A DNA stretch of 64,000 nucleotides from assembly GCA_951799425.1 (NCBI GenBank), contig OX637394.1, positions 49,665,142-49,729,141 of the forward strand. Reading direction: 5' to 3'. Positions 1 to 64,000 of this stretch are shown one piece after another. This DNA is from Ilex aquifolium (taxonomy: Eukaryota; Streptophyta; Magnoliopsida; Aquifoliales; Aquifoliaceae). How positions within the stretch are numbered: the stretch's first letter is position 1; each line of letters starts with the position of its first letter. Both the position numbers and the translations under genes were made by a program. The notes beneath the pieces are model-generated. The model was given only the letters and a program-made list of their open reading frames with translations, had not been told where the DNA came from and searched no databases.

Positions 1-1074
1 AGTTAATTCTCTGTGCTATTTTTAGCTTACAAGATACATGCATATGTTTACATCAAGATTGATCTTGATGGCCACGAATTTACTAATTTTTGAGTTAGTT
101 TTTTCGGACAATCAGATGATATATGTCATGGCAGGGGTTCTATTTTTAAGGTTCAAAGTATCGACCGATACCGATTTATCTTCCGATGTAATCCCATTTC
201 ATGTTCAGTGTCAAACACGACTCTCACAGTAATTGGCCGAGTCTTCAGAAAAATCTTCGAGTGAATAAACCATGGATTAACCAAGAATGGCCAATGAGAT
301 TTAATCAATTTAAGGCTAAACAGATGAGATATTCCCGGCTTGAGATTACACAGAGCTCGAGTTATCCAAATATAACCATTAGCCTCGGTTGAGTTAAGCA
401 GATGAGGTTGATTCTCATTCTTTCTGTACAAATTCATTACTTTAAATGGGAACACTACAGAAAATGAAAGCCATGACCCATGTATGGTAACAAATTGGAA
501 CAGTAGGAAACTGTGATGAGGAGACTCAAATACATGCTGGATGATGGATTTCAGCATTCGCTATTGGCTTTTCAAAACACCGCCTCATTTTACACTGATA
601 TCTGTTGGTAAGGGAAAAGAGGGGGGGAAGGGGGTGGGTTGCAAAACTAGCTCAGTTCCGTAAACTGCACACACAGAGAACACAACCGTCACATACTTGG
701 ATACCGTTGCCTGTGTTCTTTCAGCAAGAAACATGATTATGCATTTCTTCGAGTTTTGAGATACCTGGTTGGCAACTTCTATGGTGTCACTCAAGTATAT
801 ACTCACATGAAGAATGGGACAATAATGCTTACAAGAATGGTAAGTATACAAGGCAAGTAATGCCTGCTAATACTGATCTTGGAGCCAAAATTTCTCTAAT
901 GCACATGGATTAGAGACGGAGAATAAGATGTTCCAGCCAAAAAAAAAGAGAGAGTTTCATCAAATCCCGTCCTCTCTGAGGAAACCCTGGACACCCCCAT
1001 TTGTAATGTTGAATACGAGCAAAAAAGCTATAACACATAATAAATAGATAAAACTGAGTCAGGTACAACTTCTT
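1..1074. other. Intergenic region, no gene seen
   Basis: Non-coding stretch downstream of the plant-mobile-domain gene, which ends at 1075 on the minus strand. Part of it, roughly 850-1074, is probably that gene's 3' UTR. The open frames here (for example 153-557 minus) have no recognisable domain and no matching exon structure. Confidence 0.5.
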
Positions 1075-4000
1075 TCATATCCTGTTGCGAGTTGCTATTA
1101 GAAAAGCAACCACTCTCTCAAGCTTGCTAATCCGAGCCTCAAGTTCCACTCCAGGTTCATGAGATGAGTTTTGTCCAACCATTCTCTCAAGCCTGCTAAT
1201 CCGAGCCTCAAGTTCCACTCCTGGTTCATGAGATGAGTTTTGTCCTTTGCTGTGGTTGGTGCTATCCAAACTGTGGCCTGAACTTCCAGCTTTACTCTCA
1301 TTTGCATGCTCAGTGGCAGTTTCTGATCTCTCTCTCGCGGAGTGAGGCAGCATAATCTTGTCTACTGGTTTCATCAATGTTTCCGCCCTCCCAAATGCTC
1401 CACTATGTGCAGTTAAAGAAGGCAGATTTTGAAACTGAACATCTAAAAAAAGGGAAAGTGAAAGAAATTATAGGAAATCGCTAGTTGGGAACATAGGATT
1501 CACTATCTTGTTTTCAAAATGGATATAATATACAGCAAAAAAGTTTATTCCAGAACTGTGTTCAAGCTTTCTTGTTTTCTTTTGATTTTTAAGTTCAGGC
1601 TTGTTATACATCACCGGGTGCAAAACCTAAATGGGTAATTCCTTCGCATCTGAATTTTAGATCATAGCTCCTAGAATCACTCTACAATGCAGAGTTGAAG
1701 TTTCTCAAGTGCTAGAGGAATTATGACTCTTTTAACGTCATATATCAGAGCAGAGTAAAACTAGTCTGATAAGTTGCCTAGAATCATCCCTATGTCCTGC
1801 AATACCAACGAGAACAGTTACATAAGCTTATATCTGTCGAACAAGGAAATACATAGAAATCAGGAATAATGAGGTCTCAAACATGGAAAACTAATGAAAC
1901 AACTGAAGAAGGCGTGCTTAAGATCTAAACAACGATATATATGGTAATGAGATTGACCAACTTATGATAGCATTCAATGTCTTCATAAAATCCTTGATAT
2001 GCAGAAACAACTTAATTATTAAGCAAATCAGCATAGTGTTTACTACGATACGTGGGATGCATCATGCCTTTGGACATCTTACGGGTATGTCCTTTTTTAC
2101 CTACCACTAAATAAGTAAACATAAATGATGTAACACACAACAGATTAAATTAGGATCAACTTTATAGAGTTTGGCAACCTCAATAGCTCCTAATTGGAAT
2201 CATCAACAGTTCAAAGTTCAAGCAAGCATACTCCAAAAATTCACAAAGATAATTGTTGCAAAAGCCTAATATAGATCAAAATAAGCTACTGCATTTACAT
2301 GTCAGCCAAACCTGTGCAAAATTTTGCTGCTTCGACATGAACAGCTGTTTCATCAAGATCGATAATCTCAGCTTCAAAGGTACTGTTTTGGCCATTGTTG
2401 CTGTTGACGCTCACCATATAGGGAATAGCAGCTCCACCTCTACTCCCAGTTGCATGTCCTGCTGTTTTCTCCAATTCTTCCTTCTCAGGTTCACCATTGA
2501 CACTATTTTTTACAGGTTTTTCCTGTGAATGCATCTTTTGGATCATTGCACTATCAGCAGTCGAAGATGATGGACTTTGCAATGGGGTGCCCATCGCAGG
2601 CCTATACTCGCCAACAGAATCCTTCTCTTCTATTCTTCTGCATTTAGGAGGAAAACCAGGAGGAACAAGGGGATCATTATCTCCCTTCTTATCACTTGAA
2701 TACGACGACATTTTTCTTTTTAGCAATTCATCAAGAGTTAGGTCATCCTCATCAACACAATGCTTTATCTCTATTCTACTACTTCTAGGACGAAAATCAG
2801 GAGGAACAAGGGCATAATTTTCTGCCCTCTTTTCACTTGAGTACAACGTCATTCTTCTTTTTTGAAATTCATCGAGAGTTAGCTCATCCTCATCAACAAA
2901 ATCCTTTATTCCTATTCCACTACTTTTAGGAGGAAAACCAGGAGGGACAAGAGCATCATTTCCTGCCCTCTCCTCACTTGAATACGATGACATTTTTCGT
3001 TTCATGCCCTTAAAACTATTTTTCTTTTCTCCAACAACTTTAGTTCTATCTTCCCCTGCTAACATTGATTGCTTCCACCACTCAAAATATCGAGTGGTCA
3101 CATCTGACACAAAGATTCGCGATGGCATGTAAAATTTTTCATCCCCAATAGCCCTTGTGTAACATTTCCAAGCAATTTCAGGGGTTGCATTGGCTCGTGC
3201 TACATTTCCGGGAATATCCTGATCCAAACCAAATTGCATTGCAACTCTATGTGGGAGGTACTGCTCTATAGAGTCCATCCCAACTAGCTCACTGACCCTC
3301 AAGCATCGAGCAATTGCCTCTAATTCTTCACTCAAACCTGAATCAACTAACACCCACTCTTCTTTTTCTTTGTAAAAACTATGAGAAAAGTTGTTCAAAG
3401 CTTTCACATACGGGCGCCAAAGGAATTGTTCTGCAGCATAGTCTATAGCCAACCTCACATCCTCAATTGTGTTTTTTCCCATAATTTCCCATCTATAAAT
3501 TCTTGGCTTACCAAATTCAATTAACTTAGATTTTGGCTGAAGAGTTGGAAATCTCTCCCAAACCCAAACTTGCAGAATTAATAATGGGGCATATAATCTG
3601 AGTTCTGAAACATTATCTTTGTTAGAATCAATAAAAGTCTCTTTCAACAACCTTAAATCCCTGTAAATGCTAGCAAGAACAGCTGGTGCAATAGCAATTT
3701 TTGTACCTCTAGCAAGATGAATTGCAATGGGGAAAACATTTTTCAAAATTGTATCATAAGCATGTGCTGGAAAAACAAACCTTGACAACCAAAGGCAAAG
3801 AAATGCTTCGTGCTCGATTTCGCTTCCACTATCCATAAATTTATCTATCCAACAAGAATGGGAGGGCTTTTTGGATACTGTTCTTGAAGTTTGTAATCGG
3901 GCATTGAGTAATCTTTCTTGGATTTCTAATTCTCCGTTTTCAAGAGGACTTAAAACAGAGTGACCCAAAACAGAGTAACCCCCCAAGATCATCACATCTT

Positions 4001-4430
4001 CAAGAGTGATTGTTGCTTCACCCCATGGGAAAACAAATGATTTGGTCTCAGAACACCATTTCTCTGCAAACCCAAGAATCAAATTGTCATCCCGTTGACT
4101 TTTGTATTTAGAACTCAGAATAGATTCATGAATTCCAGCTTTTTCCCACACAGATTGGTACAAAAAATGCATGCTATCAACCCATGTTGCCCAATCTTCT
4201 TGTGGGCATCTCCACCCACAAAACACTTTTGATCGCCATTTCTTGGGCCATGAACTGTTAGATGCAGAGGAGAGAGAATTTAAAGGAAGGTCGAAAGGTG
4301 GTTCATCACTGGAAGTGGCAGAGGGTTTGAGAAAATGACCAGTTCTTAGAGTAGGCTCACCACCCGTGGGTGGTATCATGAGCTCTTCTCTTTCTTCCAT
4401 GATGGTTGTGATTTCTGATGGGTCTGCCAT
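1075..4430 (-). CDS. Plant mobile domain (MAIL/MAIN-like) protein
   Basis: Two exons on the minus strand, 4430-2312 and 1442-1075, joined across a GT–AG intron; both give one frame of 828 aa. I chose the splice because the first exon's frame stops six codons past a CAG/GTTTGG donor, and the acceptor after a T-rich tract at 1445-1451 restores the frame. Residues about 75-440 look like a plant mobile domain, with features such as WVDSMHFLYQSVW and FVFPWGEATITLEDV. Relatives (MAIN, MAIL1) act in the nucleus in meristem maintenance and transposon silencing; others are carried by transposons. The C-terminal part is a basic/acidic low-complexity tail with three 47-residue repeats (from residue 480). 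The last exon adds a duplicated 23-residue amphipathic unit ending in a likely coiled coil (ARISRLER, ARISKLERVVAF). No transposase lies beside it, so a host gene is more likely than a transposon passenger. The exact function is unknown. Confidence 0.85.
1112..1253 (-). repeat. Tandem 69-bp (23-residue) coding repeat
   Basis: Two nearly identical 69-bp units in the last exon encode GQNSSHEPGVELEARIS(R/K)LER twice. The high identity suggests a recent duplication. It doubles a heptad-like segment at the C-terminus. Confidence 0.85.
2630..2993 (-). repeat. Three 47-residue coding repeats
   Basis: Inside the plant-mobile-domain gene, a 141-bp unit occurs almost three times in frame. Each unit begins M(S/T)xYSS and runs through LVPPxFxP to a DEDxLTLDE acidic block; the third is truncated after its proline segment. 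The copies have diverged in sequence but kept the frame. Confidence 0.85.
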
Positions 4431-4760
4431 TGTTAGAGACCAAGAGCTCTGTGAAGAGAGTGTATGCCTCCACCTTAAAGATTACACGCTTTGTTTAAAC
4501 TTCAGAGAGAGAGAGAGGGGCTGTCAGAAGTGGGGAGGTGTGTCATAATCATCACTGGCGATTCTGTGAATCTATGCATACAAGAGGAAACATTACTCCC
4601 ACGAAACCCAATAGCCGCAAGAACTTATCTGTCTATAGAGAAATGGACCAAATGCACTCTATTTACAGCACAACAACCCCCCCCCCCCCCCCCCCAAACA
4701 AAAGAAAAAAAACTCCACCAAAAATAACTACATAGTCTATGATCATACAATTTCTTATAG
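4431..4760. promoter_or_regulatory. Upstream region of the plant-mobile-domain gene
   Basis: Presumed 5' UTR and promoter of the minus-strand gene. It contains a GA/CT-rich tract (4504-4518) and a C homopolymer of about 18 nt near 4677. No clear TATA box was identified. Confidence 0.35.
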
Positions 4761-4764
4761 AGGC

Positions 4765-5760
4765 TGTCAAGCCTCACCTCGATTTTGTAATATTTTAGAT
4801 TTTTTCTCTCTATTTTTAAGTAAAAATGAGTCCCATAAGTAGTTGATTGAACTTAATTGTATTTTAATTTCAAACTTAAACTTTTAATATAACATCACTT
4901 CTATTTTAAGTTTTTTTTCCAAATTACGGTTTATTGTTGGCGCCAAAAAAATCCAACCAACTCACTCTATTTAATCAAACATTTAGTCAATAAATCTAAT
5001 TAACTTGTCTTATTTAATTAGCCGTTTTCCAAAAATAGCTCACTTATCTACTAATGTTAGGCTTTCCTATTTAGAAAATATTAACATCTAATATCATACC
5101 TTTTAATTTAATATTTCCCTGTAAGAAATTAATCATAAAATATTTTTTATTAAGTAATAGAGGGAAAAAAAAAAACAAAAAAAATTGACCAGCAAACAGA
5201 GAGAGAAGGGGGGGGGGGTGGGGGGAGTGGATATGGAATCTTGCTTTTCAAAACATCACCTTACTTTTTGTAATATGTTATGTTTATCTTCTCTATTTCT
5301 AAGTAAAAGATGAGTCCTATGAGTCAATTTGTAGATCGGAGTCTCTCGTACTAATTTTATATAGTTGTCCGTTGTAGGCCCGCCGTCAAACTTATGGGTT
5401 AAGTAGTTGATTGAATTTAATAATTTTTTTTAATTTTAAACTTTAACTTTTGATAGTATCACCTTTCATTTTAAGCATTTTTTCAAATTATAGATTGTCG
5501 TTCGCGCTAAAAAAATCTGACCAACTCGGTCGATTCAATTAAACATTTAGTCAATAAATCCAATTAACTCGTCCTATTTAATTAGCCATTTTTAAAAAAT
5601 AACTTACTTATTTACTAGTGTTAGCCTTCCCTATTTAGAAAATATTGACTTATCTAATATCATACATTTTAATTAAATATTGCCCTGCAAGAAATTAATC
5701 ATAAAATATTTTTTATTAAGTAATAGAGGGAAAAAAATGATCAGCAAGAGAGGGGGAGAA
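4765..5760. repeat. Diverged tandem duplication of an AT-rich block
   Basis: Two direct copies, about 4765-5200 and 5250-5755, share long segments such as AGTAGTTGATTGAA, ACATTTAGTCAATAAAT and TTATTAAGTAATAGAGGG in the same order. The second copy has about 90 extra bases after GAGTCCTATGAG. A G-run lies at the junction (about 5210-5225). No coding potential is seen. The block ends about 20 bp from the 3' side of the tRNA gene. Confidence 0.75.
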
Positions 5761-5766
5761 AAAAAA
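5759..5766 (-). terminator. Pol III T-run terminator of the tRNA gene
   Basis: Eight consecutive T residues on the minus strand begin 10 nt past the tRNA 3' end, which is the usual Pol III terminator. Confidence 0.85.
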
Positions 5767-5776
5767 GGAGAGAATA

Positions 5777-5848
5777 TATCAGAGCCAGGTTTCGATCCTG
5801 GGACCTGTGGGTTATGGGCCCACCACGCTTCCGCTGCGCCACTCTGAT
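5777..5848 (-). tRNA. Initiator tRNA-Met (CAU)
   Basis: The reverse strand folds as a 72-nt intronless tRNA. The acceptor stem pairs ATCAGAG with CTCTGAT plus discriminator A. The anticodon stem GTGGG/CCCAC encloses a loop with anticodon CAT at 5814-5816. The T loop reads ATCGAAA rather than TTCGAAA; this A54 feature marks eukaryotic initiators. The internal A box (GTGGCGCAGCGG) and B box (GGATCGAAACC) are intact, so the gene looks functional for Pol III. Upstream, CAA triplets occur just before the 5' end, as is common for plant tRNA genes. Confidence 0.97.
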
Positions 5849-6056
5849 TTGTTGTACATATAGTTTCAATATTTTATATTTATTTCGTTTTAATTACATT
5901 ACCCTGCTCACCATACCAGCAGATAAACACTCTCTCTCTTCTCGGTGAGACCTCTCTGTTCTTCCTTCTTGCTGAGCAGACGTATAAATCGTCAATCAAT
6001 TCTTTTGTGGTGTGGAAGCTTTTGATCAACCAGAAAGATAGTAGTCTAATTGTAGA

Positions 6057-8637
6057 ATGAGGCGAAGACCTGGAATTGGCGGTTTACAGAACGCTGCTGT
6101 TGCTAGGGTTTGCTTCCCAATCCATCTCTCTTGTATCCAAAACATATTTTAATTGGTTGATTTACAGTGTTTAACTTAAATTTCTATGATCTGTGAGATG
6201 AATTTCAAATCCTTTCTCAGGATCAATATCGTTTGCTAGGAGAGAATGTGGCAAAGTTAAGAACCGATCTCATGAAAGAACAGCTCACTACTTTTCGATC
6301 TCAGCTTGAAGACTTTGCCCGAAAACATAAGGTCAGGTCACTCTCTTCTTTTTCTTTGCTTTTTTTTTTCCCCATTTATTTTGTCTTGCTTATGTAATTT
6401 GGTGTTTCCATCATTCATATCATGAAATACTGTCAAATTTCTTCAGACTCCCCCCCCCCAATTCACACTCAATTAGCTACCTTTAGATGAAGCTGGCGAA
6501 ACTGAACATAAATTTAATTTTTTTTTGAAAAATTTTCGTACAAGAAACCTTCATAATCACAATACTCCAAATTCTACGTGGGGCAACATGGAATTGAGTT
6601 CTTTCTATTAGAATTGAGGAAAAGTTAGTCCAAAAGTTGAACTAATTGTCCCCAGTTCCGTTTTCAAGGCCCAAATTTGACACGCCCCAAACACAATATA
6701 ATGTTGCATATTACTGTGAACAGAAAAAGAGATGAATTTAACTGTTTCATTAGCACTGTAATTAAACATCCACGTGTTTGGATTTTAGCGGTCAAAACAT
6801 TACTGAGACTTGATACGATTAGTGCAGAATGACATTCGCAAGAACCCAGCGTTCAGATCACAGTTCCACGAGATGTGTGCAAAAGTAGGAGTAGATCCTC
6901 TAGCCTCAAATAAGGGTTTCTGGGCAGAGTTGCTTGGGATTGGTGACTTCTATTATGAACTTGGTAAGTACCGGATCTTCTTGATTATTTATATACATGC
7001 TTGGTTGCATCTATAATTCCAGACATAAATGAAAAGAGTTGCATTTGTTGTTTTATTCTTTAGCTAATACTGTGTGTTATGAAAAGGCTTTGCTGAGTTG
7101 GGCTTGTGTCACGCGATTGTATGTGTTTTTGTCCTAATCTGCTGGATTGGTTGGTTGATGTTTCTATTGATGTTTGTGATATTTGATTTTTAAGTGAAGA
7201 GATTATGTACTTGAAGCCTGCTCTTTTTATCTTCGTGCTTCTTTGCAGAAGAAAGTTTGTGTTAATTTTCCATATATTAACTGTAATGAAGTTACTTGAC
7301 TAGACAGGGGTGCAAATTGTTGAAATTTGCTTGGCTACTAGATCACACAATGGAGGTCTGATTAATTTGGAGGAACTCTGTAAACTTCTTTGTCAACGGA
7401 GAAAGGGTGCACGTGAAACTGTGTCCGAGGATGACTGCTTGCGTGCTATTAGTAAGCTGAAGGTTATTGTCTGAGCTTTTATGCTTTTTCCATTTTGTCA
7501 GAGAAGCTGTTTCTAGATACATTGCAGTCAGTAGCTCATATTTTTGTTATGATTTCAATATCTTGAGGATTTGTGGGTTAGGGTGAGAAGGGGGTGTTTA
7601 GCTTTGTTAGTGAACTGACATCATTAACGGCGAATCAGAATATCAAACAGTGGATATAGCTGAACACGTTCTTGTATGGTATTGGTAATTTTGGTAGTTG
7701 GGTACTAAGTGGGGTTATCTTTGGGTACATGATTGTCGGTAAGAAGTTTGTTGTCCGATGGCATATTTCTCATGTGTCTAAAATTGCCTAGGGTACTTTT
7801 TAACCAGGAGCTGACCAATTTAATACTAAAAATCCTTACCTTTATCACCATATTTGGTAATCAGACGAAATGCTGTCTAAGTTACAACCGAATTGATTTT
7901 GAAATTTTCCTAGGTTGATCTATTGAATGATTGTCCTCAAAGATTGCTACACATTATCCCTCATATTTCAGACATCATACAACATAGCTAGTGTACATAT
8001 TGTCATTTACTAACTTGTATTTGTTTGGCAAACCATAGCTTACAATTTGACATTACTTGCTTCTTGACTGTGTTCCAATATGCTAACATGAAGTGCGTTG
8101 AATTTTCCAGGTGTTAGGTAGTGGTTTTGAGGTGATTTCTGTTGGGAAGAGAAAGCTTGTTCGATCTGTTCCGACCGAGTTAAACAAGGACCACAATGAA
8201 ATTCTAGAGCTGGCCCAGGTTTATTCATTTTTATATTTTCCTCTCAAACTTCATTTGCGAGTAATTGATATGCAACCTCTTTTCAAGTTCTCATATTTCT
8301 TGAAACTGATTGTGAAAATATGTGCTGCATCATTTTGCCTCCGATTTTTTGTGTATTGATCAGAATTGTACTAATTGTTTTCTTCAACCAATTTTGGTGT
8401 TTTAAATTGCATAGTGTTGCATTACATATTCTCTCACCTGGCAATGACTATGAAGTTCAGAAAAGTTACGGACATGGCCTTGCTGGATTGACATTTTGGA
8501 TTTGTATGTACTTGTATTCCATTAAAAACATATTATATCTCTGAATATGTGGCAGTTTAAGCTGCAAAGAGTTGGGGAAAGAAAAAGGAAGAGGAAGAAT
8601 AAAGAAAAGAATGAAATCTAGATGGGAATATTTCTTC

Positions 8638-8668
<31 letters not shown>

Positions 8669-9548
8669 GCTGGGTAGGAAAAGAAAATTTCCCTCCCTTT
8701 CAATCCTTCCAAATGTTTAGCACATAGTCCAAGTCAGTTCAGTTGCAATGGGCCTCTTTGTTAGAAGAAAGAGGAGAGGTGCCGCCCAGAGGAGTAGTGA
8801 ATTTTGGTCGTTTTTGAAGGCTGTATGCTTTTGAACTTTTTTTTTAGGTGGGGTGCATGCCGGGGGAACAAGCCCCAACTGCAAACAAAAAACGCAAATC
8901 TAGGTAATCCTTGACAATCTGTCATGGAAGCTTTCAGCTTTCTCTAGATTACCAGTAGGAGGAAGATGGTTTATTTTCTTTCCTTCTCTCTCCTGATGAA
9001 CAAAATGGAGTTTTTAAGTTCTAAGCTCTGTTTTTTTTAATAATCTAATTTTCTTGGAAGACAAATAAATGTGATAAAGATGAGTCTCGGTATAAAAGAT
9101 CTAAGCCTGATTTCTGTTCTCTTAGTCGCCCTTCTTTCTACTGTTGCAACAGCCATAATAGATGCTGCGAAGTATTACATCATTATTCTGGAAACCTTAT
9201 ATATCAACACTAGTATGATTGTTTGGTCATGTGATTCTCATAGGCCCAAGGCTTTGTGACGGTTGAAGAAGTAGAGCGGCGACTCTCCTGGTCTTCTGGC
9301 CGTGCCACTGATGCCCTTGAAACTTTATTAGATGTAAGTTCATGTTGCTCTTCCATTTTTGTTTCTAGTAATTTTTTTTGATATTGACCTTTTCTGTTGC
9401 TGTATATTTAATTCCCTCATAAACTCTCTGCTGGACAACGCAGGAAGGTCTTGCCATGGTTGATGACGGTCACAGAGACGGCAGACGCCGATACTGGTTT
9501 CCCTGTGTATCTTCCATCTCCTCTTATGTAGGAGCCGACACTCTCTAA
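6057..9548 (+). CDS. VPS22: ESCRT-II subunit SNF8/VPS22
   Basis: Seven exons: 6057-6107, 6221-6331, 6828-6963, 7308-7462, 8111-8218, 9244-9333 and 9444-9548. All have GT–AG borders and join into 251 codons, the usual size of plant VPS22. The product starts [14 protein letters not shown], followed by the N-terminal helical hairpin ([17 protein letters not shown]). Two winged-helix domains follow, with landmarks [20 protein letters not shown] and [16 protein letters not shown]. In other eukaryotes SNF8 joins VPS25 and VPS36 in ESCRT-II on endosomes and helps sort ubiquitinated membrane proteins into multivesicular bodies. The start is the first ATG after a short CT-rich leader and gives the conserved N-terminus. 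Intron 5 (8219-9243) holds a (CT)n microsatellite at 8637-8662 but no gene. Confidence 0.96.
8637..8662. repeat. (CT)n microsatellite in VPS22 intron 5
   Basis: A run of about 13 CT dinucleotides within the intron. Confidence 0.95.
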
Positions 9549-10010
9549 GATTTTTCAACAGGATTTTCTTCATTGTAGACAAGTGAGATGTTTCAAGAGG
9601 AAATCCAGACAATTGAAAAACATGTATTTAATTGTAACTCGTGGGAATAAAATTCATCTTTTCCGGTCATACGGTCTGTTTGAGGTGATAAAGCTTATGC
9701 CACACCTTTCAACGGTTGGAGTTCTTCTCTTCGCTACCTTTTCTTTGCTAATGATTTTCCGCTTTCAGATAGAATTCTTCTTTACATTGCAGAGAGATTG
9801 GTTTGTTTCTTCTTCTCCTCTTTTGCATATTTTTTGGAGCTTATATATACGTATGTTATATTGTTGTTGATTCCAAGCCTTACTAAGTAATTTATTGGCA
9901 CTCTTTACTTAATTAATGTGAGGAGTTCACTTTCTCTTAGGGTTTATATACACAAATTTACCTCGTTGGTGACTGTTGTGAGGTGACCTAGAGGACCATG
10001 GGCTGGCTTT
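9549..10010. other. 3' UTR and spacer downstream of VPS22
   Basis: AT-rich sequence with no convincing reading frame. The first 250 bp or so is probably the VPS22 3' UTR. Confidence 0.45.
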
Positions 10011-10039
10011 ATGAGATCTGTACATGACCTACAAATAAT

Positions 10040-10345
10040 ATTGTTTTAGTGATAAAATTATTTTCGCCTCTAAAGGACACTCTTAGTGATGAATTCGTCA
10101 TTTAAAGTTCTGTTATAGTGACACCCGTTCTATTTGTCGCTAAATGTAATCTTTTAGTAGCAAATTATTGTTCGTCACCATAACTTAGTCACTCGAAACC
10201 CGAGAAATTGGACAAATAGTGACAAATTCTATTGTCGTCGCTAGAGATAGTAGGCAAAAACTTTTAGTGACGAAATAAGCCATCACTAAATCTCCTATTA
10301 TTTTGGCCACGACTTCGTAATTTTGGCACTAAATCTCCTCTTTTT
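10040..10345. mobile_element. Degenerate subterminal-repeat block (transposon remnant)
   Basis: The block contains many short direct and inverted copies of a TTTAGTGACGAA / TTCGTCACTAAA-like motif, for example TTAGTGATGAATTCGTCA, TTGTCGCTAAATG and TTTAGTGACGAAATAAG. Dense arrays of such motifs in both orientations are typical of the subterminal regions of plant CACTA-type transposons. No CACTA terminus, TSD or transposase is visible, so the class is uncertain. Confidence 0.5.
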
Positions 10346-10448
10346 TAGGTATTTTTGGGCAAAACTACGTTAGTTCAACAGTTATATTTTTATTGATGTT
10401 TTTTTTTTTGCAAATCTTATCATTTTTAGTCTATCCCGCCTTAGTAGC

Positions 10449-10899
10449 TTGGACTCCATTTCCAAATGTTCATTGCACTACAACCATATATACAGGAGAC
10501 CACCACTCCAACTCCTCTCTTTCAAATTGGAGAAAATAACTGGAAGGGAATTTTCAAGGGCAATCGTGCACTGGAACCGACTCATCTCTGTCTCTCAACT
10601 ATGGATGTTGTGTCGATACTGCAAGAGAGACGAGCAATAAGAGGGACACACCTGAGGTTGAGCACCTATACAACCACACTGAACAATGTGTGCTGGACGA
10701 GAACAATGCGATTGCCATGGCAAGGAATCTTCCACGACTAGAAGACCTTAACTTAAGAAGTTGTTGCATAAGTAAAAGCTGGAATAAGAATATTCTACAT
10801 CAATGCAAAGGACTCGAGTGGATTTCACTTGAAGGCAGTATGCTAATGGAAAAGAGATCATCATGTTTGAGAGAATTCATGATTGAAATGTTTTCTTAA
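10449..10899 (+). pseudogene. F-box/LRR-like gene fragment
   Basis: A short open stretch at 10690-10899 encodes leucine-rich repeats: AIAMARNLPRLEDLNLRSC followed by LHQCKGLEWISLEGS. The arrangement resembles the C-terminal LRRs of SKIP19-like F-box proteins. Upstream frames (10449-10640 and 10466-10741) are short and mutually shifted, and no F-box motif is visible. I read it as a decayed 5'-truncated copy. The similarity is from pattern recognition only. Confidence 0.4.
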
Positions 10900-11259
10900 C
10901 ATGAACTTTCATTGACTGTGGTTCTAATACGTTTAGTTAAAAGATATCACCGGCTACCTCACAAAAGATGTCACATACTGACTTCCCTCCCATGCATAAA
11001 CAACTTTATTTTTAGGGAAACCAAGAAACAATTCATTAACAACACAAAAAAGTGCTAAAACAGTAGGAAGCTTGGTTAGTAACCATGTTCATTTGGCACA
11101 AATGCCATCGTCCTTTTCACACAAGGTTAAGTATATTCAGTACAAAATAACAGTACTCTCAAGTGAGATTTTAAAACCATTCAAGCGTCGAAATTTGTAT
11201 CATCTTGCTACATATGGTATGGAATTAGTGTCAAAGGCAAGCTCCAGTGCCATCAGCCA

Positions 11260-14200
11260 TTACTCAGTCTTAGGTGGGATGTGGTTTCCACCGGTGGCAA
11301 TCTTGTAGAGATAGAAACCCGTCATGAGCACACTGCAAAAAAAAAAAAACATGAAATAGCAAGCAATTTAGAAGCTCCATCAAATGTCAGTTGAATTCAC
11401 AAGAAAATGACCAAGTAGAAAATAGCATCTCCAAAATTGCATACAAGATCATACAGCATCTTCAGGAAATGTTTGATGAAAGTGTTAAACAACTTCAAAG
11501 CCAGCATACAAAATTAAACACATGGTGGAATAAACCAATAATGCCCTTGTAATACGACGTGAACTGCTTCAGCACATCTAAATTCAGCTCATTAGTCATC
11601 TCCACAAAATTCTTGCCATTTTTCTGCGTAAGAGAATAATGGGTGTTTTTCAATCATTCTGAATATGCAAATGAGACAAGTACAACACTAGGTAACCAAA
11701 AAGGAGAGAATCATAAAAGTACATTTAAACATGAATCCCCCAATGCATAAGCAAGAAGTGCAAGAGTTGATATTTGTCCAGCAACCAAAGACAGAGGAGT
11801 GCCAAAAGATATCTAAATTCTCAGCAAATTACAGAATGCTGCATGGAAATATTCAAACGTGAAAGAGAATATGTGCACATTACTAGTCATCAAATTGAGT
11901 GGTGTCTCCAGACACCCACAAGGGCAATACGCGGGTTTAAAGCATAAGGTTGGATGCATGTGTGTGCTCTACAACTCAATAAAAAAAAATTAGCATCTTA
12001 TTTTCTCATAAGCTGGCTTTCGGCCACGGCTACTGGTTGTGAATCCTTGCAAAGAATTTTCGGAACTTAAAAGTTCATCATCAGTTCAAATATTAATTGT
12101 TTATCTAAACATTCAAAAAGAACCCAGTTGTTCTGACTCACGCCTAACAATCTCCATTACTTCAATGACAGCATCACAAGATGTTCACTTTATCACCCGC
12201 TTCAACTTGCAGCAACCAATTTGCTTTTATGGGTTCAATTACTAACAGTTGTTGAGCATGACCCTAACCCTCATTTTCTCACTGTGAAGCTCTTTCTCCT
12301 AACCTGCATAAATAAACTTATCACCATAATGACTTGTCCACTTCAACGTCCTCATAGGATGCACACATTATGCTTTTGGTTGTCTAACATTATGCAACAC
12401 AAGCTGTTCTTTCAGTCGACAATTGCCTGCTTGATAATGATCACCATAAATCACCAAGTCATGACACCTACAATGAGCATAGGCTCTCTTGTTGCTATCT
12501 TAGAAAAGTTCTCTTGAGGAGATGCTGCCATGAGCTTAAAACAAGAATTTGTTTACCAGTTAGAAATCTGAGTTAAGCCGTCTCAATATTTAAGATGCAG
12601 ACTATTTCAACAATCCTTTTTGGAGTAGCACAAAAGGTCAAGGAAAGCAATTACCGCCAAAAAACCATCAGAAATGTAGTGCTACTACTCATTAAGATCC
12701 GTGCAACATAGCCAGTCCTTGTATGTTACTTTAAACTCATAAGTTCGTACATCTGAGAAGAGTACATTACCATCAAGAAATGTGCATCTCTTGGAGATTG
12801 TGAATTATCTTTTAGGCAGAAACACAGATTGTGAATACCATATGAGCCTAATTCATATCATTTTGTGGGGAAAACATTCATCACCAGTCATTTACAAAAC
12901 ATAGATAGTCATGTCATAGATGACTGATCATGCACTGTGGCAAGAAATCATCCCTTAATAGATTGCACATAGATTGTAGGTGATATCCTATCTTTCATGA
13001 TTTTTTCTATGAAACAATGGGGAAAAGGACGCCGGGCTGGGAGAGCGGTTCCTGATTATCAATAATAACAAAATTCAAGTGACATGCTGCAAAAAGCAAT
13101 GATTTGACAACAAGACTTGAAGCAGCACACTATGGATATAGATTTACTCTAACTTACTATATTTTAAATTTATAGACAGCAAACGAAAACATAATTACGC
13201 TTATTGAAACGCATTATATTAGCATGACACGTGCAACATGAGTTTGAATGTTTTCTCTGATCCTACCAAAGGAGCAGAGATATAGATGCTTCCCAAATTT
13301 CAGACAAAGATCCAGCATATGAAGACAGAAAAGATCAATCTATATTTTGAAGTTACCTGATCCCTGCAACCATACCAGCTGGCATTATCTTAGAGGTTTG
13401 GATATAGCGCTGCCCCATGACCCATGTGAGTATTGCAGCACAAGCTGTTTGAAGGCATAGGGATCAAAGAATATACTATTTTTATAATAAATTGAGAAAT
13501 AAAACAAACAATGGGAAGAACAAATGTTCAGGTTCCAAATTTTATGTTTGCATTAGCACTCTGAAGAAAGAGTGTAGAGAGGGAAACAAAGACTTGAGGG
13601 AGAGAGAGGAGAGAATCCAATTCTTTCAAGTCTGAAACTTTATTCCCTTGCAAAAACTGAGGGAAAACCTTTCAAGATGATCCTATATCTGTATGCAGAC
13701 CAAATAAAGATAAAATAACAAGTACCAAATAAATAAACAAAAACAAAATAAATTCAACACTACGAAAATGAAAATAATCCTACAAAGCTATCACTACATA
13801 CTAAATTCCAGTCCAAAGCCTTTATCCTATGCAGTTGTTGTGTTCCCCTTTGTAATTGATTGGATTGCCAAATACAAAAAACACAAAGGATTATGAGGAT
13901 AACCCATAAAAAGGTTTATGTGCTGTTACAATTCCACAAATCTAAGGAAAGAAAAGATCAAATCTCACAATTATCGTGTTGGTTTCCAGAATATCAATTA
14001 ACAAACCCATGCTAAGCCAAATTGTTTCACTATTAACTCAAATTAGGCACCAGCTCCCACCCATTGACCAAGATTTAGTTCCAATTTCAATCACTTTTTT
14101 TCAGAAAAATCGTGCGATTTTATGAAACCATGTGCTATGGCTCGAATCCGTAGTAAATCATATTTCCGACAAGGCCGGTTGACAATTGAATCCGAACTTT

Positions 14201-14629
14201 CCCATTATTTTCATATCCGTAATAGTGCCATTTTTTGTACGTCTTCCCAACAATTAAATGCTGACTGAGTTACTACATCTGGGTTGTCCAATTAAGAAAT
14301 TTAATACCACCACAATCCAAGTTATAAAGTTCTTCCAGCTAAACAATAGATAGAAGAGTACTCCAAGAACACTAAATAACCATGAAAAGAACAGCATATA
14401 TACCGCACATAACGATCAAATGAACCATACCCGTTTCAAGAATCAAGGCGATATACGAGTTCTTGCGCTTATGGAAAGCTTGGAGACTGAGATAACCAGC
14501 TAGTATGAGCAACAATCCAGTGCCTAAACCTCCGGCCAACGAAGCTGTGCTTCCTTTCTTGATGTAACCAAACAGCCCACCACAAGCCAAAAGCAAACCA
14601 TATGGGATCGTAAAGCAAAAATCATGCAT
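11260..14629 (-). CDS. TMEM14-family membrane protein (FAX5/6-like)
   Basis: Three exons: 14629-14431, 13444-13357 and 11332-11260. They join in phase to 119 codons plus stop. The protein has four hydrophobic segments typical of the TMEM14/UPF0136 fold, with the Gly-rich first hairpin (YGLLLACGGLFGYIKKGS) and SLAGGLGTGLLLILAGYLSL. The second exon encodes ILTWVMGQRYIQTSKIMPAG, and the last GFYLYKIATGG. In Arabidopsis this family includes FAX1-FAX7. FAX1 exports fatty acids from plastids; the short FAX5-7 members lack a plastid transit peptide and are placed in the secretory pathway. This protein also starts directly at the first membrane segment, so it fits the short group. Introns of about 1.0 and 2.0 kb contain no gene. 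Confidence 0.93.
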
Positions 14630-15440
14630 TTTGGCGAGCTGATTCTGTACAGGAGATTGAGATTTGGGGGGACTAAGCTAGGGTTTTGGAGATCAAGAAG
14701 AGAGAGATTTGAGGATTTGGTTGGTTTTGATGCCTGAAAGTTTCAACTGTCTGTGGGGAGGGTGGTGTGGTGGTGGTGTTGCTTGGTGGGTGGGTCAAAA
14801 AGCATATGGTGCCCACACCACCTTATTTTATATCTATATTGCCCTTAGTATGTCATAAAATGTCAAACATATCCAAGTCCTCCTGAATGAATAGAAGGGT
14901 AAAATTGGAAATTCGTACAGCTGATATCATCTGCTTCGTGTGGACATCACACTCCACGTCTGCCTCCCGCCGTAGCAGGAAATTCGATAAATTTCATTTT
15001 CTGGAAATCAAAATAAGATATATATATATATATATATAATTAAACATATTCTGTTAATTTATATGCAGATCTATTACTAATTCGTATTGCTTATGTAATT
15101 GTGATTTAATTTTCTTATATTACTGCTACTTTGAACTTGTTAGGTCATTCTGTTATAATGATTTTCTTTTATTCCTATAGGTTTGCACTAAAGTCGCGTA
15201 TGAGATGTTAGGCCGTGTTCGAGAGAGAGGAGTGAGGTCACCGTTTTGGTTCCCTGTAAATCGTTGACAACAAGAGTAGGATGTAGAAGGAAATCACTAT
15301 GCGAATAATAATAACAAGGTTCATTGTCTTGTAGCAGTACTGTAGTAGAATTAAAAGACGAATTACTGTAACAACCAGAAGAAGATAATAGTGAAACATA
15401 CAAGTCAACTGAACAACATTTGAGATACCAACATGACTTT
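14630..15440. other. Promoter of the TMEM14-family gene and spacer
   Basis: The first 150 bp or so is the 5' UTR and promoter of the minus-strand gene. A (TA)n tract lies at 15020-15038. No gene is seen from 14830 to 15440. The left junction of the pararetrovirus is somewhere in 15170-15520 but I cannot place it; no TSD is expected for this kind of insertion. Confidence 0.4.
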
Positions 15441-15499
15441 AAACCTATTTAAATTTAAGAATAGTCATAAAAATGATTATGTTAAAATATGGAAGAGAT

Positions 15500-16120
15500 A
15501 AAATTCTCTGATATTGAAATAAATTGCAGAACTGGGATATACCCAGTACCCTACTAAGAAAATTTATAATATTGGCACTTTTGATTTTAAATCGAGTTTA
15601 ACAATTGAAACGATTGAAATGACTATTCCTTTTGATCAAAATGGAGATATTTTACAATTTTTAACTGATAGAGAAGTCTTAGGCTCAAGAAAATTATAAT
15701 TTTTTACATATCGTATTAGTTCAAGTTGCTTTAAAACATTTAACTCTTAAAGGATGTAATGCCTCTTTTATATTAGCATTAAGAGATGCTAGGTGTCTTG
15801 ATTTTGATCAATCTTTAATGGGTGTTATGCAATCCAGATTAAACACTGGTCCTGTATATTTTAACTGTTTTTCAGATCTATCTGTATCTTTAACTGATAA
15901 AAATATTTTAGATGTTTTAACATGTAATATTAAAACTTATGGCTATAATTATAAAGATGGAACCGACATAATGATTTTTACCTACAGGGTATATTCTAAG
16001 ATTATGAATATAGTCTTTGTCCAGAAACTAAACTTCATAATTTTAAAGGACAAACAACTTTAATTGAAACAAATATGATTAAAAATAAAATTGAAGTCCC
16101 TAAGACTATTAAGTAGTCAG
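15500..16120 (+). pseudogene. Viral movement protein region (broken)
   Basis: Fragments in more than one frame match the 30K-type movement protein of pararetroviruses. A segment near 15775-15800 reads ALRDARCLDFDQSL, and one near 15845 reads TGPVYFNCFSDLSVSL. A one-base shift lies near 15700, another near 15990, and an in-frame stop near 16115. In a live virus this protein moves virions or nucleic acid between cells. The copy cannot make a full product. Confidence 0.75.
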
Positions 16121-16146
16121 AAATCCAATTTCCATAAACTTGACAA

Positions 16147-18756
16147 TTGGAATCTGTGGTTCCTAAGAAACCAGAAATAAATAAAGAAATAACTCATATT
16201 GCCCAATCATCAGAAGGAGATGTATTGATTAAATTTGGTAGAAATAATTTTTCAAGTTTAAAAATCTCTGATAAATCAGAAACTTCATCAGTTTATTATA
16301 CTCCTACTAGAAAATCTACTTCTTCGGTCCCAAATCGCAGAAGAGAAAAAGAACCCATAATTGAAGGTATAAAAACCTCTCGTAATCAAATTCCACATGG
16401 AATTTACAGACAAGATAAAGAAACTTTTAATGAATCTTCTCTAGAGGAAGATATTGATCCAACTCCATCCGAAATCGGATTCCAACTATAGTCTTTATGG
16501 ATTCATACCAAAAAGAATTTGTTGTTAATAGAAAAGAAATTAGTGCAGAATTTAATCTTCCTAAATATGAAGAATTTAGAAATTGGTATTTTAAAACCAT
16601 GAGTCCAGAAGAACTTCAAAACTATAAAGAAATGTTTTACCTTTATATAGAAAGGGAAAAAAGAATAATTCATTTTGTTAAATGGTTTTTAACTTATTAT
16701 GCTCCACCCATTATGGATCATTTAAATGTAATTGAAAATTTTCAACATAAATGAGAAACATTGGATGGTAAAACTATAAATAGTTTTTATCTACCAACTA
16801 CTGAAGCTATAAAATTAAATTTAAAAGACTTTGAAGAAGTTGTTATGAATGCATGCTATTCAGGAACAAATATTGCTATAAGACAAAATAATTATACAAA
16901 TGTTTGCTTACAGGTTGTAGGACAACATTTGACTCAAATTGAAAATTTGATAAAAGACCAATTCAAAGCTTCGTCTTCCAAGACTTTAAAAGAAGAATTT
17001 AATGAACTTGAACAAGTTAATATAAAACCCACAGTGGATACTTCCTCGTTCAATCTTCATAATAAAGTTGAAGTTGAGTTCATAAATGCACTCAAAAATA
17101 AATTACAAGGTTTGTCATTAAATGTAATTTCTCAAACAGCGAGTGTGGAGCAATCTGAAACTGAAATCCAATAGTTTGAAGATTCTTTACATCAAATGCA
17201 GCCTGAAGAAATAAATAAAATTGAGTTTTCTAAACCTAAAAAACAAACTAATATATATTCACAAGCACCTCGTATGAAGGCTTATTATCATAGATCAACC
17301 CCTCAAGATATTTTATATGAAGAAACTTTTTCATTGATCAACAGTCTTATGATGCCTCTTCTATTTATGAATGGAATATTGATGGCATATCAGAATATTT
17401 AATTCATCAAGTTTTACATAAAATTTTAATGTATGCTTCGGTTGTAGAGCCAATCGAAATTTTGATCATGCTACTGCTAAATTTATCACTGCATGATTTA
17501 CTGGTCAATTAAGAGGCTGGTGGGATAACTATTTAAGTCCAACCCAGCAAAATGAAATCCTAAATGCAGTAAAAATAATAACAGCTGAAGATGGGAGTAT
17601 AAGTACTCAAGAAGATGATGTTTATACATTAATACAAACCATACTAAAACACTTTGTTGGATCAAGTTTCCAAAGTACTGATAAAAGTAAAGAACTCTTA
17701 ATGAATTTAAGATGTCCTACCTCACATTTTAGGTAGTATAAAGATGTATTTTTGGCAAAAGTTTTGCTAAGACCAGATGCTAACAATGAATTTTAGAAAG
17801 AAAAATTTATATCATGATTGCCTAGTTTATTTGCTGAAAAAATCAGAATTCGATTAAGACATGGAGGAGTTAAAATTTCTTATGAAAATTATACTTATGG
17901 AAAATTAATTTCTGAATGTATTTCAGAAGGTTTAGCCATTTGTAATAATTTAAATCTTAAAGCTCAACTTAAAAAACAAAAGTTAACTGGTCGTAAAAAA
18001 CTTGGAGAATTTTGTGACCAATTTGCTTATCATCTTGATATACCCAAAGAAACATCTACAAAAAGAAAGTCTTATCCTAAGTTTTTCAAAAGAAAAAAAA
18101 AATTCCATAAAAGGAATTATGATAGGGACAAAAGCAAACTCACTAACTCCACTAAAAAAATTAAAGAAAAAGAAAAGAAGTCCATTCTTAAATGTTTTAA
18201 GTGTGGAAAAGAGGAACATATCGCCTCTAAGTGTTTAACTAAACAACAAATTAATGAATTAATTATTGATGAAGATCTTAAAACAAAAATTTTAAAAATC
18301 GTTTTAAATTCAGAAAGTAAAGACTCTTCTAGTAATCTGTTTTCTGAAGAATATAATATTAATGAAATTAGTAATTCATCCTCTGATGAAGACCTAGAAC
18401 AAGAAAAAGCTTGTTCTTCCCATTGTCAAGCACAAAATAATTACTATAAAGTTATTTTAGCTATGAATGAATTAAGTATAAATACTTTGACTAAGTCACA
18501 AAAGTTAATTCTTGATCTTATAAATAAAATTCAAGATCCAAATTCTAAGAGAAAAGCTATTGAACAATATTTGCAAATAAATCTAGAAGACAAGAGACTA
18601 TTAATGTCTCAGTCTTATTCACTAAAAGAAGTCCTTAATAGGACAGAAAGTATGATGATTGATAATTCTCAAATAAAGGAAGTCTCCCCTATTACGGTTC
18701 AAGATCTTAAAAAAGAAATCCACCATTTTAAATATGACATAAAAGTCATAAAGTAG
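16147..18756 (+). pseudogene. Viral coat protein region with CCHC zinc knuckle (broken)
   Basis: A succession of collinear open pieces (16147-16491, 16497-16754, 16761-17174, 17196-17402, 17818-18756) separated by single stops or shifts. The piece at 17503-17535 encodes GQLRGWWDNYL, a strongly conserved coat-protein block in plant endogenous pararetroviruses. The last piece is lysine-rich and carries a complete CX2CX4HX4C knuckle (18193-18234, CFKCGKEEHIASKC), which in this family binds nucleic acid during assembly. After the knuckle comes a Ser/Glu-rich acidic segment, as in other coat precursors. At least six disruptions are visible. Confidence 0.8.
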
Positions 18757-18849
18757 AGACTTTTAGCCTTAGAAAAGTTGTCAATTAAAGAAGACAAGAA
18801 ATAAATAAATTCTTCTACTGAATACTTAAATGTATTGGAAAAAATAACT

Positions 18850-19260
18850 TATCAGAAATAGTATGTTAAAATTATATTAGTAATAAATTCTGAATTTACT
18901 GTTGAAACAATTGTTTTAATTGATAGTGGCGCTGATATGAATTATATAAAAGCAGAATTAATTCCTACAAAATATTTTGAAAAAACTACTCAGTCAGTAA
19001 GTACTGCTGATGGTTCAAAATTAAATATAAACTTTAAACTTTCTAATGTTTATATATGTAATGAAAAAATCTATATTCCTACAACTTTTATGCTTATTGA
19101 TAATTTAAATCAATTAGTAATTTTGAGAACATCATTCTTATCTATGATTGAACTCATAGAAAGAATAGATTCTAAAGGAATTTTGACTACCATAAATGGT
19201 CAACAAATATTATTTGAGTTTATAACTTCACCACAAATAAAAATGATAAATCAACTAAAA
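18850..19260 (+). pseudogene. Viral aspartic protease region
   Basis: The active-site triad context is present as LIDSGADMNYI, with DSGA at 18922-18933. It is followed by beta-strand-like segments and a second hydrophobic block ending VILRTSFLSMI. This is a retropepsin-type domain that would process the viral polyprotein. It follows the coat region after stops at 18754, 18802 and 18859. In known relatives reverse transcriptase comes next; here it does not. Confidence 0.78.
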
Positions 19261-20634
19261 AAAAATTTGATTTTTGATTCATTTATCCCTAACTCTTTTT
19301 TGAGCGATACTGTTGCAGGAAAACAAGAAGTCCCAGAAATGAATTCTAGCCAAAATTCATTTTCACTTGGTCTCATTGCCAAATCTCCCAAACTTCTTAA
19401 CTGTATTTGTGATCATTCAGGTGAAAATATTTTTAACTTTGTTTCTACATGGAAAAATAATTATTGTAAGGTGTCACTTTGGTGTCTCTATTGCAATGTC
19501 ATGGAAGATCAATTAATTGATGATGTTTCTATTTTTCTTCTAAGAATAACACGAGCTACTAAAGATTTTCCTAAATTCTGTCTTATACATGAAATTAATG
19601 ATTGGTATTATGACTGACGTTATAAGCAGTGGATGGAGAATCTTGCTCCAGAAGAATTCTGTTATCAAATGTTAACAAAACTTGGAGGAATAATGGTAAG
19701 AACCCAATTTTATGAATATAAACGTGCATATTATTCTGATGAATATAAAACTGCATACTATGCATATAAAAGTGCATATTATTTTGATTCATATAAGGAT
19801 GCTAATTATTTTAATGCATATAAAAATGCTTATTATCCACCTTTTAATGAGCTACAACTTAAAGCTGTCAATAATCAAACAGTTACAGCTTCTCCATTTT
19901 TGCAAGAAGTATCACATGGAGGACCCTCACCTAAAGGTGAATGCTCATCACATAAAAATGACAATAATGAGCCATCATGTTATGAACATAGTTTCAGAGA
20001 TAAATCTCTTTTAACTATTCCTCATACTTTAATATTATCTCCATATAGGGAGGATAATTTTATGATATGGATAAATGTCATTTTAAATAATTACCGGATA
20101 AATCTTGAAGAAATGAAAAAATTATTTCATTACTGATATAATTATCCAACTGACTCTAAATGTCAGATTATTGAAGAATGTCTAAAAGACATGGGAAAAG
20201 AGGGAGAGAAACCTTTCACCTCAAACTCTATTGTTTCCACTATCAATATAAATACTGGATTTAATCATGTTGAAGTTCTTAAAGAACAAATTAAAAAAGA
20301 AAAACTCAATTTAAATACTAAGCAGCTTAAAGCAGCAGTTATGGAGGAATGGTGTCTTTAGGTTATGTCTACCTTTGGAATGGGCAAAACCGAGAAGATG
20401 GATCTTGCTAATACTCCAACAGTTACCATAAAAAACAAAGAGAAATATAAAGTTGAGGAGGAAGATAGGAAAACCCTTACTCCTATCGACTCTGATGACG
20501 ACTTTATAGATTCTCAGGGATATACCCCTCTTAAATGTGACATCTTTATTAATGAAGATTTAGTAAATGAAGATATGGAGATAAATCTCCAAGATAACGA
20601 CAATCTGCTGTATGATTTAATTTACAGAAAATGA
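19260..20634 (+). pseudogene. Unassigned viral region after the protease
   Basis: Frames 19260-19617, 19633-20136 and 20365-20634 are nearly collinear, interrupted by TGA at 19615 and 20134 and TAG near 20359. The content has no reverse-transcriptase or RNase H motif. The middle frame has a tyrosine-rich repeat segment. The last is very acidic (PIDSDDDFIDSQGY and following). Its position, directly before the promoter, is where the C-terminal part of the polyprotein or a small accessory ORF sits in caulimovirids. I do not recognise its function. Confidence 0.6.
19712..19838 (+). repeat. Tyrosine-rich 24-27-bp coding repeats
   Basis: Five consecutive short units have the core YKxAYY (one is YKDANYF), each 8-9 residues long. 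The frame is open throughout the repeat even though the rest of the viral copy is broken. Confidence 0.85.
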
Positions 20635-20677
20635 TCAGATAAAACTGAGTTTTCGGATAAAGCCGACCCGGAAGAAG

Positions 20678-20864
20678 TGACGTACGCCATGACGTCACTA
20701 TAAAATTATTAAAGTTGTGAATAGTAAAGAGTGTACAGTAGTGTACAGTATTGTTGATGTATGTAATGACGTCAATGTAAATTATTAAAGTTGTGAACAG
20801 TATAAAGTTGTGAATAGTATATGTTAGTTTGAAATCCAGATTTCATGTCTGACTTCTATATAAA
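20678..20864 (+). promoter_or_regulatory. Pararetroviral promoter with as-1-like element and TATA box
   Basis: Two TGACG motifs start at 20678 and 20690, exactly 12 bp apart as in the as-1 element of the CaMV 35S promoter, where TGA-type bZIP factors bind. A third TGACGTCA is at 20767-20774. Repeats of AAAGTTGTGAA(T/C)AGTA lie between and after them. A TATATAAA box at 20857-20864 would set a start near 20890. Confidence 0.8.
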
Positions 20865-21046
20865 GAGGTGCAGGCCCAACCTGTGGAGCACCGCACCTTG
20901 CACAGCACCTTAGAACCTCACCCATTTCTCCTCCTTTCCTTACCCTCTTGCACCCTCTCTGATTCCTCCTCCCTTGTACATTAACCTTCATTTTCTACCT
21001 TCTCCACTACTACTGTAAGTAAAATCTTGTACATATTTTTGTATTA

Positions 21047-21052
21047 AATAAA
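21047..21052 (+). terminator. Viral poly(A) signal
   Basis: AATAAA lies about 160 bp after the predicted start site. That spacing gives the short terminal redundancy known for caulimovirus pregenomic RNA. A T-rich tract follows. Confidence 0.65.
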
Positions 21053-21060
21053 AGCTTTCG

Positions 21061-21684
21061 TTGATATTTTGTGTAAAGTTTTTATTATTTATTATTTTTA
21101 TAATTAATAATTACAAATAAATCAAAAACAAGGATCTAAATTTTTTTGTTATGGTACCACTTTAGTAGGGTAGTGCTACCTAAAGGTAAATATTTATGAT
21201 AAAACATGTCGTCGTGGAGTAAATAATTAATATAACGATGACATTACGTCATTATTATTATGTGTTATTGTCATTAATGAAAAAAAAAAATCAAACGAAT
21301 AAGGTGTTCTTCATTTCTATAAATAGGTTAGTTATTGTATTATATGGATAGATAATTATTTAATTTTATGGGATCTAATTGTTTATTTATTATTTTGTTC
21401 TTCAATAGTAACACCAAGGTGGCGACATAGTATAACCGTGACACTCAATATTTTCTCATCACTGTAGATATCCAATAATAATTATGCCATTTACTTTTAA
21501 AAAAAAAAATCTTTGCAAACTACTCCATAGCCCGACAACCCACTGAACATGGGCAGCATGATAGCCCAACGGTTAGAATCATGGGCTTTATGTTGGCTTG
21601 CCAAGTTGACCGTTTATAGGCGTATTGGCTCCACTAGACCCGTTTAACAAGTCACCGACCTAGCTGCGCATGGCCCATAACCCC
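21061..21684. other. Spacer between pararetrovirus and transposon
   Basis: AT-rich sequence without an open frame. It includes a short imperfect hairpin at 21153-21180 (GGTACCACT / AGTGCTACC arms) and a TATAAATAG at 21318-21326. The first part may still be viral non-coding sequence. Confidence 0.35.
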
Positions 21685-21687
21685 TTA

Positions 21688-22844
21688 GAGCAACTCCAAG
21701 GTACTATGTAAAAATGGATTTTTAACTATTTTAGATAGCCAGTTCAGAAATGTTGGCTCCAACGGGCTATGTATCCCGCTAGCTATTTTGCAAAACCCGA
21801 TTTTTGCTCACTGCATCTAGCGACCTCCTCGGCTAGCTACTTCATCAACAACTGCCATTTTTTGCGCTAAAATCCTCACTCCACAGAAGCTCCATCATCG
21901 CACTCTACAAATGTCATTATCTTGTTGCTAGTCCAGATCAAGATCTGCACACTCAGTCCTCTCTTGTTTAACATTCAGAGAAGAGGAGGGGTACTAAACA
22001 AGAAAGAGCGAAGAGGAGGGTTTTGGTGGCTTGGACGAGAGGATTTAGGGCACACTTCAATCGAATCCTTGCGGTTGGAACTTCTTTTGATTCGGACCCT
22101 TGGAGATTTGAATCTTCAGACGTTGTTCATCAAGAAGGAAAAGTGAGCCTCTGTTCATTGTGAGTCTTTGTCCATTGTGATTCTTGAACGATTTTATTGG
22201 TATGTCTGAGAAATTCTCTCAATTTCATCTACTGTTTGTGTAATTGCAAAAAAAGTGTGATTTTGAGGTTGAATGATTGAACGATTGCAAGTGGGTTTCG
22301 ATGATTTAGCGTTGAATTGGGTCTGCAATTTTTTTGGGTTGTGTGATTTGGGTTGATGGGTTGTTCATGGTTCTCTATTTTTGGGTTTCAGAGGGTTTGA
22401 TCGAGAGGGTTTTGATTTGAGAGGCTTCATCGTTTGATCTGAGAGGTTTCATTGTCAAATTTGTGGATTTGATATGAGAGGCTTCATTGTCAAATTTCTA
22501 GCAACACCCCCAAAAAATGCAACAAACCCCCCCAAAAATTTCAGCAAAACCCCCTAAAAAAATGCACCAAAACTCCCCAAATATTTTATGATATTTACTC
22601 TTATAGCCCACCTTTTATGATATTTACTCTTGTAGCCCATAATTGATTAAATTTGTACAATGTATAGTTGAATTGTTATTTTTTGAATTTTATTATTGAA
22701 AGTTAGTTAAAATTAGTTGAAGTGGTTAGCTAAAATAGATAGCGTTGTTGGAGTGAATTTGAAAAAGTTGTTAGCTAAAGTAGATAATGGAATATAAAAA
22801 TATATTTTTGTTAGCTAATTTACATAGTCTCCTTGGAGTTGCTC
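21688..22844. mobile_element. PIF/Harbinger-like (Tourist-type) non-autonomous element
   Basis: Perfect 14-bp terminal inverted repeats, GAGCAACTCCAAGG at the left and its complement at 22831-22844, extend imperfectly into ACTATGTAAA. TTA flanks both ends (21685-21687, 22845-22847), the expected target-site duplication. At 1157 bp it carries no transposase. The middle (about 21880-22480) is less AT-rich and gene-like, so it may hold captured host sequence. Confidence 0.85.
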
Positions 22845-22847
22845 TTA

Positions 22848-23114
22848 GAGCATTTCCAAGAGAGTAGAAAAACGACACAAAAATTTCAAAATTTAGTTAT
22901 TTTGTCACTCCAACGGAATATTATGTAAAATAGTATTTTACTCTTTTTCCTTTTCACTATTCTCAAATAAAAATAATATAAAAAGAATGAGAAATAACAT
23001 TTAAAAGAAATAGTTAAAAATATAAAAAATTTGTTGAAATAAAAAAGTGAATAGTTAAAATAAAAAATATTATTTTTTGAGTAGCTAAACTAATTCCTAT
23101 TGATGGAAATGCTC
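22848..23114. mobile_element. Second Tourist-type MITE, abutting the first
   Basis: The 267-bp element has 11-bp inverted termini (GAGCATTTCCA and its complement) and TTA at both ends (22845-22847, 23115-23117). The left TTA is shared with the neighbouring element. The interior is AT-rich with no coding sequence. Confidence 0.85.
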
Positions 23115-23117
23115 TTA

Positions 23118-23772
23118 TTAGGCGTTTGCGTATCCAATGCATGAGCCGGTCCAGTTAAGCATGACCCATTGCCAATCCCTCGGGCCCTCCGGCCATGAGT
23201 TACCGGACTAACCAACCTGAATCTACCCTCCTAAGTCTCTCTGTATTTTGGGAACAGAGCAGAGATTTTAAACTGCGTCACTCTTTCTTTATTACCAGCT
23301 TGGGGATGCCCCAAATCAAACAGTACGAACGACGATTTACCCTTTACTCTATAGAAATGTCCGCCCATTGTTTCAAACACGTCTTGGAGCAAGACCTTCC
23401 GCATACGGGCGGGGCTTCTCTACTATTGGATTGCGATTCGCAATCCCCTTTTGCTCGCCGCTACTACCGACAAGGCTTTGGGCCAACGTTATTTCATGCT
23501 AAACGGTGTCGTGTTGTACGTTATACACACCATCTCTGTCTCCTCCTCCTATAGGGCTTAATAACAGGTTAAGCAAGGATTTTGCTCCACATTCACTGTA
23601 CAAAATTGTATCTGAAATTCAGAGTTTTGATCCATGTTCTAACCAAATGCTGGTTCATTTTGGTACTCGAATTGGATCATTACCCCAAAACAATACATTC
23701 TATTCCCTTCTCAATTCTCTTCGAAACCAAACACCCTACCTTCCTCAAACCCTAGCCCTCCTAACCCTAGAA
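23118..23772 (+). promoter_or_regulatory. Upstream region of the DTW-domain gene
   Basis: Probable promoter and 5' UTR. An in-frame ATG at 23647 would add 42 residues to the protein. An overlapping frame at 23195-23554 has no recognised domain. No clear TATA box was found. Confidence 0.35.
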
Positions 23773-24885
23773 ATGGTGACTCACTCCACTTCTTCCAAAA
23801 GACCCATGTGCCCATCATGCTCGAAACCCGCCCGTGTCTGCCTCTGTACTCGTCTCAAAACCCCAGGTCTCCAAAACTCCGTGGCCGTCACAATTCTTCA
23901 ACACAGTTTAGAGAAAAAGCACCCACTCAATTCTGCCAGAATCGCAACATTAGGACTCAAGAACATCGAAAAAGTATATGTTTCTGATGTTAATTTCGAA
24001 GCCTGGTTCGTTATTCATTTGCTTGAGTCGGATTGTGAAATGGGTTTGGTCAGTGTGGAAGAAAAGAGTGGCGATTTTGATGGAAATGAAAATTGTAGAA
24101 GCTCTGATTATGTTGATGAGTCGAACTCGAAAGGTGGGACTGTGAAAAAAATGAAATCTGGGCGATTTGTGGAGTACTCAGGAGAGAGAAATAATAGCTC
24201 TGTTCATAACAATGACAAACCTGAAATTGGTCATATGAACAAGCTTTCGCAATGTTTTGATCCAATTAGAACAGTCCCAATTGGCAGTAATATATCTGCC
24301 ATTAAGCTTACCATTGGAAAATATGGTTCCATTAGTTCTTTTGTACTTCCTTGGATGCTGGTATCTCAGTCGCAGAAACCCGATTTTGATCAGATTTTGG
24401 CATCTCCAGTAGCTCTTGATGTTCTCCGAAAAGGGTTTGTTGTAAAAAAGCTGCAGAAGCAACAATTAAGTGGAAGCATTGCACTTGAAGAGTGTGAAGA
24501 GTTTGAAATTACAGTTCCTCCTGGGTCAGTACTTCTCTTTCCAAGTGAAAAATCGGTTGGGTTTGAAGATATAAACTTTGAGGTGAAGAACTTGATTGTA
24601 TTGGATGGAACATGGGCTAAGGCAAAGAGAATGTACAATGAGAACCCTTGGTTACAGTTTTTGCCACATTTGAAGTTGGATCTGGATAAGCTGAGCTTGT
24701 ATGGTGAAGTCAGGCACCAGCCAAGGGCTGGATGTTTGTCCACCATTGAGAGCATTGTATATGCACTGAAGGCTGTAGGGGATGATTCCAAGGGCTTGGA
24801 TGTTCTCCTGGATGTTTTTGAGTCCATGGTTGGAGATCAGAGGCGATGCAAAGATGATAGATTGCGTAAATCATCTTACGCATGA
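23773..24885 (+). CDS. DTW-domain tRNA-uridine aminocarboxypropyltransferase
   Basis: A single-exon gene; from the ATG at 23773 it encodes 370 aa. An N-terminal cysteine cluster (CPSCSKPARVCLC) is followed by the conserved TILQHSLEKKHPLNSARI block and by LDGTWAKAKRM (DGTW from residue 278). It ends with the RHQPRAGCLSTIESIVYAL block. DTW proteins (bacterial TapT/YfiP, human DTWD1/2) transfer the aminocarboxypropyl group of SAM to tRNA uridine to make acp3U. Between the two halves, residues about 95-155, there is a polar acidic insertion. I prefer the 23773 start because the cysteine cluster follows within 12 residues, as in relatives. The upstream ATG at 23647 would add a hydrophobic extension, possibly a targeting peptide. 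Confidence 0.9.
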   Translation: MVTHSTSSKRPMCPSCSKPARVCLCTRLKTPGLQNSVAVTILQHSLEKKHPLNSARIATLGLKNIEKVYVSDVNFEAWFVIHLLESDCEMGLVSVEEKSGDFDGNENCRSSDYVDESNSKGGTVKKMKSGRFVEYSGERNNSSVHNNDKPEIGHMNKLSQCFDPIRTVPIGSNISAIKLTIGKYGSISSFVLPWMLVSQSQKPDFDQILASPVALDVLRKGFVVKKLQKQQLSGSIALEECEEFEITVPPGSVLLFPSEKSVGFEDINFEVKNLIVLDGTWAKAKRMYNENPWLQFLPHLKLDLDKLSLYGEVRHQPRAGCLSTIESIVYALKAVGDDSKGLDVLLDVFESMVGDQRRCKDDRLRKSSYA

Positions 24886-26095
24886 ACTTTTTCTACCTCG
24901 AGTAAAGTTTGAGCTGAAAGTTATATACCACCGGTCAAGAACACAATTGATGCCTTCTTCGAGAAGAGAGATTCATGAACAGAAGAAGTTAATATAAATT
25001 CCACATCATCCCTTCTCTAAAACTTCAATCACTTGTATTAAGTCTTGCAAAGATCCTACACTAACATCAAATGAAGTTTATGTAACTTTTTTTCTGAATG
25101 TTGTGTCTGATTCAACTCAACTTAATGAAGTATTTTTATCCCAACTGTTTCAGATCAGCAACATTAATGATGTTAACTACAGTGTACTCTATCAAGTGAG
25201 ACTATTCAATCAAACAAATATGATGAAATCCTAAAAGCGTATATATAGGACTGGATCATATCATCCCATTCCCTTTGATATTATCCCTCCTTGTTTATTT
25301 CTATTGTTTTTTGCTTCCTAGCTTCCAGCTTCTAGCTGTTGATAGATTGGTTTGACAACCAGTCCCCAGAATAATGTATTTCCTTCTGCGATTTTTGGAT
25401 TCCCTGGATCCATGTTATGGTTTACCGGGAATCTTCATCATGAAAGAAAGTTAATTGATGAGAAAATTTATGCTTTTTCAAGACATATAGGAGAAGATCC
25501 AGACATCATTGCAAAGTGATACTGATGCATGACTTTTTGTCTTTCTTATCAATTTACTTTCAATGTAAATGGCTTCTTAAAGTATTCAAATAACTATTAA
25601 GTTAGCAACGATAGCATCGAAAATTTTGGCTAGGTTCAACATTAAAGAAACCCGTGGCAAGATGACAGGACGACAAGGTTTTCCTCTTGATAAGGGTTTG
25701 GTTTTTTTCATATTCTGTCCATCTCAAACTAACAAAGAGAGAAACAACTGCAAAAGAATTTGAAAAAGGGGAGTTACAGGGATCTCAAATGCTTCCTGTG
25801 GTTCGTTATATGACCAGCATATTTCCTGTGATACAAGGTGCCAATACAAGCCCTCACAAAGATGTTGAAGGATGCACAGCAAGCAACTGACAACTTCCTT
25901 TGCAGCAGCATCTTTTTGTGTTAGGGTGGAATGTAAAACAACCACAGATCCAAGATCACCTCATCATCTAACATGTATGCAGCTACCCAGAAAAAAGAGG
26001 GATGAGACAAATCATGCAGCGCGATCTGACTTAAAAATTTACCAAGAGACCAAAGGGTGTCACCAAATCCAGGACCTAGCCTGTTTTTAAGAATA
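24886..26095. other. Spacer between convergent genes
   Basis: 3' UTRs of the DTW gene (left) and the CRM-domain gene (right), with spacer between them. Small frames such as 25687-25890 have no recognised content. No repeat or RNA gene is seen. Confidence 0.45.
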
Positions 26096-28385
26096 TTAGG
26101 ATGGCATCAACGGGGTTGTTAGTTCCATCAATGAGCTGGAGTTCTGTGTCTGATCTTTTTTACCCCTCCAGAGTATAAGCTGTTCATCCTTGACCAAGAT
26201 AGGGACACAAGGCACCAAATCCTGCATTGACAGAAGAAAAGAAAATAATACAGTTCACATTACCTAGAACATACTCCTGAGAAAGGCTTTTGTATTAGAA
26301 TCTTACAAAACTGGAATCTAAGCCAAGGGCAAGGATTATACCCTTAACTTTGCACCTATCTTTTTGCAGTCATTGGCACCCACATGGGAACAGTCCAGTC
26401 TCACAACTTCTTCAATCTCAAATGCCTCCCTCACTTTCTGTACTACGTACACATAGACACCATTCCTACCTGCAGAACACAAATGATTAAGGCTATTCAC
26501 TCGATTGATTGCATGCACTCAATGTTTTATGATTTTACCCATTCTATAGACAGGATGTAAAAACAGTAGTTAACCTCTATCCTCCAGAAAACGAAGTCAC
26601 TTACTGAGTTTCATAAGAGAGGGAGAGTTGAGCCCTCTATTTCTCATTTCTTTTGTTTCTTCAAATGTCAGGCCATCAGCGACATTCTTCACCAGCTTTG
26701 GATAGATTGGCGCATATGGCCTCCACAGCATCAAAGGGATGGCAGGTCTGTTCTTGGGATCATAGTTCCAACCTCGATATAAGAGAACGATATTAATCTG
26801 GCGATAAATAATCTTTCCACCAGATTTGTCCTACAAATACACTACAGTCCACATCAGCTAACAAATACTTGAAACCCAGAGGAGGAATCAGATTTTCACT
26901 ATTCGGATGGACTGGCATGTAGACTTCAAACCTCAAGGTGGAAACAAACATTGTCCATGTCAAGAGTTGGCACTCCCAAACATTTGATCCTCACAGCTTC
27001 AGCCCTCTTCCAGTGGTTGTGGATGTCTTCCAGCATGTTGTGAGTAACTCCTCCCTTCCCTAACAAGAAAAAAGACAATTACTCGTTATTAAACGATGTA
27101 AAAGTCAAAGCCTAATGCAATTCATTGCTCTGTAGGCTACAAGAACACATACAGATGGGTATAGTATTGATTATCTCCAGACTTTCAGTCCTATGTTAAA
27201 GGCAGATAGTTGCAAGACATTAGGCTGCTTAATATGTCAACTTCCCACAGCAAGTACTTGTGTGAGTAATTTACGGTAGAACAATACTCCAATAGCTGAA
27301 GTCGAACAATGAATTATCTAAACTTAAAATGTTGAAGTCCATTTCCATAGACATAAAAACCCAAGTCAATTCAATGCAGACAATGCATATATGCTTACAG
27401 ATATACCTATAATAATATATGCACAACATAATATATTGGATAACTCCACCGAGAGAATCCAACAGAGAGTGACTGATGACATGTCCTACTAAGTATTTTT
27501 TTTTTTATTCATTCAATAAGCAAATCTACATACTCATCGAACCAAGAATCCAGAAAATTTGTCAAAACAAATACATACCTCAAGAACTGAGATGGTTTTT
27601 CAAACAAAAAAGTCTTTTCAATCTTTTTTGCTGCAAAATTAAACACACACAATGCAGGTCATCTATGTATCTTATAATTCATAAACTGGCATCGCATAGC
27701 AGTGATTCAATTCTGTTAAACATATAATGCATCCAAGTTATAGAACTCAAATTCATTGATTCCCCAGATTACATTCCAAAAACAATTAATCAAAGAAGCA
27801 TAGTATGATATACAGAAACTAAGGCACAAAATTACCCAAATTCATTTGCCGTGAACAATCGCTGTGCCGATACCGTTCAACAAGCTCTGCAACTTCCTCA
27901 TCAGAAAGCGGTTCTCCAAGAACCTTATTCCTCTCTTCTGCCACCTTTTCCAAATCCACCAGTTGTTCGGCAGGAGCACAAGTTCCGGTCCATTTCCGAT
28001 CAAGCCGTCCGGGTCCAAACGGCGAGAACTTCGGCGGTTCACGAAACCCAATGGGCTCAACAGAGGGGTTAGTCTCCGAGTATGAGTACCTAAAATCAAA
28101 GGGCAAATCGGACTTCAACGGAAACTCCTGGGTTTTCTTGCAATCGGGTAAAGCTTGGTCTTTGCTCTTCTTCTTTTTCTGGGTCTTCTCAATGGGTTTT
28201 TGGGTATTAAAGACAGGAGAAAATGGAGGGTCGTAGGTGTCCTCGGATAGAGATTCAGATGTAAATTGGCTTAGAAAACGAGAGATATAGAGGAGAGATA
28301 AAGGGGATAGACGAAAGGAGGGAATTTTTGAGTCTGGACTTAGGGTATGAAGACGTGAGCGACGCCATGAAAAGAGCTTAAGCAT
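26096..28385 (-). CDS. CRM-domain mitochondrial splicing factor (mCSF1/CAF type)
   Basis: Five exons: 28385-27836, 27059-26932, 26830-26605, 26469-26342 and 26221-26096. They join in phase into 385 aa. The N-terminus is Arg/Ser/Leu-rich with few acidic residues ([15 protein letters not shown]), as expected for organelle import. Residues about 184-290 form the first CRM domain ([20 protein letters not shown], then [17 protein letters not shown]). A second CRM follows ([21 protein letters not shown], then [20 protein letters not shown]). CRM proteins bind group II introns. The closest match is to the mitochondrial CAF-like factor mCSF1 (Arabidopsis At4g31010), needed for many mitochondrial introns; plastid CAF1/CAF2 are longer. 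Mitochondrial targeting is inferred from the family and the presequence. Confidence 0.93.
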
Positions 28386-30028
28386 CGGTGGTGTTCAGTA
28401 CAAGTACAACTGAACTGGTAGAGGCTGATTGTGGGAATTAAGATGATTTAAAGGGTATTAGTGCTAATTTTACTTTGCACGAAAGATATTTTCCATTCTT
28501 AATTTATACATTCAAACATTAAAAATCTCATTTTACCTTCGATGTTATGAATTGATAGTAAGATAAATCTGATCCAAACTACTATTCAATTTTCGGATAT
28601 AAATTAAAGCGCATAAGGTACAAGTGTTTTAGATATGGAGATGAAATATGTCAAATTTTCATCTATAATTAATTTGGTATTATTTTGTGCATCGAACATA
28701 AGATTTCATTATTTAGACAATGGCTAATTTTATCGTATACAACTTACGTGAGGTATCAACGGTCTATGAATTATACATAAATCCATGTCTGAAACACTTG
28801 CAATTCACGTGCTTTAATTTATAATGAAAAATAGATTGATGGTCTAGACGAGTTTCATTTTGACACTAGTTTCATTTTCCCCACTCAATTTTCAACTGAA
28901 ATTTAAACAAGTGTTGTTGACACTAATTTCATTGTACCCCTCAATTTAGTTCTTACACTTTATAAAAATTGTCTAAAAATAAGATTTAATTTTTACTTAT
29001 ATTTAAATTTAAATACAAACAAGCTAAAAATAAACTTTAGTTATTAATAAGACGAGTTGTAAATTTAAACGTCTTAAACTCGAATCTTGATAACTCATTG
29101 ATGCTAGACAATAAAAAATTTGTCCCTCATGAATACTTTAGTTTCAAGACGTAAATGATCTGTCTTTGACCAGACCAAAAAAATAATTAATCGAGGTGTA
29201 CATAAATTAGTCCCATTGAACCAAAAAAAAAAAGATTAAATTTCTTATTCAAATTAAGAAAAACTCAAATCTTTATTTAAATTAAGAAAGACTTAAATCT
29301 TTCCTCAAATTTTCAATAATTAAATTTTACCCTCCTTCAAAAAATTTAAAAGTCATATTTCACCTTCTTTTAAATTTAAGTTTATTTTCCTTTAAATTTA
29401 AATTTATCCATTAGAATTTTTATATCAATCAAGTTTTTTACTCTTGAGTAAACATTTGAAAGAGGGTTGAAAATTAAGTAGATCTCAACTAGTATACTAT
29501 GGGTAATCTGGTATTTAGATACATTAAGAAAAACTGAACCCCCATGCAATCTACATCTCTCGTGGTAGATGTTTAAGCTGATCCTCAGTTAAATTTTGTC
29601 AAGATGACCCTTGGGCTCGACAGAAATCAAGATGTTGGTGAAGTCGTCAAGAGGTCCGCCCTCTCGGTTGAAAATTGCCGTCAAGAGGTCCGCCCTCTCC
29701 GTTGAAAATTGCCGCCGCCGCCGCCGCAGCAGCATAGCCATCCATTCTAAATATATGAATCTCCCTTTATCCCAACTGGTTTATGGATCAGGTTTAAAAT
29801 GATTCATCAAGGACAAAAGCACAACTTGAGATTATTATACAGGCAAGAGTACTTATCACAAAGACTCGGCAGGGGTAGAGTCTCAGACGTCACACGGTGC
29901 CAGGGTTCGCACTCAATTCAACTAGCAACAATTACATGATACACCGTATGTCTAGACAATATATTTACAGATAAACTTAGCGAAGACATTCCAACGAGTA
30001 AAAGCGGGCTATATTGATATTACCAGTT
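28386..30028. other. AT-rich spacer with a short tandem repeat
   Basis: Promoter of the CRM gene at the left, 3' flank of PAP18 at the right. A 34-bp unit is tandemly duplicated at 29646-29713 and followed by a (GCC)n run. No gene is recognised; the open frame over the repeat (29611-29802) looks like chance. Confidence 0.45.
29646..29713. repeat. 34-bp tandem duplication
   Basis: Two adjacent near-identical units (GTCAAGAGGTCCGCCCTCTC then GTTGAAAATTGCC) differ at one base. A (CCG)n trinucleotide run follows. Confidence 0.9.
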
Positions 30029-33000
30029 CTAAGGTGCCATGAGTATCTTCCTTAGTTCAGGGCGCTGATCAGCAACACATCCTGAACTGACCAAAGAGGT
30101 TATCCAAACCTGATCAGACCTTACTGGTTCATCATCATCATTCCTGTGCCAGCTCCAAAAAGCATGAGTTGAATTCACCATCTTCAGCTCGCCATGACCG
30201 AAGCTTGCCTCACGGAAAATTGACCACTCTGGCTGCGGGTTTTTGTACCTGTCAATAAATTTGTAGGGACTCAACAAAGTCAGGTCTCAGTTTGACCTCT
30301 GAAATTTTAGTTATTTCAATTAGTCGCGTCAATCACTGGAGATGAAAACCCACACAGAAATGGTATAGAGTGAGAGAGAAGTCAGTTTTTGAGAATCTTA
30401 TCAAGAATACTTCCTACTTTCCATCTAGTTTAGCATCCTTTAGCTTGCAAAAAAAAAAAAATTCCTTGTTGGCAATTCACAAAGAGAGTATGTTGAACTC
30501 AGATGGAGTTACCCTCCTAACTCATATTAACCTCCTATCTAATTTTGCCATGCTATGTACGTTTTAGTACGGGTGAACAGGGGAAACCAACTAAAATAGC
30601 ATGCAGAATCTTGAATTCACAAAGGGAGTAAGATCATTTCTCTTTTAATTTTTGTTTTTACTGTTCACTCAGATTGCTTAATACAAGGCATACCTCCGAG
30701 CTAAACCTTCTTTGTTTCCTCCATCACCAATTGTAATGTGGACGGCACCGCAAGGATCTGATTTACCATTGTAGACACGTTTCTGTAGAACCAATAACCA
30801 AATTTATAAGTCAATGCCATAAATCAAAGATAAGGAGTGAAGCTAGCCCATAATAGGCATACCGTGCGCTCATAAGCATGCACATGGCCAGCAAGCATAA
30901 TATCTACACCAGCAGCATGAAGTAATGGCTCCATGGTTGCCATCATCTCATCCCCTTCACCTTGATGAGCCGTATTGCTGTTATACCAGGGAACATGGAA
31001 TAGCACAACTAGCCAAGGTGTTCTTTTCCGATCCACCTTTAGAAGATCAGCCTACATTCCAAGATTTAAAGGAAATCCATTTATAGAAAAGGAGCAAAAA
31101 AATAAAACAACCCAACAAGTATTCCTACAGTATAACAAAATGCCATTTCATAAGGTATCTTTCAAATTATACTGTATTTCACTACGAAATTAATAACTCA
31201 ATCTATTATTTATGTATCCATTTTGATATCAATGTGTAAAGTTGAAGATACTATATTTCTTCATTGTCTGAGGAATGCTATAATATGTAATGAGCAAGCA
31301 CATGCTATAGCATGTAATAATTTTTTTGGGGAACCCACCACCACCTGCAAGCAGGAGTGAGGCCTATAGCATTTAACAATTATCTCATTTAATCATCATT
31401 AAATGAACACAACCATTAGAACTGTGGTTATATGTAGCAAAATCTGAATTGCAGGGACAGTTGTTGATCCATCACTGCTCAGGTGCCAACCATTTTGTTG
31501 TTTAAATATTTCAAAGCATCACACTACAACGCCTAGTTATTCTTGAAACAGCTAAGGGTGTGCTAGTAAGACAAAAGCATCTTTCTCTTATGAATCGCAA
31601 CCCACCGGGGTATGGTGCTAATGGTGAATGACCTTGGAAGAGACCACTTAAGTTGCCTGTTTGATAAATAGGCATCTTGTTTCAAACTTTCAATACACTG
31701 ACTCTCTTGAAGAAACTTCAAAATTCATTAATGCAATATTTTTATTAATAAATAGCTTATTAAAATCATAAATATCTTCTCATGAGAGAGGATGCCGCAA
31801 ATATTTAATTTGAGGTCCTCGGGCTTTTAACTTGTTGAATTGATTGAAAACTTTAAAGGCGGCTATCATATTGAATTTTGTTCTTTTCAAAAATGGATTT
31901 GTACATCAGGTTCCAGTGATTGCCATTGCCTGATGTCCCTAACCTGTCTAATAGCATTCAGTTCCCATTTCCTGAATCAGAAGTTCCCAATAGATAATTC
32001 TCTTCCCTGACCCGTAGATATGTGAAAACTAAAAAAAATCAAGACTCTCCGCCAACAATCTTCAACTATATGTAATGCTCTTTTTCTGTTTCCATTGAAG
32101 AATAACTTTGATTTTTTTAGCATTTCTGAAAGTATATGACAAACAATGTCCAGTTTTGTAATATTGACCTTACAAGAGATTTAGCATAATTTTCATCTTT
32201 CTCTCTCTCCCTGAGTAGTAGTGAAATTTAAATTGATCAAAACTTGCAAACTATATCGAAAGAAACACTTTCATATTTGATGAACTAACCTTCAGCCAGT
32301 TATATTGATCAGAATACTCGTCATAGTCTGCATATGAACCAAGCATGATTGCATGAACACCTGCAACTTCGAAAGAATAATAGAGGTTTGAATTTGATCC
32401 ACTCTCCTCAAACGGCATCTTCCATCGAGCATTATAAGATTCAAACCCATCCTCAAGTAAGAGTATGTTCTCCTTTTCATGATTGCCTTCTGTTACCATC
32501 CACGGCCTTGCACTAGCAAGTGGTTGCACCAGCTCACCAAATGTGTCCCATCGGCTTTGTATGTAATCAGCATAAGAAAGGTCTCCAGGAAGCAGATGCA
32601 CATCATATTTGCATAGGTCTATGTGGTCTAACGTCGACTTAGTCCATCCAGTCTGTCCTAGATCGCCAGCCACCGCAAAAGTAATTGGAAATTGAGAAGG
32701 AGGGGTCTTAAATTGGAACTCAGGACCACCTCCTCCACATCGGTAAAAATAAACGGTGTCATGTTCCAGGGGCCCAATGACAGTGTGGTGTATCTTTCCT
32801 GAGCTATAAAATAGATAACTATAAGATGTAGTTTCTCCTTCAGCCGTAGAGCTGTACTTCCCAGGTGATGTTCCATATTCAACAATTGATGGAGAGGATT
32901 TAGCATTAGTGATCCATGTGACTCTTATGTGTTTATCCCCAGCCAAGGAGATGTGTACCTACAATGGTCATTTTATGCAGCTATCAGAGAAGACACTCCA

Positions 33001-34374
33001 AATCACAAACATCTGAATCTGTCCCTGTACCATACATACAAATTAACTCTGATCCACGTGTTTAGCAACAAAGAATCCAGGCCATTAAGTTGGAATTGAC
33101 GAACGATTTAATTGAAAAACTCATATTCCTTGCTTCCCAAGGGTGGATTTCATGCTCCCAAATGCAGGATCAGAGTAGTACAACTTCAATGGTCAACCCA
33201 CCCACAATGTTGATACCTAATAGATATAATTGTGAGTCTAACAGATAATGGTTCACAAAAATTGAAACATCAACACTTCAAGTTCATCAACACAGTTTTG
33301 GCCACAAAGATTTTCAGTTATAACTTATATCGGATATCATATAATTGATATACTCGAATTCTTGGATCAATCAAATTAACGCACATTATGACAATGGGCG
33401 GCACCAAACTCTCCTCAAACTCTTTATTTGGAACCTGAGAAAACAGAAGAGAAAACGATAGGTCCAACATTATGCCTTATTATATCTCAACTTTCAAGAA
33501 AAGTTGTAGTACTAAGCTAAACCCAAACTCTGTAGTCCAAACCACCACAAGGGTGTGCAAAACTTGACTCTCAAACTAAGACCTCAATTTGATCACCACA
33601 TGACACTCTCCCATCCTCTTCACTCAAAATATGCAATAAACATCGGTGTACATTATGTTATGAACCCAAACGTTGACCCAAAAGCCCCAAGGCTTCTGGA
33701 GGGTTAGAGCTCGTAACTATTTGAACGTAACATTCCACCATGCCCAGAGCCAATGTCCACGACGCACACTCTCTCGACACTAGTCCAACGGTAGACCTTT
33801 CTCTTTGGCGGTTTCAATCACCTACCAGTATTCAACACGATTACACTTTGCCCATACATAATACTAAGACATTTTAATCCAATCTATAGGTCATCCCTTC
33901 TATGACTGGAGTGTCTATAATGTAGTGTCTGTTCTGATACTAATTGTTATGAACTCAACCGTAGATCCAAAAGCCCCAGACTTGTGGGGGTTAGAGTTCA
34001 TAACTATTTGAATGTAACACATTAAGAAAAAAAAAACAAATAATCTACAAGATTAGGACTATGATATACTGTGTGTTTCCGCAATTTCCTAGTCAGTCGA
34101 ACAAAGCATAATGCAAAACAAACAAAATTCAGAGCAGATCATAATTTCCCACATAAAATTTAGAGGTTTTTGAGGGAATTCTTGACCTGTCTAGAAAGGA
34201 ATTTCAGACAGAAAAGGGAGAGAGAGTTAGGTTTACCTGTTGGGGTTGAGAGGAGGGTTTCCGATCCCATGGAAAATGTAGGGTTTTCCGAGGTGGAGGT
34301 CGGACGTACTCCGCCGTGGTGGCCGTTGCAGCGACCGTTAACGACATCAACAACAATACCAGTTTGGGTTCCAT
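30029..34374 (-). CDS. PAP18: Purple acid phosphatase 18
   Basis: Five exons: 34374-34237, 32958-32290, 31051-30863, 30782-30694 and 30248-30029. They give one 434-aa frame, the size of plant PAP18/PAP22. A signal peptide is visible ([19 protein letters not shown]), so the enzyme enters the secretory pathway. A fibronectin-like N-terminal domain ([20 protein letters not shown]) precedes the metallophosphatase domain. All five metal-binding motifs are intact: GDLG (D145), GDLSYAD (D172, Y175), GNHE (N205), VLFHVPW (H288) and GHVHAYER (H325, H327). These bind the Fe(III)–metal(II) centre that hydrolyses phosphate monoesters and gives the purple colour. The overall sequence is closest to PAP18 as I remember it. 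The C-terminus retains [15 protein letters not shown]. Intron 1 holds a complete TRIM element. Confidence 0.94.
33656..34019. mobile_element. Complete TRIM (miniature LTR retrotransposon) in PAP18 intron 1
   Basis: Terminal direct repeats of 77 and 75 bp (33656-33732 and 33945-34019) both start TGTTATGAAC and end GTAACA, with the TG…CA ends of an LTR. The element is bounded by a perfect 5-bp target-site duplication, CATTA at 33651-33655 and 34020-34024. Just inside the left repeat, CCCAGAGCCA resembles the tRNA-iMet primer-binding site in part. At 364 bp it has no coding capacity. Confidence 0.9.
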
Positions 34375-35347
34375 TACTTTCGCTTCCTTAGTCTCACTTC
34401 CTCTGCAACCAGATCAGATGAAATTGGTAGATCATATATACTCATGACATGAGAGAGAGGGTTTCTACTTTCTACTTTTGATTTTTTAGTTACCACTCTT
34501 GGTTTTGTCTTGACTTGGTCTAAATTAAATGACCTAATCACCCTTCATTGATTGAAATCTATTAATCCTATTTCATTTTTTTTATTTTATTTCTATCTTT
34601 ATTTTTAGTTGTGTACTCCTACAATGAATAAATTAATAAGGTTTCGATTATTTTGTATAAATATCGAGCACAACTAATTTTTTTTATTCAAGTGATTTAA
34701 TCTTCGCCATTGGCCATCAAATCACCAATGAGATTTGTTGTGTCATAATTGGAATTATTTTCTATCAATATCATTTGGACATAAAAATATTGTCAAAAAA
34801 ATAAAAAATATTTTTAATTAGTATTTTATAAAAATAAATTTAAATGCATTTTTGCACACGAATCATAGTTTATATATAAAGGACCAATCTTGTCAAATAA
34901 CCATTATAAATGGGTATACGAGACTAGGATACTGATATTACAATGATCACTTGATAATAGAGGTGACTATTATCGCCATGCTACATGGTATGACATGGTT
35001 AAAAATAAGTCGATGATTTCGTACCATTGATACTAGAGAATTAGAGATTACTATTAAGAGGCCAGAAAAAAGTTTGGTTTTATAAAAAAAAACTGTTAGG
35101 AATTGAAATACAAAAACAAGAGAGAACAAATTTTACTTAAATAAAATTCTTAAAAAAGCCAAAAAAAAAATAAATACTTTCAAAAATAATTATAAAACGA
35201 TACCTTAATTCGTTATTTTTTTCCTTGATAGAGAACCTCATATAATATTAGCACACATATTTATTTAATAATAATAATTAATTAAATCAATAAATTAAGT
35301 TCCAATAAACATAACTATTACCAATCATCACGCGGGGGGAAAAAAAA
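34375..35347. other. PAP18 promoter and AT-rich spacer
   Basis: Upstream of PAP18 on the minus strand; a GA/CT-rich leader lies just before the start. No gene or clear repeat was found between 34500 and 35340. Confidence 0.4.
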
Positions 35348-35444
35348 GTGAAAATTGAAAGTGAGTCCCCCTAGATGTACTTGTTTGTAGATGAGTCCGG
35401 CAAAGAAACTTATAAGGGGCTAAGTCCATGTTTAAAATTATATG

Positions 35445-36155
35445 TGATGGGTCCTCGGAAATCAATCTCCCAGGCCCGAATGGATTAGGCTCTTTCTATG
35501 ATTTTATGACATGGGTTTCAGTGAATTTGAAGTTAAGCAGCGGTAAACAAACAAATGTGAGTGGTTCACCCAAACCAAAGGACTTGGGCTACGTCCACTA
35601 TAATGGAGGCTCTTGCTCCTAGGTTGTGTATATTGATTTCAACTGTTTACAAGAGGATTACTGGTTCTGGACCAGCAACTCTGTTCTCCGTTTTTGCTGT
35701 CCTAGGGTTCTTGGCGAAAGAAAAATCGGCTAGAAGACGGGGAAGAAGGTCCAAGAAGTCGATCCCCTTTCCTCCTTTTACTGTTCTATTTATATGGTGT
35801 CTGCCCCTAGGGTTTCGTTGTCCCTGCTCTTCCTTCCCTTGATCTTGTGGGGACCGTTCGTCCTTTCTCTGCGAGCCACTCAGACCGCCGGCGATTCTGT
35901 GCCCACGATCGCCTGGGCTCGTTCGGCACTATCCCTCTGTTTTTGCAGGGAGTAACTCTGAGAAATCAGAGCCGGTTTCCTTTGTCCTTGGAGCACGTGG
36001 CGTAGCAGGCTTTAATTCGGGTCATGGGCTAAGAAACAAAGGGAGGACCGGCTGGGATCACTCCTTTTTGGGCTTCGGAGTTCTCACCCAACATTTTATG
36101 GAGGCTTTTGGGCTTGGTCCTAATGGCAGCCCAGGCCCAAAAGCTGTCCTCATCA
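35445..36155. mobile_element. Solo LTR nested in the MULE-like element
   Basis: The 711-bp block begins TGATGGGTCC and ends GTCCTCATCA, so its ends form the TGATG/CATCA inverted pair of an LTR. A perfect 5-bp duplication, ATATG, flanks it at 35440-35444 and 36156-36160. It is clearly more GC-rich than its surroundings and has a CTATTTATA box near 35790. No internal retroelement sequence or second LTR is adjacent. Confidence 0.88.
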
Positions 36156-36299
36156 ATATGTAATGACTTAAGTCCACTTTTTTTTTTTATCTCAAAAATA
36201 TCCTTCATTGAAAGGAAGTTAAATTAATTTCCTATTTTGGAAATTGTTATCCCTTAATTCAAGGTCAATTAAAATATGCCAATAAAATCTCCATCATAA

Positions 36300-36321
36300 A
36301 TTTAAAATTCAAATTCAAAGA

Positions 36322-36366
<45 letters not shown>

Positions 36367-36491
36367 CAAATTCAAAGCTCTCTCTCTCTCTATATATATA
36401 AAATCTCCATCATAAATTTAAAATTCAAATTCAAAGCTCTCTCTCTCTATATATATATATCAAATTCAAAACTCTCTCTCTCTCCCTCCCC

Positions 36492-36522
<31 letters not shown>

Positions 36523-36530
36523 CACGCTGG
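36300..36530. repeat. Compound (CT)n(TA)n microsatellites with 115-bp duplication
   Basis: Several CT tracts passing directly into TA tracts (about 36324-36365, 36381-36400, 36438-36460, 36473-36520). The segment AAAATCTCCATCATAAATTT and its flank occurs twice, about 115 bp apart. Confidence 0.85.
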
Positions 36531-37349
36531 GTTGTTATGAGATGATGCAAGTATAGTGGTGGCGGTGGTGTGAAGTAAAAATGAGCTATCGAAGTGGAAC
36601 TTGAATGAGTTTTTGTGTGGTGGTGAGCATTGTTGTGGAGGTGATGACAACGTGATGGTTGACGTTGCTCGGGAGGTGACGATGGTATGATGGTGGTAGT
36701 GCTATGGTGAGGAAAGTGGTGTATATATATATATATATATTTATATATCAAATTAATGTTATTATTTTTTTTATTATGTTACTGTTCATGTTACTACTTT
36801 TGTTGAGTATGTTACTGTTCATGTTTCTATTATTTTGAGCATGTTACTGTTTTTATTGAGCATATTACTACTATTATTTTATTAAATATTAATATTCAAT
36901 GTTATTATTTGTTTTATTTTTGAATATTACTATTTTTTGTGTTTGAATGATACTATTTTTTGAGTTTGAATTTGGGATAAATAATTATTGTTAAGTATGT
37001 TACAATTTTTATTGAACATGTTACTGTTGTTATTTTTTACTAAATATTAATATTCAATGTTACTATTTGTTTTGTTTTTGAATATTACTATTTTTTGTGT
37101 TTGAATGGTACTATTTTGTGCGTTTGAATTTGAGAGAAATAATTATTGTTAAGTATGTTACAATTTTTGTTGAACATGTTACTGTTGTTATTTTTTAAAA
37201 ATATGAATATTGAATGTTTCAATTTTTTTTTATAATTAAATGTTACTATTTTTTTGTGTTTAAATATATTATTTTTTGTATCCAAATCATAACTTTTTTT
37301 GTATTTGAATGTTACTATTTTTTATTTTTAATGTTACTATATATATGCA

Positions 37350-37485
37350 CCTAACCTATATATGGATATAGATAGATAAGAGAGAGGCAAAATTTTAATG
37401 TTAGTCAAACTCTTAACCTATATATGGATATAGATAGATATGAGAGAGAAAAGATTTTAATGTTAGTCAAACTCCTAAGATTTAA
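37350..37485. repeat. About 62-bp tandem duplication
   Basis: Two adjacent units contain AACCTATATATGGATATAGA and TTTTAATGTTAGTCAAACTC. A third related unit lies in the 57.8-kb copy of the same element family. Confidence 0.75.
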
Positions 37486-37917
37486 GAGTTTTTAATTTTT
37501 AGTTTTATTTCACTTCTAAAGGGAAGGGATAGTGTGGTAAAATTGACAAAAAATGGACTTCATAACAAATAAGTTTCCTTGACGGACTTAAGTCCAAACA
37601 AGTCCATATAGGAGGACCGGCTTCCAAATTTCCCAAAAAAAAAAAGAAGAAAAGCTCAAAGAAAAAAGTTTAATACGCAGCAAATGGGCCTCATGTTGGC
37701 CTGTTCACACTTGCAGCCCAACAGTTGCCAAACTCAGTTTTAGCGTACCCCAAGCCCACCTCTTTTCTCTCTCTCTCTCTCATCCGTTTTATAAGCCCCA
37801 TCCCCCGCCTCCACCAAAAAAATCTCTCTCCAGGTGTGGATCGCCCTTCGAGAATAATAGGGGCCTCTGATCCCTCTTTCACTCTCATCTAGGGTTTACT
37901 TCTATCTCCATCGGAAA

Positions 37918-40900
37918 ATGATGCAACCAACCGGCGTTGTCCCACCTCCAACGATGCCTATGAATCAACAACATCCACAACAGCAGCAACAACAACATCC
38001 ACAACAGTACCAACAACAACCACATCCACCACAGCAGTGGATGACCACACCACCGCCTCAACAATATTTTCAGCCTCAGCCGCCGTCGATGGGCTGGGCT
38101 CAACAGCCTCCTCAGGCGGCGGCGTCGACACCTCAGCAGATGCAGACGTTGCAAACTCAGCCTCAGCAGTACGCGGCGGCGCCGACTATAACTCCGACTA
38201 GCTCCGATGAGGTTCGTTCTCTCTGGATCGGTGATTTGCAGCCTTGGATGGACGAGAATTATGTTTCCAACTGTTTCTACCAGACTGGAGAGGTAACATA
38301 CCTAGATGTAGACGCGTATGTATAAGCATGTGTTTATATAGATGCATATGTACATATGTACGCAAATATTTGTTTACACGTGTTTTTTTTGTGTGTATGT
38401 ATATCGTGATTCTGTTTCTTTTGTAGTTGTGAGAAGTTTTATTCAGCAATTTTATGCCGTTCTTGTTTGGAAAACTGATTCGGGTTGCTGTAGAAATAAA
38501 GCAATTAGCAGGCATGCGTTTATATAGATTTATATTTATACACAAGTATATGTGAACAGATGTATGCGTTTTTGTCTCTGTGTATGTTGTGATCCTGTTT
38601 CTTTTGTTATTGTTAGTGTTTTATGTGAGTGTTTTATTTAATAATAATATGCAGTTTTGTGTTGTATTTAGCTGATTCTTACGTAGAAACCCTATTACTA
38701 ACCCTGTTTGCCAACTTGTAAATCTTGGGAAAATGAGTTTCAAATCTTGTGATATATGAGGTTTGGGTTTTTGAAAATAAGATGGCTTGTGTTGTAAATA
38801 CTAAATAGTCTTAATATAGATTTAAAGGTAATAAATTACTATACCAATAAAACTACTCAACTGACTTCCCTTGAATTGTTGATATGGAATTGTTTTAATA
38901 ATTTATTTTTGTATATTTTTTTATTGAGGGTATACCCTGCCTCTTTTAAGTAGATGTTGTATTACTTGTTATTCGTATTACTTTTATTTTCTTCCTTTTT
39001 GGCTGTTCTTTTCATTTTGTAGTACTGGTAAATGCTGTTTTTCAGATTCTTTCAGTGAAGGTTATTCGTAACAAGCAGAGTTATGAATCTGAGGGTTACG
39101 GATTCCTTGAGTTCAGGACTCGTGCAGCAGCAGAAACTGTTTTACAGACTTATAATGGCACCCCGATGCCAAATGCTCAACAGAATTTCCGGCTGAACTG
39201 GGCTACTCTTGGTGCTGGGGAGAGACGTGCTGACGACACTGCAGACTATACAGTATTTGTTGGAGATTTGTCTGCTGATGTCACAGATTACGTGCTGCAA
39301 GAAACTTTCAAATCTGTGTACACATCGGTGAAGGGTGCAAAAGTTGTCACAGATAGAAACACTGGACGTTCCAAGGGTTATGGCTTTGTTAGGTTTGGAG
39401 ATGAGGGTGAACAAATGCGCGCTATGACTGAAATGAATGGGGTATACTGTTCAAGTAGGCCCATGCGAATTGGGCCTGCTGCTACCAAGAAACCCGTGGG
39501 GGGACAGCAGCAATATCAGAAAGGTATGCATTGCAGTCACAGGATTCCTTTAAGCCTTAATGGTGCTTTATGAGAAAATATACTGACATATTTTATATAG
39601 TTATTAGTTTTCTTGAGCTTTCTATGTTTTTTCTATGTGTTCTCTCACTATTTTTAAGTTTTCATTGCTTGAAGCAATAGGTTCTTGTTGGTAGTTGGTA
39701 CTCTCTTAGGAATTATTGTTAATAAATTTTTAAGTTTCAGTGCCATTTCAGTTATCCACATGAAGATTCGCGGAATTTACAGAGTCATTTCCTTCCAGTA
39801 CTTACCTTGATAAACTTGGGCACGTTTAATTGTGTTAAAACTTGCAAAAACTTATAAAACTCATCTTGTCTCAAAGCAGGACAAACAGAGAGGCTCTCAT
39901 TATGGGGGCCTGCAACTGATTTCGGCTGAAATGATTCTACTTTAGTCCGTGGCCTCCTTTTAGGTCAGGTATTTTGTTTTTGTCATAAGCTTCCTTACTT
40001 CATTTTCTTGTGGCATTTCTTATGCTACATTCAATTGCTTTCCAGTTCCTTACATTTGAAGTTATCAGTCAATTAAGTTTTTTCCCGAAGTTTACGAATT
40101 CCTTCTCTGTTGCTTTTCGAGTTCATATAAATCCACCAGGACCCTTATTTATCTAATAATGGTTCAGTTCCTTCGCTCTGTATAACTGTTGTTGGGTCAA
40201 GCTAGTCAATTTTTCTGCGTCATATGTGACTGTCTCTCAAATTTCCACTTTACAGCTTTACACAAAATGCTGGTAAATAAATTTAGCGTCAATAGCTTCA
40301 GTTTTGCATATTGCCTTTAGCTTTGTTTACCCCTTTTTAGGACAGCCTGTACGTGTTTTTCAATGACGTCTTGTAAATGTGTTCTTTCGTTTCCGAGTTT
40401 GTTCTTTATAATTGGAAATTACTTTTCCTTTTTACAAGGATGTCTCCATTTGGGAGCAAATGCTTATGGTTGTGATGTTTCTTTTGTAGATTGTTTGGGA
40501 GTTCTCTTTAGAACCTACTTGTCCATGTGTTGGGGCTTGTTTTGTATACATCATGTTAAGTGTTTACATTGGGCACCTTTCTATACTTGTCAAAAAATGG
40601 CTTATGGTTGTGATGTTATGCCTTCCTCACCTCGTCCATGACTTGCAAGTCTTGCATTGTGGAGCAAAAATGTAAATTGGTGCAATTAAGTATTATTCAT
40701 GTTTAAAATATTCTTACTTCTGTTTCATAACTGTTTTGATTTACTTTTTATATATCAATAAGGTGTGCGCAGTAAATGTGCACAAGGTTCAAATGGTCTC
40801 CTTCTATTCAAGTCCATCAACAAGTAAATGTGCATCTCATGTATGTTGTGTTTATTATAAAAAAAACATTAATCGCATATTTTGTAAAGAGTCATGGTTG

Positions 40901-43900
40901 GTTCTAGCCGTGCAAGTACATGAGTTCTTGGAAGAACTTTTGCATCCTTTTTTGTTGGTTCTAATTACTTGCCACTAGTCATGTACATTAGATGCAAATT
41001 TGTTAAAGAGGTTTTTATGGAAGGACTATATTTTGGATTTTTTTTAAATAGGACGAAATTGAGACAAAATAAAGTTTTAAGGGCTTAATTGAAATTAGGT
41101 GCAAAGTTTAGGGACCAAAACGATTTTAACCTTTATGGGTTGCCTAAAATACCCCCACCAACCCAGTCAAGTGAGACACACGTGCATTTTTCTGTTAGGT
41201 TTTTTGAAGAAATTAACAGAAGGGCTGCATTGAAACTTTTAGATAGTTGGAGCTCTTAACTGAGACAAAATAAAAATAAAGGGTTTGATTGAAACTTAGT
41301 GTAAAGTTTAGGGGCCAAATATGATTTTTACCCTAAGCATGTCTTTATGTTGTCAAATTGTATGTACCATTCGATTATCCAACTTCCACTATATCCACAA
41401 TATGAGTTTCATATAGATTTTGCTGGAGTTAGTTTCTCATTCGAAATGCGTCGAAGAAAGTGATGAGCTAAGGTTTGTACTTATGGTGATTCTTATTGTT
41501 CCCATCTAACGACATTCATAGGTAGCATTTAGATCGGTGCTTCATAGGTATCAAACGTGTAGTCGTGTATTACATAAGATGACCTTTAGGCATCTACTTT
41601 TAACTTTTAAAATAACATGGAAAAAAATTAATGAGGGAATTGGTTTGAATGTCCGTTGGCCGAGAATCAATTATTAAACACGTTCGATCTAACCATAAGA
41701 GGAAAAGAACAAAAATGTCAACCGTGGAAGCAAGAATATTTTTTAATAAAAGCATGCTATCTCATGGATAGATACAAGTGCAATGTGCTTATGTTTCTAT
41801 GCCTTTAGGTAGTGTCAAAGTTAGTTTAGTCATGCTGATCAAGAGGAGTAATATATATAGTAAGCAACTTTGTCTCGTTTATTAGTGGAACTGCCTAGGG
41901 CAGTGGTTCATCACCGAACCTCTGTTTCTGAACTTTGTCAGGTAGTCTCAACAACAAACACTTATTGCAAGTTCTGGTAGCCATTAATTTTCTGGGTGTT
42001 GTACGATTGTGGAAATCAAGTAGGCTTGAGCTAGTATTTTCTTATATTCTACTAAGCAAATGCTACGTGGTAGTGTTGTGAAATATTGTTATCTAAAGTT
42101 TTGAAAACCCTGGGGTGTAGCTTCTGTACTGTTTAGAAATAACAGTCCTTTACATTTTTGGAGTGATGGGAGGTTTTTAATATTTGAGGAGCAATGGACA
42201 AGCAATGCCTCACTTAAAAATTTTTCACCTGTTCCCTTTATATTGATTTGAGTGAATTCACTTCGCATTGCAATTGCAGCTTTCATATGATGTTTTACAT
42301 ATTTTTGCTGTGTTCGTATTTTCCCTTTTTTGTACCATGGAAAATTGAAGAACTTTATGTTATTTTAGTTCAGTTGATGATTTGGAACGGTAGGTTGTTG
42401 CTGATGCCTCTACCTTGCTGAACCCGGATCTCACTCTCATATCTTATGTTGGTTATGTGATCAGGCATGTTCTTTGTTGTGCCTGTTAGTGCATAAGAAT
42501 GGGTCGAGCTTCTCAAACTCTTATCATAGGCATCCATTTATGTATCCTGAATAACACCTTTGGCTTATCATTGTTTATCCTACTTTTTTTTCACATTCAT
42601 TTGTCATTTGCAGCTTCCTACCAGAATCCTCAAGGAAATCAGGGCGAGAGTGATCCTAATAATACAACAGTGGGTAGTTTGTCTTGTATGTTGGAACTAT
42701 TTTTGGTCTTCTATATGCCATTTACTCCTTAATTTGCAATTTCAGATATTTGTTGGTGGTTTGGACCCCAATGTTACGGATGACCTTTTGAGGCAAGTAT
42801 TTGGCCAATATGGTGAATTGGTTCACGTGAAAATACCAGTGGGAAAGCGTTGTGGGTTTGTTCAATTTGCTACCAGGTCAGGAAACACAGCTTTCATACG
42901 AGTTGTCGCAAGTTTTTTACTGACTGGACTTTCTTAATCTTCTGTTGCTTGCATATGTTGTGTTGTAGAGCTTGTGCTGAGCAAGCCTTATCAAGCTTGA
43001 ATGGGTCTGTATTAGGTGGACAAAATATCCGACTCTCATGGGGCCGAAGTCCCTCAACCAAACAGGTTTAAATATATCACAATGTATTGTAGTAATTTGT
43101 GCATTAACACGTGTTCTATACTGTATTTTGACTGTTGGATTGGTCTTAGGCTCAACCGGATCAGACTCAGTGGAATGGTGGGTATTATGGATACACACAA
43201 GGGTACGAAGCATATGGATATGCCCCACCTCCCCAAGACCCAAATATGTACTATGGAGGCGGCTATCCTGGATATGGGAATTACCAACAGCCGCAGCAGG
43301 TAAGATAATTTAACAAGCTTGTGCTCCTTCCCAGAGTTCTTGGTTCATGATGACATAACCTGACAAGTTACAAAGGGTGTTTAACAACTAGATGAGTTAC
43401 ATAATACCCTTAGCATACATACTGATTTAATCTAGGGATAGCACATGGATATAATGTTGCTTAGGGATCAGTTAGGATTTTTCTCTTCGGATGTGGATTA
43501 CTCATAGAAGTGATCTACAAGGCATGGATTCTCCTTTTAGGTCAAAGTATCCGTGTCACATACCACACACAGATGATTGAAGTTACAGCCACACACTTGT
43601 CCCATAATATTAAATATTTTGTTATTTCTAATTATGTCTTAGATATGGGCATCCAAAACCAATATACCATTGAAACCTCCGTATGGCTTTGAAGATATGG
43701 GATTGTTTCTCAAGTGTTATTTACAGCCTGATGTCGAACGGACATAAAATGGGCCGATTACACCTTACATCTTGACAACTATTACTTCTAAGCAGACTAG
43801 CTGGTTAAATGTTGTTTCTAGTTTCTTTAATTAATAACATTTACTTTGTGGGTTTACCTAGATGAGACAGTAGATGCTTTTTAAAAGTAAAACATAGTCT

Positions 43901-44472
43901 ATTTGTCTATTTTTATTAAAAAAATTTCTGAAAAATAATATTAATAACTCAAAGGATAATAATAAACCTATTCTTATAAAAAAAAGGATAATAATAAAAG
44001 CACAAAAATATTCTTTGTACCCTGGTCATACCTGTATCCTATTTTTTAGGTTTTAGCTGTATAGCCATGTTAGTGTCGTATCATACTTGTAACCTGTATT
44101 CGTATCTGTCCTTAGTAGGAAGTGATAAAACCTGGCATCAAGAGTTTGCTTGGGTAAATACTGGCTGCATTTTGCAATCTGATTGACGTTAGGTCATGTA
44201 GTTGTGTGGTATTTAGATTTCAAGTATTGTGGAAAGTGGACCTCACTGCAACGTGCAAATCTGAATGACTCTTTTTTTTTTTTGGCTACTGCATTGATTA
44301 TTTTCTTCCTATGTAGTTGGCTTTTAGCCAGTCAGTGTAAATTCAAAGTCAAGCTGTCTCTGACATGTATTTCAGGGATCACTCAATAGTGTCTCCTCAT
44401 TACATTTCTAGGAGATACAACTGTTGGTATCCTGCTTTCGTAATATTTCTCTTGGTGCAGCAGCCAGCTTAG
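37918..44472 (+). CDS. RBP45: RBP45-type RNA-binding protein (three RRMs)
   Basis: Seven exons: 37918-38292, 39046-39523, 42614-42669, 42746-42876, 42969-43065, 43150-43299 and 44461-44472. They join into 432 aa. The N-terminus (residues 1-95) is Gln/Pro-rich. Three RRMs follow: LWIGDL with GYGFLEF, VFVGDL with GYGFVRF, and IFVGGL with RCGFVQF as RNP2/RNP1 pairs. The tail is Gly/Tyr/Gln-rich (GGYYGYTQGYEAYGY). RBP45/RBP47 proteins bind U-rich and poly(A) RNA and, like UBP1 and TIA-1, go to nuclei and stress granules. The last coding exon is only 12 nt (QPA-stop), a prediction that rests on the CAG acceptor at 44460. Intron 2 is over 3 kb and holds a direct repeat but no gene; intron 6 is 1.16 kb. 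Confidence 0.93.
41060..41333. repeat. Direct repeat pair within RBP45 intron 2
   Basis: Two diverged copies of about 73 bp (41060-41132 and 41261-41333) share TGAGACAAAATAAA, TTGATTGAAA-like and TTTAGGG(A/G)CCAAA blocks. No flanking duplication was recognised; it may be an old transposon remnant. Confidence 0.6.
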
Positions 44473-45157
44473 ACAAAAAAGTTTCTATTTTTGTTTCCTC
44501 TGTATGTTTCCAATTCATATACTTCTCTGCTGTAGTATATTGCTCATAGTATCTTTGTGTTTGCAGTGATCTGTTGTTGTCTGGGAAGCATGAGGGCTGT
44601 TGTGAGTTTCACTCGCTTCCAGTCGATGTCTCCAGTTCTTGGATGTAGTATAATCTTGTGCGGTTGTGGATTTGGTACACTAAGTAATCTGTTTGTGGTC
44701 TATATGATGTTGTTCTTTTCTTTGCTTTGCTATGGTGGAATTCCTCGAGTTTGTCTGAGGCGATGCTGAGGATATTGAAGTACTTTTCCATTTAAATTAT
44801 GATGTGTTATTTAAATCGTGGATTCTGAATTGCTATGGTTTAATTTTGATGCCTGTATTTCACAGTTTTCTCATTATTCTTCTTTCGTGTGGCTCTCCCA
44901 TTATTGACATTCAGCCTGCCTGCTTTTGAAAATGTTGTGTCTTAATTTTTGTGCTGTGCTGTGCCAGTTCGAAGAATTTTTTATTCTTGGGTTGGGTGCT
45001 GTGGGCTGACATTTCTCATTTTCAAGTTTGGCTGATTTCAGTATTCGTGAATTCCAATTGCATAACTTTCACTAGTTTCAATTCTTAGCTTGAATTCCAA
45101 CTTTACTTGGGGGTTATAAAACTCGGATTAAAATTCAGGTTGAATCCTATTCAATAG
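44473..45157 (+). other. RBP45 3' UTR and spacer
   Basis: The first 450 bp or so is probably the 3' UTR of RBP45. Reading frames here (44557-44769) are not conserved-looking. An AT-rich spacer follows. Confidence 0.4.
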
Positions 45158-45295
45158 GGGAAATATTATGTAACCTAAATTTGTATTCCAAATGAAGGGA
45201 GATCAGTGGGTCTTATTAACTTTTTTAAATGGGACTCGTTGATTCAATAGTTCCTCTTCATTTGGAATGTAAATTTGGGTTACATAGTATTGTTG
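45158..45295. mobile_element. MULE-type MITE (copy 1)
   Basis: The 138-bp element has imperfect inverted ends of about 38 bp (ATTATGTAACCTAAATTTG at left; the complement of the right end reads ACTATGTAACCCAAATTTA). A perfect 9-bp duplication ATTCAATAG flanks it (45149-45157, 45296-45304), as expected for Mutator-like insertion. Confidence 0.85.
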
Positions 45296-45383
45296 ATTCA
45301 ATAGATTGTGGTGAACTCAGATGGATCTCAACTTGGAGATGATAACATGAAGATTGCTCGAGTATAATTAGGTCAATGGATTG

Positions 45384-45508
45384 AATTTTGGCTGATTTGA
45401 ATTTGAATTTGATTTTAAAGGTTCAATTGGAATTAGATATGATAATTTTGGCTGATTTGAATTTGAATTTGATTTTAAAGGTTCAATTGGAATTAGATAT
45501 GATAATTT
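45384..45508. repeat. 60-bp perfect tandem duplication
   Basis: Two identical copies of a 60-bp unit that begins AATTTTGGCTGATTTGAATT, plus a few bases of a third. Complete identity suggests a recent event (or an assembly artefact). Confidence 0.95.
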
Positions 45509-46752
45509 GATGGATTTTATTTTTGTGGTTAATATTTGAATCTATTAACAATTTCAAATTTTGATTCAATAATTTAATTCAATCAGAATAACTTAATTAA
45601 CTAAAATTTAATAATTATACATAAATTTCAACTATATTTTTTTAAATAATTATTTAATTATTTAAATATTTATTTATAATAATAAAACAAAGATTCTTGC
45701 TTGAGCTGTTTCAACTGTTCACTTAAAAAAAACATAATAATGATTTAGATTAGTTAGATCTGATAGTTTATATTATGATTTAATATTTTAATTTTTAACG
45801 ATAATAACTCAATTAAATTTTAATTTTTTAACCATAATAACTCATTTAAATTTAATTTTTTTTATCTTGTTAACTACAATCATTTAAATTTTACTTTTAA
45901 CCCGAATAACTCAACACATACATAAAAAAAAAAAACGTTTTTTGCACGGGACATACTATTATATAAATATATAAATAATTCGGATCAAATTAGATATAAG
46001 TATATTAAAATCTAAATTCATGAAATATAAGATATCATATTCGGATTGTTAATAAAAAATATTAATTTATATCCGACTAATCAAATTTAGATTTGAATCA
46101 AAATTCGATCCATTGACATGCCTCAAAATAACCCCACCACTACCCCATGGCATGCTGAATACCCACGCTGGGTCCTGGGGGTAATATATCTAACAGAACC
46201 AACCTAGTTGTAATGTGAACCTCTTCTGTGACTAGGAAGGTTGGCAGCGTAAGCGGCAAGCCTGAGGCGGCGATGTTTCCCCATGTCACCTGGTGGTATA
46301 AACAGATCATCCTTGTATTCGATCCAACCACTGCAAACGAATGACCCAAGCGTATGTCCACCACTGCGCCAGAAATATGCTCAGGCAATAAGCAGAATGC
46401 ATCTGGAACTCTCAAAACACAAACATGTAACTATGACCAAAAAGCTAAGCGCCAGATGACTCTTTGGCAAGGAGATATAAAGACCACATTTGATAAGTAC
46501 TTAATCTGAAACTTGGAAAACCAAATGTCAGAAAAATTTACAGCAACACTAGTTGTTGTAGGACTTCTTGTTAAACAGACCAATGATCTCCCTTTTCGTC
46601 CCCAAATCTTCAAAGGTGTCAGAATCCCACAAGAAAGCTCGCTCGCACAGCTCGGGAAGTAGGAAAGACACTACAGGGATGCTATACATACCCAAAACAA
46701 GGGGATCACTGATAGGATAACATTACTGTGACGTGTTTCTTCGTCTCCAAGA
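45509..46752. other. AT-rich spacer and 3' region of the AT-hook gene
   Basis: 45510-46100 is very AT-rich, with tandem TAATAACTCAATTAAATTT-like segments. From 46100 to 46750 the composition is closer to transcribed sequence and is probably the 3' UTR of the minus-strand AT-hook gene. Frames at 46140-46613 have no recognised domain. Confidence 0.4.
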
Positions 46753-48055
46753 TCAGCTTCTGGGCTCTCCAGTTTCTGGGGCCAAATGTTCAAACTGACG
46801 GATCTGGTTCTCCGTCATATTTTCCTGCAAGGCCTTCACATAGAGTTCAATTTCAGTTTGTGTAGCTGGAAAATATAGGTGCAATATTACATAATAATGG
46901 TTGTTATTTTGGGTTTGAGTTTCATTTTACCAGCAAAAGCTCAGTCATTCTGCCAGTTCTTCTATTCTCCAAAGGTCTGGAAACAGATGCAGACTGATTA
47001 TGATCAGAGTATACAGCTTGCAGGGGCCCGATTGAGAGAGGCTCATTCATGTCGCCAATCTCTTGGCCTGGGCCAGCACGAACATCTTCTCCTGATGATT
47101 TACAAGCCAACTTACTGTCTTCGACATGTGTTTCTGATGACTGTGAAACCACCTTATAAACTTCACCTGGCTTAAGCATGTCAGCTGATTTCAATGAACT
47201 GGCTGCTTCTCCTTGTGGGAGCTCTGATGTGCCTTGCTTAAAGGAACCATTCTCATTTTGCATGCTTTCTGGTGTCACTTGGTGGCTCGTTTGAGGTTTT
47301 GAGGGCAGCTCTTCAATTGTGACTGCCAGCACCTGGTTTTTGGGTATTGATGCATTAGGGGGTAGAACAGCTAAGGGTGCAACTGTCTGCACATGTTTGT
47401 CTCTTAAAGCTGCCATATGTGCAGCCTGGGATGCATCCTGAGGAACTTGGTTGGCAGGCGGTAACCCATTTGAACGATTGATTGGTTGGAGTACAACTGG
47501 AACTACGGTACCTCTTGCACCCACTGGAGGGACAGAGGAGGCTGCCGCTGGAGACACATTTTTGCCTTTTGAGACCACCAGATTAGCTGTTAGAGGTGCA
47601 AGTCTATGCAACTGATTTGCAGGTGGTGAGCCATTCTGTTCAGCCCTCTCTCTAGATCGCTTGTTATAGCCACGCACCTGTGTGTGATTTCTCCCGATCA
47701 TCTGAACATGCGGGGCCACATCATTTTCTTCTGTGACAGGAACATAATGTCCTGGCTTGAAAACAACACCCCTCAGACTGGTATTGGAGTTGCCAACCCT
47801 AACAGTGAGGAAATAACCTGCATCAAATGCTGCCTCAACAACACCTGTAACCGCCTGGCCCACCAAGCCGCCTTTTGTCTCATCAACTCGATCTACTTGA
47901 CTGGGTTGATTTACATTCACCCCTCCAAATCCAGGTGTCACAGGGGCAGTTTTGATTTGTTTTAGACTCGGATCCTTCCTCGGGCGACCCCGTTTTCGCT
48001 TCACAGGTACAGCTGGTGGGGTATCAAGGTTGTCCCCCTGGTTTGTTTGATTCAT
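46753..48055 (-). CDS. AT-hook motif protein
   Basis: Two coding exons, 48055-46931 and 46833-46753, give 401 aa. The N-terminal part has one clear AT-hook (KRKRGRPRKDP, residues 19-29), which binds the minor groove of AT-rich DNA. A conserved-looking block follows (GGLVGQAVTGVVEAAFDAGY, then LRGVVFKPGHYVPVT). The rest is Pro/Ala/Gln-rich and probably disordered, ending GRMTELLL before the last intron. No PPC/DUF296 domain is present, so it is not a typical AHL protein. It resembles the plant AT-hook proteins of the At5g52890 type, function unknown, likely nuclear. The acceptor of the last exon is uncertain: AAG at 46834 keeps ALQENMTENQ; a CAG at 46825 would drop three residues. Confidence 0.8.
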
Positions 48056-48110
48056 CTTCAGAAACTGTTGCAAAATCTTCTGCCCTCACAGCAAAATTTT
48101 TATGGTTCAT
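48024..48110 (-). promoter_or_regulatory. Upstream ORF overlapping the AT-hook start
   Basis: In the predicted leader an ATG at 48110-48108 opens a 28-codon frame that ends at 48024, 29 bp past the main ATG and in another frame. A leader from the 48115 acceptor would contain it, so ribosomes would need leaky scanning to reach the main start. Confidence 0.55.
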
Positions 48111-48290
48111 AAACCCTGTCAAAAGAAAGGCAGTCTTTATTTATATTACAAATAGAACTAATACAAAAATGATGGATTTCAAATGCAAGACATGTTTCTA
48201 GTACTAGAGCACTACACACATATACTACTTCCCCTATAACAGGTTTTACACTGGTATTATGAGATTTTTTATGAGTATCTTTTAAATAGA

Positions 48291-48570
48291 GAGCATCTAT
48301 CATAAAAATTTGAAATAGAGTGTGAAAATTTTTAAACAACTCCAATGCACTCTCTATTCTAATAACAAAATAGATTTATAATAAATAGAATTTAACGAAG
48401 AATGTGTATGTGTCATCTTTTCATTAAAAGTAGAATAGAGAGTGAGTTGGACTCTCCAAATGTTGAGTCATAGGTAGTTTAAATAGAGAGCCTATTGGAA
48501 CTTGATTTTTTTGTGGTTGGCTCTCCAAATAAATAATTGAGGGGAAATAAACAGCCTATTGGAGATGCTC
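48291..48570. mobile_element. MITE-like remnant
   Basis: The right end, GGAGATGCTC followed by TTA, resembles the Tourist ends at 22-23 kb. The left end shares GAGCATCT but lacks a matching TTA. Internal inverted segments (CTCTCTATT near 48351; AATAGAGAGCCTATTGGAA near 48482) support a foldback structure. Confidence 0.45.
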
Positions 48571-48910
48571 TTATGAGCAATTTTTTTGGAAGAAAGAGAA
48601 AAAATAAAAGCTTTAGTAGTTTTGCTTGAATATACAAATTGATACGTTCCTTTTGCAAGTAAAAAAAAATGAACTCGCAGCGAACCACCAATGGCATGAC
48701 ATGTATCTTAGCTTTCTGCCATTTACCTCTAAGAAACCGTGTCTGCACCTGATTCTTATATCACTACATCATACATGGCTACAAAAGAATCACCTCAGAT
48801 TAAGAATAGACCATGAATCCAGAACTTTGAATCATAAACACTGCTGTTCGTTACATCATAGTCCCCAAGTAACTTTTAATTCACATCTAGCTTGGATTGT
48901 AAACACACTC

Positions 48911-49010
48911 ATGTCATGTGCTCAACTGGAACTTTCAAGTCCATATAAGTACTGAATTGATGTCATGTGCTCAACTGGAACTTTCAAGTCCATATAAGTA
49001 CTGAATTGAT
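48911..49010. repeat. 49-bp tandem duplication
   Basis: Two essentially identical units beginning ATGTCATGTGCTCAACTGG lie head to tail. Confidence 0.93.
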
Positions 49011-49669
49011 CACAGTGTTAACAGGCTCGCATGCAAAGCAGGATTGTTTGAGGGGTGTGAAGTAGCTGCCCACCCTCCGTAATGATCTGGGGTCGAGTCT
49101 CACGAGCCACATAGTGATTCCTTCCCCATAGTAGTAGAATGGATCATCAATGTGCATTAAAAAGGATTACTAGCAAATGGGCTTGAAATTATTTATTTAC
49201 CATTTGCAGAATCACCAAACTTAAAAAGGCAACATCTAAGTGCATAGGTACTACTAGTGCATACCTAAAGCGATCAAATACACTGGACTAATTAACCCAC
49301 CCATCATCAGCCACAATTTCATCACTGCACCCTCACAATCTCAATTTTGTTCCATGAAATAGTTCCCCCTAACAATTAGGAGGAAGGAAAGTGGATGCAA
49401 GGAAGAGGGAAAGAAAATGGGAGACATGATCGGAATTCGTGCCCTTTAGTAGGAAGGACTAGGGAGGAATGAAAATCCACAAGGGGACCCCTATATATAT
49501 ATATACACACACTAGCAATGCTCCCGTGCGTTGCACGTGATTAAATTTAGAAGGGTAGTATTGTCTTTAGTATTTTCTAAGTGTAATATAGTAATTCAAA
49601 AGGTTTTTAAACATTTTGACAATTAAAAATTCTAATTTGTTTATTTATTTGTAAAAACATGTATCTAAT

Positions 49670-49671
49670 AT

Positions 49672-49728
<57 letters not shown>
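49670..49728. repeat. (TA)n(GA)n microsatellite
   Basis: A TA run passes directly into about 20 GA dinucleotides, within the predicted leader intron of the AT-hook gene. Confidence 0.95.
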
Positions 49729-49730
<2 letters not shown>

Positions 49731-50620
49731 ATGAAGGGATATAATGTAATTTGAATTTGTAAATGATAGTGGTATTGTTAAGTGACGGATGAATGAATAT
49801 TTATGTCTTTTTAAGTTATTGAAGGATACTGATGTCATTAACTATTTTAACAAGGATGTATATATGTGTGTGTGTAAGTCAAAGTGTATCCGCTGTCCTA
49901 TTCAGAATGACCAAATCAAAATGGTATACATAAGAGACATAAACCCAAGTAAGCATAATATACCTCTTCTTCCTGCTATTTTTCTATCTGTGAATGCATA
50001 TAAAATATATAAAAACATGCACAAATCAAAACAAAATTGTATTTGCTCGTTCATCGCACAGCATAGCTTTCATACTTATCCACATCAAATAAAACATTGC
50101 ACTGAAACAATCGAATACTAAACCATTCCACATTATGTAATGATTAACAAAGGTCAGACAGACATGCAATTGCAGCAAACAAAACCCTCACAAGCTGTAA
50201 ATAAGAGTAAAAGACCACAACTTTCGTAACAAAAACGGATAGCAAAATCCAAAAATAGTCATATTTACCCAATCAAAAACCCTAGTTTCAAGTATTTGCC
50301 AAACATTCAAGAAATAATCACTGCATTTTATTATTACTTACCGTATTTATTTATTTATTCTCTTTCCTCTGCGTAGCGTAAAATCAAGAGCACGAGAAGC
50401 ATTTTGAAGCGAGGGATTGAGTAAGATCGTACCTTTGGAGTGTGTTGGAGAGGATTTGGAGCATTAAAGATAAGTGTAAACTGAACCGAGAAAGCAATTT
50501 AAAACCCTAGATTTGTTGTTTGCCCGCCGAGAAAGAGAGAGAGAGAGAGAGAAATTAAGGCTTTTTAATTAAGAGGGTTTGGGTTTGGACTTTAATGATT
50601 CTGTTTTTATATTTATTTTT

Positions 50621-51454
50621 GGATTAATTGCTTTTTACCCATGTAATGTCGGCTAAAAACATTTTACCTACTTAATGTTTCAAATTATATACATTACCTC
50701 CGTATAATTATGTATCAAAGTAAAATAAAGTAATTGGCGTCGTTAATGAAATTAAAAAATTATCGTAATACCCATGTTTTAAAATCAATTTTTTCTGATT
50801 TACTCTTGACTATGCCATCTGGATAAGAAAAAAGGCATTGAAGCTCGATTAAGCCGATCCTTCGGGATACTGTTTTAAAAGAGACCTCACTAATGAAACA
50901 TGTAACAAATCAATACATTTCAATCAAATATGTCTGAGTCTCTTTTTTTCTCTGATAAAGTTTTGTTTCGGGGCCGAAAATCATTTATATTTTTCTTACA
51001 TGTTTTTTTTATTTGGGACCGATTCCCTACTTATTTGGGTATTATACCATATATTATAAAAAATATTTTAAACACTTTGACAATGTTCTTTTTGAAGGAA
51101 ACAATAGAAACAAAACCCACAATATGTTTTGGGCGTGAAGAGTACACTCTCCGTTAACTTTGATGATAAATGTAATCATTTTACTTTGATACATAACATA
51201 ACTATAAAGAGGTAATATGTATAATTTTAAGAGCAATGCTATATATCCAAAATTTATATCTCAAATGTGTATCTCAAATCAATAAGGATAGTTGGATCAG
51301 TGAGTCTCAATTAAAAAAGTTAATGGGACCCACTCATCCGATGTTTCCTATTCATTTGGGATGCAAATTTGGATTATAAATTTGAGTTTCATAGAATTTG
51401 CCTAATTTTAAAGATATTTTTAGCCGACCACCGGAAAATAAAAAACAATTAACC
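50621..51454. mobile_element. Long-inverted-repeat element
   Basis: About 120 bp at the left (from GGATTAATTGCTTTTTACC through GTCGGCTAAAAACAT to TATGTATCAAAGTAAAAT) matches the complement of the right end. The right arm is split by a later MITE insertion. Flanks are T-rich (TTTATTTTT-like on both sides), so the duplication is suggestive only. No coding sequence is found. Confidence 0.7.
51231..51402. mobile_element. MULE-type MITE (copy 2), nested
   Basis: The 172-bp element has inverted ends of about 55 bp and a perfect 9-bp duplication TAATTTTAA (51222-51230, 51403-51411). It sits inside the right arm of the 50.6-51.45-kb element and shares TIR and internal sequence with the MITE at 45.16 kb (for example TTCATTTGG(A/G)ATG). 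Confidence 0.88.
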
Positions 51455-53361
51455 TTTTATTTTTTTATTTTTAATAAATATGGAGCGAAGAAATCGACGA
51501 GGTTCTCAATTAATTGGATTCTCATGGACCAGGTGGTGCGAAAGGGACGACACGTGTGCTTAGATAGATGATCACGTGACAGGCCTGTGACATGGAGTGG
51601 GGGGAAATGGGCCATAGGCCCCCCATTGGTTTTGCCAGTTAAGTCCAAATCCGATTAAAGTGAGGCGATCTATTGGCCCTCTAAAAAAATAAGGATAAAT
51701 TATATTTTATACCTTAAAAGATTTAAAAATTTTAATTTTTATCATAAAAGATTATATTTTTTATATTATATTATCAATTTATTAAAAATATTGTAATGTG
51801 GCCATTTCGTTAGCTTTTCATTGCCCATTTCGTCAACGTTAATGTAGTGAATTTTTTACAAAATGAGTAATAAAAACTAATAGAATTGTCACATTGCAAC
51901 ACTTTAATCACGCAAAAAAAATTAATTTTTAAAAAATTTGCAGTCCAAAGTGCAATTATCCCAAAAAGTAAATATATAAAAAGTTGAATTTTTAAGATAA
52001 AAAAAAAAAGTTCAATAAAATGGGACCATTAGGTCAAATCCAATGGGTAAGCATGCACTAGATTTTAAATATTATGATCAATTCTTACATATTTTTGGTT
52101 AATTTTAGTATTTTAAGATTGATTCCAAACGATCTCATTTGACAATAACCTTATCGGATTGTATCATTTTTATTTTATTTTTTTGAGAAGGGGAGGAGAG
52201 AGAGACTTGAACTCTTAATCTCAAGAAGACAAAGTTTTCACAAGATAAAGAGTACTATTAGACCAAAGACCTATTAATAATCGGATTATACCCCCCCCCC
52301 CCACCCACCCACCCACCCACAACTATCATGCAATGAAATGTACAACATTGTTTGTAGCTTTTCTTATTGTGGGTGGTGGGCCGGCCCCACATATTGAGTG
52401 AGGCGGATTCGTGTTGGATCTTAGCAAGTTTGTCTTAAAAAGCATTTCACTCATTTCTGATTCATATTTAAAGAATTGTGTCATATCGGGTTTATGTCGT
52501 GTATAACTAATATATAAACGAGTCATATTGAGTATTTCTTTTGATTGACTTCGCTCACACCCGCTTCGTTTATTAATTGTGTCATCGTAGGTCCACTAAT
52601 TTACGAAATGAGTGACTTAAGGAAGACTTAAATCCTCTAATTTCATATCATATTTATATCTTGTTAACGAATCGTGTCATATTTTAACACCCAGATATGA
52701 TAGAAGGATTAGTTATAGTATGAAGGTTTAACAGTTTGTGTAATTAGGAGGGCTATTGATCATTTTGAGTAGTCTGAAAAAGCCTCCCAACTTGAATATG
52801 GCAAAACACACTTGAAAAATAAATGTAGAAGTGAGTATATAAATCAATGGTGATCCAATATCATCTCAGATTTATGAGCCCTATTCTGTTTTACTGCATT
52901 AGAAGTGTTCAGAAATTCCATAATACCTGTAAGAGAAGATTGTTGTCTCATTCTCATTGGGTATTCAGTCTACTTTGATATGTAATCTGCCATTTCCTTT
53001 ATTCTCTTTTACATCTAATGCATTGGCATCTTCTATTTGTATTTTTCCACTGTTACATCTCAACTGGGCTCAACAAACTTTGATAACAATTACTGATAGT
53101 CACATGTTTGAAGATGATACTAAAGTCTTCCACGATTCTGATGAAAATGACGAAGTTCAGAAAGAAAAGGAAGAAGAACTAGAGCTAGAATGCTCCCTAA
53201 CCCTCCCCCCTTTTTTCTTTCTCATCTTAGATTTTAGAAGGTGGAGAGACCCGAATAACAGAAGAAAAAACTAAATTACAATCATGCTTCTTCACATTGA
53301 ACCTTGTTAGATGTTACAGATTCATTCAACTAAAAAGAATGACTAATTTGAAGTACTTCAA
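51455..53361. other. AT-rich spacer
   Basis: No gene recognised. It contains a C-run followed by (ACCC)n at 52290-52320. The last 300 bp or so is probably the 3' UTR of the LPAAT gene. The frame at 52957-53274 is on the opposite strand and has no known domain. Confidence 0.45.
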
Positions 53362-56119
53362 CTATGAACTAAAACCGGCTCCTTCTAGTACAGCAGGCCT
53401 TTGCGATTCTGGGAGGTTTTTGACATAAACATCATGTACCATTTTCACATAGTCCTCAATCTTATCTGCAGTCCAATCATCAGTTCTTATTGGAGGAAGA
53501 TATTTTACAGTTAGCGGTGCTGGCCGAAGATGCAAGCTGCCCTTTCTCCATGCTAGATGGGTGCCTGTCAAGACGATTGGAACAATTGGGCGTCGTGATT
53601 GCAATGCTAGGTGCACAAAACCCTGCAAGAAAAAATAAATATTAGCCCTAAGAACAAGTAGAAAGCAGGTAAAGAGTGCCAAATATCAGTCTTATGACTA
53701 TTTTGCCGAGGCACTGGACAGCAAACAAAAGTTCTCACATCTGTTACACAAGATGCTGGACAAAAACTTCATAACAAAGTCCTGTCAATTACACAGTTCC
53801 CATCATAATTGTCACAGGGACTGTAACACCTTTAGGGGTTATTTGATGATTTACATTACAAAAATCAAACTATAAATGATATTTAACTATGACTTTTACC
53901 TTTTTAAATGGTAGCAGTTGTCCATTTTTTGACCTGGTTCCCTCGGGAAAAATGATTAAAGAGAGATTGTTCTTGACTATGGCACGAGCAGCCTGATAAA
54001 CAAAAAATAAAAATCACCATGTAGAACTATAGACAAGTATACCCAACACACAGACTGGGGGAGAATAAAACAGGCACCTCTTTCATGGACTCAATGGCAG
54101 CTGTTGGATTAGAGCGATCTATGCGGAGATGGTTTGCCAACACATAAATCTGTCCCAATAGTGGGTACCATATCATCTGTATAAAGATAATATTGACAAA
54201 GATGATACTCATGAATAGCAAAAATGCACTAAAGGATCATTTTATAAGTTGTGTGATTTACAACATAATCAAGTGCTCATTACTTTGGTTCCTCATTAAT
54301 AGTAAAATGATCCAAGTGGGAAAAAGAAAATTGTCCCTTGTATCCAAGGTGGGAAGATGGATTAGGAGGATATATTTTGTATCCTATTGTTTAGACTTAA
54401 AACGTAAAATTATGAGAATGTTCGATACATCAACATCTGGCAAATTGAGAGCCACGTGGCAAAATTTGAGAAAACGCAAGTTTTATTTCAAAAAAGATAA
54501 TCGTTGGAAAGTTATCAATCAGATAACAGTCCATCAATGAAGGTGAAACCGTCGAAGATAGTGGCAAACGGAAAAGGAGGAAGTTGAAGGATACATTCAA
54601 ACCCCTACAAGACCCACGATCTGGGCATTTTTAGGAGTAGTGTTAGGTTAGTTTTTAGAAGTAGTTATTGTCATAATCAAGACTGTTAATTCAGTCTTTT
54701 TATAATTGAAAACCATTCAATTGGATTAGTAAAGTAATTATCTTTTATTAATTCACGATTCTGTGTGCTTACAGCTTTAAATTTCATTCAAGTAAGTCCT
54801 GAAATAAGACAATTGAACTCATCAGTAGCAATCGCCTGAAAACTGTCTGTCAATTGAGTCTTCTCTGTTGATAACGACGAAATTTAGAGCAACACCTATA
54901 TAATCATCTAATGCCGTGGACTATAAACTGTAAGGGATTAACACATACCTCTTTCTTCGCAATGAAAACAGTTCCAGTGGGAATTAACCACATTATAAGG
55001 ACAGCATCAATTAGAGATGCATGATTACTGACATAAATTGCCTTTTCATTGGAGTATTCAGTACCTTCAATCTTTATGGGATTTCCTAAAATCCACATCT
55101 GCAACCATCAATCCCAACGTTTTGATCATCACAAAAGTTGCCTCAGTCTTAATCTACATAAATTCAAGACATTACATTGAGCAAACTTTTAAAAAAAAGA
55201 AGCTAATGAGCATTACAAACTTAAATGGAACTTTTAGTTTTTTTTTTCCCTATGTATCAAAAATGTACTGTATAATCATTGGACTGCACAGAAACTTGTG
55301 GATTCTCAAGGAGGTCTTTGATAACTTTTATGCACAACTACTTTCTACCACCTAGTCAGGTTACAATAACCCAATCTGAAATAAATGACAAAACTCGTGA
55401 CTCAAATTTTGACTTCTCGTGTTAATTTGGCAATATAGTTAAATTCAATATCTGTTAAATATGAAGAGGTTAAGAAACCTCAAATGTCGATTTTTGTTAT
55501 CTACATCACTTAAAATCTTATGCAAACTCTATTAATAGCCCGTGACAATCGACACTGAGGGCTTGCAATAAAATTGTGACACGAATTAGGAAATGCTCGT
55601 ATCAATGACGAATCAAACAAGTAAGCAAAGAGGTAACATTTCCTCGGATTCTTAACCACAAATGTATGTAATATTCTATGGACAGTGTCTTAAAATTTTA
55701 TCAGGTTGTATGTAAAATCTGAATTCTGGGACAAGGGTTGGCAGATTCAAGGTTTGATTTAGAAAATCAAAAACAACAAACACAAGCAGTTGGGGGCTTA
55801 CCAGCAATCTGCCAGTAACATGTCCATAGATATTACCCTGTCTAATCCTCTTGTATGGCCATGGCAAAAGAACAAGCATGATCAAGACCCATATGAAGGT
55901 GGTAACCATCATCGTCACTAAACATAAGACAATCCTAATCCATGAAACCAATGTAGACCACCATCCATCATCATCAGCAGCAAAACCATTGACTCTTCGA
56001 CCCTGTGCCCCCACAAATTTTGATGTCACACGACTTGAATTCGAACCCGAGCTCCCATCAAAATAGCTACCAATCCTGCTCCTATTCCTCATTAAGGCAC
56101 CAACTCCAGAGTTGTCCAT
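53362..56119 (-). CDS. Lysophosphatidic acid acyltransferase, class B (microsomal)
   Basis: Five exons: 56119-55802, 55098-54949, 54176-54078, 53992-53900 and 53622-53362. All junctions are in phase and give 306 aa. The product has an acidic hydrophilic N-terminus, a long hydrophobic segment (residues about 57-90, ending LPWPYKRIRQGN) and the PlsC acyltransferase motifs: NHASLID (N131, H132, D137; the catalytic NHX4D), FPEGTRSKNG (residues 204-213) and VPIVLTGTHLAW. It acylates the sn-2 position of lysophosphatidic acid to make phosphatidic acid. The sequence resembles the class-B LPAATs of coconut and Limnanthes, known for using medium-chain or very-long-chain acyl-CoA, rather than LPAT2-5 or the plastid ATS2. 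An upstream non-ATG codon extends the frame, but 56119 is the first ATG. Confidence 0.93.
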
Positions 56120-57529
56120 GCCAAACTCAAATATTTGCAAAAGTGAGCTATAATCTTATGACAATTTACAGTTTCAAGTACTATATTTAGACTGTGTGTG
56201 AACAAAAACATCAGAAAAACTTAAAACAGTTTTGTTTTCAGAAAATACAACTTTGAGAATTGATGAAATCTTGTTTGGTTGCCGAGAGAGTGGAGGAAAA
56301 AAACAAATGAACGACCATATGTATAAACCATAGTTCTGACTTATGAGGCTTTAAGTACAGAAAGAGACCGAGTCAGTCAATTATTGAGCAGAATATAAAA
56401 AAAATCCGTTTGGTTGATTAGAAAGCGACAGAAAGAAGAATAAAAACAGAATTTGAAACGTTTAAGTCGACCGATTATCCTAACGTGAACGAAACAAGGG
56501 GGAGAATATACTCATATAGTAATCCAGTTTTGCTTTCTTTTCTTTTTCGTGCATATTCTTGGCAACCAAACAAGGTCTTTAAACTAATACAGACGTTGTT
56601 TTTACGAAATGGTGTATCAAAGCTTACAAGAGTACTCATACAATTGCCGTAGTAAGTAGTAACCCACAATGCTGAAATGGGAAAGAAAAAAAAAACACTC
56701 GTTTACTTATATATGATGAGGTTTCTCGAGAACCCTTGAGGAAAAAGTCAGGACAAATCAGAAAAGACAAACACAAAGACAACGAGACAAGTTAGACGAT
56801 AGAGAGAGAGGTCATCAAATCCCTGTCTGAGAGGAGAGAGGATAGCGTAATGGTTTCGATGGAGTTTCTTCGCGTCTTCTAATATCGTAATTTTTACCCA
56901 GAGCTCTATTAATATTAATATATTAAATATTTTTTAATTATCATAACTTAATATTTTATTAATTTAAAATTTAATAAGAAAATATTGATCAAGTTTTTTA
57001 TATTTAAGTTTTGTCAATAAATTTTTTTCAATGGATCATAATTAATCTATTCAATTTTTCTTATGACATAGTTAGTTGTAAATAAGATTTTATATATTTA
57101 AATTTTAAAAAGCTCATTTTGTTGAACCAACTATTGTTAACAAAATTTTATAAGCAATGCATATATTCAAAAAAAAAAAAAATTAGTCTTTTTGTGTAGT
57201 TTAGCATTTTAATTGGAATGGTAGTTTCAATTTTAAATTTTTTAAAAAAAAAAATCAATTCTAAAAATAAAATGAAGCCATCAATATCAGTACATATATC
57301 ATAAATAAAGTGTTTAATAATAAAAATTTATTCTATATATGGACCAAGAATATATGTACTTAAAAATTATACTCTTCAAGATAAAAATTATATAAAAAAG
57401 AATAAGGAAATATTTACATATTTTGCTTTGCAAATTCTAAAAATTATTCATATAAGGACTTAGTAGTAAGCTGGTAGCACAAAGGTGCATTCAAAGAAAG
57501 AGAGAGAGAGAGAGACGCTAAGGAGGCTA
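56120..57529. other. LPAAT promoter and AT-rich spacer
   Basis: The leader may contain an intron (GA-rich, transcribed-looking sequence persists to about 56870). The remainder is very AT-rich with no gene. Confidence 0.4.
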
Positions 57530-58063
57530 GTTATTTTATTGACCATGTTACTATTTTTTTTATTGTGTATGTTACTATTTTGTTGAGTATATTACTACTG
57601 TTATTTTTTATAAATATTAATATTCAATGTTATGATTTTTGAATGTTAGTATTTTTTGTGTTTAAATACTACTATTTTTTATTTTTTAATATTACTATTT
57701 TTTTGTTAATCATGTTACTACTTTTATTATGTTATTACTTTTATTTTTTTAAATATTAATATTTAATGTTATTATTTTTTATTTTTAATCTTACTATACG
57801 TGTGTGTCTGTGTGAGAGAGAGAGAGAAAAATAGTCATAATTTATATATAGATATAGATAAATATAAGAGGTAAAAATTTTAATGTTAGTCAAACTCTTA
57901 AAATTTAGGAATTATTATTTTTAAATTTATTTTAATTAAATATAAGTACTGAAAAGGTAATTTAGACAATTTAAAACAAAATAGACTTAAGAGTAAATAA
58001 ATTTCTTTGATGAACTTATTCTTAAATAAATCCACATAAAAGGATCGGCCCTCCAAATTTTCT
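57530..58063. mobile_element. Truncated copy of the 35.3-37.6-kb MULE-like family
   Basis: It shares, in order, ATGTTACTATT-type repeats, AAATATTAATATTCAATGTT, a GA tract, TTTTAATGTTAGTCAAACTC and a terminal region ending CGGCCCTCCAAATTT, matching CGGCTTCCAAATTTCCC at 37618-37634. The left terminal repeat is missing, so the copy is 5'-truncated. Confidence 0.7.
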
Positions 58064-59030
58064 TTTTTTAAGAATAATGACTCATGGGCTGGGCCCAAAG
58101 ATCTTGGTTAACTTCAAAACAGCATTTAAACTTCTTTTTCACTTTTGCTTTTTATCTTTTTTCTTGTCTGAAAATAGAAATGCTTCATTTTGTTTCTATA
58201 AGTAATTCAATATTTCGTTTGTGTTCATATTGGCGATGTCTGATGTGAATTCGGCAAGAACTCCTAGTTCACTATTGCATTGTGCCTCTATTACAAAGGG
58301 AAGGCCAAAACTGTCTCCACCACCAGCTGGAAATCTCATACATCATCTCTCTCTCAAGAAAATAAACACATATACATCTCACGTTTTATCAAAGTTAGCT
58401 CAAATCTAGTGGATTGTAATCCATCCAAAACAAGACATCCCATCGCGACAACTGACCAACCGTAAAAATTCTAAAAAAAAAATGGGGCCACAAGAAAAAC
58501 GTTTGCAAAGGCTTGATTTCTAAATGTCTCCACGTCTCAGAAGAACTCTGTTCAGATACATGTGTGTCGTGTTGGACAATCTTCCTTTTCCTTATCTTCT
58601 TCTCCATTGTGTTGCAATTCTAACAAGAATTTGCGAACTGTTGTACAAAAATTGAGCCATGAATCAAAGCAAGCAACATTGAAGCGAAATCAACCAAATA
58701 CATGGAAATTTAAAAAAAATAAAAAATCAATCCATGACAGAGCAGCAAACATCTGAATATTGATGCCCTCCAAATAAGTTTTCTTTCTACCAATAGGTTT
58801 GTGGTGGTTTCTTTTTCACTCAGAATTAAGATCCAATTTCAACACGCATCATTTTGACATCAAGGCTTTAAAGAAGAGAGAAGAAATAATTTCCTAGAAA
58901 TATCTAAGTCTAAACTCTGCAATGACCACACAAAGCCACAACTAGTTTAGTAATGACATCAGCAAACATATAAAGAGATGATATTTTCAACATACCGCTA
59001 TGAAACAGCAGGAGTACATCGTGCACATTC
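58064..59030. other. Spacer
   Basis: No gene recognised; small overlapping frames at 58221-58756 have no domain. The right end is likely the 3' UTR of the next minus-strand gene. Confidence 0.4.
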
Positions 59031-62000
59031 TTATTTTCTCTTCTTCTTGGAGGCAGTTTTCTTTTTCGATCTTTTAAATCCTGCTCCACTCTCCTGCCAG
59101 CAGAAAATAAACATTACAAGACATTATCAGAAAAAAAATTGATACTTACAAGTCATATTTATGACAGGTCAACTAAGTTTAAACAATTTCTATTCAATCT
59201 CATGACCCCCCCTTCCCCCGGCAAAGAGTGCTTGCACAAAAAATACTCAATCCACAGAACAGATTGTTTGTACAAAGTAGAATAAAATCTGTCGTTGATG
59301 GTTGTATAAAAATAATGATACTTGTCTGCAATGCACAAAAGCAATTCTCTGGTATTTGCTAATTAATTTACCAAATGCTGGAAAAGAAACAGCAGTAAAA
59401 TATCTAGAACAAAAACACAGTAATTGATCAAAAGATAAACTGTATCAAGAAGAACCAAATAATTGTTGGTGCCTAAATCTTACCATCAAATCAACATTAA
59501 CAAAAACGAGGAGTTTGACTTTGACATTCATATAAATAACTAGTCATTATAGCAAGCATAAAAAGACATCATAAGAGAGTACCTTTCTGTAATGTCTGTA
59601 AGCAATTTGACCTGTCAATTCCTGCCCATTCTTGTTGACGTAAACCTGAAAGATCAGTTAGTGGATTAGCAGTGAAAGTCGTACAGAAGAAGGGAGACAT
59701 GCATAAACCAGAGTAGGGTTACTAATCAAAAATCAATTTAATTTCCGAAATTCTTGTTCTATTTAATTGGTGTATAAAAAAAAAATCTAAGATAAGTATA
59801 AAAAAGGTACTCATAGCTACATACCCTACATTCAGCATTCACTATACGTATATTAGATGGATCTATTTAGTAAGCAAAAGACTTTTCTGCTAACAATCAT
59901 AATTGCCTGGTATATAGCTCAACACCAAAATGAATATAATCTCTTGATTCTCATGAAAAGGGAAAACCAAAAATAAAGCTTCGCAAAAACCTCAGAACCC
60001 CCCCCCCCCGGGGGACAACTATCTTCCTGATAGCCACTTTACAGGTTGTTGACATACTACAGACTGTTACCTTGATGATTTCAGATCAATGCATAAAGCA
60101 ACTCAAAGATACTGTAAGATTATAAAAAGAAAATGAGACAGTCAGAAAGCACTCCAACTAACCCTCTTCCCATCTGGACCAATGTACCAATGACCAGCAG
60201 ATTGACCCACTGCCTGAACCCTTCTTTTGCCAGCATCTTTTGGAATCTCAGTGCAGTGTTTAGGATTCATCCAGCCTCCAGAACCTTGTGGTAACTCTTC
60301 AGCCTTTGACTTCTTTGAATTTTTTCTGCTCCTCCTTGACCCTACCTCGGAATTATGTTTCCCATCGGCTTGCTTAGAACCCTCTCCATCGCTAAACTGA
60401 CCCCTGATAACACACAAAAAAAAAAACATGTGCATTGCCCTAAAAGGGAAAGGTAAAATGGAAAAAAAAAACATAAGAAAATACTATAAATATGCTGCAA
60501 TGAATGTGAATGCATTACATGTAATCAATCACTGATGCATCAGGTTGCTTATATCCTCTGTTGTTTACAGCACCCACAGGGAAAAAATTGGGTAAGCGAC
60601 TGCGAACTAGTTTTTGGATTCTTGGGTCATCATGGAAAAAATAACGATGAACAGAAGCGTTACCCACATCCCATTGCTGCTCATCATTTTTGCTGACGTT
60701 GCTATTTTCATGACAACCTTTATTGCTATTCTGAGCTACATTCTTATCTTTCACGGATCTAAAATATTCTTCACAGACCTCATCCAAAGCAGGTGTTGGA
60801 ATGTGAAATCCCTTCTCTGAACAGAAATCTTTCCATAAATCTTCTGTACAGGACATGCTCACTGATTCTTTTGTTTTCCACTGTTCTGCGGCAGCTGCAC
60901 GTTGGCCAGAATTAGATGATGGTCTCTCCTTCAAAGATGAGTCTAATTTATTAGTCCCTCTGTTTGCACCTTCACTGACACAAGGATCACCAGAATCAGA
61001 ATCAGAATCAATCAACTGGAACCTTCTAAGAGGACTAACAGTCAACTTTGGAAACATCATTTTGTTGCTGCTAGCTTCCATATTTGCAGAAACTTGGGGA
61101 TCTGAAACATGTTTCTTTGTAGTTTTTTTCCTCTGGCTGGCTGGTTCCGTGGTCAAAACCCCAAGTCCACGCAGCGGGAACTTTGAAGTGCTATGCATAG
61201 AGTGATACTGTGTTGCTGCAGGTTCGTCTGCCAATAGAATACAATTAGGAGTGGATATAGAACAGATGTTTATTGAACACAGATACTGAGGAGCAAATAA
61301 TTCGCCAATGAGAAAATTATGCGAATATCATTCTACTGCAGACATATCAGACTAGCTATGCCGAAATAAAAATTAATGCTGTCAAAGGAAGTCCAAAAAC
61401 AATGGTCTCATATAATGGAAGTAGCTTGCAAAAAGAAGCCAATGCCAATGAAAAGAAATTTTTAATATGGAGCAACAAATGGAACATGAAGTATTTTCTA
61501 ATTAATCAGATGTTTCAACTTTTAATCATAATTATTCTTATATTCGTATATCATATACTTGTGAAGGGAAAGAGAAAATGCTCAGACACGCAAAAGGAAA
61601 GAAACCAGTTCTTTTGTTTTTTTTGAACTGGAAAGTATCAGTTCAAAGATAGCACTTAGTGAACTTATTAGCATCCACTGAACATTAATGGTGCAACTCT
61701 GCCTGAGATCTTACTAATGCATTTAACATAGGTGTAGAGTAGAATGAGCCATCAAGGTTGGTGTACTACAACTAACTCACACATGTACTCAGGATCTAGG
61801 CACAAATTGTTATCCATGAGCAAAGCTTGACCAAGACATAGATTAGCAAATGCCCTAAGTTATGCTAGACTATGCCGATTGCAGACTCAGATTACTTACA
61901 TCATCTGAGCATATTTCTAAGCTAGAATCCAAATAGTTGTTTGACAAGAAGGAAACGGGAGGGAGTGTCAATATTGCACGTCTTTTACCATGTTGCCCTC

Positions 62001-63296
62001 ATTTTTTTTCAGCCAAAGATAGTATTTCAAGCTCATGTAGCGATATTCCAAAAGAAAACTCTTAATGAAACACGTGTCAAAATCAGGCAAGTTAAAACCG
62101 TACACACCCATTCACAAGTTACTGGTCCAAGTAACTAGAAAACCCATTACTAGACTTAAATTTATGTAGAAAGGCTTCTTGCTAGACATATCCTTAACCA
62201 AATAGGCCCTACTGGCATCTTAATAGTTCAAATTCTCAATCCCTAATATATTCAATGGTAAAAACTAAAACATCCCAAATCCTTAGTTAACTTTTCTGGC
62301 ATGAAATATATTTTGATCTTCGTTTTAACAACTCGGTCATGAATTAACTAGGTAGTCCTATTGTGCACAAGTGTCTACTGTAGCCAAAATTACATTTTTC
62401 GACTACAAATTAGAGGGAAAAAGAAAAAGATGTAGATCTAAACGAAAAACCTAATTCTTGCTGCTGAGCGATACACAAAACCAATTGGAAGCCAATAAAC
62501 ACAAGCAAAACCTAAGGACATGGAAAGCAATTTATAATTTCTTCTTTCTAAGTGAAAAAACCCCATAATTTTATAAACCCCAATTGAGCTCATTGTTTCA
62601 TTTCTTTATAGAACCAATCAACCATTAACGAAAAGTTGTAATTTTCATTCCCTTAAACTTAACACGAGCCACCAGAGCATTATTCTTCATGTATTCTCCA
62701 ACAGAAACAAACGAAAGAGGGAAAGAAAGTAACAAAAAGCTTTAGAGTCACCTACATTTCCCAAAAACTAAGGGAAAAAAAATCTCCCCAATTCGATCCA
62801 AGCTTCTAGCTTTCTAAGTTAACAAGCATTGTTTAGGATACATAGAGTTTCAAATTTGTATGTTTCATTCTTTTCCCAAAATTTCTCAGCAATCAATCAA
62901 ACTATTAGAGCACAAATAGGGTTAAACAAACCAAACACTATACAACTCTCTGATTTTACCTCTATGCCGATCCTCCTGAGAGGAGAACTCTTCGATATCA
63001 TCATCAACCTTACACGACTCCACTGACTCCCGCTTCCGTACAGCCGGTGTGGGCTGGGAAGTGGACCCACGGCGAAGCCGCTTATAGCTCCGAGGTGGAT
63101 CCGAAACTTGCGGGTCGGAACCCACCATCGGCGACTGAAAATCGTTGTCATCTTCTTCGATCGTAGGGAGAGCAGTAGCGGTTGAGGATTGTCGAGCTTG
63201 TTGGGGTCTAAAGTCTTCTCTTAGCGTGGTTGGTACATCAAAATCGAAGTCCAAATCGAGCCCTAGAGAGAACGACGGAGGCTCGAAATTTGCCAT
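59031..63296 (-). CDS. Plant-specific protein of unknown function
   Basis: Five exons: 63296-62960, 61227-60519, 60403-60163, 59645-59583 and 59093-59031. They join in phase to 470 aa. I do not recognise a named domain. The N-terminus is MANFEPPSFSLGLDLDFDFD, followed by Ser/Pro-rich and basic patches (SYKRLRRGST) and a Ser/Asp acidic run (LIDSDSDSGDP). A conserved-looking middle block reads SCTEDLWKDFCSEKGFHIP, then WDVGNASVHRYFFHDDPRIQ. The C-terminal 80 residues look like a compact module (GSGGWMNPKHCTEIPKDAGK, then AGHWYIGPDGKRVYVNKNGQ) ending in a lysine-rich nuclear-localisation-like tail (KRSKKKTASKKKRK). Acidic and basic tracts suggest a nuclear chromatin or DNA-associated role, which is inference only. 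Intron 1 (61228-62959) is 1.7 kb with no gene. Confidence 0.85.
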
Positions 63297-64000
63297 GAAA
63301 ATGTAGAGAGAGAGAGAGAATTTGAGTTCAAAGTAAAGGAGGGAATTGCAAGAAAATTAGACACAGGATTTTTGCTATTTTGCCGCCAAAAACCATATCG
63401 AGAGAAACCAATGGCGTGCTTTGGAGCGATGAAGAATGGAGATTCGGGGCGGGTCAATTGAGGGCCGAACGGATATAGTTTCATGGGGCCATTGCGGGCC
63501 ACACCATTTCCAACGATGAGAGCCCCACAAATTGCGCTGCGCATTGGCCCCCACGTCGGTCCTTGCCAATTTTTGTTCGAGCTATATTTACATTACATGT
63601 AAGGGCGATAATTGAGTCGGATGTTATAAGTTTGAATTCAAATCTAACGAGTTTAATTTTTGAAACGAACTTAAAAGATTGTTCAATCTCGATTAATTTA
63701 TAACTTGAACAGAGCTAAAGCCAACCCGAATACAAGTAACTCGACTATTTTACACATAAATGAGTCAAATTTTACGAACTTAAACCGAACTTTTAAGGCT
63801 CATTTTTATTTTTTTAAACAAGTCTAAAAAATTATTCAAGTTTAGCTCGTTTAAAACACGAGTCAAGTTTGAATTGAGTTTTTTGTGAGTCAGAGTTCGA
63901 GTAATTCATCTCAATTAACACTCCTAATTACATTCATGAGTTTTGCTGAAATAATACATACCTTCTCTAGCATTTATATATTAAACCACAATTTAAATTT
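63297..64000. other. Promoter of the unknown-protein gene and repeat-like flank
   Basis: 63297-63560 is the likely leader (GA-rich at 63306-63319) and promoter. From 63600 to the window end the sequence is AT-rich with many GAGTC, AACTCG and GAACTTAAA-like short repeats, which looks like a degraded mobile element, class unknown. Confidence 0.4.

What the first reader, a model, noticed from the sequence alone, without database searches (positions are those of the whole stretch)
15450..21060. Endogenous pararetrovirus with MP-CP-AP but no reverse transcriptase
Seen: movement-protein-like, coat (GQLRGWWDNYL, CCHC knuckle) and aspartic-protease (DSGA) regions in order, then about 1.4 kb of collinear open pieces, then a caulimovirus-type promoter and poly(A) signal. 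Established: in known caulimovirids reverse transcriptase and RNase H follow the protease. Here no YxDD-type motif or RNase H block is visible in the frames between the protease and the promoter, yet that space is filled by long open pieces, not by junk. Inference: this may be one component of a bipartite pararetrovirus whose Pol is on a second molecule (bipartite genomes were proposed for some florendoviruses), or a lineage with a new protein in that place.
Basis: partly seen in the sequence, partly recalled or inferred. Interest (0 to 1): 0.85.

Follow-up and report, generated by a model that had tools for sequence, protein, structure and literature searches.

The report
Plant virus fossil lacking reverse transcriptase
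A decayed plant pararetrovirus copy carries movement, coat and protease genes but, where the reverse transcriptase normally follows, a different long protein; the layout matches an RT-less genome type already described in grape, rice and sorghum, so it is most likely a new example of a known oddity.

Summary
Within 15523-20634 lie, in order, a movement protein (Pfam MP, 8.7e-17), DUF7588, DUF7746 (with GQLRGWWDNYL), a CCHC knuckle and an RVP-type protease. The protease frame then stays open to 20634 apart from 3 internal stops in 455 codons (1000 shuffles never had fewer than 19), with the codon usage of the upstream genes. No reverse transcriptase or RNase H family was found in 28 six-frame pieces, and no YxDD-type motif.

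The layout matches 'component B' of putatively bipartite florendoviruses (PMC4241990): one MP-CP-AP polyprotein, no RT, and a C-terminal extension homologous to the 45-58 kDa ORF2 protein; the pieces here sum to 53 kDa. It also resembles RT-less rice elements with an SFKTE domain (PMC5491270).

Not shown: other copies, an RT-bearing partner, or homology of the extension to ORF2 or SFKTE. Three protein searches found no relative of the extension, and the host-genome search did not complete (12 tries). A one-off deletion joining protease to ORF2 is not excluded. Verdict: new member of a known kind.

The parts
15523..16063 (+). Movement protein, two pieces in different frames (15523-15699, 15683-16063)
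   Evidence: Pfam MP 8.7e-17 in the second piece, profile positions 70-175 of 191; the first piece gave no family and is assigned by position only
16144..16491 (+). Open piece between movement and coat regions
   Evidence: No family above cut-off
16458..16754 (+). DUF7588 piece
   Evidence: Pfam 1.7e-15
16755..17174 (+). Open piece in the frame of the DUF7588 piece
   Evidence: no family above cut-off
17321..17736 (+). DUF7746 (coat-type region with GQLRGWWDNYL), split by a frame change
   Evidence: Pfam 5.8e-11 and 4e-9
17818..18756 (+). Rest of coat-type region with CCHC knuckle
   Evidence: Pfam zf-CCHC 3.7e-4
18862..19264 (+). Aspartic protease with DSGA
   Evidence: Pfam RVP 1.4e-4; four relatives, best 4.4e-35
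19265..20634 (+). Extension in the protease frame, about 53 kDa, in the place of RT-RNase H; ORF2-like by place, frame and size only
   Evidence: Open frame and codon usage; mass; no RT or RNase H
19711..19836 (+). Tyr-rich YKxAYY-type repeat in the extension
20193..20211 (+). Purine run, possible plus-strand primer (weak)
   Evidence: 36 such runs in the window
20678..20865 (+). Promoter-like region: TGACG motifs, two TGACGTCA, TATATAAAG
21047..21052 (+). AATAAA poly(A) signal

Best explanation
It is a decayed, integrated copy of an RT-less genome component of a caulimovirid of the petuvirus/florendovirus type, of the kind published as component B. Inferred working: a pregenomic RNA made from the viral promoter encoded one polyprotein (movement, coat, protease, and a roughly 53-kDa accessory protein), while reverse transcriptase and RNase H came in trans from a partner or helper virus that shared the regulatory region and used the same coat. 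Shown here: the gene order, no detectable RT or RNase H, and a protease-frame extension with a coding signature. Inferred: the partner, the supply of RT in trans, the coat assignment, and that the extension corresponds to the ORF2 (or SFKTE) protein.
For: Domains in order. No RT or RNase H and no YxDD, although MP and both halves of a split DUF7746 are found in the same decayed element. The extension is in the protease frame with 3 internal stops in 455 codons, against 6 stops in the 589 codons of 17497-19264 (five, and the one at 18859 read). Codon usage is like that of the upstream genes. The pieces sum to 53 kDa, inside the 45-58 kDa given for florendovirus ORF2; PMC4241990 states that component B is one MP-CP-AP polyprotein without RT, with a C-terminal extension homologous to ORF2 (passages). 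From the first MP piece to AATAAA is about 5.5 kb; published components are 5.5-6.9 kb.
Against: Only one copy was seen. Homology of the extension to ORF2 or SFKTE is not shown: searches found nothing, and SFKTE is absent. PMC4241990 says component B lacks the N-terminal part of RNase H1, so a C-terminal remnant is expected; none was found, though PMC9719215 reports only MP and zinc finger for VvinDV component B. No second copy is in the window. No primer site was found. Placement among petu-/florendoviruses rests on layout; no tree was made.
Confidence: 0.68

Rival explanations
1. A one-off deletion: a monopartite florendovirus-type provirus, or the DNA that integrated, lost RT and RNase H and joined protease to ORF2 in this copy only.
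For: [quoted passage not shown] The two protease relatives that run on beyond the point of divergence (P0002, P0003) have 20 and 27 further residues unlike the window's, so a junction could lie there.
Against: The deletion would have to take about the whole RT-RNase H block, leave an ORF of about 53 kDa and be in frame by chance (about one in three, inference; ORF2 is in another frame than ORF1 in most species). Nothing seen here excludes it.
Confidence: 0.22
2. A distinct lineage in which a protein unrelated to ORF2 and SFKTE replaced Pol, with replication by a helper.
For: No relative of the extension in the protein searches and no Pfam family above cut-off. Rice offers a precedent of an unknown domain in the place of RT/RH (PMC5491270, section 6).
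Against: The search needs shared exact 5-residue words and limits candidate length, so a fast-evolving ORF2 would be missed as well. Place, frame and size fit ORF2.
Confidence: 0.08
3. RT is present in 19265-20634 but decayed beyond recognition.
For: The element is decayed, with several frame changes and stops.
Against: Only 3 internal stops and one continuous open frame over 455 codons; upstream domains are readily found; no RT or RNase H family and no YxDD in six frames.
Confidence: 0.02

Closest known systems
Component B of putatively bipartite florendoviruses: Vitis vinifera B and D viruses, Oryza sativa B virus, Sorghum bicolor virus (PMC4241990, passages seen)
   Same: MP, CP and AP in order, RT missing, C-terminal extension in the protease frame with the size of ORF2, intergenic region with promoter-like and poly(A) elements
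   Different: No RNase H remnant found; homology of the extension to ORF2 not shown; partner component not seen; primer site not found
Non-autonomous rice pararetroviruses eRTBVL2 and ePVCVL with an SFKTE domain (PMC5491270; abstract, outline, section 6 and passages seen)
   Same: MP, CP and protease followed by an unknown domain (522-residue alignment) instead of RT/RH
   Different: SFKTE is absent; the nearest string found is SYKDA in the protease frame. [quoted passage not shown]
Monopartite florendoviruses and Petunia vein clearing virus (Petuvirus; PMC4241990, passages)
   Same: Domain order MP-CP-AP in one polyprotein
   Different: RT and RNase H, which follow the protease there, are not found here
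Wendovirus (PMC9794742, passages seen)
   Same: Endogenous caulimovirid with an ORF of unknown function
   Different: Wendoviruses have RT and RNase H, four ORFs and two protease domains

Membership tests
Caulimoviridae (endogenous) | Movement protein, CCHC coat-type region and retropepsin in order | tested here: met
Caulimoviridae (endogenous) | RT and RNase H | tested here: not met
   published RT-less components are nevertheless placed in the family (PMC4241990)
Caulimoviridae (endogenous) | tRNA-Met primer binding site | tested here: not met
   No match with fewer than 3 mismatches in the element; loose matches in the window at the chance level; pattern recalled; the leader may simply be missing from this copy
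Florendovirus component B | Single polyprotein MP-CP-AP without RT | tested here: inconclusive
   Coat region from 17497, protease and extension share one frame and RT is not found; MP and the first coat pieces are in other frames through decay, so a single ORF from MP on is inferred
Florendovirus component B | C-terminal extension homologous to ORF2 | tested here: inconclusive
   Place, frame and 53 kDa agree; no sequence relatives found; no ORF2 sequence was at hand to compare
Florendovirus component B | Intergenic region nearly identical to that of a component A in the same host | not testable with these tools
   The genome search did not complete (12 of 12 calls); no second copy in the window
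Florendovirus component B | Many copies with the same structure in the host | not testable with these tools
   As above
Florendovirus component B | Truncated RNase H1 remnant | tested here: not met
   PMC9719215 reports it for VvinBV component B but only MP and zinc finger for VvinDV component B, so it may not be detectable in every member
SFKTE-type non-autonomous pararetrovirus | The five residues SFKTE | tested here: not met
   A degenerate search in six frames gave only SYKDA
SFKTE-type non-autonomous pararetrovirus | Regulatory region shared with a partner virus | not testable with these tools

The most novel reading that the evidence does not exclude
An unidentified plant host carries a pararetrovirus lineage in which Pol was replaced by a protein unrelated to florendovirus ORF2 and to SFKTE: a further independent origin of an RT-less, helper-dependent or multipartite reverse-transcribing virus.
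Probability: 0.12. Interest if true: 0.6.

Novelty: new member of a known kind. Interest (0 to 1): 0.33.

Why it matters
According to PMC4241990, a bipartite genome is unique to these fossils among viral retroelements. A further example helps to ask how often RT-less components arise and what the protein in the place of Pol does. As a single copy without its partner it adds an instance, and does not yet test the idea.

Tried and rejected
Decayed RT or RNase H in the interval: rejected on 28 six-frame pieces and no YxDD. A known caulimovirid accessory family in the extension: none listed. Weak matches of the 172-aa extension piece to EDS1 structures (best whole-sequence E 0.057; best single stretch 1.6) were put down to Tyr/Lys-rich composition. 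The 251-aa protease piece matched no solved structure at E up to 1. Weak Pfam lines below cut-off, such as Ig_TPPC8_C (0.01), were taken as chance. Two 'relatives' in viral contigs (L001, L002) rest on 12 residues at 83% and were dismissed; the other six scans of viral contigs and one of prokaryote genome contigs gave none. Two structure predictions were poor (mean pLDDT 38.6 and 36.4), so no fold search was made. A second copy of the element in the window: only four matches of 20-35 nt, best E 0.025, and no tblastx match at E up to 0.1. Wendovirus was set aside because it has RT (PMC9794742).

Full report
What is there. The window is plant genomic DNA: of 10 ORFs scanned around the element, five match Plant mobile domain, Tmemb_14, DTW, purple acid phosphatase and RRM families above their cut-offs. 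The species was not identified. On the + strand, 15523-20634 holds pieces of a pararetrovirus polyprotein. Pfam finds the movement protein (8.7e-17), DUF7588 (1.7e-15), DUF7746 in two pieces of different frame (5.8e-11 and 4e-9), a CCHC knuckle (3.7e-4) and a retroviral protease (1.4e-4), in that order (5 of its 10 pieces gave no family above cut-off). That this region is coat is inferred from the order and the knuckle. The element is decayed: the pieces before 17497 change frame several times, and stops are scattered through the rest.

The interval after the protease. From 17497 to 20634 one forward frame carries the later coat region, the protease and everything up to the last stop. In 19265-20634 this frame has 3 internal stops plus the last one among 456 codons; the other forward frames have 69 and 25, the reverse frames 25, 27 and 48. 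Of 1000 dinucleotide-preserving shuffles, none had a forward frame with fewer than 19 stops (mean 31.9, sd 3.6). A codon-usage score trained on five upstream pieces gives 0.24, 0.22 and 0.27 bits per codon for the three parts of the interval in this frame. The other forward frames score below zero. The reverse frames reach up to 0.18, 0.16 and 0.18 in the three parts, so the reverse strand scores lower but not far below. G+C falls from the first to the third codon position in the first two parts, as in the coat region; in the last part (20137-20634) the third position is above the second. The pieces sum to 53 kDa. The interval was thus very probably a coding extension of the protease polyprotein.

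No reverse transcriptase. Twenty-eight six-frame pieces of at least 25 aa overlap the interval. Twenty-five were scanned and the other three, against Pfam at E up to 10; no RVT or RNase H family appears. HMMER's filters drop most matches above about 0.1. No [YF]xDD occurs in six frames. That MP and both pieces of DUF7746 are found shows that decayed domains in this element can still be seen.

Relatives. The 251-aa protease piece found 4 proteins with E at most 1 among 196 candidates, one named from Kalanchoe fedtschenkoi. All four align with the protease. P0004 ends within it and P0001 ends about where the window diverges. P0002 and P0003 run on for 20 and 27 residues, which look like each other and not like the window's extension. 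These tails are too short to show RT. The extension itself found nothing: 0 of 10 candidates at E up to 1 for 19618-20133, and 0 of 198 at E up to 10 for residues 134-251 of the first piece. The search depends on shared 5-residue words and on protein length, so distant or much longer relatives are not excluded. Seven scans of viral contigs and one of prokaryote genome contigs gave no credible relative; these collections are not plant genomes. Structure predictions were poor.

Regulatory end. The only two TGACGTCA sites of the window (20690, 20767) lie upstream of TATATAAAG (20857), and AATAAA follows at 21047. That such an arrangement is typical of caulimovirid promoters is recalled knowledge. 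A purine run at 20193-20211 could be a plus-strand primer, but 36 comparable runs occur in the window. No primer-binding site was found. An (AT)10.5 array lies at 15018-15038, about 0.5 kb before the first movement-protein piece; PMC4241990 (passage) reports florendovirus insertions at TA repeats. The borders of the insertion were not determined.

Comparison with the literature. [quoted passage not shown] components of 5.5-6.9 kb; intergenic regions over 90% identical between partners. PMC9719215 (passages) reports that only MP and zinc finger are detected in one such component and calls these components highly atypical. PMC5491270 (abstract, outline, section 6 and passages) describes RT-less rice elements with an SFKTE domain (alignment of 522 residues) in the place of RT/RH and interprets them as non-autonomous viruses with partners. 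PMC10377300 (passages) mentions further evidence for bipartite florendoviruses in sugar beet. PMC13308828 (abstract, outline and passages) does not hold the word bipartite in its main text. The element in the window fits the component B kind in layout, frame and size. The tests that would make it a certain member (homology to ORF2, an intergenic region shared with an RT-bearing partner, many copies) could not be made: the host-genome search failed in 12 of 12 tries.

Mechanism. The likeliest working of the ancestor is an RT-less component whose RNA was packed and reverse-transcribed with enzymes supplied in trans. This is inferred from layout and from the published interpretation of similar elements, not shown. 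The extension may play the part of ORF2, which PMC4241990 calls a protein of unknown function. A one-off deletion remains the main rival; an in-frame junction has about a one-in-three chance under it.

Literature searches bearing on novelty. They show the kind to be known.

Noticed in passing
window 21684-22848: A probable terminal-inverted-repeat element of about 1.2 kb (18-nt arms, 94% complementary) lies about 0.6 kb downstream of the viral poly(A) signal.
   Followed up: partly
window 19711-19836: A 27-nt imperfect tandem repeat codes a Tyr-rich YKxAYY-type repeat within the unknown extension.
   Followed up: partly
P0002: A protease of this type is filed under a Chryseobacterium metagenome-assembled genome; it looks like plant DNA in a bacterial bin (inference).
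   Followed up: no
window 5777-5848, minus strand: A tRNA-Met gene.
   Followed up: no
window 22492-22654: Adjoining short tandem repeats with units of 22-23, 29 and 45 nt.
   Followed up: no
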